A stretch of 40,969 nucleotides of DNA from NCBI GenBank assembly GCA_016870475.1, contig VGBO01000016.1, positions 1 to 40,969 of the forward strand, in the 5' to 3' direction. The position numbers and the translations under genes are program-made. How positions within the stretch are numbered: position 1 is the stretch's first letter; every line of letters starts with the position of its first letter. Below, piece after piece: positions 1 to 40,969 of this stretch. Origin of the DNA: Actinomycetota bacterium. GTDB taxonomy: Bacteria; Actinomycetota; Acidimicrobiia; Acidimicrobiales; CAIXPF01. Below the pieces are notes generated by a model that worked only from the letters and a program-made list of their open reading frames with translations, did not search any database and was not told the DNA's origin.

Positions 1-1436
1 CGGATCGCGGTCATCACATCCGCGTGGCGGGAGGCGAACCAGTCGAGCAGTTCGGTCTCGAAGCGCTTCACGTCGCCCACCGGAACGGTGTCGAGGTGCC
101 CGCGGGTCCCGGCGTAGATCACCACGACCTGCTGCTCCACCGGCATCGGCGAGTTGAGACCCTGCTTGAGGAGCTCCACCAGCCGGTTACCGCGCTCGAG
201 CTGCGACTTCGACACGGCGTCGAGGTCGGAACCGAAAGCGGCGAACGCCTGCAGCTCACGGAACTGCTGCAGGTCCGACTTGAGCGTGCCGGTGGCCTTC
301 TTCATGGCCTTGATCTGTGCGGCCGAACCCACGCGGGAGACCGAGATGCCCACGTCGACCGCCGGCCGGATGCCCGACTTGAACAGATCGTCCTGCAGGT
401 AGATCTGCCCGTCGGTGATCGAGATCACGTTCGTCGGGATGTACGCCGACACGTCACCGGCCTTGGTCTCGATGACCGGCAGTGCGGTGAGCGATCCGGC
501 ACCACGCTCGTCGGACAGCTTCGCCGCCCGCTCGAGGAGACGCGAGTGCAGGTAGAAGACGTCGCCCGGGTAGGCCTCACGACCCGGCGGACGGCGCAGC
601 AGGAGCGACATCTGGCGGTACGCCTCGGCCTGCTTGGAGAGGTCGTCGTAGACGGCGAGGGCGTGCTGCCCGTTGTCCATCCAGTGCTGGCCCATCGCAC
701 AACCGGCGTAGGGGGCGAGGTACTTGAACGGCGCCGGGTCGGAGGCCGGGGCCACCACGACCACCGTGTACTCCATCGCGCCGTACTCCTCGAGGGTGGC
801 CACGGTCTGCGCCACGGTCGAGGCCTTCTGGCCGATCGCCACGTACACGCAGCGCACGTCGAGACCGCGCTGGTTGATGATCGTGTCGATCGCGATGGTG
901 GACTTGCCGGTCTTGCGGTCGCCGATGATGAGCTCCCGCTGGCCTCGGCCGATCGGGATCAGGGCGTCGACCGACTTGATGCCGGTCTGCATCGGCTCGT
1001 GCACCGGCTTGCGGCCGGTGATTCCCGGCGCCTGGATCTCCATGCGTCGGCGGACCACGTTCGTGAGCGGCCCCTTGCCGTCGATCGGCTCGCCGAGCGC
1101 GTTCACGACGCGGCCGAGCATGCCCTCCCCGACGGGGATGTCGAGGATACGGCCGGTCGCCTTGACGGCCTGGCCCTCGTCGATGTGGTTCACCTCACCG
1201 AGGACCACGGTGCCGATGGACGCCTCGTCGAGGTTCAGGGCGATACCGACGGTCCCGTCCTCGAACTCGAGGATCTCGTTGACCGCCGCCGACGGCAGCC
1301 CGGACACCCGGGCGATGCCGTCGCCGACCTCGAGCACCCGGCCGACCTGGCCCTGCTCCAGTGTGGGATCGAAGCCCTCGAGGCCCTTGTTGATCGCCGC
1401 GAGGATGTCATTGGTGTTGATCGTCAACTCAGCCAT
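1..1436 (-). CDS. atpA: ATP synthase F1 subunit alpha (partial, 3' end outside window)
   Basis: Alpha subunit of the F1 catalytic head, which forms the alpha3-beta3 hexamer on the cytoplasmic side of the membrane. The ATG is at 1436 and reads [12 protein letters not shown]. The nucleotide-binding P-loop GDRKTGKST is encoded near 900-925, in the usual alpha-subunit form. About 478 residues are present. The last residues read at the left edge ([20 protein letters not shown]) match the family's C-terminal helix region, so only a few tens of residues should be missing. It lies 16 bp downstream of atpH as the last visible gene of the atp operon; gamma, beta and epsilon presumably follow outside the window. 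Confidence 0.97.
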
Positions 1437-1452
1437 TGCTGCTCCAGCCGCC

Positions 1453-1983
1453 TCAGAACGCCTCTCGCAGTTGCGCGAGACGGGAACGAACGCTTCCATC
1501 GATCACGAGGTCGCCGATCTGGGTGACGACGCCACCGACGACGGCGGGATCGACGATCACCCGGATCTTGACCGGATGTCCGACCTGCTTCTCGAGCGCT
1601 GCGGCCAGGCGGTCCACCTGGGCGTCGTCGAGCGGCACGGCCGAACGGACCTCGGCGAGCGAGCGGTTCGACGCCGCTGCCGAGCGACGGGCCATCGCGT
1701 CGACCAGCTTCGGCAGGTCGGAGGCCCGATCGAGGGAGACGAGAAGACCGAGGATCGCCACGGTGGTCGGGGTCGCCCGACCGCTGAGCAGCTCCTCGAC
1801 GACCTGGTGACGACGCGCCATGGGCACCGTCGCGTCGCTGAGCGTGGTGCGGAGCGCGTCGCTCGACTCGTAGATGCGGGCGAGGCGGAACAGCTCGTCC
1901 TCGACCTCGCCGGCCACCGGAGAGACCGCCACCATGGCATGGAGGGCGTCGGCGAGGACGTCCGTACGGTTGGAGTCGGCCAT
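1453..1983 (-). CDS. atpH: ATP synthase F1 subunit delta
   Basis: Delta subunit (176 aa), which joins the top of the F1 head to the peripheral b stalk. It has the usual length, with an N-terminal helical domain ([14 protein letters not shown]) and the typical C-terminal segment [22 protein letters not shown]. It starts with ATG three bases after the atpF stop and is probably translationally coupled to it. In mycobacteria delta is fused to a second b-type segment; here delta and b are separate neighbouring genes (see findings). Confidence 0.95.
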
Positions 1984-1986
1984 GTC

Positions 1987-2508
1987 CTACGCCCCCACCT
2001 GGTCGATGTACCGGTTGATGAGCGCCGCCTGCGTGTCGGCGTCGAGATTCGACCGTACGACCGCCTCGGCCGCACCGCGGGCGAGTTCGGTCACTTCGGC
2101 GCGCAGGTCGGCGATCGCCTGGTTCTTCTGTGACTCGATGTCGGCCGCAGCACGGGTCCGGAGATCAGCCGCTTCCTGGATCGATCGATCCTTCATCGTG
2201 GCGACGAGCTGCGTCGCCGCCGTGCGAGCCTCCGCGACGATCGCCGCGGCGTCGGCCTCGGCGTTGCCGATCGACGCCCGGATCCGCTCGGCCTCCGCAA
2301 GCGCTTCCGCCTTGGCGGCGTCGGCGGCACCGAGCTCCTTGGCGATCTTGTCGGATCGGGCCTGCAGCCCCTTCCGGAGCACGGGGACGGCGAACTTGCC
2401 GAGGAGACCGAACACGACCACGAAGGCCACGGTCCCCCAGTAGAACTCGTTGATGTCACCCGGCAGGAGGAACGAATTCGGTGCCTCCGCGCCCAGCAGG
2501 TTGAACAT
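1987..2508 (-). CDS. atpF: ATP synthase Fo subunit b
   Basis: Peripheral-stalk b subunit (173 aa). One membrane helix lies near residues 24-45 (FYWGTVAFVVVFGLLGKFAV), followed by a long charged, alanine-rich coiled coil that reaches up to delta. The ATG at 2508 has a strong ribosome binding site (AAGGAGA, about 8 nt upstream). This is the second of two b-type genes in the operon; the other, at 2537-3094, is probably the partner of a b/b' heterodimeric stalk. Its position next to atpH makes it the counterpart of the b part of the mycobacterial b-delta fusion. Confidence 0.93.
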   Translation of the reverse strand: MFNLLGAEAPNSFLLPGDINEFYWGTVAFVVVFGLLGKFAVPVLRKGLQARSDKIAKELGAADAAKAEALAEAERIRASIGNAEADAAAIVAEARTAATQLVATMKDRSIQEAADLRTRAAADIESQKNQAIADLRAEVTELARGAAEAVVRSNLDADTQAALINRYIDQVGA

Positions 2509-2536
2509 GGCGTTGTCTCCTTGAGTCGCGAGCCGG

Positions 2537-3094
2537 TCAGGCGGCGGGGCCGCGGCCGGAACGGTTCACGTAGTCCTCGATGACCTGGACCTGCCGGTCG
2601 AGGTCGAGATCCTTCTGGATGACCCGCGACGCAGCGGTGACCGCCACGCCAGCGATCTGGGAGCGGAGCTGGGCGAGTGCCGCAGCCTTGGCTGCGGCCA
2701 CCTCGGCCGTCGCCGCGTCCCGCATGGCTGCGATCTCGGCATTCGCTGCAGCGAGCTCGGACGCACGATGGCGGTCGGCCTCCTCACGGGCGGCGCCGAC
2801 GATCCCCGCCGCCTCGCCGCGAGCCTGCTCGATCCGGGCCGCATAGGCGGAACGGGCCTCGTCCGCACCACCGGTTGCCGAGTCGGCCTCCGACTTCGCC
2901 GACTGGATCCGCTGCTCACGCTCCTCCATCACCCGGAGCACCGGGGGGAGCAGCACGAAGCGCATGAGGATCCAGAGCGCGAAGAAGCTCACGCCTCCCC
3001 AGAACAGCTCGGGGACGGTGGGCAGGATGGGGTTGACGACCGCTTCGGTCGCCTCTCCCCCCTCGGTTGCTGCGAGCAGCGCTGCAGTCAGCAC
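2537..3094 (-). CDS. atpF': ATP synthase Fo subunit b' (second b-type subunit)
   Basis: A second b-type stalk subunit (185 aa). A short N-terminal segment is followed by a membrane helix near residues 27-50 (LPTVPELFWGGVSFFALWIL) and a long Ala/Glu/Arg coiled coil. The start is GTG at 3094, preceded by AGGA. The two b genes differ in sequence, so a b/b' heterodimer is likely rather than a recent duplication. Gaps are 42 bp to atpE upstream and 28 bp to atpF downstream, all in one operon. Which of the two should be called b or b' is arbitrary here. Confidence 0.9.
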   Translation of the reverse strand: MLTAALLAATEGGEATEAVVNPILPTVPELFWGGVSFFALWILMRFVLLPPVLRVMEEREQRIQSAKSEADSATGGADEARSAYAARIEQARGEAAGIVGAAREEADRHRASELAAANAEIAAMRDAATAEVAAAKAAALAQLRSQIAGVAVTAASRVIQKDLDLDRQVQVIEDYVNRSGRGPAA

Positions 3095-3136
3095 GGTTCC
3101 TCCGTGTCCTTCGACGGGTCCGGACCGGTGGCCGGA

Positions 3137-4307
<1,171 letters not shown>

Positions 4308-4311
<4 letters not shown>

Positions 4312-4787
4312 CGGACGATGCTCTCCTCGTGCTGGCGGGACGGGACGGTGGTGGAACGCCGTCCCGGCTTGAGGCCGGGATGGGCGAGGGAGAGCGAAAC
4401 GTAGCGCATCTCCCAGAACAGCAGGCCCAGGTGGGCCACGATCAGCGTGATGCCGAGGGACGGCAGGTGCATCCAGGACGCGTCACGCACCGCCATGACG
4501 GCGACGAAGACGAGCCCGAGGCGCAGCAGGAAGCCGAACAGCGCGGCGCCCATGAGCAGGGCGACGGAGATCCGTGCGGCGCCGGCCATCAGCGCGGCGG
4601 CGAGGACGAGGTTTCCAACCACGATCGCGAGTGCGTACAGGGCGGAGATCCCGCCGTCGACCCCGCCCATGGCGAGACCGAGCAGCACGAACGCCGGTGC
4701 GGCCGGTACGGCACGCCGGGCGATGTCCCGGGCGACGGCGGCCTCGGGTGCCGGTCCGTCGAGGCGCGTCAGGAATGCGTCGCCCAC
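4308..4787 (-). CDS. atpI: ATP synthase protein I-like membrane protein
   Basis: Small membrane protein of 159 aa with about four hydrophobic helices (near residues 28-45, 50-72, 78-98 and 112-130), in the atpI position immediately before atpB. AtpI-type proteins are thought to help assemble the c ring or transport Mg2+ for it (family knowledge). The GTG start at 4787 is chosen because AGGAGGGG sits 5 nt upstream. It overlaps the end of atpZ by 19 bp and shares GTGA with atpB. The family is poorly conserved, so the call rests on size, topology and position. Confidence 0.75.
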
Positions 4788-5062
4788 GGCCCCTCCTGCT
4801 CGAGACGTCGCATCTGGCGGTCGTAGCCGACCCAGACCTTCACGCCGGCGCCGAGGGCACCGAGGAGCGTGAGCACGATGGTGAACAACGGCACGAGGCC
4901 GAGCCAGCGATCGAGAGCGAGACCACCGAGGGTGAAGAGGACGACGACGACGGCGAGCTCGTAGCCGCCCCCGCTGCGATTCAGATCTCTCGACAGCTCT
5001 CGTCGCTGGGAAGATTCCACCGGTGGTTCCTCTGGCACCCGGCGTCGGTGACGGGCAGCCAT
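4769..5062 (-). CDS. atpZ: AtpZ/AtpI-type small membrane protein, first gene of the atp operon
   Basis: A 97-residue protein with a basic, proline-containing N-terminus and two membrane helices (about 34-54 and 60-82), then a charged tail. The pattern GGYELAVVVVLFTLGGLALDRWLG resembles the AtpZ family, which accompanies F-type ATPase operons in many bacteria. ATG 5062 is used; a GTG 16 codons further in has an AGGA box 7 nt upstream and is an alternative start. It lies directly behind the operon promoter and overlaps atpI by 19 bp. Confidence 0.7.
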   Translation of the reverse strand: MAARHRRRVPEEPPVESSQRRELSRDLNRSGGGYELAVVVVLFTLGGLALDRWLGLVPLFTIVLTLLGALGAGVKVWVGYDRQMRRLEQEGPWATHS

Positions 5063-5076
5063 GTGAATGTATTCGC

Positions 5077-5105
5077 AACCTAGGAGGGATGGGGGGATCC
5101 CGCAA
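5077..5105 (-). promoter_or_regulatory. Promoter of the atp operon
   Basis: On the minus strand there is TTGCGG (5100-5105), a 17-bp spacer and TAGGTT (5077-5082), a good sigma-A-type pair for an actinobacterium. The -10 ends 14 nt before the ATG of atpZ, predicting a start near 5070 and a very short leader. The divergent sugar-transferase gene begins at 5149. Confidence 0.6.
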
Positions 5106-5148
5106 ATCGTCGCTGTTCGCACCGCTCGCCGTCGGGTAGCGCCCCGCC

Positions 5149-5790
5149 ATGCGCCCCACCACATCCGCTCCCCGACCGTTGTCCGCTCCTGCGTCCGACC
5201 GGGCGAAAAGAGCCGTCGACGTCGTCGGGGCGCTGGTACTGCTGGTGCTCGGCGCACTCCCCATGGCCGCCGTCGCCCTCCTCGTACGGATCGTCGACGG
5301 ACGACCCGTGCTGTTCCGCCAGGAACGTCTCGGCCGGCACGGTCGCCCGTTCGTGCTGGGGAAGTTCCGCACGATGGTGCCCGACGCCGAGGCGCTCCGG
5401 CCGATGCTCGCCCACCGCAACGAGGCGGACGGCCCGCTGTTCAAGATCCGTGAGGACCCCCGCGTCACCCGCCTCGGGCGCCATCTCCGCCGCACGTCCC
5501 TCGACGAGCTGCCCCAGCTCTGGAACGTGCTGCGGGGGGACATGAGCCTCGTCGGCCCTCGACCGGCGCTGCCCGCCGAGCTCGCCGCATGGCCGGCCGA
5601 CCTGCACCGCCGACTCGAGGTGCGGCCGGGCCTCACCGGACCGTGGCAGGTCTCCGGGCGCGCCGGGGCGAGCTTCGAGGACTACCGCCGCCACGATCTC
5701 GCGTACGTGGACGGCCGAACCCTGCTCGGTGACCTCGGGCTCCTCGTCCGCACCGTCCCGGCCGTGCTGCGCGGCCGGGGTGCCGCATGA
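5149..5790 (+). CDS. Bacterial sugar transferase (polyprenyl-phosphate sugar-1-P transferase)
   Basis: Membrane enzyme of 213 aa that moves a sugar-1-phosphate onto a polyprenyl phosphate carrier, starting an exopolysaccharide or glycan repeat. One hydrophobic helix lies near residues 23-47 (VVGALVLLVLGALPMAAVAL). Family motifs are present in order: LFRQERLGRHG, KFRTM, DELPQLWNVLRGDMSLVGPRP and RPGLTGPWQVSGR. It is the short form consisting of the catalytic core only. It is the only plus-strand gene between the atp and rho-wecA blocks, and its stop codon directly abuts the wecA stop. The sugar substrate cannot be told from sequence. Confidence 0.92.
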   Translation: MRPTTSAPRPLSAPASDRAKRAVDVVGALVLLVLGALPMAAVALLVRIVDGRPVLFRQERLGRHGRPFVLGKFRTMVPDAEALRPMLAHRNEADGPLFKIREDPRVTRLGRHLRRTSLDELPQLWNVLRGDMSLVGPRPALPAELAAWPADLHRRLEVRPGLTGPWQVSGRAGASFEDYRRHDLAYVDGRTLLGDLGLLVRTVPAVLRGRGAA

Positions 5791-6888
5791 TCAGCGGCGG
5801 AGGCCCGGGTGGAAGTAGGTGTAGAGCAGCAACGCGCAACCGGCGAGGGCGAGCAACACGAACGCGTCACCGCTCCCGGTCACCGTCGGGTACACCGCGA
5901 CCGCCGAGAGCAAGGCCGTCCACGCCCACAGGATCGCCACGCTGCGCCGCTGGCCGTGCCCGAGGTCCATCAACCGGTGGTGCAGGTGCCCCTTGTCCGC
6001 CGTCGCGAGGCCCGACCGCCGCCGCGCACGCCGGATGATCGCGAACAGCGTGTCGCTCACCGGGACGCCGAGGATGACGAGCGGGATCACGAGCGGGGCG
6101 AAGAAGAAGAACGTCGAACCCGAGAACGGGTCGCGGGTCCGGCCGCCCACGGCGATCGTGGCCGTCGCGAGCAGCAGGCCGAGCAGCAGCGCGCCGCCGT
6201 CGCCCATGAAGGTGCGCGCCGGGTGCAGGTTGTGGGGCAGGAACCCGAGACAGCAGCCGGCCGTCGCGACGGCGACGAGCGGGGCGGGGTTCCCCGGTGC
6301 GAGCAGGCCGGCGTCGTCGAGTTGCAGCGTGTACACGAAGAACGCCACCGACGCGATCGCGACGATCCCCGCGGCGAGGCCGTCGAGCCCGTCGATGAGG
6401 TTGATCGCGTTCGTCATGCCGATCACCCACACCACCGTCACGAACGCAGCGAGGTCCGGCGAGAGCACGAAGAACCCGGCGAAGGGCACCCGGAACACGA
6501 CGAGGCTCGTGCCGGTGAGCGCGAGCACCGACCCGGCGAGCACCGTTCCGGCGATCTTCGCCGGGGCGGACATCTCCCGGACGTCGTCGAGGAACCCCAC
6601 TGCGTACATGAGCACGGCCGCCACGAGGATGCCGCCGACCTCGAGCACCGAGCGGAACGTCGCCACGTAGCCGCCGCTGATCGCCGCCGCAGCGAACGCG
6701 GCGACGAAGCCGACCAGCATGCCCAGTCCGCCGAGCGTCGGGGTCGGTCGCACGTGGATGCGACGTTCGTCGGGTGCGGCGACCGCGCCGACGCGGTGCG
6801 CGAGCGATCGGCTCAGCGGGACCGTCACGGTCGTCGCCACGGCGGCCACGAGGCCCACCACGAGGTGAGTGGCGACGCTCGCCTGCAC
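5791..6888 (-). CDS. wecA: Undecaprenyl-phosphate GlcNAc-1-phosphate transferase (WecA/Rfe, MraY-like)
   Basis: Polytopic glycosyl-1-phosphate transferase of about 365 aa with roughly ten membrane helices. Family motifs are present: DERRIHVRPTPTLGGLGM near the start, the acidic pair FLDDVREMS, NLIDGLDGLAAG, FMGDGGALLLGLLL and the cytoplasmic GHLHHRLMDLGH. In actinobacteria this gene (rfe) makes decaprenyl-PP-GlcNAc for arabinogalactan-type or other cell-wall linkage units and sits before the atp operon, as here. The GTG start at 6888 has GAGG 9 nt upstream; the open frame extends further but without wecA-like sequence. It lies 16 bp after the PPOX gene. Confidence 0.92.
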   Translation of the reverse strand: MQASVATHLVVGLVAAVATTVTVPLSRSLAHRVGAVAAPDERRIHVRPTPTLGGLGMLVGFVAAFAAAAISGGYVATFRSVLEVGGILVAAVLMYAVGFLDDVREMSAPAKIAGTVLAGSVLALTGTSLVVFRVPFAGFFVLSPDLAAFVTVVWVIGMTNAINLIDGLDGLAAGIVAIASVAFFVYTLQLDDAGLLAPGNPAPLVAVATAGCCLGFLPHNLHPARTFMGDGGALLLGLLLATATIAVGGRTRDPFSGSTFFFFAPLVIPLVILGVPVSDTLFAIIRRARRRSGLATADKGHLHHRLMDLGHGQRRSVAILWAWTALLSAVAVYPTVTGSGDAFVLLALAGCALLLYTYFHPGLRR

Positions 6889-6904
6889 CGGTCGAGGACC
6901 TCGC

Positions 6905-7432
6905 TCAGTCCGCCGGACGGTCGCCGGCGCGTCGGGCGAGCGCCGAACCGTCCGCGTAGTAGCGGTGGTGCCAGATCCCGGTGAGGTCCTCACCCCGGTC
7001 GGGGAGGCGCCAGGTCGTGAAGCGGGCCGACGCGAGGTCGACGGCGACGAGGGCTCGCGGTTGGTCGCGCGTGCCGTCGAGGTACGCGTCGGCGGCATCC
7101 GCTCTCAGATACCGCAGCGCGATCGCCCGGTAGACGTCGCGCCAGAGGTCGTCCTCGCCGGGTTCGTGGAGGATCTCGGCCCGCCCCTGCACGGTGATCT
7201 TCCGGTAGGGCAGCGCCTGTTCGTCGACCGACAGGCCGATGCGCGGGTCCCGACGGAGGTTCCCGAGGAACACCGCGGGTGCCCGCGGGGTGAACAGGAT
7301 CCGGTCGTCGCGGCAGAGGAACCAGGTGGGCACGACCCGGGGCATGCCGTCCCCGTCGACGGTTCCGATGCGGACGAGGTGGCCGGGTTCGTCGAGGAAC
7401 CGGGCGACCTCGTCAGCGGTGAGCTGCGGCAT
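6905..7432 (-). CDS. PPOX-class pyridoxamine 5'-phosphate oxidase-like protein (FMN/F420-binding)
   Basis: A 175-residue split-barrel flavin/deazaflavin protein. The N-terminal FLDEPGHLVRIGTVDGDGMPRVVPTWF and the strand pattern around RILFTPRAPAVFLGNLRRDPRIGLSVD are typical of the actinobacterial PPOX/FDOR-B group; members use FMN or F420 and many have unknown substrates. The ATG at 7432 has GGGAGGA 4 nt upstream. It overlaps the 3' end of prmC by 20 bp. It occupies the place where mycobacteria carry a Sua5/YrdC gene between prmC and wecA. Confidence 0.8.
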   Translation of the reverse strand: MPQLTADEVARFLDEPGHLVRIGTVDGDGMPRVVPTWFLCRDDRILFTPRAPAVFLGNLRRDPRIGLSVDEQALPYRKITVQGRAEILHEPGEDDLWRDVYRAIALRYLRADAADAYLDGTRDQPRALVAVDLASARFTTWRLPDRGEDLTGIWHHRYYADGSALARRAGDRPAD

Positions 7433-8375
7433 CCGGTCCTCCCTCGACCCGGTCGTGACCCGCCGAGGATACCGCCCCGCCACCGGGGCCCCGGCGGGCG
7501 CGCACGATCCGGTCCCGTCCCGTGAGGTCGGTCAGCACGTCGACGGCGTCGAACCCGCTGGCGCGGGCGAGGTCGGCGACGACGTGTGCCTGATCGGGTG
7601 CGAGCTCGACCACGAGCGCGCCGTCCTCGGCGAGCCACCTGCCCGCCCCGGCGACCACGACCTCGAGAGCGTCGAGCCCCCGCGGGCCCGCCCGCAACGC
7701 CAGGCCGGGCTCCCAGTCGGCGACCTCGGGGTCGAGGACGTCGCCGTCGGCGACGTAGGGAGGGTTGGACACGATCACGTCGAGACGACCGGCGAGGTCG
7801 GCGGGCAGCGCCGCGAACCACGACCCGGCACCGATCCGCACCCGGGTGGCCGACCGGCCGAGCGCGGCGAGGTTCGCCCGGGCGACGGCGAGCGCGTCGT
7901 CGGACACGTCGGTCGCCCACACCTCGGTGACGGGTCGTTCGGACGCTACGGCGAGCGCGAGCGCACCGGAACCCGTGCCGAGGTCGGCGACTCGCACCGG
8001 TGTGCGGGAGCGGGCGATGCGGTCGACCTCGGCGAGTGCGATCTCGGCGACGAGCTCCGTCTCCGGGCGGGGGATCAGCACCCGCCGGTCGACGAACAGG
8101 TCGAGTCGACGGAACGCCCAGTGGCCGAGCACGTACTGCAGCGGCTCGCCGGCCCGCCGGCGGGCGACGAGCGCGTCGAAGCGGGCGACGCCGCGCACGG
8201 TGACGAGGTCGTCGAGCACGTCGAGGAGCTCGGCGCCCGTCGCCCCGGCGACGTCCTCGACGATGCGCCGGGCGTCGAGTGCGCCGCCGGGTCGACCCCC
8301 GAGCACCGCCTCCGCCTCGGCGAGCAGCTCGCGCCAGCTCACGGTGCCGTCGGGTCGCTCGCCGCGCCCGGTCAC
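7413..8375 (-). CDS. prmC: Peptide chain release factor N5-glutamine methyltransferase
   Basis: SAM-dependent methyltransferase (320 aa) that methylates the glutamine of the GGQ motif in release factors. An N-terminal helical domain contains [17 protein letters not shown]. The Rossmann core has IPRPETE, the SAM motif [16 protein letters not shown] and the catalytic IVSNPPYV. The C-terminus carries about 20 extra residues ([15 protein letters not shown]...) beyond the usual length. The start is GTG at 8375, sharing GTGA with the stop of its substrate's gene prfA; it is strongly coupled. Confidence 0.95.
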
Positions 8376-9445
8376 CCGAGCTCCTCGGCGAGCCGGCGCG
8401 CCCGGTCGTCGGCGACGAGGGCGTCGACGATGTCGTCGAGCTCACCGGCGAGGACCCGGTCGAGCTTGTACAGCGTGAGACCGATGCGATGGTCCGTGAC
8501 CCGGTTCTCCTTCACGTTGTACGTGCGGATCTTCTCGCTGCGCCCTCCCCCGCCGATCTGGCTGCGTCGCTGGTCGGACCGTTCGGCGGCCTGACGGTCC
8601 TGGGAGGCCTTCAGCAGGCGGGACCGCAGCACGGCGAGCGCCCGGGCCCGGTTCTGGATCTGGCTCTTCTCGTCCTGCATCGTGACGACCGTGCCGGTCG
8701 GCCGGTGCGTGATCCGCACCGCCGAGTCGGTGGTGTTCACGTGCTGTCCACCCGCACCCGACGACCGGTAGACGTCGATCTGGAGATCCGCCGGGTCGAT
8801 GTCGACGTCGACCTCCTCCGCCTCGGGGAGCACCGTCACCGTCGCCGAGGAGGTGTGGATGCGGCCCTGGGACTCCGTCACCGGCACGCGCTGCACCCGG
8901 TGCGGGCCGGCCTCGCCACGGAGACGGGTCCAGGGGTGGTCCCCCTCGATCCGGAACGTCACCTCGTTGAACCCGCCGAGATCGGACGGGGTCGACGACA
9001 GCACCTCGACCCGCCACCCCTGGCGTGCGGCGTACCCGCGGTACATCTCGAAGAGGTCCCGGGCGAACAGGTTCGCCTCCTCGCCGCCCTCGGCGCCGCG
9101 GATCTCCATGATCACGTTCTTGTCGTCGTTGGGGTCACGAGGGAGCAGCAGCAACCGCAGTTCCTCGCTGCGGGTGGCGATGTCGGCCTCGGCCGCGGTG
9201 ACCTCGGCCCGGGCGAGTTCCCGTTCCGCCCCCTCGCTCTCGGCGAAGAGCTCGCGGGCGACGGCGAGGTCGGCCTCGCGGGCGAGGAGGCGTTCGTGTG
9301 CGGCGACGATCGCCTCGAGCTCGCGGTACCGGCGGCTCTCCGCCGCATACCGGCGCTGGTCGGCGAGGAGGTCGGGGTCGGCGAGGCGCGTGCCGAGCGC
9401 GACGAACTCCTCCCCGAGCGCTCTGAGCCGGTCGGCGAGGTTCAC
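8372..9445 (-). CDS. prfA: Peptide chain release factor 1
   Basis: RF1, 357 aa, reads UAA and UAG stop codons. The PVT tripeptide in [14 protein letters not shown] marks RF1 rather than RF2 (SPF). The catalytic loop [20 protein letters not shown] is intact, as are the [13 protein letters not shown] and [16 protein letters not shown] segments. The ATG at 9445 overlaps the upstream gene's stop (ATGA). Downstream prmC is also coupled, so the factor and its modifying enzyme are made together. Confidence 0.97.
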
Positions 9446-10443
9446 GACGGCCAGGACCCCGGCACGGCGACGCTGCGGGCAGGACGGCGGAGTCGTGCTG
9501 CGAGGGCGTCGACGACCGGGTAGAGGTCACGCGGCGGGAGGACGAGCACGAGCTCGGCGGTCGGGTGGTGGCGGTCGCGCGTGTCTGCCGCGGTCGGCAC
9601 GAGGTCGAGGTCCACCCCGACGGAGGCGACCACGACGAGCGGGCCGTCGGCCGAGCTGCCCGCCGCGGCGGCCGGCACGGGATCGAGGAGGTTGTCCCGC
9701 GGCAGCGGCGGCTCGACCGCCCGGAGCTCCGTGGCCCCGACGACGGCCGGCGCCGCGAGCAGGTCGGCGCGCAGCCACCGGGCCCGGCCGATGCGATTGA
9801 GGAGGTGCGGGCTCGCCTCGGTGCGCCGATTGGCGCGCACGGCGGCGAGGACGCCGGCGGTCAGCTCGGCGTGGCTGCGCACCGCCTCCATCACCGCGGC
9901 GGCCTCCCGGTCGTAGCGTCCGACGCCGACCTCGAGGGTCGGGCCTTCGGGGCCGGCCACGACGCGCCCCACCTCGAGGCCGTCGATCTCCGCGAGCACG
10001 ACACCGTGTTCGACCACGACGGTCGCTCCTGCCGCCCGCAACGGTTCGACGGCCGCCAACGCGGCGGGGTCCGCCACGACCATCGGGAGATGCGCGGCGG
10101 CCGTGGCCGGCGTCGTCGTCCGACCCTCGACGGTGCGCACGCGCACGTCGAGGTCGAACAGGCCGGCCCGGCGGGCGAGCACCCCGGCCACCTCCGCGTC
10201 GTCGGCGAGCACGAGGACCGTGTCGAGCTCGGCGCGCACCGCCCACGCGAGTGCCGGCCCGAGCGCCCGCTCACCGCCCCGGTCGGCGACGAGGACGACA
10301 CCGGTGTCACCGAAGCGCAGCGCCGCACCGTCACCGAGCGGCACGGCATCGACCTCGGCGGGGAGGTCCCCGAGCAGGTCGGCGGCGAGCGCCCGCAGCT
10401 TCGCGGCCCGAAGGCGGGCCCCGAGATCGCCCTCGGTGGTCAC
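9442..10443 (-). CDS. Unrecognised protein encoded between rho and prfA
   Basis: A 333-residue protein whose family I do not recognise. It is soluble-looking, with no signal peptide or membrane helix and with alternating hydrophobic strands and alanine-rich helices. Regions that look conserved include [30 protein letters not shown] (about residues 180-189), [20 protein letters not shown] and the C-terminal [20 protein letters not shown]. Codon usage matches its neighbours. Its GTG at 10443 overlaps the rho stop (GTGA) and its own stop overlaps the prfA start (ATGA), so it is firmly built into the operon. In the mycobacterial version of this locus the gene in this place is rpmE (ribosomal protein L31); this protein is not L31. 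Confidence 0.8.
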
Positions 10444-11957
10444 GGCAGTCGGCCGAGCGCCTCGTCGACGGAGGCCGTCGCCGCGACCAGCGCGACGAGG
10501 TCCGGCCCCGAAAGGGCACGGGCACGGCGGCGGGCGTCGGCTCCCGCCGCGCCGACGAGCAGCTCCTCGTGGCGGGTGGAGGAGCGGTCCGGGGCGACCG
10601 CCGGATGGATCCGCTGCTCGGCGAGGGACCGGTCGAGGTGCAGCTCGAGGTTCGCCCCCTCGCGCAGGTCCTCGAGCACGGCGTCGTCCCCGCGGGTGCC
10701 GGTGCCGGTGGCCACCGTGGCGATCACCGTGAGCGAACCGCCCTCGGCGACGTTGCGGGCCGCACCGAGGAACCGCTTCGCCGGGTAGGTCGGCGATCCG
10801 AGCGGCGACGCGGTGTTGTAGGCGCGGGCGATCCGGGTGATCCCGTCGACGACCACCACCACGTCGTGGCCGGTCTCCACGAGCCGCTTGGCCCGTTCGA
10901 TGGTCATGTCCGCGGCGAGCACGTGCTCGTCGGCGGGCCGGTCGAACGTGGCGGCGACGATCTCGGACTCGACCACCCGCCGCACGTCGGTGACCTCTTC
11001 GGGACGTTCGTCGACGAGCAGCACCAGCAGGGTCACATCGGGGTTGTTCACCTCGACCGCCCGAGCGAGGGAACGGACGAGCGACGACGCCCCGGTGCGC
11101 GGCGGCGCGACCACGATGCCCCGCTGCCCACGGCCCATCGGCGTGAGCAGGTCGATCACCCGGGCGGTGACGTCGTCGGCGTTGTCGGGCCCGACGAGCA
11201 CGAGACGCTCCTCGGGGTGCACCGCGGTGAGGTCGTCGAACCGCAGGCGGCCACGAGCGGCCTCGGGATCGCCGTCGTTGACCTCCTCGACCCGCAGCAG
11301 GGCCGGGTTCTTCTCCCCCCGGCCGGCCGGACGCGACCATCCGGCGACGACGTCACCCTTGCGGAGACTGAACTGGCGGATGAACTTCGCCGGCACGTAC
11401 ACGTCCTCGCGGGAGGGCAGGTGGCCCCGCACCCGCAGGAAGCCGTACCCCTCATCCCGCAGGTCGAGGAGGCCGAGCACCCGGATGGCGTCCGGCGGCA
11501 GGGTCTGCTCGTCACCGTTCGGGCGTTCCCCCGCACCGCGCTCCGCTCCGCCGCGCTCCCCCGCGGCGCCCTCCACGGCGCCCCGGTCACGGCCCCGTCG
11601 ACGGCGGCGCCGACCACCGCCGGCCTGCTCGCCGTCCTCCGTCGTATCCTCGCCGGGGGACTCCTCCGACCCGGCGGAGCTCGCGGGCTCCTCCTCGGGT
11701 TCCTCCACCCGCTCCTCGGCGGGGGCCGCCTCGGGCTCGGGTGCCGGCCGCTGGGCGATGTGCGGCTGCTCGGGCGCCGGCTCCGGCGACGCTGCGGTGG
11801 TGCCGACGCCGGCGGCCTCGAGGATCAAGTCGATGAGCTGTTCCTTGCGGGCACGGGCCGGGGCGCGGCGACCGAGCGCCGCGGCGATCGCCGTGAGCTG
11901 CTCGCGGTCCTTGCGCTGCAGCGCCGCCCGTTCGAGTTCGTTCGCGTCAGCGGGCAC
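10440..11957 (-). CDS. rho: Transcription termination factor Rho homologue with degenerate ATPase motifs
   Basis: Rho-type protein, 505 aa from the GTG at 11957 (GGAGG 5 nt upstream; an ATG at 11969 is the alternative). An N-terminal Rho domain is followed by an acidic/arginine-rich linker (about 55-150) and the cold-shock RNA-binding domain (DEGYGFLRVRG, EDVYVPAKFIRQFSLRKGD, about 160-230). The RecA core keeps the catalytic region VDERPEEVTDV, Walker B VVVVVDGITRIARAYNT and the Arg-finger region STRHEE. The Walker A, however, reads APPRTGASS (284-292) where Rho normally has APPKAGKTM-type: the lysine is Ala290. The Q-loop SGGVD stretch is missing and the R-loop reads REGAN. The C-terminus is also shorter than usual. 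Motor function is therefore doubtful. Confidence 0.9.
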   Translation of the reverse strand: MPADANELERAALQRKDREQLTAIAAALGRRAPARARKEQLIDLILEAAGVGTTAASPEPAPEQPHIAQRPAPEPEAAPAEERVEEPEEEPASSAGSEESPGEDTTEDGEQAGGGRRRRRRGRDRGAVEGAAGERGGAERGAGERPNGDEQTLPPDAIRVLGLLDLRDEGYGFLRVRGHLPSREDVYVPAKFIRQFSLRKGDVVAGWSRPAGRGEKNPALLRVEEVNDGDPEAARGRLRFDDLTAVHPEERLVLVGPDNADDVTARVIDLLTPMGRGQRGIVVAPPRTGASSLVRSLARAVEVNNPDVTLLVLLVDERPEEVTDVRRVVESEIVAATFDRPADEHVLAADMTIERAKRLVETGHDVVVVVDGITRIARAYNTASPLGSPTYPAKRFLGAARNVAEGGSLTVIATVATGTGTRGDDAVLEDLREGANLELHLDRSLAEQRIHPAVAPDRSSTRHEELLVGAAGADARRRARALSGPDLVALVAATASVDEALGRLP

Positions 11958-12020
11958 GTCGTCCTCCATCCCACGACCAAGCCTCCCGGCGGGTCGGGTT
12001 CGTTTCGTCGCACTCCCGGC

Positions 12021-12049
12021 GGCGACGGATTCGTCGCCCAAGGGCCCTT
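12021..12049 (-). promoter_or_regulatory. Hairpin and palindrome in the rho leader
   Basis: In the 132-bp gap between the homoserine-kinase stop and rho there is a perfect hairpin GGCGACG-GATT-CGTCGCC (12021-12038), directly followed by the 10-bp palindrome AAGGGCCCTT (12040-12049). No T-tract is seen. rho leaders are often autoregulated in bacteria; whether this structure does so is inference. Confidence 0.4.
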
Positions 12050-12089
12050 GCGGGCAGATCGGGATCCGGCGGGAACCGGCGGAGTGATG

Positions 12090-13238
12090 CTATCGCTCGA
12101 GCAGCACGGCCATGAGGTCGTGCGCCGCGACCGGCTCGAGGCCGGCGACACCGGCCTCGCTGTAGGTGCCGCCCGGGCCGTCGACGCGCGAGTCCACGAG
12201 CAGGTAGGGCACCGGGTCGGGCGTGTGGGTGCGCAGGCGCAGTGGCGTCGCGTGGTCGGGCAGCAGCAGGAGCCGCCAGTCCCCCATGTCGTCGAGGGCC
12301 GGGATGAGGTCGGCGAGAACCCGAGCGTCCCAGTTCTCGAGGGCGCGCACCTTCTCGGCGACGTCGCCCGCGTGGCCCGCCTCGTCGGACGCCTCGATGT
12401 GGACGATCCACAGGTCCGCACCGTCGCGCAGCCCGGCGATCGCCGCGTCGCGCATGCCCTCGTAGTTCGTGTCGAACCAGGCGTTCGCGCCGGGCACCTC
12501 GACGACGTCGAGCCCGGCGAGCACCCCGAGGCCCCGCACGAGGTCGACCTCGGTCACGAGCCCACCCCGTAGGCCGAACCGGTCGGCGAGCGCCGGCATC
12601 GCCGGACCGGGGCCTTGCCCCCAGAGCCAGATCTGGTTCGCGTCGAGCCCGAAGCGCCCGAGCACCGCGCGCGACCGTTCCATCAGCTCGACGAGGTGCG
12701 GTGCGGCGGCGCCCGTGGGCAGGACCGACGGCTTGCCGGTCAGGTCGTGGGGCGGCACGCAGTCGGCGTCGGTCCAGTCCGGCGGTGCGAGCATGATGTG
12801 GCGGTACTTGACCCCCGGGTGGAACGACACGTCGCCACCGAGCTCGGCGTCGAGCGCCCGGATCACCTCGGCCGCAGCGTCGGAATCGGGGTGCCCGCCC
12901 GCGAAGTCGACCATCGTCCCGTCGGGCCCGACGGTCACGAGGTTGCAGCGGTACGCGACCCGCCCGGTGAGGTCGAGACGCATCGCCGCGGCCTCGATCG
13001 GGGCACGGCCGGTGTGGTAGCGGGCCGGGTCGTACCCGAAGATCGCCATGTTCCCGACGTCGCTCCCCGGCGGCATGCCGGCGGGGATCGTCGCCGCGCG
13101 GCCGACCGTGCCCCGGGCGGCGAGGGACCGCAGCACCGGAAGGTCGGCGGCCTCGAGCGGGGTGCGCCCGCCGAGCTCGTCGACCGGTTCGTCGGAACAG
13201 CCGTCGGGAACACAGACCACGTACTTCATCGCATCCAT
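12090..13238 (-). CDS. ApgM-type phosphoglycerate mutase-like protein, proposed homoserine kinase
   Basis: Alkaline-phosphatase-superfamily protein of 382 aa, related to archaeal-type cofactor-independent phosphoglycerate mutase. Metal-site signatures are visible: VPDGCSDEP near the N-terminus, SDVGNMAIFGYDP (with the phospho-accepting Ser position), HIEASDEAGHAGD and LLPDHATP. It lies 9 bp after thrC and in the exact place of thrB in the related mycobacterial cluster, and no classical GHMP-type ThrB is nearby. A subfamily of ApgM-like proteins next to thr genes has been proposed to act as homoserine kinase, which would supply O-phosphohomoserine to ThrC. The specific role is inference; phosphoglycerate mutase is the alternative. 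ATG 13238 (GAGGTG upstream) is preferred over ATG 13229. Confidence 0.82.
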   Translation of the reverse strand: MDAMKYVVCVPDGCSDEPVDELGGRTPLEAADLPVLRSLAARGTVGRAATIPAGMPPGSDVGNMAIFGYDPARYHTGRAPIEAAAMRLDLTGRVAYRCNLVTVGPDGTMVDFAGGHPDSDAAAEVIRALDAELGGDVSFHPGVKYRHIMLAPPDWTDADCVPPHDLTGKPSVLPTGAAAPHLVELMERSRAVLGRFGLDANQIWLWGQGPGPAMPALADRFGLRGGLVTEVDLVRGLGVLAGLDVVEVPGANAWFDTNYEGMRDAAIAGLRDGADLWIVHIEASDEAGHAGDVAEKVRALENWDARVLADLIPALDDMGDWRLLLLPDHATPLRLRTHTPDPVPYLLVDSRVDGPGGTYSEAGVAGLEPVAAHDLMAVLLER

Positions 13239-13247
13239 GATGGCACC

Positions 13248-14636
13248 TCAGTTCGTGCGAACCGCTGCCGAGACGAATCGCTCGACGGCGGCGAGATCGT
13301 TCGGGAGCGTGGTGCAGCGTTCCGGCCGCTCGAACAGATCGGCGAGCCGGTCCGGCAGCGCGGGACGCACCCCGGTCGCCCGTTCCACGGCGTCGGGGAA
13401 CTTGGCGGGGTGCGCGGTAGCGAGCACGATCGTGGGCGTCCCCGCCGGACCGGGCACGGACCGTGCGGCCGCGATGCCCACGGCGGTGTGCGGGTCGACG
13501 AGCAGACCGTGGCGGTCGTGGACGTCGCGGATGACGGCGAGGGTCCCCTCGTCGTCGCAGCGCGCCGCTTCGAAGTGGGTGTCGATCCCCCGGCGCTGCG
13601 CCTCGGTGAGCTCGACCGATCCGGCGGTCCGGAACCGGGCGAGCTGCGCCGCGGTCGCTGCGCCGTCGCGGCCGGCGAGCTCGAACAGGAGGCGTTCGAA
13701 GTTCGAGGACACCTGGATGTCCATCGACGGGCTGAGCGTCGGCACGACACCGTCGAGCGCCATCGTCCCCGTGTGGAACGCACGGGTGAGGATGTCGTTG
13801 CGGTTCGACGCGACGACGAGCCGTTCGACCGGGAGGCCCATCGCCCGGGCCCCCCACCCCGCGTACACGTTGCCGAAGTTGCCGGTCGGCACGACGAAAC
13901 GGACGGGTCGGCCCCCGAAGATGGCGGCGGTGGTCACGTAGTAGACGATCTGGGCCATCACCCGGGCCCAGTTGATCGAGTTCACGGCGGTCAGGTGCAC
14001 GGCGTCCCGGAACGCGCCGTCGGCGAACGCGGCCTTCACGAGGTCCTGGCAGTCGTCGAAGGTCCCCTCGACGGCGACGTTGAACACGTTCGGGGCGTCG
14101 ACGGTCGTCATCTGGCGGCGCTGCACCTCCGAGACCCGACCGTGGGGGTGAAGGATCACGCAGTCGACGGCGGCCCGGTCGCGCAGCGCCTCGATGGCAG
14201 CCGACCCGGTGTCCCCCGAGGTCGCGCCGAGCACCGTCACCCGGCCACCCCGCCGGGCCAGTTCGTGGTCGAAGAGCCGTCCGACGAGCTGGAGCGCGAC
14301 GTCCTTGAAGGCGAGCGTCGGACCCCGGTAGAGCTCGGCGAGGTACACGTCACCGTCGAGGGGGACGAGCGGGACGACCTCGGGGGTGTCGAAGCACGCG
14401 TAGGCGTCGGCGACGATCGCCTCGAACGTGGCGCGGTCGAGCGCCCCCTCCACGAACGGCCACATGACCTCGACCGCCGCAGCGGCGTAGCCCCGTTCGG
14501 CGGCCTCCCGCCAGGTCGGAGGGAGTGTCGGCCAGCTCTCCGGCACGTACAGGCCACCGTCGTCCGCGAGGCCGGCGAGGAGCACGTCGGCGAACCCGAG
14601 CGTCGGGGCGCTCCCGCGGGTGGACACGTAGCGCAT
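13248..14636 (-). CDS. thrC: Threonine synthase
   Basis: PLP enzyme of 462 aa that converts O-phosphohomoserine to threonine, the last step of the pathway. It is the long, E. coli/yeast-type form. It opens with MRYVSTRGSAPTLGFADVLL. The Schiff-base lysine is in GPTLAFKDVALQLV, and the PLP-phosphate loop region is GATSGDTGSAA. VPTGNFGNVYAGW and SNFERLLFEL are also family-like. It starts with ATG 3 bp after hom and is followed closely by the proposed homoserine kinase. Confidence 0.96.
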   Translation of the reverse strand: MRYVSTRGSAPTLGFADVLLAGLADDGGLYVPESWPTLPPTWREAAERGYAAAAVEVMWPFVEGALDRATFEAIVADAYACFDTPEVVPLVPLDGDVYLAELYRGPTLAFKDVALQLVGRLFDHELARRGGRVTVLGATSGDTGSAAIEALRDRAAVDCVILHPHGRVSEVQRRQMTTVDAPNVFNVAVEGTFDDCQDLVKAAFADGAFRDAVHLTAVNSINWARVMAQIVYYVTTAAIFGGRPVRFVVPTGNFGNVYAGWGARAMGLPVERLVVASNRNDILTRAFHTGTMALDGVVPTLSPSMDIQVSSNFERLLFELAGRDGAATAAQLARFRTAGSVELTEAQRRGIDTHFEAARCDDEGTLAVIRDVHDRHGLLVDPHTAVGIAAARSVPGPAGTPTIVLATAHPAKFPDAVERATGVRPALPDRLADLFERPERCTTLPNDLAAVERFVSAAVRTN

Positions 14637-14639
14637 TCC

Positions 14640-15929
14640 TCACACCACCCCGATGACCCGCAGCACGCTGTCCACCGACAGCACGTCGGCGAGGTCCGCG
14701 AGGTCGGCGAGGGTCGCGCGCATGGCCGACTCGGCGACGGCGTGCGTGATGAAGACCAGGTGCGCCCGGTCCTCGGCGTCCTCCTGCTCGAGCGAGCGGA
14801 TCGACACGCCGTGGTCGGCGAAGGTGGCCGCGACCCGGGCGAGGACGCCGGGGCGGTCGGCGACGGTGAGCTGCACCGAGAACGCGCACTCCGCGTCGTC
14901 GAGCGGGCGGATCCGGGCCGGGCGGAGCGCGCCGATGCTCGCCGAGGTGCCGACGCGGAGGTTCAGCGCCGCGTCGACGACGTCGCCGAGCACGGCCGAC
15001 GCCGTCGGGTCCCCACCGGCGCCGCGCCCGTAGAACATGAGCTCGCCGACCGCGTCGCCCTCGATGAACACCGCGTTGAACGCGTCGTTCACCGCGGCGA
15101 GCGGATGGCCGAGCGGCACGAGCGTGGGGTGCACCCGGACACCGACGCTGCCGTCGTGGTGGGACTCGGCGATCGCCAACAGCTTGATCCGGAACCCCCG
15201 ACGATCCGCCGCGGCGATGTCGGCGGCGGTGACCCCGCGGATGCCCTCACGGGCCACGTCGTCGGCGCGCACGGCGCACCCGAACGCGATCGTGGCGAGC
15301 ACGGCGGCCTTCGCCGCCGCGTCGTGACCGTCGACGTCGGCGGTCGGGTCCGCCTCGGCGTACCCGAGCGCCTGCGCCTCGGCGAGAGCGTCCGCGTAGT
15401 CGGCGCCGGAGCTCGTCATGCGGGTGAGGATGTAGTTCGTCGTGCCGTTCACGATGCCGAGCACCCGTCGCACCTGCTCGCCACGCAAGGACTCCCGCAA
15501 CGGACGGATGATCGGGATGCCACCCGCGACCGCGGCCTCGAACAGCAGGTCCACGCCCGCCGCGTCGGCCGCCGCGTACAGCTCCGGGCCGGCGCTGGCG
15601 AGGAGCGCCTTGTTGGCGGTGACCACCGGCTTGTGCGCGGCGAGCGCCGCCATGACGAGCGTGCGGGCGGGTTCGACGCCGCCCATCAGCTCGACGACGA
15701 GGTCGACGTCGGGGGCGGCGACCACGGCGGCGGGGTCGGTGCCGAACCGGTCGGCGCCGAGCGAGCCGTCGCCGGCCGGCCTCGGGCTCCGGGCAGCCAC
15801 CCGCGTGATCTCGAGTCGCACCCCGGTGCGCGCCTCGATCGCCGCGCCGCGGCGGTCGAGCAGCGCGACGAGGGCACGACCGACGGTTCCATGGCCCAGG
15901 AGGCCGATGCGCACGGTGTGGGAGGACAC
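14640..15929 (-). CDS. hom: Homoserine dehydrogenase with C-terminal ACT domain
   Basis: NAD(P)-dependent enzyme of 429 aa that reduces aspartate semialdehyde to homoserine. The Rossmann motif is GLLGHGTVGRALV. Catalytic-domain motifs are TANKALLA, GIVNGTTNYILTRM and EADPTADVDGHDAAAK. An ACT domain (about 350-425, SVQLTVADRPGVLARVAATF) implies feedback control by threonine. The start is GTG at 15929, 8 nt after a TAGGCT -10 box, so the mRNA is probably leaderless and this gene can be transcribed independently of lysA. Confidence 0.97.
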   Translation of the reverse strand: MSSHTVRIGLLGHGTVGRALVALLDRRGAAIEARTGVRLEITRVAARSPRPAGDGSLGADRFGTDPAAVVAAPDVDLVVELMGGVEPARTLVMAALAAHKPVVTANKALLASAGPELYAAADAAGVDLLFEAAVAGGIPIIRPLRESLRGEQVRRVLGIVNGTTNYILTRMTSSGADYADALAEAQALGYAEADPTADVDGHDAAAKAAVLATIAFGCAVRADDVAREGIRGVTAADIAAADRRGFRIKLLAIAESHHDGSVGVRVHPTLVPLGHPLAAVNDAFNAVFIEGDAVGELMFYGRGAGGDPTASAVLGDVVDAALNLRVGTSASIGALRPARIRPLDDAECAFSVQLTVADRPGVLARVAATFADHGVSIRSLEQEDAEDRAHLVFITHAVAESAMRATLADLADLADVLSVDSVLRVIGVV

Positions 15930-15937
15930 GGCGAGCG

Positions 15938-15943
15938 AGCCTA
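15938..15943 (-). promoter_or_regulatory. Candidate -10 box of a leaderless hom transcript
   Basis: TAGGCT on the minus strand, 8 nt before the hom GTG. The spacing would put the transcription start at the start codon. No clear -35 hexamer is seen. Confidence 0.45.
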
Positions 15944-15965
15944 CCGGCCACCCGGCCGCGGTCGG

Positions 15966-17255
15966 TCAGCCGTCGCCGAGGAGGGCGTCGGTGCGCAACA
16001 GGTCGGCGTCGGTCTCCCGCCGGACCACGAGCCGGGCGCGTCCGTCCGCGACGAACACGACCGCCGGGCGGGGCATGCGGTTGTAGTTCGACCCCATGGC
16101 GAACCCGTACGCCCCCGTCACCGGGGTGGCGAGCACGTCACCGACCGCGAGGTCGGCGGGCACGGCCGCCTCGTGGAGGAGGACGTCACCGGACTCGCAG
16201 TGCTTGCCGACCACCCGCACGGCCCGCGGTCGGTCGGCACCGACCGCTCGAGGCAGGAACGCCTCGTACTCGCTGCCGTAGAGCGCCGGGCGCGGGTTGT
16301 CGATCATGCCGCCGTCGACCGCCACGTAGGTTCGCACCCCGGGGATGTCCTTCACCGTGCCGACCGTGTAGAGCGTCACCGCTGCGGAGGCGGCGATGAC
16401 CCGGCCAGGCTCGGCAGACACGGTGGCGTCGATCCCGAGCGCCCGGCACGCCTCTGCCACCCGTGCCCCCCACGCCGGGATCCGTTCGGTCGTCTCGCCT
16501 TCCACGTAGGCGACGCCGAGTCCGCCGCCGATGTTCAGCTCGGGCAGGCCGCAGGACCGCACGAACGGGGCGATCACCTCCATCGCCCGGGCGAAGCTGT
16601 CGGTGCGGAAGATCTGCGAGCCGATGTGCACGTGCAGGCCGACGAGATCGACCGGGGAGCCGGGCGCCCGCAGACGGGCGACGGCGCGTTCGGCCGCACC
16701 GTCACGGAGACCGAACCCGAACTTGGAGTCCTCCTGGCCGGTCGACACGTAGTCGTGGGTGTGCGCCTCGACCCCCGGGGTGACGCGCACGAGCGCCGCG
16801 GGCCGCCGCAGGCCGTCCGCGACGAGGCCTTCGAGCCGGTCGATCTCGTCGAAGGAGTCCACGACGATGCGACCGACCCCTGCGGCGAGCGCCTCGCGGA
16901 GCTCCTCGGTCGACTTGTTGTTGCCGTGCAGCAGCAGATCCGCGGCCGGCACCCCCGCCCGGAGCGCGAGCCCGAGCTCCCCGCCCGACGCGACGTCGAG
17001 CCGCATGCCCTCCTCGTGCGCGAGCCGGGCCATCGCCCCGCAGAGGAACGCCTTCGTCGCGTAGTACACGCCGCCGGGGAACGCAGCGACCGCCTCCCGG
17101 CAACGCGCCCGGAGGTGGGCCTCGTCGTAGACGAACAGCGGGGTGCCGTACGTGTCGGCGAGGTCGGTGAGCCGCACCCCGCCGACGAGGAGGCCCCCGT
17201 CGTCGGCGACGGTCGCCGTCTCCGGCAGGAGTGCGTGGTCGATCGGCGCGGCCAC
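15966..17255 (-). CDS. lysA: Diaminopimelate decarboxylase
   Basis: PLP enzyme of about 429 aa making L-lysine from meso-diaminopimelate. It is an alanine-racemase-fold barrel with the PLP lysine in GVYYATKAFLC. Other family motifs are DVASGGELGLALRAG, HGNNKS, GLHVHIGSQI, LNIGGGLGVAY, the C-terminal-domain CESGDVL (catalytic Cys) and TGAYGFAMGSNYN. The start is taken as GTG 17255, giving MAAPIDHALLPETA; there is only a weak ribosome binding site, and the open frame extends further upstream into argS. It lies 5 bp after the argS stop. Confidence 0.94.
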   Translation of the reverse strand: MAAPIDHALLPETATVADDGGLLVGGVRLTDLADTYGTPLFVYDEAHLRARCREAVAAFPGGVYYATKAFLCGAMARLAHEEGMRLDVASGGELGLALRAGVPAADLLLHGNNKSTEELREALAAGVGRIVVDSFDEIDRLEGLVADGLRRPAALVRVTPGVEAHTHDYVSTGQEDSKFGFGLRDGAAERAVARLRAPGSPVDLVGLHVHIGSQIFRTDSFARAMEVIAPFVRSCGLPELNIGGGLGVAYVEGETTERIPAWGARVAEACRALGIDATVSAEPGRVIAASAAVTLYTVGTVKDIPGVRTYVAVDGGMIDNPRPALYGSEYEAFLPRAVGADRPRAVRVVGKHCESGDVLLHEAAVPADLAVGDVLATPVTGAYGFAMGSNYNRMPRPAVVFVADGRARLVVRRETDADLLRTDALLGDG

Positions 17256-17260
17256 GACGC

Positions 17261-18865
17261 CTACATCTGCTCGGGCGCGGACACGCCGAGGAGGTCGAGG
17301 CCGATCCCGAGGCCGATCCGTGCCGACTCGACGAGCCACAGTCGGGCCTGGGTGACCTCGTCGGTGACCCCCTCCCCGAGCACGCGGCAGTCGTGGTAGA
17401 AGCCGTGGAACGCGCCGGCGAGCTCGCGCACCCAGGTGGTCACCCGGTGCGGCGCCCGTTCCGTGCACGCCCCGACGACCGTGTCGGGCAGCTCGGCGAG
17501 GACCCGCAGCACGTCGAGTTCCCGCTCCTCGACGAGCACCCTGAGGTCCACGTCGGCGAGGGGGCGACGGATGACGCCCGCCTCAGCGGCGGTGCGAGCG
17601 AGGGAGCAGATCCGGGCGTGCGCGTACTGCACGTAGAACACCGGGTTCTCCATCGCCTTCGAGGAGATCACGGCGAGGTCGACCGTCTGGCGGGTGTCGA
17701 GGGACTGCAGCAGGAACGTGAGGCGGGCGGCGTCGACCCCGACCTCGTCCACGACCTCGGCGAGGGTCACCATCGTGCCCGCCCGCTTGGACAGGCGGAC
17801 CTCCTCACCGTCGCGCTTGAGGGTGACGAGCTGCCCGAGGATCACCTCGACGTCCTCACGACGCCGGCCGAGCGCCTCGACCCCGGCGACGAGTCGGGCG
17901 ACGTAGCCGTGGTGGTCGGCCCCCCACACGTCGATGACCTGGTCGTAGCCCCGGGCGAACTTGTCGCGGTGGTAGGCGATGTCGGGGCACAGGTAGGTGT
18001 ACTCGCCGTCGGACTTGACGAGCACCCGGTCCTTGTCGTCGCCGAAGTCGGTCGACCGCAACCACGTGGCGCCGTCGGCGACGTAGGTCACGCCCCGCGC
18101 AGCGAGTTCGGCGAGCGTGGCGTCGATCGCCCCGCTGTCCAGCAGGGACCGTTCGGAGAACCACGTGTCGAAGTGCACCCCGACCGCGTCGAGGGTCTCC
18201 CGCAGGTCCTGGCGGACCCGGGCGTACCCCCATTCGACGGGGTCGACGTCGTCGGGCATCTCCGCCGCCCACTCCTCGAGGTAGACGCCCTGGTAGCCGC
18301 CCTCGGGAAGGTCCGTACCGGCCTTGCGGGCGGCGAGCGATGCGCCGAACAGGCCCATCTGCACGCCGCGGTCGTTGAGGTAGTACTCCCGGTCGGCCCG
18401 GTACCCGCAGCGGTTCAGCAGGTTCACGAGCGCGTCGCCGTAGGCCGCCCAACGGCCGCCGCCGGCGTGCAGCGGGCCGGTCGGGTTCGCGGAGACGAAC
18501 TCGACGTTGACCCGGCGGCCGCCGCCGAGGTCGGGTCGGGCGTAGCCCTCCGGCCCCTCGGTGACGACGGTGCGCAGCACGTCGTGCAGCCACGTCGGGG
18601 CGAGGTGGAAGTTCACGAACCCCGGCCCGGCGATCTCGACCCGGTCCACGTGCGCCGGCGGTGCCGCGGCCAGATCGGCGACGAGTTCGGCGGCGAGGTC
18701 GCGGGGCGGACGTCCGACGGCCTTCGCCGAGACGAGCGCGACGTTGGTCGACCAGTCACCGTGCTCACGGCGGGCCGGGCGCTCGAGCTGCACGGGGACC
18801 GCGGGGTCGCCCCCGAGGCGGCCCACGGCGGCGGCGACGGCGGCGGCGAGGTCGTCCCGGATCAC
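17261..18865 (-). CDS. argS: Arginyl-tRNA synthetase
   Basis: Class I aminoacyl-tRNA synthetase, 534 aa. The ArgRS N-terminal domain (about 1-90) binds tRNA. The catalytic core has SANPTGPLHAGGGRWAAYGD, the actinobacterial form of HIGH, and a KMSKS equivalent VRLSKRAGT. The C-terminal DALR anticodon-binding domain ends at LGVSAPEQM. The start is GTG 18865, 8 nt behind a TAGCGT -10 box, so it is probably leaderless. It begins the argS-lysA-hom-thrC-rho block seen in mycobacteria. A tRNA-Arg gene lies about 900 bp away on the other strand. Confidence 0.97.
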   Translation of the reverse strand: MIRDDLAAAVAAAVGRLGGDPAVPVQLERPARREHGDWSTNVALVSAKAVGRPPRDLAAELVADLAAAPPAHVDRVEIAGPGFVNFHLAPTWLHDVLRTVVTEGPEGYARPDLGGGRRVNVEFVSANPTGPLHAGGGRWAAYGDALVNLLNRCGYRADREYYLNDRGVQMGLFGASLAARKAGTDLPEGGYQGVYLEEWAAEMPDDVDPVEWGYARVRQDLRETLDAVGVHFDTWFSERSLLDSGAIDATLAELAARGVTYVADGATWLRSTDFGDDKDRVLVKSDGEYTYLCPDIAYHRDKFARGYDQVIDVWGADHHGYVARLVAGVEALGRRREDVEVILGQLVTLKRDGEEVRLSKRAGTMVTLAEVVDEVGVDAARLTFLLQSLDTRQTVDLAVISSKAMENPVFYVQYAHARICSLARTAAEAGVIRRPLADVDLRVLVEERELDVLRVLAELPDTVVGACTERAPHRVTTWVRELAGAFHGFYHDCRVLGEGVTDEVTQARLWLVESARIGLGIGLDLLGVSAPEQM

Positions 18866-18873
18866 GGGCGGAC

Positions 18874-18879
18874 ACGCTA
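18874..18879 (-). promoter_or_regulatory. Candidate -10 box of a leaderless argS transcript
   Basis: TAGCGT on the minus strand, 8 nt before the argS GTG, within the 47-bp divergent space to the crotonase gene. The identical hexamer precedes ispD, the LCP gene and the phosphomutase gene. Confidence 0.5.
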
Positions 18880-18912
18880 CCCGCAGGGCACCGCACCTGG
18901 GAGACTGCGCCG

Positions 18913-19707
18913 ATGACCACCGTCTGGCGCTCCTACGAAACCGTGCGCATCGACGGTGACGGCCCGATCCGTCACCTCGTGCTGAACCGTCCCGAGGTCC
19001 ACAACGCGGTGAACCCCCAACTCGTCGCCGACGTGCACCGCGCCTGCCTCGACCTCGACGACGACCCGTCCGCGCGGGTGGTGATCTTCCGGGGCGACGG
19101 CCCGAGCTTCTGTTCGGGGGCGGACCTCAAGTCGCCGCGCGCCTCGACGATGCGGGCGATGATCGGATCGAAGGAGGGTGCCCGCATGTACGACGCGCTC
19201 CTCCACCTCAACGCGGTGACGATCGCTCTCGGCCACGGGCACATGATCGGCGGCGGCGGCGTGTTCCCCGCGGCGTGCGACTTCCGCATCGGCGGGCCGT
19301 CGGTGCGGCTCACGCTCAACGAGGTGAGCATCGGGTTCAACCTGACCTGGCACTCCCTCCCGGTGATGATGAGCATCGTCGGCCCGGTGCGCATGCGGGA
19401 GATGCTCCTCCTCGGTCGCACCTACGACGTCCACCAGCTCGACGCCATGGGGTTCTGGACCGAGATCGTCGACGACGACGCCGACCTCGTGCCCGCCGCC
19501 GAACGACTCGCCGCCGAGATCGTCCGCCAGCCGCCGCAGGCGTCGACGGTGACCAAGGCCTCCATCACCGCCCAGGCGCTCGCCCACTTCCGGGCGGTGC
19601 AGCACATGGACCACATCGCGGTCGGCTACATGAACCTGTCGCAGAACTCCGCCGTCGCCCGTCGCACGTACTTCGACGGGGCAGGACGGGACTGGGTGGA
19701 GGAATGA
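18913..19707 (+). CDS. Enoyl-CoA hydratase/isomerase family protein (crotonase)
   Basis: Crotonase-fold protein, 264 aa. The oxyanion-hole segments are recognisable: SFCSGADLKSP and the IGGGG helix start followed by ACDFRIGGPSVRLTLNEVSIGF. In enoyl-CoA hydratase two glutamates act; the second is present (NEVSIGF) but the first site (GGCEL-like) reads GGGVF, so classical hydration is uncertain and an isomerase or another crotonase reaction is possible. The ATG at 18913 has GGGAG upstream. It is divergent from argS and followed by tRNA-Arg. It may feed the fatty-acid or xenobiotic oxidation suggested by the nearby monooxygenase. Confidence 0.85.
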   Translation: MTTVWRSYETVRIDGDGPIRHLVLNRPEVHNAVNPQLVADVHRACLDLDDDPSARVVIFRGDGPSFCSGADLKSPRASTMRAMIGSKEGARMYDALLHLNAVTIALGHGHMIGGGGVFPAACDFRIGGPSVRLTLNEVSIGFNLTWHSLPVMMSIVGPVRMREMLLLGRTYDVHQLDAMGFWTEIVDDDADLVPAAERLAAEIVRQPPQASTVTKASITAQALAHFRAVQHMDHIAVGYMNLSQNSAVARRTYFDGAGRDWVEE

Positions 19708-19728
19708 AGGGCCGCGACCGCTCGGCAC

Positions 19729-19734
19729 TATGCT
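19729..19734 (+). promoter_or_regulatory. Candidate -10 box of the tRNA-Arg gene
   Basis: TATGCT 11 nt before the mature tRNA 5' end. The -35 region is not convincing. The same hexamer occurs upstream of the lipoprotein gene at 22886-22891. Confidence 0.35.
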
Positions 19735-19745
19735 GACCGGTTCCA

Positions 19746-19817
19746 GCCCTCGTAGCTCAGTGGATAGAGCAGCGGCCTCCGGAGCCGTGTGCGCAGGTTC
19801 GAGTCCTGCCGAGGGCG
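19746..19817 (+). tRNA. tRNA-Arg (anticodon CCG)
   Basis: Full cloverleaf by eye: acceptor stem GCCCTCG/CGAGGGC, D stem GCTC/GAGC, anticodon stem GCGGC/GCCGT with loop CTCCGGA giving anticodon CCG at 19779-19781 (reads CGG), T arm GCAGG-TTCGAGT-CCTGC, discriminator G. The 3' CCA is not encoded (CTC follows). It lies 24 bp before the monooxygenase start. Confidence 0.96.
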
Positions 19818-19841
19818 CTCCACGATCCTGGGAGGGCGCAG

Positions 19842-21485
19842 ATGTCGGACGCACCGACCTCGCACTACGACGCCATCGTGATCGGGGCCGGCTTCGGCGG
19901 GCTGTACGCGCTGCTCCGCCTGCGCGACGGTCTCGGCATGTCGGTCCGAGGGTTCGACGGTGCCGGAGGGGTGGGCGGCACGTGGTGGCACAACCGCTAC
20001 CCCGGCGCCCGCGTCGACGCACCGAGCGCGCCGTTCTACGGCTACACGTTCTCGAAGGAACTCGTGGAGGAGTGGGACTGGACCGAGACCCAGTCCTCGA
20101 GCAGCGACGTGCTGCGCTACCTCGAACACGTCGCCGACCGGTTCGACCTGCGCAAGGACTTCGAGTTCGACACCCGGGTGACCGGCGCCCGTTGGGACGA
20201 CGACGAGCAGCGCTGGACCGTCGAGACCGGGCGCGGGACCCGCGCCACGGCGCGCTTCGTCGTCTGCGCCACCGGTGCCCTGTTCGTCGCGAACAAGCCG
20301 GACTACCCCGGCATCGACGACTTCACCGGCCCGATCCACCACACCGGCCGCTGGCCCCACGAACCGGTCTCCTTCGAGGGCAAGCGGGTCGCCGTCATCG
20401 GCACCGGCTCCTCGGGCGTGCAGGCCATCCCCGAGATCGCGAAGTCCGCCGCGCACGTCACCGTGTTCCAGCGCACGGCGCAGTACGCGCTCCCCGCCCG
20501 GAACCGGCCGCTCGCACTCGAGGAGCTCCAGGCGTACCGCGACGACTGGGACGACCTGCGCGAGTCCATGGTCCGCCGGGGCGGCTGGCCGTTCCCCACC
20601 ACCCGACAGGTCGCGTCGGACCACACGCCCGCCGAGCGTCGGGCGCGCTACGAGGAGCTGTGGGCGCAGGGCGGCATCCATCTCTCGATCAACAGCTACG
20701 TGGGCGTGCTCACCGACGAGGAGCTGAACCGTGAGGTCGGCGACTTCGTACGGGACAAGATCCGCGAGATCGTCCGCGACCCCGAGACCGCCCGGAAGCT
20801 CACCCCCGAGTACCTCTTCGGCACGAAGCGACTCATCCTCGACAACGGGTACTTCGAGACCTACAACCGTGACAACGTCACGCTCGTCGACCTGCGCGAG
20901 CACCCGATCACGTCCTTCACGGCGACGACCGTGCGCACCGAGCGCAGCGAGCACCCCATCGACATGCTGGTGCTCGCCACCGGGTTCGACGCGGTCAGCG
21001 GCTCGATGCTGCAGCTCGACCCGCAGGGCGTCGACGGTGTCCGGTTGAGCGACAAGTGGGCGACGCGTTTCTACACGAACCTCGGCATGTCGATCGCCGG
21101 GTTCCCGAACCTGTTCATGATCCACGGCCCGCAGTCGCCGGGTGTGCTCTACACGATGCCCCTCGGCGGCGAACGCCACGTGGCGTGGATCGAAGCGGCG
21201 ATCCGCCATCTGGAGGAGCACGGCTTCGGCGCGATCGACACCACCGAGGAGGCCGAGGCCGCCTGGGACAATGAGGTCAACGCTCTCGCGAACCGCACCC
21301 TCTACCCGCGGACGAACTCGTGGTACACCGGGGCGAACATCCCCGGGAAGCCCCGCCAGTTCCTCGCCCACACCATGGGGTCGCGCTACTTCGACCGGAT
21401 CGACGCCATCGCCGCGGAGGGGTTCCCGGGTTTCGTCTTCACCCCGCAGCGCGCTGCGGAGCACCCGACACCCGCCACCCGCTGA
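19842..21485 (+). CDS. Baeyer-Villiger-type flavin monooxygenase
   Basis: FAD- and NADPH-dependent oxygenase of 547 aa. The N-terminal FAD site is IVIGAGFGGLYALLRLR, followed by GGVGGTWWHNRYPGARVD. The Baeyer-Villiger fingerprint FxGxxxHxxxWP is met exactly by FTGPIHHTGRWP (about residue 165). The second Rossmann motif, for NADPH, is VIGTGSSGVQAIPEIA. The length matches cyclohexanone-monooxygenase-like enzymes that turn ketones into esters or lactones. The substrate is unknown. The ATG at 19842 has GGGAGGG 5-6 nt upstream. It ends 2 bp from the convergent nitroreductase. Confidence 0.92.
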   Translation: MSDAPTSHYDAIVIGAGFGGLYALLRLRDGLGMSVRGFDGAGGVGGTWWHNRYPGARVDAPSAPFYGYTFSKELVEEWDWTETQSSSSDVLRYLEHVADRFDLRKDFEFDTRVTGARWDDDEQRWTVETGRGTRATARFVVCATGALFVANKPDYPGIDDFTGPIHHTGRWPHEPVSFEGKRVAVIGTGSSGVQAIPEIAKSAAHVTVFQRTAQYALPARNRPLALEELQAYRDDWDDLRESMVRRGGWPFPTTRQVASDHTPAERRARYEELWAQGGIHLSINSYVGVLTDEELNREVGDFVRDKIREIVRDPETARKLTPEYLFGTKRLILDNGYFETYNRDNVTLVDLREHPITSFTATTVRTERSEHPIDMLVLATGFDAVSGSMLQLDPQGVDGVRLSDKWATRFYTNLGMSIAGFPNLFMIHGPQSPGVLYTMPLGGERHVAWIEAAIRHLEEHGFGAIDTTEEAEAAWDNEVNALANRTLYPRTNSWYTGANIPGKPRQFLAHTMGSRYFDRIDAIAAEGFPGFVFTPQRAAEHPTPATR

Positions 21486-21487
21486 GG

Positions 21488-22129
21488 TCAGGCAATCGGG
21501 TTCTTGTAGGTGTCGAGGTAGGTGATCTCCGCCACCGGCGGGCGGGCGGCCGGCTTGAAGTCGGTGCCCTTGGTGTAGGCGACCGGCAACAACCCGGCCT
21601 GGCTCATGTGCGGCGGGATCCCGAGCAACTCGGCCGCCTCCTCCTCGAGTCCGAGGTGCAGCGTCGTGAGACAACTCCCGAGGCCTCGGCTGCGCAGCGC
21701 GAGCTGGAAGCTCCACACCGCCGGCATGATCGACCCCATCAGCCCTGCCGCGCCGTTGGTGGTGCCGTCGACCCGCCCGATGATCATCGGGATCACCATG
21801 ACCGGCACCCGCGCCAGGTTCTGGGCCAGGAAGTTGGCCGAGTCGAGCACCCGACCGGTCTGACTGGCGGCGTCGGCCTGCTCGGCGGCGCTGCGGAGGT
21901 ACTCCCCGCCCGCACGGCGGTACAGGTCGGCCAGCGCATCCTTCTTCGCCTGATCCCGCACGACCAGCCAGCGCCAGCTCTGCCGGTTCGACCCGGTCGG
22001 CGCCTGGACGGCGAGCTGCAGGCATTCGAGCAGCACGTCGTCGGGCACCGGCCGGTCGAAGTCGAGCCGCTTGCGCACCGCCCGGGTGGTCGAGAGGAGG
22101 GCGTCTACGTGCTCGAGGTCGAACTGCAT
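21488..22129 (-). CDS. Nitroreductase family protein
   Basis: FMN-dependent nitroreductase-fold protein of 213 aa. Family features are the N-terminal STTRAVRKRLDFDRPVPDDVL, the FMN-contacting QAPTGSNRQSWRWLVV, and the C-terminal LRSRGLGSCLTTLHL with GLLPVAYTKG. Likely cytoplasmic homodimer reducing nitro, quinone or enone groups with NAD(P)H; the substrate is unknown. ATG 22129 is chosen; a GTG one codon earlier is equally possible, and no strong ribosome binding site is seen. Confidence 0.9.
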   Translation of the reverse strand: MQFDLEHVDALLSTTRAVRKRLDFDRPVPDDVLLECLQLAVQAPTGSNRQSWRWLVVRDQAKKDALADLYRRAGGEYLRSAAEQADAASQTGRVLDSANFLAQNLARVPVMVIPMIIGRVDGTTNGAAGLMGSIMPAVWSFQLALRSRGLGSCLTTLHLGLEEEAAELLGIPPHMSQAGLLPVAYTKGTDFKPAARPPVAEITYLDTYKNPIA

Positions 22130-22184
22130 CACCGGAGTCTGCTCCGCTGAACCGCCGCCTGCCACCCGGCGGGGACGGCACACC

Positions 22185-22763
22185 TCAGCAGGCCGGTGAC
22201 GCCACCTTGAACTTCTTCGTCTCGCCGTTTTCAGCGTCGACGATCACGTCGATCTGCTTGTAGGCGTGCGTGACGCACCCGACGGTCTGGGTCCAGACCT
22301 TCGTGTACTCGCCGTAGACGGCCTGCTCCGGTGCACCGGCGCAGGTGGTACCGCCGCCGTTGACCGCATTGCCGTACTCGTTGTAGCGGACCGCGCACAC
22401 CCGCCGGATGCCCTGCTTGCTGCCGGTGCGCACGCCCGGGTCGGCTGCGTCGACGGTGAGACGGAGTTGCTGTCCCGAGCGTGCCTGCGTGATCGACGCG
22501 GTGATCCCACCCGCCGCCGTCGTCGGTGTAACGGCGGCCGTCGTCGGTGTAGCGGCGGCCGTGGTCGGCGTGCCCGCAGCAGTCGTGACGGACGCTGCCC
22601 CGGCCGCTGTCGTGGCCGCTGTCGTGGCCGGAGCCATCACCTCGGTCGACTCGACCTGGACGGCCTCGCCGGCCGCCTCCTGGGCGTCGTCGCTCCCGCC
22701 GCACGCCGCGGCCATGAGCGCCGTCAGCGAGAGCGCTGCGATGGTGGTCAGTCGTCGGTTCAT
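22185..22763 (-). CDS. Secreted lipoprotein with Thr/Ala-rich linker, likely partner of the adjacent sigma factor
   Basis: A 192-residue protein with a lipoprotein signal: MNRR, a hydrophobic stretch, then LMAAAC-GGSDD (acceptor Cys near residue 21). A low-complexity linker with three seven-residue repeats TPTTAA(A/V/G) leads to a globular domain from about residue 85. That domain has four cysteines (RRVCAVRY, TTCAGA, VGCVTHAY and the very last residue), which probably form two disulfides. I recognise no family. The start ATG has GGGAG 6 nt upstream. Its upstream DNA carries the same bipartite element as the sigma-factor gene, and both proteins end in Cys. Confidence 0.85.
   Translation of the reverse strand: MNRRLTTIAALSLTALMAAACGGSDDAQEAAGEAVQVESTEVMAPATTAATTAAGAASVTTAAGTPTTAAATPTTAAVTPTTAAGGITASITQARSGQQLRLTVDAADPGVRTGSKQGIRRVCAVRYNEYGNAVNGGGTTCAGAPEQAVYGEYTKVWTQTVGCVTHAYKQIDVIVDAENGETKKFKVASPAC
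22513..22575 (-). repeat. Three tandem 21-bp repeats inside the lipoprotein gene
   Basis: Three near-identical 21-bp units (22513-22533, 22534-22554, 22555-22575) encode the TPTTAAx linker repeats. The first two differ at only two positions, which suggests recent slippage expansion. Confidence 0.8.
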
Positions 22764-22805
22764 CTGGATCTCCCTGGGTCCCGCCGGACGCTCCGTGCGC
22801 CCCGC

Positions 22806-22840
22806 TGCCGGGTGGATCCACGCACGACCCCTCCGGTCAC
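22806..22840 (-). promoter_or_regulatory. Putative ECF-type promoter of the lipoprotein gene
   Basis: On the minus strand: GTGACC (22835-22840), 15 bp, GGATC (22815-22819), 2 bp, CCCGGCA (22806-22812). The same 18 fixed bases in the same spacing stand before the sigma-factor gene at 24434-24468. The spacing suits an ECF sigma -35/-10 pair. The lipoprotein ATG lies 42 bp downstream. Confidence 0.6.
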
Positions 22841-22885
22841 ACTTTTCTCCTGCGCACGCCGGCCGGGTGGCCGAGCACGGTAGGG

Positions 22886-22891
22886 AGCATA
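22886..22891 (-). promoter_or_regulatory. Possible housekeeping -10 box upstream of the lipoprotein gene
   Basis: TATGCT on the minus strand, about 122 nt before the lipoprotein ATG and just behind the sigma-factor stop codon. There is no clear -35. It could give basal transcription in addition to the element at 22806-22840. Confidence 0.25.
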
Positions 22892-22900
22892 CCGGCAGCG

Positions 22901-24418
22901 TCAGCACGCCACCTTCACCTGCACCACGGCGCCCCACGGGGCAGAACGGTTGCCCGCCGCGTCGAGGACCGCGTTCACCCGCACGCGGACCGCGCCGGCG
23001 TACTTCACCGGGCCGAGTGTGCCGACCAGTCGCCCGGACTGTGCGGTCATCGTCAGGGACCGCCAGGTGATCCCGTCGAGGGAGACCTCGACGTCGCCGC
23101 CGACCACCCCCACGTCGTCGGAGACGGCGACGGTGAGCATGGTCGTCGTCGGGATGAGGGTGACCGGGCACCCTGTCGACGTCGCCCGGATCGTGTTCCG
23201 CGCGGCGCTCACCGACAGGATCTTCGGCGGCAGCGTGTCCCCCTTCGTGGTCGAGGGTGCCCCACCCGTCGCCGACCCGGGTACCCCCGGACCGTCCGCC
23301 GTGGTCGTGGACGTGGGCGCCGACCCGGTCGGGACGACACTCGTGACCGCGCCGGTGGCGGTCGCCGTGGCACCCGATGCCCCCGTCCCCGACCCGTCGG
23401 CGGTCGGTGCGGTGACCGCCGCCGCGGCCCCCGTCGGCCCGGCGACCTCCTCGGCGTCGGTCCGGCCATCGCCCACGAGGGAAGGGAACGCTGCGACGGC
23501 GGCGATCACCACGACGAGCGCCACCACCGCGAGCCCGACGGGTCGGAACCCTCGGCCGGTCCTCGGGAAGCCGTCGCGGCCCGCACGGAACGCCGACCGG
23601 TCCGGCACGGGCAGACCCGCCCCGTCGACCGGCAACGCGCCGAGGAGCGCGTCCCGCACCGACGCCGGCGCCGCATGCGCGGGGGACGAGCGGAACGCCG
23701 CGACCGCCCGTGGTGCCCGCCGCCGGTCGTCGCAGACGGCGCAGCCGTCGGCATGGCGGGCGATCCGCTTGCGCCACAGCGGGGTGAGCGCACCCTCGTA
23801 GCCGTCGAGGAGCGCTGTGAACGTCAGGCACCCACCGTCGTCGAAGCGCAGCAACCGCAGCGCGCCCACCGAACGTTCGAGGTTCTGGCGCATGCGGCCG
23901 ACGGTGACGTTCGCGTGGTGTCGGGTCATCCCGAGCGCCGCAGCGAGCTCCGGGCCCTCGAGCCCCTGGCGGACGGAGAGCTCGAGCGCGGCGCGCTCCG
24001 CATCGTTCAGCCCGGCGGCCGCCTCCCACACGAGGGCGACCTCCGCCGAGGCGTCGACCCCTGCGGCCACGTCCGCTGCGACGTCGCCGACCGCAGCGAC
24101 CGTGCCGACCTCGAGCTCACCGCCCATCGGGTCCACCGGCTCGGACCGCGACGCCTTCGCTCCGAGACGGGCCACCCGGTTCCGGGCGATCGCGAACAAC
24201 CACGGGCGCACCCGGTCCGGGTCGCGGAGTTGCCCGAGCCGCTGCCAGGCCACGAGGAACGTCTCCGACAGCGCGTCCTCGGCGACACCCCGGTCGCGCG
24301 TGAGGGTGACGCACAGCGAGAACACCCGGTCGGCGTAGCGGTCGTAGAGCGCGGCGAACGCCGCCCGGTCGCCGGACCGGGCGGCGACCACCAGGTCGGT
24401 ATCGGTTGCCGTGCGCAT
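22901..24418 (-). CDS. Membrane-anchored ECF sigma factor fused to zinc-finger anti-sigma segment and extracytoplasmic domain
   Basis: A 505-residue multidomain regulator. Residues about 8-85 form ECF sigma region 2 (AAFAALYDRYADRVFSLC, AEDALSETFLVAWQRL, RPWLFAIARNRVARLG). Residues about 130-185 form region 4 (LNDAERAALELSVRQGLEGP, ELAAALGMTRHHANVTVGRM). Then comes an anti-sigma-like zinc motif H222xxxC226xxC229 (RHADGCAVC), one membrane helix near 303-325, a Thr/Gly/Ser-rich linker and an Ig-like outer domain ending DAAGNRSAPWG...VKVAC. The sigma part should face the cytoplasm and the C-terminus the outside. The ATG at 24418 has GGGAG 8 nt upstream. It is probably autoregulated through the element at 24434-24468. 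Confidence 0.92.
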   Translation of the reverse strand: MRTATDTDLVVAARSGDRAAFAALYDRYADRVFSLCVTLTRDRGVAEDALSETFLVAWQRLGQLRDPDRVRPWLFAIARNRVARLGAKASRSEPVDPMGGELEVGTVAAVGDVAADVAAGVDASAEVALVWEAAAGLNDAERAALELSVRQGLEGPELAAALGMTRHHANVTVGRMRQNLERSVGALRLLRFDDGGCLTFTALLDGYEGALTPLWRKRIARHADGCAVCDDRRRAPRAVAAFRSSPAHAAPASVRDALLGALPVDGAGLPVPDRSAFRAGRDGFPRTGRGFRPVGLAVVALVVVIAAVAAFPSLVGDGRTDAEEVAGPTGAAAAVTAPTADGSGTGASGATATATGAVTSVVPTGSAPTSTTTADGPGVPGSATGGAPSTTKGDTLPPKILSVSAARNTIRATSTGCPVTLIPTTTMLTVAVSDDVGVVGGDVEVSLDGITWRSLTMTAQSGRLVGTLGPVKYAGAVRVRVNAVLDAAGNRSAPWGAVVQVKVAC

Positions 24419-24433
24419 CGTCGGAGTCTCCCA

Positions 24434-24468
24434 TGCCGGGGAGATCCGCCCCGGAGACATCGGGTCAC
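24434..24468 (-). promoter_or_regulatory. Putative autoregulated ECF promoter of the sigma-factor gene
   Basis: On the minus strand: GTGACC (24463-24468), 15 bp, GGATC (24443-24447), 2 bp, CCCGGCA (24434-24440). This matches the element at 22806-22840 at all 18 listed positions and in spacing. A start site a few nt after GGATC would leave a leader of about 17-20 nt containing the GGGAG ribosome binding site. Confidence 0.6.
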
Positions 24469-24487
24469 GGAAACCTTCCGCCGCCGA

Positions 24488-24940
24488 TCAGGTGCGGGCG
24501 ACCGGCACCTTCGCCGCAGCGGAGACCGCCGCCGGGGCGGCCGGCACCCGGACCTCGAGGATCCCGTCGTGGTAACTGGCGATCACGTCGGCCTCCGAGC
24601 ACCCTTCGGGCAGTGGCAGCGTGCGGCTGAACGCTCCGTAGCGGAACTCGCTCCGGAACCCCCGGCGACGTTCCTCGACGTGCTCCCGGTGCCGTTCGAC
24701 GCTGATGTGGACCATGCCCCGGTCGACGGTGACATCCGCGTCCTTGTCCGGGTCGATCCCCGGCGCCTTGGCCCGCACGACGTACATGCCGTCCTCCATC
24801 TCCTCCTCCACCCGGAGCTCGCCGAGCCCGGGCAGCATCCCGTCGACCATCGTCATCAGGTCCCAGCGGTCACCATCGGTCCACCAGCGTCGAGCCGGCC
24901 AGAGTGCCCGCATCGCCTCCGTCGTCTTGGTCGCAGCCAT
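24488..24940 (-). CDS. Small heat-shock protein (Hsp20/alpha-crystallin family)
   Basis: ATP-independent holdase chaperone of 150 aa. The alpha-crystallin domain spans about residues 40-130, with YVVRAKAPGIDPDKDADVTV, the FRYGAFSRTLPLPEG segment and the closing GILEVRVP, the equivalent of the GxL strand. The C-terminal tail lacks a clean IxI motif (AAKVPVART). The ATG at 24940 follows GAGGAGG by 6 nt. It is divergent from the carotenoid operon. No HAIR or CIRCE element is visible upstream. Confidence 0.93.
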   Translation of the reverse strand: MAATKTTEAMRALWPARRWWTDGDRWDLMTMVDGMLPGLGELRVEEEMEDGMYVVRAKAPGIDPDKDADVTVDRGMVHISVERHREHVEERRRGFRSEFRYGAFSRTLPLPEGCSEADVIASYHDGILEVRVPAAPAAVSAAAKVPVART

Positions 24941-24999
24941 CGTCGTGTCCTCCTCGGGTTCGTGACGCCACTGCGGTCGTCAGCGTTCGCGCTACCCGG

Positions 25000-25027
25000 C
25001 GGACAGCGCGGGAAACCCCGGTAGGTT
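25000..25027 (+). promoter_or_regulatory. Promoter of the carotenoid operon
   Basis: CGGACA (25000-25005), a 16-bp spacer and TAGGTT (25022-25027). The GTG at 25034 is 6 nt after the -10 box, so the transcript is probably leaderless and that GTG is preferred over the in-frame GTG at 25028. Confidence 0.55.
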
Positions 25028-25033
25028 GTGCCC

Positions 25034-26098
25034 GTGTCGCCGTCGGTCCCGCAGTTCGAGCCGGTACGCGTCGCCGTCGACGCCCGACTCGACACCCTCC
25101 TCGTCGACGAGCAGGAACGCTGGGGGGCGGTCCACCCCGACCTCGACGTCGGCTTCGACCTCCTGCGCCGGTTCATCACGAACGGCGGCAAGCGGATCCG
25201 TCCGGCGTTCTGCTTCTGGGCGTTCGTCGGTGCCGGCGGCGACGCCGACGACCGCCGCATCGCCGACCTCGGCGCGGCCGTGGAGATGCTCCACACGTTC
25301 GCGCTCGTGCACGACGACGTCATGGACGGCTCCGACACGCGTCGCCATGCGCCCACCGTGCACCGGGCCGTCGAAGGCCTGCACGCGGCGTCGGCGTGGC
25401 GGGGCGAGCCGCGCCGCTTCAGCGAGGGCATGGCGATCCTGCTCGGCGACCTCGCGTTCGTCTACGCCGACCGGCTCGTCGCCGAGTTCCCCCGCGAGGT
25501 CACCGACCTGTTCGGCGAGATGCAGGTCGAGCTCCATGTCGGGCAGTACCTCGACATGATGGGCGCCGCGCGCCGGGACCTCGATCGGGACCGGGCCGAG
25601 ACCGTGATCCGCTACAAGACCGCCAAGTACTCGGTGGAGCGTCCGCTGCACCTCGGCGCTGCGCTCGCCGGGCGTCTCGGCGACCTCGGCGACGGCCTCA
25701 GCAGCTTCGGTCTGGCCGTCGGCGAGGCGTTCCAGCTCCGCGACGACGTCCTCGGTGCGTTCGGGGACCCGGCCGAGACGGGCAAGCCCACCGGCGACGA
25801 CTTCCGTGAGGGCAAGCAGACCCTCCTCGTGCACCTCGCACGACGCTGGGCGACCGACGGCGGACGCACTGCTGCACACCAGCTCCTCGAACGCCTCGGC
25901 GAGGTCGACCTCGCGCCCGCCGAGGTCGAGGGCCTGCGTGAGGTGCTCGTCGCGAGCGGAGCGCGTGCCGCCGTCGAGGCGCGCATCGACGAGCTCGTGA
26001 CCGATGGCCTCGCCGCGCTCGGGGACCTCGACCTCGCGCCCGTCGCTGCGGCCGAGCTCGCCGACCTCGCCCGCCGATCCGCATGGAGGACCACATGA
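25034..26098 (+). CDS. Polyprenyl synthetase, probable geranylgeranyl diphosphate synthase (CrtE/IdsA type)
   Basis: All-helical prenyltransferase of 354 aa that condenses IPP with allylic diphosphates. The first aspartate-rich motif is DDVMD (94-98) in LVHDDVMDGSDTRR, followed by RYKTAKYSVERPLHLG. The second is LRDDVLGAFGDPAETGKP, in the DDxxG form common in actinobacterial GGPP synthases. The phytoene synthase and desaturase genes that follow make a C20 product (GGPP) the likely output. The start is GTG 25034, leaderless after TAGGTT. It overlaps crtI in ATGA, the first of six overlaps or contacts in this operon. Confidence 0.92.
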   Translation: MSPSVPQFEPVRVAVDARLDTLLVDEQERWGAVHPDLDVGFDLLRRFITNGGKRIRPAFCFWAFVGAGGDADDRRIADLGAAVEMLHTFALVHDDVMDGSDTRRHAPTVHRAVEGLHAASAWRGEPRRFSEGMAILLGDLAFVYADRLVAEFPREVTDLFGEMQVELHVGQYLDMMGAARRDLDRDRAETVIRYKTAKYSVERPLHLGAALAGRLGDLGDGLSSFGLAVGEAFQLRDDVLGAFGDPAETGKPTGDDFREGKQTLLVHLARRWATDGGRTAAHQLLERLGEVDLAPAEVEGLREVLVASGARAAVEARIDELVTDGLAALGDLDLAPVAAAELADLARRSAWRTT

Positions 26099-27558
26099 GC
26101 GGTCACGTCGTCGTCGTCGGCGCCGGCCTCGGCGGCCTCGCCGCCGCCGCGCACCTCGTCGGTCGCGGGCACCGGGTCACGGTGGTCGAGCGCGGCGACG
26201 TCCCCGGCGGACGCGCCGGCGAGCTCCGCCTCGACGGGTACCGGTTCGACACCGGGCCCTCCGTGCTCACCATGCGCGACCTCCTCGCCGACGTGTTCGC
26301 CGCAGCCGGGGCCCGACTCGAGGACCACGTGACCCTGCGACGGGTCGAACCGGCGTACCGCGCCCGCTTCTGGGACGGCAGCGACCTCGCCGTCCACACC
26401 GACCGCGACCAGATGACGGAGGCGATCCGTGCCGCGGCGGGCGCACGCGACGCCGAGGGCTTCGGCCGCTTCGTCGACTGGGTCACCGAGCTGTACCGGG
26501 TCGAGTTCCCGAACTTCATCGCCCGCGACTTCCGCACCCCGGCCGACCTGCTCCGGACCCCCGGTGCGCTCGTCGACCTCGTCCGGCTCGGCGGGTTCGG
26601 GAAGCTGCAGGGGCGCGTCGACGACTTCTTCACCGACGAACGACTGCGCCGGTTGTTCTCCTTCCAGGCCATGTACGCCGGCCTCTCGCCGCTTCGTGCA
26701 CTCGCGCTGTTCGCCGTGATCGCCTACATGGACACCGTCGAGGGCGTCTGGTTCCCCGAGGGGGGCATGCACGCCGCCGCCACCGGGCTCGCCGAGGCGC
26801 TCATCGCCGCAGGGGTCGAGTTCCGCTACGGAACCACCGTCGAGGCGGTCCGCCCCGGTCGACCGGTCGAGGTCGTCACCGCGGACGGGGTGTTGCACGC
26901 CGACGTCGCCGTCCTCAACCCCGACCTCGCCCGCGCCTACCCCGACCTGCTGGGCGTGAAGCCTCCGCTCCCCGTGCGGATCGGCCGCTCGTCGCCGTCC
27001 TGCATCGTGTGGCTCATCGGCACGAGCGGGCCCCTGCCCGACGTCGTCGCCCACCACAACATCCACTTCGCCGAGTCGTGGGCGCCCGCGTTCGAGGAGC
27101 TCCTCGACCGGGGCACGCCGATGTCGGACCCGTCCCGCTTCGTCACCGTCGCCACCCGCACCGATCCGACCGCGGCGCCCGACGGCGGCCACACGCTCTA
27201 CGTGCTCGAGCCGGTGCCGCACCTCGGCCACGACGTCGACTGGCAGCGTGCCACCCCCGAGCTCACCGAGCGGATGCTCACCTGGGCCCGGGACGAGGGG
27301 TACCTGCAGGGTGAACCCGAGGTCCTCCACGTCACCGATCCGCCGGCGTGGCGCGCCGCGGGCATGGGCCGGGGCACGCCGTTCGCGTTCGACCACCGGT
27401 TCACCCAGAGCGGCCCCTTCCGGCCGGCGCTCACGGACCGCCGCCTGCCCGGCGTGGTGTTCGTCGGCTCGGGCACCCGACCCGGGGTGGGGGTCCCGAT
27501 GGTGCTCGTGTCCGGTCGGCTCGCCGCGGACGCCGTCGACCGGGTGCACCGTGGCTGA
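26095..27558 (+). CDS. crtI: Phytoene desaturase
   Basis: FAD-dependent CrtI-type desaturase, 487 aa, converting phytoene to lycopene-like products. The N-terminal dinucleotide fold is VVVVGAGLGGLAAAAHLVGRGHRVTVVERGD with PGGRAGELRLDGYRFDTGPS. The C-terminal family signature is GVVFVGSGTRPGVGVPMVLVSGRLAADAV. The ATG at 26095 has GGAGG 6 nt upstream and overlaps the previous stop. The number of desaturation steps cannot be told from sequence. It acts at the membrane on the product of crtB encoded next. Confidence 0.95.
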   Translation: MSGHVVVVGAGLGGLAAAAHLVGRGHRVTVVERGDVPGGRAGELRLDGYRFDTGPSVLTMRDLLADVFAAAGARLEDHVTLRRVEPAYRARFWDGSDLAVHTDRDQMTEAIRAAAGARDAEGFGRFVDWVTELYRVEFPNFIARDFRTPADLLRTPGALVDLVRLGGFGKLQGRVDDFFTDERLRRLFSFQAMYAGLSPLRALALFAVIAYMDTVEGVWFPEGGMHAAATGLAEALIAAGVEFRYGTTVEAVRPGRPVEVVTADGVLHADVAVLNPDLARAYPDLLGVKPPLPVRIGRSSPSCIVWLIGTSGPLPDVVAHHNIHFAESWAPAFEELLDRGTPMSDPSRFVTVATRTDPTAAPDGGHTLYVLEPVPHLGHDVDWQRATPELTERMLTWARDEGYLQGEPEVLHVTDPPAWRAAGMGRGTPFAFDHRFTQSGPFRPALTDRRLPGVVFVGSGTRPGVGVPMVLVSGRLAADAVDRVHRG

Positions 27559-28429
27559 CACCGGCGCCGCGGTGCTGCTCGAGGACAGCTACGCCCACTG
27601 CCGCGAGCTACACCGCCGCCACGGCACCACCTACTACTGGGCGACCCGCGCCCTCCCCCGGGTGAAGCAACACCACGTGCACGCCCTCTACGGGCTGTGC
27701 CGGTTCGCGGACGAGATCGTCGACGCCTTCGACGACTCGGCCACCGATGCGCGGCGCAGCGCCCTCGCCGAGTTCCGGGACCGCTTCGAGACCGACCTCG
27801 CCGCCCGCCGCAGCGACCACCCGGTGCTGCACGCCGTGGTGCACACGGCGGTGGCGTTCGACCTCCCGACGAGCGCGTTCACGCGGTTCTTCGACGCGAT
27901 GGCGATGGACCTCGACGTCACCACCTACCCGACCTACGCCGACCTCGAGCGCTACATGGACGGGTCCGCGGCCGTGATCGGCGAGCTCATGCTCCCGATC
28001 CTCGAACCGGTGGACCCTGCGGCCGCGCTCCCCCGCGCCCGAGACCTCGGCATCGCGTTCCAGCTCACGAACTTCCTGCGCGACGTGGGCGAGGACCTCG
28101 ACCGGGGGCGCGTCTACCTGCCGACCGAGGACCTCGAGCGGTTCGGTGCCGACCCCTGGCAGCGGACGGTGACCCCGGAGTGGGTGGCGTTGTGCCGGTT
28201 CGAGGCCGACCGGATCCGGGCCCTGTACCGCTCGGCCGACGAAGGCATCGCCCTCCTCCCCGCCCGTTCGGCCGGCGCGATCCGTGCGGCGCGGATCCTC
28301 TACGGGGAGATCCTCGACCGGGTCGAGGCGAACGGCTGGGACGTGTTCAGCCGCCGGGCCAGGGTCCCGCTCCCGAGGAAGCTCGGCGTCGCCGCGCGTG
28401 AGCTCGGGCGGGCACGGCGGGGCCGGTGA
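27551..28429 (+). CDS. crtB: Phytoene synthase
   Basis: Squalene/phytoene synthase family enzyme of 292 aa, joining two GGPP into phytoene. The first aspartate-rich motif is in LYGLCRFADEIVDAFDD. The second is in QLTNFLRDVGEDLDRGRVYLP. The N-terminal DSYAHCRELHRRHGTTYYWATRALP is also typical. The start is taken as GTG 27551, overlapping crtI by 8 bp; the open frame upstream overlaps crtI sequence and is not used. Confidence 0.95.
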   Translation: MADTGAAVLLEDSYAHCRELHRRHGTTYYWATRALPRVKQHHVHALYGLCRFADEIVDAFDDSATDARRSALAEFRDRFETDLAARRSDHPVLHAVVHTAVAFDLPTSAFTRFFDAMAMDLDVTTYPTYADLERYMDGSAAVIGELMLPILEPVDPAAALPRARDLGIAFQLTNFLRDVGEDLDRGRVYLPTEDLERFGADPWQRTVTPEWVALCRFEADRIRALYRSADEGIALLPARSAGAIRAARILYGEILDRVEANGWDVFSRRARVPLPRKLGVAARELGRARRGR

Positions 28430-29496
28430 CGCTCCCCGACGCGCTGACCGTGCTCGTCGGCCTCGGCCTCGCGACCGTGCTCGTCGGGCGCGTCCCCCGC
28501 CTCCGGCCCACAGCGCGCGAGTTGCGCGATGTGGCGGTCGTCGTCCCGGCCCGCAACGAGGCGCACAACCTCCCCGGCCTCCTCGCGGATCTGCAGCGCG
28601 CCGCGCCGGCGCAGCTCCTCGTCGTCGACGACGCCTCCACCGACGACACGGCCGAGGTGGCCCGGCACGCCGGGGCGACGGTGCTCGCCGCCGGCGAGCG
28701 TCCGGCGGGCTGGAACCCGAAGTCGTGGGCGGTCCACGTCGGCACGGCCGCGGTGGAGCACCCGGTCGTCGTCCTGCTCGACGCCGACGTGCGCCTCGCG
28801 CCCGGGGGCCTCGCGGCGGTCGTGGCCGCCCTCGACGCCATGGGCGGCCTGCTGAGCGTCGCCCCCCGCCACGACACCGGCGGGGTGGTCGAGCTCGCGT
28901 CGGTCCCCTTCAACGTCGTCGCGCTCCTCGGGGCCGCAGCGGGGCGGCGCCCCGCAGCAGGCGGCGCCCGGGCGGCGTTCGGCCCCTGCATCGCCGTGCG
29001 CACGGCCGACCTCACCGCCGTCGGGGGGCACGCCGCGGTGCGCGGCGAGCTGCTCGACGACGTGGCGCTCGCCCACCGGTTCCGGGCCTGCGGCCTCGGC
29101 GTCTCCCTGCGACGCGGCGGGTCACTCGTCCGCTACCGGATGTACCCCGACGGCCCCGTGGCGATCGTGCAGGGCTGGTCGAAGAACATCGCGGCCGGTG
29201 CACGCCGCACGCCGGCGTGGGCGGTGCTCGCGACGGTCCCCTTCATCGGGGCGTGCGCCCTGCCGCTGGTCCGCGCCGCCACCGACCTGCGTGCCGCCGC
29301 CGTGCTGTGGCTCGCCGTCACCGTCGGCTCGGTCCCGGTCGTGCGCGCCGTCGCCCGTCCGACCGCCGCCACGGCGCTGCTCCCCGTCCTCGCCGTCGGT
29401 TTCATGGCGGTGACGCTGCGGTCGACCGTGCTGCTCGTCCTCCGTCGGCCGGTGCGATGGAAGGACCGCCGGCTGCACCCCGGTGCGCGAGGCTGA
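28426..29496 (+). CDS. Family 2 glycosyltransferase, CrtQ/CruG-like, in the carotenoid operon
   Basis: Membrane-bound GT-A glycosyltransferase of 356 aa. An N-terminal helix (residues 5-22) leads to the nucleotide-sugar fold: VVVPARNEAHNLPGLLADLQ, VVDDASTDDTAEVA, GWNPKSWAVHVG and the metal motif LLDADVRL. A later ELLDDVALAHRFRACGLGV matches the acceptor/catalytic ED-type region, and a QGWSKN segment precedes three C-terminal helices. Its place between crtB and crtYc points to glycosylating a carotenoid, as CrtQ/CruG-type enzymes do; the exact acceptor is inferred. It starts GTG in a GTGA overlap with crtB. Confidence 0.85.
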   Translation: MTLPDALTVLVGLGLATVLVGRVPRLRPTARELRDVAVVVPARNEAHNLPGLLADLQRAAPAQLLVVDDASTDDTAEVARHAGATVLAAGERPAGWNPKSWAVHVGTAAVEHPVVVLLDADVRLAPGGLAAVVAALDAMGGLLSVAPRHDTGGVVELASVPFNVVALLGAAAGRRPAAGGARAAFGPCIAVRTADLTAVGGHAAVRGELLDDVALAHRFRACGLGVSLRRGGSLVRYRMYPDGPVAIVQGWSKNIAAGARRTPAWAVLATVPFIGACALPLVRAATDLRAAAVLWLAVTVGSVPVVRAVARPTAATALLPVLAVGFMAVTLRSTVLLVLRRPVRWKDRRLHPGARG

Positions 29497-29500
29497 GGCG

Positions 29501-29821
29501 ATGGACCGGTTCCAGTACCTGGCGGTCATGGCCGCCTGCGTGGCGATCACCCTCCCGCTCGAGTTCGTGCTTGGTGCCCGGGTGTGGCGACGACCGGGTC
29601 GGCTGGTCCGGTCGATCGCGGCGGTGGCGATTCCGTTCCTCGTCTGGGACGTCATCGCGATCGCCCGAGGCCACTGGACCTTCTCCGAGCGGTACACGAC
29701 CGGATGGATCGTCGCCGCCGGCGTGCCCGTCGAGGAGGTCACCTTCTTCGCGGTGATCCCGGTGTGCGCACTGCTGACCCTCGGTGCCGTACGCCGCATG
29801 CGCGGGGAGGGCTCCCGCTGA
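29501..29821 (+). CDS. crtYc: Lycopene cyclase subunit (CrtYc type)
   Basis: Small membrane protein of 106 aa with three helices, one half of the heterodimeric lycopene cyclase of actinobacteria. Diagnostic segments are TLPLEFVLGARVW, FLVWDVIAIARGHWTFSERY and the conserved VPVEEVTFF. The ATG at 29501 has GAGG upstream. Its stop overlaps the next ATG by one base (TGATG), giving tight coupling with its partner. Confidence 0.92.
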   Translation: MDRFQYLAVMAACVAITLPLEFVLGARVWRRPGRLVRSIAAVAIPFLVWDVIAIARGHWTFSERYTTGWIVAAGVPVEEVTFFAVIPVCALLTLGAVRRMRGEGSR

Positions 29822-30147
29822 TGCCCGAGTACACCCTGGCGACGCTCGGGGCGATGCTCGTCGCCGTGGTCGTCGACCTCCGGGTGCTCCGCACCCGTCT
29901 GCTCACGCAACGGACGTTCTTGCTGAGCCTCGGGATCATGTTCTTCTTCCAGATCTTCGTCGACGGCTGGCTGACGAAGCTCTCCTCCCCGATCGTGATC
30001 TACGCGGCCGAGCACGCGAGCGGGATCCGCGTCTTCTTCGACAGCCCGATCGAGGACTTCGGCTTCGGGTTCGCGCTGATCCTCGGGGTCTGCTCGGTGT
30101 GGGATGCTCTGGCCGCACGAGACGCTCGACGAGGAGGACGACCATGA
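29821..30147 (+). CDS. crtYd: Lycopene cyclase subunit (CrtYd type)
   Basis: Partner of CrtYc, 108 aa, with three membrane helices. It has the family's FFFQIFVDGWLT and the terminal FFDSPIEDFGFGFALIL. Together the two subunits cyclise the ends of lycopene. Beta- versus epsilon-type rings, and C40 versus C50 products, cannot be decided; no lycopene elongase (crtEb-type) gene is in the operon, which favours C40. Confidence 0.92.
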   Translation: MPEYTLATLGAMLVAVVVDLRVLRTRLLTQRTFLLSLGIMFFFQIFVDGWLTKLSSPIVIYAAEHASGIRVFFDSPIEDFGFGFALILGVCSVWDALAARDARRGGRP

Positions 30148-30680
30148 CCAGCCGACCGCCCCTTCCCTACGAGTTCCTCCCGCCGGTGGCGGGTTTCGTC
30201 GTGCGCAGCGACGACGTCGCCGACGGCGGGACCCTCGCGCTCGCCCAGGTCAGCGGGATCTTCGGCGCCGGCGGCGACGACCGGTCACCACACCTCGCGT
30301 GGTCGGGCGCCCCGGCAGGGACGCAGAGCTTCGCCGTGTCGTGCTTCGATCCGGACGCCCCGACGGGGAGCGGGTTCTGGCACTGGTTCGTCGTCGACAT
30401 CCCGGCGACGGTGACGGAGCTCGCCACAGGCGCGGGTACCGCCGACGGTTCGGGACTGCCGCCCGGCGCCGTGCAGCTCCGTAACGATGCCGGCATCCCC
30501 GGCTACGTGGGCGCCGGGCCGCCCCCCGGCCACGGTCCACACCGCTACTGCTTCGCCGTGCACGCCGTGGCGGTGCCCACCCTCGGCGTCGACGCCGGGG
30601 CGACGAACGCCCTCACCGGCTTCCACCTCTTCGGGACGACGCTCGGACGAGGGCTGCTCACGGCGCACTACGAGCGCTGA
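30144..30680 (+). CDS. PEBP-family (YbhB/YbcL-like) protein
   Basis: Phosphatidylethanolamine-binding-protein fold, 178 aa, without a signal peptide. Conserved motifs are SPHLAWSGAPAGTQSFAVSC, FDPDAPTGSGFWHWFVVDIP and the late GPHRYCFAVHAV. The ligand site uses the DPDAP and HW residues. The function of bacterial members is largely unknown. The ATG at 30144 overlaps crtYd (ATGA) with GAGGAGG upstream, so it is the last gene of the carotenoid operon. A lipophilic-ligand role linked to carotenoids is speculation from position. Its 3' end overlaps ispD by 13 bp. Confidence 0.9.
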   Translation: MTSRPPLPYEFLPPVAGFVVRSDDVADGGTLALAQVSGIFGAGGDDRSPHLAWSGAPAGTQSFAVSCFDPDAPTGSGFWHWFVVDIPATVTELATGAGTADGSGLPPGAVQLRNDAGIPGYVGAGPPPGHGPHRYCFAVHAVAVPTLGVDAGATNALTGFHLFGTTLGRGLLTAHYER

Positions 30681-31402
30681 TCGATCCACACCCCGTCCCG
30701 CCACCGGGCGGCGTGGGCCTCCGCTACCGGAAGGTCGGCCGGGGTGGTGACCTTCAGGTTGCGCGGGTCGCCCGGAACGGTCCGTGCTGCCGGGCCCCCG
30801 GCACGGGCGACGGTCTCCGCGGTGTCGGCGCCCTCCTCCCCGCCTCGGGCTGCTGCGTCGTACGCGGCGAGCAGCGGCCCGGCGAGGAACGCCTGGGGGG
30901 TCTGCACGTGCACGAGTGGTCCGTCCCCCCACGCCACGAGTCGACCGCCTTCGTCGCGGAGCAGCGGCGGCGCCGGCAACGCGGGGATGGCGGCACCGTC
31001 ACACCGCGCCGCCTCGACGAGCCGCTCGAGCAACGCCACGGTGAGGAACGGACGGGCACCGTCGTGGATCGCGATCACGTCGTGCGCCGGCCGGCGGCCG
31101 AGTGCAGCGAGCCCCGCCTGTTCACTGCGCGTGCGCGTCGTGCCGCCCGGGACGACCGCTCGCACCTTGGTCGCCGCCGCCACGAGCGGTGCGGCGAGCG
31201 ACTCGTCCCCCGCTCGGACCACCACGACGACGTCGTCGACGACGTCGGCCGCCTCGCAGGCGGCGAGCGCGTAGGCGAGCACCGGCCGACCGCCGACGGT
31301 GAGATAGACCTTGTTGCCGTCGGCGCCCATGCGGGTGCCGGAGCCGCCGGCGAGCAGCAGTACGGCGCAGCGCGACGGGAGGAGGTCGGCGGTATGGACC
31401 AC
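30668..31402 (-). CDS. ispD: 2-C-methyl-D-erythritol 4-phosphate cytidylyltransferase
   Basis: MEP-pathway enzyme of 244 aa making CDP-methylerythritol, a precursor of IPP for carotenoids and other isoprenoids. The nucleotide loop is LLLAGGSGTRMGADGNKVYL. VIAIHDGARPFL, VQTPQAFL and DPRNLKVTTPADL are family motifs. The arm that usually reads PVxDTxKR...VDRxGLW is replaced by PAPPLLRDEGGRLVAWGDGPL (142-162), so the methylerythritol-contacting Thr and Arg of that arm are not recognisable. The start is GTG 31402, 7 nt behind TAGCGT (leaderless). It is convergent with the carotenoid operon. Confidence 0.88.
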   Translation of the reverse strand: MVHTADLLPSRCAVLLLAGGSGTRMGADGNKVYLTVGGRPVLAYALAACEAADVVDDVVVVVRAGDESLAAPLVAAATKVRAVVPGGTTRTRSEQAGLAALGRRPAHDVIAIHDGARPFLTVALLERLVEAARCDGAAIPALPAPPLLRDEGGRLVAWGDGPLVHVQTPQAFLAGPLLAAYDAAARGGEEGADTAETVARAGGPAARTVPGDPRNLKVTTPADLPVAEAHAARWRDGVWIDQRS

Positions 31403-31409
31403 GGACGGC

Positions 31410-31415
31410 ACGCTA
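31410..31415 (-). promoter_or_regulatory. Candidate -10 box of a leaderless ispD transcript
   Basis: TAGCGT on the minus strand, 7 nt before the ispD GTG. It lies inside the 24-bp space to the divergent gene if that gene starts at 31427. No convincing -35 is seen. Confidence 0.45.
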
Positions 31416-31426
31416 CCGGGACCGGG

Positions 31427-31825
31427 GTGGTCGTCCTCGTCGTCGCGGACGACCTCGTCCCCACCGCAGCGCTGGCGGCGACCGGGGCGGCCGTCGTCGT
31501 CCTCGTCGCCCCGGATGCCACGCCGCCTCCCCGACCCGCCGAACTGCTCGGCAGCGCGACGGTGGCCACGGCGACGGACCCGGTGACCGACGCGACCAAG
31601 CGGGTCGCAGACGACGGCACGGTGCTCGACGCCGTGGACCGTTCCGGGCTGCGACGGCCGGTGCTCCCCGTGGTCGCACGCGTCGACGCCGTCCGGACGG
31701 TGCTCCGCCAACCGGCACCGCCGCGCACCGTCGCCGAGCTCGTCGTGGCCCTCGCTCAGTTGCAGGACGCGTCGGCCGGGGCCACCGCGGGCGGTGCGAT
31801 CCCGATCATGTCGTCGGGTCGCTGA
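31427..31825 (+). CDS. Short IspD-like protein divergent from ispD
   Basis: A 132-residue protein with strongly GC-biased third positions, like its neighbours, so probably a real gene. The N-terminus VVVLVVADDLVPTAALAATG is hydrophobic and strand-like. Residues about 51-75 (DPVTDATKRV...VDRSGL) closely resemble the substrate arm of IspD, and LRRPVLPVV stands where IspD has a VQTPQAF-type segment. The cytidylyl-binding N-terminal domain is absent. GTG 31427 is used; ATG 31394 would add 11 residues and overlap ispD's start. Its 3' end overlaps the convergent LCP gene by 70 bp. It could be a decayed paralogue or an accessory piece of IspD. Confidence 0.6.
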   Translation: MVVLVVADDLVPTAALAATGAAVVVLVAPDATPPPRPAELLGSATVATATDPVTDATKRVADDGTVLDAVDRSGLRRPVLPVVARVDAVRTVLRQPAPPRTVAELVVALAQLQDASAGATAGGAIPIMSSGR

Positions 31826-33198
31826 TCGCGCAGCGCCCCCGTCGGCGCATCGGTCGCATCGGCGAGGGTCGGGGGCAACACCCCCCGGTAGTCGGCTCCG
31901 GTCGTGACCACGACGTTGCTCCCCGCCGAGTCGCTCTCCACGAACCGCACCCCCTGTTGGAGGTAGCGGGCCACCGCTTCCGCCGCAGCGAGGTTCCCGC
32001 GTCGGTACGTGATCGTCGTGCGGAGCTCCCCGTCCCGGGGGGCGTTGCCGACGCTCTCTACGACGAACCCGACGAGCTGGAGCCCGTCCGCGACGTCACG
32101 GCCCTGCCCGGCGACACCGGTGCCGTTCTGCACCACAACGGTCACCTCGTCGGGATCGACGACCGTGGTCGCCTTCGCCCGCGGTGCGCCCGGCCCGAAC
32201 CCGACCGTCCCCCGGAAGATCTGCAGGACCGCGAGCGCTTCCTCGTCGAGCATCCGGAGGACATCGGCGCCCTCCTCCGTCCGGAACGGCTCGGTCGGCA
32301 ACGCCGAGGTCTGCAGGTCGTCGTTCGTCACCGATCGGAACGTGCGGGCGAGCCGGAGGATCCGTGCGTTCGACAGCCCCGCGTCGAAGGTGACGTTGTC
32401 CTTCGTCACCTCCAAGAACCCGTCGACCTTGCCGATGTCGGTCAGCCCGAGCGTGCCGATCTGCGCGACCACCCGGCGGAGGAACACCTGCTGGCGGGTG
32501 ATCCGCCCGAGATCGCCCGTGGGGTCGGTGCGCCACGACGCCGCGTCGGGGTCGTAGTACTCGACCGCCCGCGACCGGACGAATGCGAGCGCCTGGGGGC
32601 CGTCGAGGGTTGCGCAGCCGACCTTGTTCACGTCGAGGCCGGTGTACTCGTCGCGCAGCAGGGTGTCGAAGTACACCGGCACGCCGCCGATGATCGACAC
32701 GAGTCGCTCGAACCCCCGGAAGTCGATCTCGACGTAGTGGTTCAGCTCGATGTCGAGCGCGTCCTGCACCGTGTCGATCAGCTGCTGTTCCCCCAGCCCG
32801 AACGCCGCGTTGATCCGGTCCGACCGGTCGGTCCCGGCGATGGGCACGTACAGGTCGCGGGGGACCGAGAGCAGCGCGACGGCGCCGGTGGCCGGGTCCA
32901 GACGGGCGACGATGATCGTGTCCGCCCGAGAGCCCTCGACCTCGCCGTCGACCTCGCCGTCGACGAACCGGTCGGCATCGCCCTCGGCCGGGTCGATGTC
33001 GTCCCGGCTGTCGGAGCCGACGAGGAGCACGTTGAAGGGGGCATCGCCGGAGATGCGGGCGAGCGCGAGGTCGAGGCGCTCGAACCCGTCGAGCCTCGAG
33101 ACGACGACGCCGACGACGACGGCGCCGACCACCGCCAACGTGGCGACGATCCCACCGGCTGCGACGAGTGTCCGTCGTGCCCGGGAGGTCGCTGCCAC
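31756..33198 (-). CDS. LytR-CpsA-Psr (LCP) family cell-wall glycopolymer ligase
   Basis: Envelope protein of 480 aa: a short cytoplasmic N-terminus, one membrane helix (about 10-33), then the LCP domain. It has the family's NVLLVGSDSRDD, RADTIIVARLDPATGAVALL, SVPRDLYVPI, the RINAAFGLG segment, VEIDFRGFERLVSIIGGV and RSRAVEYYDPDAAS with ITRQQVFLRRV. A LytR_C-type domain (about 350-435, VTVVVQNGTGVAGQGRDVADGL) and a polar tail follow. LCP proteins attach glycans from polyprenyl carriers to the wall, and could use products of the sugar-transferase or WecA routes here. The start is GTG 33198, 7 nt after TAGCGT. Confidence 0.93.
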   Translation of the reverse strand: MAATSRARRTLVAAGGIVATLAVVGAVVVGVVVSRLDGFERLDLALARISGDAPFNVLLVGSDSRDDIDPAEGDADRFVDGEVDGEVEGSRADTIIVARLDPATGAVALLSVPRDLYVPIAGTDRSDRINAAFGLGEQQLIDTVQDALDIELNHYVEIDFRGFERLVSIIGGVPVYFDTLLRDEYTGLDVNKVGCATLDGPQALAFVRSRAVEYYDPDAASWRTDPTGDLGRITRQQVFLRRVVAQIGTLGLTDIGKVDGFLEVTKDNVTFDAGLSNARILRLARTFRSVTNDDLQTSALPTEPFRTEEGADVLRMLDEEALAVLQIFRGTVGFGPGAPRAKATTVVDPDEVTVVVQNGTGVAGQGRDVADGLQLVGFVVESVGNAPRDGELRTTITYRRGNLAAAEAVARYLQQGVRFVESDSAGSNVVVTTGADYRGVLPPTLADATDAPTGALRDQRPDDMIGIAPPAVAPADASCN

Positions 33199-33205
33199 GA
33201 CGGCG

Positions 33206-33211
33206 ACGCTA
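33206..33211 (-). promoter_or_regulatory. Candidate -10 box of a leaderless LCP transcript
   Basis: TAGCGT on the minus strand, 7 nt before the GTG start, within the 24-bp gap after the acyl-CoA dehydrogenase stop. It would let the LCP gene be transcribed separately. Confidence 0.45.
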
Positions 33212-33222
33212 CCAACGGGCCG

Positions 33223-34458
33223 TCAGGCCCCCGGTTCTTTCGGCAGCCCGAGCACCCGTTCCCCGACGATGTTGCGCTGGATCTCTGCGGCGCCACCCCA
33301 GATCGTCTCCGACCGTGAGAAGAAGAACGACGCCTGCAGCACGTCCGCCGGGTAGGGGCGGACCGTCCGACGCCGGCCGACGCCGGGCACCGTCTGTTCC
33401 TCGTCGGTGCCGTTGAGCAGCTGACCCTCGGGACCCATGAGCTCGATGGCGAGCTCCATCACGTCGCGGTGGTACTCCGACCAGAACATCTTGTTGGTCG
33501 CGCCGAGCGCCGCCACGCCGGGATCCTTGCGTCCCGCGAGGAGGGTGAAGAGCGACCGGAGTCCGTTGATCCGCATGATCTGCACGACCGTGTGTGCTGC
33601 GGCGAGCCGCTGACGCACCCTCGGGTCGGAGGTCAGCCCACGCCGGCGGGCGATCTCGACGATCTCCTCGAGCTCCTTCTCGAAGCGCCGGTGCGAGGTG
33701 GTCGCCGACGACCCGCGCTCGAAGCCGAGGGTCGTCATCGCGACCTTCCAGCCATTGTTCACCCCACCGACGACGTCGTCGCGCGGGCACCGCGCCTCGT
33801 CGAAGAAGACCTCGTTGAACTCCGCGGACCCGTCGACCTGCACGATCGGGCGGATCTCCACACCGGGCTGCCGCATGGGGACGAGCAGGTAGGAGATGCC
33901 CTTGTGCTTGGGGGCATCGGGGTCGGTCCGTGCGAGGAGGAACACGTAGTCGGCGTTCTGCGCCTGGGTGGTCCACACCTTCTGCCCGCTGATGACCCAC
34001 TCGTCGCCGTCGAGTTCCGCCCGGCAACCGAGGTTGGCGAGGTCCGAGCCGGCGTTCGGCTCGGAGAACCCCTGACACCAGGCGACCTTGCCGGAGAGGA
34101 TCTGTGGCAGGAACCGCTTCTTCTGGTTCTCGGTGCCCCACTGCAGGATCGTGGGACCGACGAGCGTGTCCCCGAAGAAATCGCCCCGCATCGGTGCCCC
34201 GGCCCGGGCGAACTCCTCGGTGAGGACCACGTTCTCCCAGATCGAGAGACCTCGTCCGCCGTACTCCTTCGGCCACGACGCGCAGATCCACCCGCCGGCG
34301 AACAGTCGGTCCGTCCAGCTGCGGTTGAACTCGGCCCGCTGCGGACCCGTCATCTCGAAGCCCTCGTCGAACCAACCGTCCGGCAGGTTCTCCTCGAGCC
34401 ACCGCCGGATCTCGACCCGGAACGCCTCCGCCTCGGCCGGGTAGGCGAGCTCGGGCAT
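33223..34458 (-). CDS. Acyl-CoA dehydrogenase
   Basis: FAD-dependent acyl-CoA dehydrogenase, 411 aa. It has the three usual domains: helical N-terminus (WLEENLPDGWFDEGF), the beta-domain signature CQGFSEPNAGSDLANL with WVISGQKVWTTQAQNADYV, and the C-terminal helical domain ending SETIWGGAAEIQRNIVGERVLGLP. The substrate chain is not predictable. It starts with ATG overlapping the FrhB-like stop by one base (TGATG), an unusually tight pairing. Electrons normally go to ETF, whose genes lie 5 kb away, but the coupled FrhB-like protein suggests another partner. Confidence 0.94.
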   Translation of the reverse strand: MPELAYPAEAEAFRVEIRRWLEENLPDGWFDEGFEMTGPQRAEFNRSWTDRLFAGGWICASWPKEYGGRGLSIWENVVLTEEFARAGAPMRGDFFGDTLVGPTILQWGTENQKKRFLPQILSGKVAWCQGFSEPNAGSDLANLGCRAELDGDEWVISGQKVWTTQAQNADYVFLLARTDPDAPKHKGISYLLVPMRQPGVEIRPIVQVDGSAEFNEVFFDEARCPRDDVVGGVNNGWKVAMTTLGFERGSSATTSHRRFEKELEEIVEIARRRGLTSDPRVRQRLAAAHTVVQIMRINGLRSLFTLLAGRKDPGVAALGATNKMFWSEYHRDVMELAIELMGPEGQLLNGTDEEQTVPGVGRRRTVRPYPADVLQASFFFSRSETIWGGAAEIQRNIVGERVLGLPKEPGA

Positions 34459-35630
34459 CAGTGGTCGGCCTTCGCGCCGGCCTTGAGTCCGACGCGCACC
34501 TCCGCCGCCGCCCACTCGGGCCAACGGGCACGGCTCCGCTCGGCGAGGGTGCGCAACAGCTTGAGCGCACCGGGGTCGCTGTCGCCGGGCTTCGCCTCGA
34601 TCACGCCGTCCTGCAGCATCCGCATGATGATCTCCCGGCCGAGGTCGGTCCGGACGATCGTGAGGGTCCAATCGGTGGCGTCGCCGATGCCGCCGGTCGA
34701 GATGTCGGCGTGTTCCGCCGCGAAGTCCGGGCAGTGGTTGCAGCCCTCACGGGTCCAGGCGTGGCACTCCTTGAGGTTGATCTCGTGGTAGCTGCCGTCC
34801 TTCATCCAGACCTGGAAGACGCCCTTGATGTTCATCTTCTGGATCTGGTCCTTCTGCAGGCCGTACTTCAGCGCGAACAGCTCGTCGAAGAGCGAGTCGT
34901 CGAAGGACTTCGAGCACAGCAGGCCGATGTTCAGCTTGATGGGCTTGGACACCTTGCCGACCTTGCGGCTCCACATGACCGGTCCGATGGAGGTCTGGCA
35001 GCTCATGCCCACGAGCGCCAGGTTCGACAGCCCCTGATCGCGTGCCTCGTCGTAGGCGATGGTGTTCGCCGAGTAGGTGTAGCGGCTCCCCGCTCCGGCG
35101 AGGACCTCGTCACGGTTCGTCGCGACCATCGGCCGCGCCTTCCACCCGCCGTCGCTGCCACCCTCGAGACCCGACACCAACGCACCGTCGATGTAGCCGT
35201 TCTCGAGCGCCCAGATGAGGATCGCCGAGACGAGCCCGCCGTCCTGACCGGTCTCGTAGACGTGGTCATCGGCGGCGCGCACGAGCAGCACGTCCTTCGC
35301 GACCCCGAACACCTCGTCCGCCGTGCGGCTGCGACCGAAGAGGTGCTCGTCGGCCTGCGGCTCCCACGCCCGGAACCGCGGGCAGGCACGGGTGCAGGAC
35401 GTGCACCCCTTCTCACCGTGGCCGCAGTTGTCGGGGCCGAGCTCGTCCTCGAGGTGGAACGGCTTGTACTGGCCCGGCTCGTGCTTGTAGCCGATCACGT
35501 CGTGCGGGCAGGCGATCACGCAGCCGGCGCACCCGGTGCACAGGCCGGAGGTGATGACCTCCTCGTGGAGCTCCTTCCACTGGAAGGTCCAGCGCTCCTT
35601 CGCTGCCGGGGCGTCCTCGGTGATCGTCAT
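34458..35630 (-). CDS. FrhB-type coenzyme F420 hydrogenase/dehydrogenase beta subunit-like iron-sulfur flavoprotein
   Basis: A 390-residue redox protein. The N-terminus carries ferredoxin-type cysteines: SGLCTGCAGCVIACPHDVIG (a CxxCxxCxxxCP cluster) and a second set CGHGEKGCTSCTRACP. The FrhB core follows, with TGQDGGLVSAILIWALENG, NLALVGMSCQTSIGP, IGLLCSKSFDD and EGCNHCPDFAAEHADISTGG. Family members pass electrons between F420, FAD and Fe-S clusters. It is coupled to the acyl-CoA dehydrogenase downstream and overlaps the Cys-rich protein upstream (ATGA). A TAGATT box 6 nt before the ATG may also allow a leaderless transcript. The actual substrate is unknown. Confidence 0.88.
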   Translation of the reverse strand: MTITEDAPAAKERWTFQWKELHEEVITSGLCTGCAGCVIACPHDVIGYKHEPGQYKPFHLEDELGPDNCGHGEKGCTSCTRACPRFRAWEPQADEHLFGRSRTADEVFGVAKDVLLVRAADDHVYETGQDGGLVSAILIWALENGYIDGALVSGLEGGSDGGWKARPMVATNRDEVLAGAGSRYTYSANTIAYDEARDQGLSNLALVGMSCQTSIGPVMWSRKVGKVSKPIKLNIGLLCSKSFDDSLFDELFALKYGLQKDQIQKMNIKGVFQVWMKDGSYHEINLKECHAWTREGCNHCPDFAAEHADISTGGIGDATDWTLTIVRTDLGREIIMRMLQDGVIEAKPGDSDPGALKLLRTLAERSRARWPEWAAAEVRVGLKAGAKADH

Positions 35631-35932
35631 GACGGCAATCTAGAGCAGGGCCCGAGCAGTTCGACGAGTTCCCCGGGCAGCTCCGCCCCGGCCCGGACGT
35701 CGTCGTCGAGCTGTGCGAACTCCTCGAACGGCAGGGTCGACTCGAGGAGGTCGTAGGCGCACGCGCACGCCGCCGCGTCACCACCCGCCCGGGTGCACGC
35801 GGCCACCGTCGCATCACGCGTCGCCTCGCCGTAGCCGGTCGGGGCGGGGGCACGACCGAGGCCGAGCGCCCCGGCGAGGAGCACCATCGCACCGAGCTCG
35901 ACGCCGAGGACGCCGAGGCGACGGCGCGTCAC
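35627..35932 (-). CDS. Small exported Cys-rich protein
   Basis: A 101-residue protein with an N-terminal membrane or signal segment (LGVLGVELGAMVLLAGALGLG) after a basic VTRRR start, then a short outer domain. That domain has cysteines in a C-x9-CxC...C pattern: AACTRAGGDAAACACAYDLLES, and a final Cys in LLGPCSRLPS. Similar pieces occur in actinobacterial secreted proteins, but I cannot name a function. It overlaps both neighbours by four bases (GTGA with the glycosylase, ATGA with the FrhB-like gene), so it is co-translated with them. Confidence 0.75.
   Translation of the reverse strand: MTRRRLGVLGVELGAMVLLAGALGLGRAPAPTGYGEATRDATVAACTRAGGDAAACACAYDLLESTLPFEEFAQLDDDVRAGAELPGELVELLGPCSRLPS
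35637..35642 (-). promoter_or_regulatory. Candidate -10 box before the FrhB-like gene
   Basis: TAGATT on the minus strand, 6 nt before the ATG at 35630, lying inside the 3' end of the Cys-rich protein gene. It would give a leaderless transcript for the FrhB-like/acyl-CoA dehydrogenase pair. Confidence 0.4.
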
Positions 35933-36648
35933 GCGTCCCGCTCCGACGGGTCGAGGCCGGCGAGCTCCCGGGCGCGGCCGAACACCGCGTCGAGCATCGC
36001 CGGGGTGAGGCGACCGGTGAAGGTGTTCTGCTGGCTCACGTGGAACGAGCACAGCAGGGAGACGGGCCGCCCGTCGAGCCGGCCGGGGACCTCGAGACCG
36101 TGCCCGAACCTCGGTCGGGGGCTACCGAGTGCGGCGAGCCCCGCGACCGCCGCGTACCCGAACGCCCCGAGGGCGACGACGACCCGCACCTCGGTGAGGA
36201 GCGCGAGCTCACGGCGCAGGAACGGCAGACACGTGTCGCGTTCGGTCGGCGTGGGGCGGTTGGCCGGTGGGGCGCAACGCACCGGCATCGTGATCCAGGC
36301 GTCGCGGAGTCGCTGCCCGTCGTCGCGTGCGGTGCTCGTCGGCAGGTCCGCGAACCCGGTACGCCACAACGACGCGAACAGCACGTCGCCCGACCGGTCG
36401 CCCGTGAAGGTCCGACCGGTCCGGTTCGCCCCGTGCGCCGCGGGCGCGAGCCCGACCACGACGACCCGTGCCGCCGGGTCGCCGAACCCCGCGACGGGAC
36501 GGCCCCAGTAGGTCTCCTCCCGGTAGGCGGCCCGCCGCTCGAGGGCGACCTGCTCCCGCCACGCGACGAGCCGGTCGCACCGCCGGCAGCCCTCGATCTC
36601 CGCGGCGAGCACCTCGAGCTCGGTCCTTCGGACACGGGGAGGAGCCAC
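35929..36648 (-). CDS. Uracil-DNA glycosylase, family 5 (UDGb type)
   Basis: Iron-sulfur DNA-repair glycosylase of about 239 aa that removes uracil (and often other deaminated bases) from DNA. Motif 1 is the UDGb form GLAPAAHGANRTGRTFTGDRSGD. The second active-site motif SFHVSQQNTFTGRLT is close to the HPSQQN form, with Val in place of Pro. Cluster cysteines are probably CRRC near the N-terminus and those in RCAPP and RDTC. The start is GTG 36648, 6 nt after TACGCT (leaderless); an in-frame ATG lies 14 codons further upstream. It is divergent from the phosphomutase. Confidence 0.92.
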   Translation of the reverse strand: MAPPRVRRTELEVLAAEIEGCRRCDRLVAWREQVALERRAAYREETYWGRPVAGFGDPAARVVVVGLAPAAHGANRTGRTFTGDRSGDVLFASLWRTGFADLPTSTARDDGQRLRDAWITMPVRCAPPANRPTPTERDTCLPFLRRELALLTEVRVVVALGAFGYAAVAGLAALGSPRPRFGHGLEVPGRLDGRPVSLLCSFHVSQQNTFTGRLTPAMLDAVFGRARELAGLDPSERDA

Positions 36649-36654
36649 CTCCGC

Positions 36655-36660
36655 AGCGTA
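36655..36660 (-). promoter_or_regulatory. Candidate -10 box of the uracil-DNA glycosylase gene
   Basis: TACGCT on the minus strand, 6 nt before the GTG at 36648. It lies back to back with the plus-strand TAGCGT at 36673. Confidence 0.4.
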
Positions 36661-36672
36661 GGGGGACGCCGC

Positions 36673-36678
36673 TAGCGT
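36673..36678 (+). promoter_or_regulatory. Candidate -10 box of the phosphomutase cluster
   Basis: TAGCGT, 10 nt before the ATG at 36689, predicting a leader of about 3-4 nt. It forms a 40-bp divergent promoter region with the glycosylase gene. Confidence 0.45.
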
Positions 36679-36688
36679 GTTTGACGTC

Positions 36689-37315
36689 ATGGATGCGACG
36701 ACGGTGCTCCTCGTCCGCCACGGGCGCACGCCGACGACGGGGGCGACGTTGCCGGGTCGGGCGAAGGGCCTTCACCTCGCGCCGGAGGGACTCGAGCAGG
36801 CTCGCGTCGCGGCCGGGCGAATCGCTGCGCTGACACGCGTCGACGCCGTCTACGCCTCACCGCTCGATCGCACCCGGGAGACCGCCGCGCCGATCGGCCG
36901 CGCCGTCCGACGGCGGGTGCGGATCGAACCCGGCCTGCTGGAGTGCGACTTCGGCGGCTGGACGGGCCGAGCGCTGAAGGAGCTCGCCGAACTGCCCGAG
37001 TGGCGGACGGTGCAGCGGTACCCGTCGGGGTTCCGGTTCCCGAACGGCGAGTCGTTCACGGAGATGCAGAACCGCATGGTCGCCACCATCGACCGCCTCC
37101 GTGACCGCCACCCGGGCGGCACCGTCGTCGCGGTGTCGCACGCGGACCCCATCAAGGCGTTCCTCGCCCATGCGCTCGGAACGCATCTCGACTTGTTCCA
37201 ACGGATCGTCGTGTCGCCCTGTTCGGTGAGCATCGTGCAGTTCGGGCCGTCCGGTCCGGTCGTGCTCGCCGCGAACTCGACCGGGGACGACCTCACCGTC
37301 CTCGCACCCTCCTAG
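36689..37315 (+). CDS. Histidine-phosphatase-superfamily protein (MSMEG_4193 family)
   Basis: Phosphoglycerate-mutase-like histidine phosphatase, 208 aa. The catalytic RHG is in VLLVRHGRTPTTGATLPGR. Supporting arginine is in YASPLDRTRETA, glutamate in LLECDFGGWTG, and the second histidine in VVAVSHADPIKAFLAHALG. This subfamily is widespread in actinobacteria next to the DUF3090 and SCO1664-type genes, exactly as here; the substrate is unknown. It starts the cluster behind a TAGCGT box. Confidence 0.9.
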   Translation: MDATTVLLVRHGRTPTTGATLPGRAKGLHLAPEGLEQARVAAGRIAALTRVDAVYASPLDRTRETAAPIGRAVRRRVRIEPGLLECDFGGWTGRALKELAELPEWRTVQRYPSGFRFPNGESFTEMQNRMVATIDRLRDRHPGGTVVAVSHADPIKAFLAHALGTHLDLFQRIVVSPCSVSIVQFGPSGPVVLAANSTGDDLTVLAPS

Positions 37316-37320
37316 GCCTC

Positions 37321-37821
37321 ATGACCCCCTCGCCCTACGACATCCCTGCCTGCACCCACGTCACGGCCGGCGCCATCGGCCCGCCGGGTGGCCGCGTCTT
37401 CCACCTGCAGGCCGGTGCGCCGGGAACGCTCCTCACCTTGCGCTGCGAGAAGCAACACGTGCTCGCGCTCGCCGACGCGCTCGCTGCGGCACTGCCCGAC
37501 CTCCCCGCCCGACCGATCGGGACGCTCCCGCCGGCCGCGGAGCTTATCGACCCGGTCGAGCCCGTCTGGGTCGTCGGCGGTGTCGGCCTCGGCTACGACG
37601 ACGCCGCCGACCGGCTCGTCGTGGTGCTCGGCGAGCTCGTCGAGGGCGACGAACCCGGCGCTGTCGCCCGGTGGTCGATCACCCGCGAGCAGGCATTCAC
37701 CTTCGTCGCCCGGGCCCGGGAACTCGCCGAGGGCGGTCGTCCGGTGTGCCCGCTCTGCGACCGTCCGATCGACGCCGATGGGCACACGTGCCCGAAGACC
37801 AACGGGCACCGGCCCCACTGA
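37321..37821 (+). CDS. DUF3090 family protein
   Basis: Actinobacterial conserved protein of 166 aa. Typical opening region GRVFHLQAGAPGTLLTLRCEKQHVLALADAL, central PVEPVWVVGGVGLGYDDAADRLVVV, and a C-terminal cysteine motif (CPLCDRPIDADGHTCPKTNG) that could bind zinc. The function is unknown. It starts 5 bp after the phosphomutase stop and ends 5 bp before the SCO1664-like gene; the trio is a conserved unit in actinobacteria, often near mycothiol gene mshC, which is not visible here. Confidence 0.88.
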   Translation: MTPSPYDIPACTHVTAGAIGPPGGRVFHLQAGAPGTLLTLRCEKQHVLALADALAAALPDLPARPIGTLPPAAELIDPVEPVWVVGGVGLGYDDAADRLVVVLGELVEGDEPGAVARWSITREQAFTFVARARELAEGGRPVCPLCDRPIDADGHTCPKTNGHRPH

Positions 37822-37826
37822 CGGCC

Positions 37827-38543
37827 GTGCCGCCGCGCCGTTGGGCTCCGGACCCGGACACGCTCGCGCTGCTGCGCGAGGGTGACCTCGAGGTCGTCGG
37901 CCGCATGCCGTGGAGCTCCAACGCCACGTTCCTCGTCGCCTTCGACGACGCCGAGGGAACCCGTGCCGTCTACAAGCCGCTCCGGGGGGAGCGGCCGCTG
38001 TGGGACTTCCCCGCCGGGCTCCACCGCCGGGAGGTGGCCGCCTTCGAGCTCTCGCACGCGCTCGGCTGGGGGGTCGTGCCCCCGACCGTGCTCCGCGACG
38101 GGCCGCACGGCGAGGGGTCCGTCCAGCTCTTCGTCGACGCCGACTTCGCCCAGCACTACTTCACGATCCTCGAGGGTGGCCGACACCGCGAGGACCTCGA
38201 GGCGATCTGCGCGTTCGACCTCGTCGCGAACAACACCGACCGCAAGGGCGGGCACTGCCTCCTCGGCGGGGACGACCGCGTGTACGCGATCGATAACGGC
38301 CTGTCCTTCCACGAGGACTTCAAGGTGCGCACGGTGCTGTGGGACTTCGCGGACGAGCCCGTGCCCACCGGGCTCCTCGACGACCTCGCACGGCTCGTCG
38401 CCGACGGCCCCCCGGCCACGCTCGCCAACCTGCTCGATGCGGCCGAGATCGATGCGCTCGTCGAACGTGCCCGCTGGCTGGCCGCCCGGGCGACCTTCCC
38501 CGCCGACCCGACCGGCCACCGCTACCCGTGGCCGCTGGTGTGA
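37827..38543 (+). CDS. SCO1664 family protein (PI3/4-kinase-like fold)
   Basis: A 238-residue actinobacterial protein. The segment AVYKPLRGERPLWDFPAGLHRREVAAFELS resembles the ATP-binding lysine region, and AICAFDLVANNTDRKGGHCLL with VYAIDNGLSFHEDFKVRTVLW the catalytic and metal-binding loops, of PI3/4-kinase- or HipA-like folds. The substrate is unknown. The GTG start at 37827 removes a longer open frame that overlaps DUF3090. Its end is shared with the next gene in a GTGA overlap. Confidence 0.88.
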   Translation: MPPRRWAPDPDTLALLREGDLEVVGRMPWSSNATFLVAFDDAEGTRAVYKPLRGERPLWDFPAGLHRREVAAFELSHALGWGVVPPTVLRDGPHGEGSVQLFVDADFAQHYFTILEGGRHREDLEAICAFDLVANNTDRKGGHCLLGGDDRVYAIDNGLSFHEDFKVRTVLWDFADEPVPTGLLDDLARLVADGPPATLANLLDAAEIDALVERARWLAARATFPADPTGHRYPWPLV

Positions 38544-39535
38544 GCGACGTGGATCCCATCGAGCGGCTCGTGGAGACCGCGTCCGCCGCCGAGCTCGTCG
38601 ATGCCGTGGACGACTGGTGTGCGACCGGGCGGTGGGACGACCTGCTTCGCCTGTGGCGCCGGCTCGACCAGGCCGGCCGCACGGTGCGACAGCTCGGACC
38701 GGTCGCTGCGCACACCGCACACCGCCTCACGCTCGCCGCTCCCCCCGCCGTGGTCGCCACGGTGCTCGCGCAGGCGACGGGGCGACCCTCGGTCGGTCCG
38801 CTCACCGAGGTCGCCGCGTCGGTGCACGACTGGGCGGCCCTCGAGGGGCACCTCACCGGGCCGACGCGGACGCTCGTCGCGTATGAGCGGGTGGTCCGGG
38901 GCGAGGACCTGCGCGGCGCCCTCGACGTCGACCGAACGCTGTTCGATCTCCCGCTCGTGCTGCAACCGTGGGAACCACGCGTCGACGGCGCGGTCTACGA
39001 CCCGCTCGGTGGACGGTTCCCGGCGCCCGAGTCGCCCGAGTTCGGCGACCCGGTCGCCTGCGATCCCGACGCCCGCCCGATCGGCGACGAGGAGGCGATC
39101 GACGGCCTGCTCGACGTCGTGCGTATGTGGTCCGAGGAGTCCAACGGGTCGGTCGACGCCGTTGCCGTCGACGGCGACCAGCGGGCAGCGGTGGGGGCAC
39201 TCGGCGAGCCCGTTGCGTCCTTCGCCCTCCTCGACACCCCTGCGGCGCTCGAGCAGTTGTGCTGGGCGGGTGCGTCGGGTGGCGCAGCAGGCCCGCGACG
39301 CGGCGCGGCGGCCGGGCGGTTCGCAGCCTGGTGGGCCGTTGCGGCGATCACCGGCCGCACGGACGAGTGGCCCCTCGACCCCGACGACGTCGGGGCCGAG
39401 GCGGACCGTCTCGTCTGGTATGCGTGGGCGACCGGCAGGACCACGCCATGGACCTGCCGGTTGGTCGCCGTCGACGCCGACCGCGGGCGCTCGTTCGCGC
39501 TCGTCGCGGTCGACGACCGACTCAGCGGCCCTTGA
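38540..39535 (+). CDS. Unrecognised protein coupled to the SCO1664-family gene
   Basis: A 331-residue, acidic, soluble-looking protein; I do not recognise a family. The N-terminal half is helical and alanine-rich ([35 protein letters not shown]). A central [13 protein letters not shown] and [20 protein letters not shown] precede a second half resembling a small substrate- or cofactor-binding fold, ending [20 protein letters not shown]. No signal peptide or membrane helix is seen. The GTG at 38540 overlaps the previous stop, so it belongs to the phosphomutase-DUF3090-SCO1664 operon. Its end overlaps etfA by 14 bp. Confidence 0.78.
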
Positions 39536-40487
39536 TCGCCTCGATGAGCTTCGGCATCACCTTGTGCACATCGCCGACGATGCCGAGGTCCGCGATCGAG
39601 AAGATCGGGGCCTCCTTGTCCTTGTTGATGGCGATGATGAACTTCGAGCCCTTCATGCCGACCATGTGCTGCGTCGCACCGGAGATGCCGCAGGCGATGT
39701 ACACCGTCGGCTTCACGACCTTGCCGGTCTGGCCGACCTGGTAGCTGTAGGGCACCCAGCCGGCGTCGACGATCGCCCGCGACGCGCCGGGTGCGGCCTT
39801 GAGGAGCTTGGCGAGGTCCTCGACCATGACGTACTTGTCGGACTCGCCGAGGCCACGGCCGCCGGAGACGACGATCTCCGCCTCCTCGAGCTTCGGGCCG
39901 GTGGCCTCTTCGACGTGACGGGACACGATCCGTGCACCGCCGGTCGAGCCGAGGTCCGGCACGTCGAGATCCTCGACGTCGGCCTCCGAGCCGCCCACAC
40001 CCTCCGCCGCGAAGGACTTCGGGCGCACGAGGAGGATCTTCACGCCGTCGCCCGTGAACTTCGTCTTCACGTTGGTCGTGCCGCCGAACACCGGTTCCAC
40101 GCCGACCACGTCGTCGCCGTCGACCTCGACGTCGACCACATTGGTGATGACCGGCACGCCGAGGCGCGCCGACAGCCGACCGGCGACGTCACGACCGTCG
40201 TAGGTGGTGCCGAGCATGATCAGGTCGGGGCCCTCGCCCGCCTGCACGGCGGCGGCGACCGCTGCGGCGACGGGGGTGCCGAGCAGCGCGCCTTCGAGGT
40301 CGCCGGTGGCGTGCACCGTCGTCGCCCCGTGCTCGCCGAGCACCTCGGCGACGTCGTCGCCGTCACCGCCGAAGAAGCACTCCACCGTGTCTGCGATCTC
40401 GCGGGCCTTGGCGAGCATCTCGAGGGTGATGGTCTTCACGCCACCCTCTGCCGCCTCGGCGAACACCCACACCTTGTCCAGTGCCAT
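39522..40487 (-). CDS. etfA: Electron transfer flavoprotein subunit alpha
   Basis: FAD-carrying large subunit of ETF, 321 aa, which takes electrons from acyl-CoA dehydrogenases to the quinone pool. The N-terminal domain begins [18 protein letters not shown]. The C-terminal FAD domain has [37 protein letters not shown] and [17 protein letters not shown], then [21 protein letters not shown]. The ATG at 40487 follows AGGAAC. It lies 25 bp after etfB, the usual pair order. Its likely clients include the acyl-CoA dehydrogenase at 33223-34458. Confidence 0.96.
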
Positions 40488-40512
40488 ATCGTTCGTTCCT
40501 TCGTCCGTGGCG

Positions 40513-40969
40513 TCAGATGATCTTGAGGTTCTCGAGGAAGGCGACGATCTCGCCGAAGGCTTCGCCCTCGTCCTCGACGACCCGGCCGGCCTGGCGGGCC
40601 TCGGCGGCGGCGATCTCGACGATCTCTTGGCCACCGCCGGCCCAGCCGACCTGGTCGGCAGCGAGGCCGAGGTCGGCGACCTTGAGCTCCTCGACCGGCT
40701 TCGACTTGGCCGCCATGATCCCCTTGAAGGAGGGGTAGCGGGGCTCGACCACACCGGCGGTCACCGAGACCACGGCGGGGAGCGGGCAGACCACGTCGTC
40801 GTAGCCGTCCTCGGTCTGACGCTGGATCGAGACGCTCGAACCTTCGACCTTCACCGACTTCGCGAAGGTGACGGCCGGCAGGCCGAGCAGTTCCGCGACC
40901 TGCATGGGCACCGTGCCCGTGTAGCCGTCGGAGGACTCCGTCGCCGTCAGGATCAGGTCGGGCTTCGAG
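40513..40969 (-). CDS. etfB: Electron transfer flavoprotein subunit beta (partial, 5' end outside window)
   Basis: C-terminal part (about 151 residues) of the ETF small subunit. The AMP-binding loop region is visible at the right edge: PDLILTATESSDGYTGTVPM, then QVAELLGLPAVTFAKSVKV, PAVVSVTAGVVEPRYPSFKG and IMAAKSKPVEELKVADLGL. The frame runs off the window, so the start lies outside. It is cotranscribed with etfA. Confidence 0.95.
   Translation of the reverse strand, partial: SKPDLILTATESSDGYTGTVPMQVAELLGLPAVTFAKSVKVEGSSVSIQRQTEDGYDDVVCPLPAVVSVTAGVVEPRYPSFKGIMAAKSKPVEELKVADLGLAADQVGWAGGGQEIVEIAAAEARQAGRVVEDEGEAFGEIVAFLENLKII

Follow-up and report, generated by a model that had tools for sequence, protein, structure and literature searches.

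The locus examined here raises the question of what reads a bipartite sequence, GTGACC-N15-GGATC-N2-CCCGGCA, that lies before two neighbouring genes, one encoding a sigma factor fused to a membrane-spanning extension and the other a lipoprotein. Both genes are contained in a stretch of 40,969 nucleotides, hereafter the window, from an actinomycetotal bacterium of the order Acidimicrobiales (GCA_016870475.1, contig VGBO01000016.1). The best reading, to which we assign a probability of about 0.85, is that the element is an ECF promoter recognized by the sigma domain of the fusion protein, giving positive autoregulation together with a small regulon of surface proteins. Sequence comparison supports the element itself, its restriction to three sites in the genome, its conservation before fusion genes and surface genes of relatives, and the domain architecture of the predicted regulator.

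The element and its copies in the source genome

The first-pass annotation had reported the element at two positions on the minus strand, each just upstream of a start codon, and had judged it unlikely to arise by chance. Both copies are exact, with 0 mismatches (Table 1). A scan of the whole genome (2.45 Mb, 116 contigs), which the same annotation had put forward as a check, was carried out at up to 3 mismatches and returned three exact copies, compared with none for a reversed-pattern control. No copy with 1 or 2 mismatches was found genome-wide, and the 12 matches at 3 mismatches are background (2 for the reversed control). Shuffling of the window gave an expectation of 0.2 matches at ≤3 mismatches, in line with the earlier judgement. 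All three copies sit just 5′ of a start codon. Their 15-nt spacers are unlike each other, so that the set is no recent duplication, and an origin as a mobile repeat was dropped on the same grounds. An A-rich stretch is found ahead of two of the copies (GAAAAAGTTGTGACC, GAGAAAAGTGTGACC), and the copy before the sigma gene has GGAAGGTTTCCGTGACC ahead of it. The arms, as read from the sequence, have no obvious inverted or direct repeat. A search of the same genome with altered spacing and degenerate patterns gave seven further matches with other spacings; another two degenerate matches were rejected, being located inside long open frames with no substantial ORF beginning just downstream.

Table 1. 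Coordinates of the features discussed; positions are those of the window unless a contig is named
Feature	Position	Strand	Basis or detail
Lipoprotein gene, 192 aa	22185..22763	-	predicted regulon member
Second predicted promoter copy, before lipoprotein gene	22806..22840	-	exact motif
Parts of lipoprotein promoter		-	-35 22835-22840; -10 22815-22819; initiation block 22806-22812
Sigma fusion gene, 505 aa	22901..24418	-	Pfam, invariant residues, AF2 model, fold search
Layout of fusion protein			sigma2 residues 5-92; sigma4 122-191; zinc motif C197/H222/C226/C229; TM about 292-310; Thr/Ser/Gly linker; Ig-like outer domain about 399-505
Ig-like extracytoplasmic domain of fusion	22904..23224	-	ends in conserved Cys
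Fused anti-sigma ZAS-type zinc motif, C-x24-H-x3-C-x2-C	23732..23830	-	four residues invariant, 27 homologues
Predicted autoregulatory ECF-type promoter of sigma fusion gene	24434..24468	-	exact motif and homologous sites
Parts of sigma-gene promoter		-	-35 GTGACC 24463-24468; spacer N15; -10 GGATC 24443-24447; initiation block CCCGGCA 24434-24440
Third element copy	C61:7841-7875		37 nt before ATG 7803

The CCCGGCA block probably spans the transcription start, with its final A as the +1 position, which for the sigma fusion gene would probably place initiation at or near A24434. The leaders implied are about 16 nt for the fusion, 43 nt for the lipoprotein (about 42-43 nt to ATG 22763) and 38 nt for the gene on contig C61. 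The proximity to start codons noted in the first pass holds for both genes of the window, with one correction. The first ATG of the sigma open reading frame (24460) falls within the spacer of the element, and a Shine-Dalgarno-like GGGAGA lies just upstream of the ATG at 24418; the latter is thus taken as the usable start, and translation of the fusion probably begins there.

Directly upstream of the fusion gene lies an HSP20 gene, assigned by Pfam (24488-24940, minus strand). Beyond it, on the other strand, translations inspected by eye resemble a carotenoid-synthesis cluster (25028-28429), with a polyprenyl synthase, a phytoene desaturase-like protein and a phytoene synthase-like protein. The whole-genome search found no exact copy of the element before either the HSP20 gene or this cluster.

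A sigma factor joined to a predicted anti-sigma domain and an outer domain

The fusion protein contains sigma2 and sigma4 as its only sigma regions, the arrangement that defines the ECF (group IV) factors. Pfam identifies Sigma70_r2 with an E-value of 1.3e-10 and, weakly, r4_2 (E 0.035), TIGR02937 is above its cut-off, and the sigma helices are present in an AF2 model. The modelled sigma region matches SigW, CnrH and SigE in the PDB. By Foldseek, the nearest structures to the modelled sigma halves are SigW in its complex with RsiW and CnrH in its complex with CnrY (target TM about 0.76), whereas sigma factors within initiation complexes score lower, at about 0.4. In the model, this resemblance to sigma factors bound by anti-sigma proteins would fit an inhibited state.

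The residues C197, H222, C226 and C229 that follow are invariant in 27 fusion homologues and conform to the ZAS zinc-ligand pattern. The Pfam zf-HC2 model gave no match in the window fusion and matched 1 of the 27 homologues. Across the membrane, the AF2 model shows an Ig-like beta sandwich at about residues 399-504, with pLDDT mostly 80-94. In the alignment of this outer domain C24 is invariant and C112 nearly so, and the terminal Cys of the fusion is one of this conserved outer-domain pair, probably acting as a disulfide partner. No carbohydrate-binding Pfam match was obtained in the window protein or in the homologues searched, the outer domain of the window fusion being Ig-like.

At E ≤ 1e-20, 48 of the 248 genomes searched in the order have a fusion homologue, comprising an ECF sigma factor, a ZAS-type motif, one TM helix and an outer domain. 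The search of genome contigs for related loci yielded distant ECF proteins only, and in the seven of these that were inspected a comparable ZAS/TM/outer-domain fusion was absent. One genome, G128, holds two diverged fusion genes about 3.5 kb apart (locus L099; 6099-7649 on the plus and 11102-12628 on the minus strand), and G054 also has two, on separate contigs; such pairs suggest paralogous switches.

Conservation of the predicted promoter and its probable reader

The 300 bp before the fusion genes of other genomes were examined by gapped-dyad enumeration. The top dyad was GTAA-N18-GTC (7 vs. 0.29 expected), and the next-ranked, TGTA-N19-GTC and TAAG-N17-GTC, represent the same motif. With the upstream regions placed in 28 family groups, the window's own site left out and 2000 draws of random windows as a control, TGTRA-N18/19-RTC was found in 6/28 groups as opposed to 0.54 ± 0.67 in random windows (0/2000 draws), and GTAA-N18/19-GTC in 7/28 as opposed to 0.42. 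When the spacer was varied from 12 to 25, matches were confined to 18 and 19 except for one group each at 12 and 23. The window copies share this register, reading GTGA-N19-ATC. In its general form, GTRA-N18/19-RTC, the architecture stands before fusions in eight families (f6, f10, f24, f27, f44, f52, f53 and f57) other than that of the window (f1). The closest case is genome G023, where the fusion is preceded by GTGACC-N17-GTC and its divergent gene by GTGACT-N17-ATC, so that RTC alternates between G and A inside one genome.

A third block, NN[AC]C[CT][AG]G[CT][AG], follows RTC at 9 of 20 sites and, with the three sites of the source genome set aside, in families f10, f24, f27 and f57 (background rate 0.003); in the source genome it takes the form CCCGGCA at a fixed distance. 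The scan of related genomes called for in the first pass had two outcomes: the architecture is kept before fusion homologues of eight other families, and the strict 18-base form, with a single one-mismatch match in each of 5/198 genomes of the order, is lineage-specific and almost private to the source genome. No recognizable site of this type was present in 30 of 41 upstream regions of fusion homologues, and the fusions concerned may belong to operons, begin at start codons farther upstream than the region examined, or rely on other promoters.

The boxes of the source genome are GTGACC and GGATC, and those of its homologues GTAAG and CGTC. The usual ECF boxes are AAC (-35) and CGT (-10), from which GTGAC and GATC depart (PMC8103513). 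The -35 type varies with the recognition helix of sigma4: a helix reading HHANV accompanies GTGACC in 2/2 cases vs. 0/39 others (p = 0.0012; genomes G000 and G023 only), SHxHV accompanies TGTAA in 5/6 vs. 1/35 (p = 5e-5), and NAANQ accompanies GTAAGC in 2/2, all of these helix classes being small and drawn after the data had been seen. Since the -35 type tracks the helix class, these associations suggest that the element is read by the sigma domain of the fusion itself. Fusions with a QQSY helix (L101, L102, L110 and L114) have another upstream element, roughly AAAAYYGCGAGA, found by pattern in 3/5 cases with a variant in a fourth, which is perhaps a separate promoter class of those fusions.

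An alternative in which the element belongs to another ECF factor of the same genome, driving the fusion in a cascade, draws on the presence of other ECF-like proteins there (four matches to the fusion query) and on the mutual resemblance of ECF promoters. It appears unlikely, as the architecture tracks fusion genes in eight further families, the -35 type goes with the helix class of the fusion itself, and the second outer-domain protein of the genome, encoded on C61, is also a predicted target. An operator bound by some regulatory protein, the true promoter being elsewhere, would also suit the location upstream of start codons, and the CCCGGCA block exceeds what most ECF promoters show. Yet the spacing of 18/19 between the two main blocks across families fits contacts by sigma2 and sigma4, the -10-like RTC is near the ECF CGTC, and the arms are without evident repeats, so that we hold an operator to be very improbable. 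In a high-GC genome a short motif could also be matched by chance or be carried in functionless copied DNA. The shuffles and the empty 1-2 mismatch class contradict chance, the differing spacers contradict copying, and three genomic copies together with an architecture shared across families leave this explanation scarcely credible. The ECF-type promoter claimed in the first pass for the fusion and lipoprotein genes is thus a prediction with well-founded comparative support, namely the same spacing in eight other families, a neighbouring surface gene bearing the element in four, and the correspondence of -35 box and helix.

A predicted regulon of surface proteins

The third copy of the element precedes a gene for a protein of 233 aa. 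A membrane segment at its N terminus is followed by a low-complexity linker, and the C-terminal part is a beta-rich domain that ends in ...GNVCTGGPGSLTDL. When the fusion outer domains were made into a profile, with the C61 protein left out, only two proteins in the whole genome were detected at E < 0.01, these being the fusion (2.7e-25) and the C61 product (0.0083). A profile built entirely from sequences of other genomes recovered the C61 product at E = 2e-4 among 3056 open frames. It is thus predicted to be a membrane-anchored protein with a stand-alone copy of the fusion's outer domain, and the coincidence of a rare element and a rare outer domain at the same two loci lends independent support to the regulon.

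The lipoprotein has a lipobox-like signal peptide, an Ala/Thr-rich linker and a Cys-containing C-terminal domain that is probably all-beta; its AF2 model, built from a single sequence, is of poor quality (pLDDT 54). A terminal cysteine is indeed present in both window proteins, as the first-pass annotation had observed. The link drawn from this does not hold, as the cysteine of the sigma protein belongs to the conserved C24/C112 pair of the Ig-like domain. A role for the lipoprotein as ligand or sensor partner of the fusion, a proposal that would supplement the promoter reading, is doubtful. The lipoprotein is extracytoplasmic, adjoins the fusion gene and is predicted to be co-regulated with it, and predicted co-regulated surface proteins recur in relatives. 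However, its domain shows no homology to that of the fusion (E = 9.7 against the outer-domain profile) and had no detectable homologue in 198 genomes, where matches were confined to the signal peptide and linker. Further, the surface proteins under the promoter vary by family, leaving none as a constant partner, and the C61 product is a better candidate. What is conserved is thus the promoter and the surface location rather than the protein, and the lipoprotein fits the pattern of promoter-sharing surface genes predicted in relatives.

In four families the upstream region of the fusion also bears the element on its other strand, facing a divergent gene, and these genes encode secreted or membrane-anchored proteins of dissimilar sequence. 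Those of G023, G005, G076 and G112 have a signal or membrane segment at the very start, and that of G057 has one after a short N-terminal part. Throughout the 3.8 Mb of G057 the extended motif is confined to the promoters of the fusion and this divergent surface gene. In G217 each of the 4 extended-motif hits stands before a gene for a secreted protein or a lipoprotein, a lipobox being present in one, and in G112 both hits stand before genes for secreted proteins; G076 has one exact match, before the divergent surface gene, and one-mismatch matches that look mostly like background. Small secreted proteins behind the sigma-type promoter at L167 (G112:C33) and L165 (G217:C71) contain the segment GLHDSVHCL, present twice at L167 as LGLHDSVHCL; these proteins resemble a precursor of repeated peptides and might act as a secreted signal. 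The anchored proteins divergent from the fusion at L094 (G079) and L118 (G057) have HYDIN/BACON-type Ig domains like the outer regions of the fusions. By BLASTP, these domains match the genome's own sigma protein in G079 (E 0.002) and the sigma protein of G134 in the case of G057 (5e-5), and reversed decoys gave no match.

In the mechanism that we favour, that of an autoregulatory ECF promoter, sigma4 would bind GTGACC as the -35 element and sigma2 would bind GGATC, with its RTC core, as the -10 element, CCCGGCA being a conserved initiation region. In the off state, the fused ZAS-type domain would hold sigma beside the membrane. Its release, probably by proteolysis or conformational change, would follow a signal at the Ig-like outer domain, and the released sigma would then transcribe its own gene, as positive feedback, along with those for the neighbouring lipoprotein and the C61 membrane-anchored protein. 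A more tentative extension, possible but on balance improbable, is that the fusion keeps a surface structure in balance as a homeostat, with an outer domain that mimics a surface subunit and targets that include an anchored protein with the same domain; it draws on the C61 protein and on the HYDIN/BACON-type partners in G057 and G079. If so, stand-alone copies of the domain would either take up the ligand in competition with the sigma protein or bind its outer domain, and the switch would shut off once enough surface protein had been made.

Among known systems, SigW-RsiW is similar in the fold of the modelled sigma halves and in the predicted autoregulation. The zinc-ligand pattern is that of RsrA in the SigR-RsrA pair, and in both of these systems the anti-sigma is a separate protein, unlike the fused one here. 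IutY, whose anti-sigma is of the FecR type and not ZAS, is likewise a sigma factor fused to a membrane anti-sigma. This protein (ECF243, Pseudomonas putida) is activated by proteolysis in siderophore signalling (PMC8999054). The fusion is of the ECF52/53-type layout, with all parts in a single chain. Proteolytic action is predicted for the actinobacterial groups ECF48, ECF52 and ECF53, in which an ECF factor carries a fused zinc-finger/TM extension (PMC8999054), and the protein described here shares with them an actinobacterial origin, the succession of sigma, ZAS zinc finger, TM helix, low-complexity linker and outer domain, and a putative positive autoregulation with proposed proteolytic release (PMC8999054, PMC5826349). 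In SCO4117 of Streptomyces coelicolor (ECF52), the outer part is a carbohydrate-binding module, and both the motif CSGYN-17-SRHA and autoregulation are putative (PMC5826349). In contrast, the outer domain here is Ig-like, the motif is GTGACC-N15-GGATC, or GTRA-N18/19-RTC in homologues, and a surface regulon of three genes that includes a stand-alone outer-domain protein is predicted, a feature that sets it apart from ECF48, ECF52 and ECF53.

Few studies have dealt with ECF factors that contain a built-in membrane anti-sigma; SCO4117 is named in review as the best understood actinobacterial case, and its promoter is still putative (PMC8999054, PMC5826349). The present locus adds a whole family within one order and a predicted promoter that tracks the recognition helix, with a predicted regulon of three genes that is small enough for complete testing. 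The surface proteins predicted to be co-regulated, including a stand-alone copy of the sensor domain, would offer a way to learn what these one-protein switches sense.
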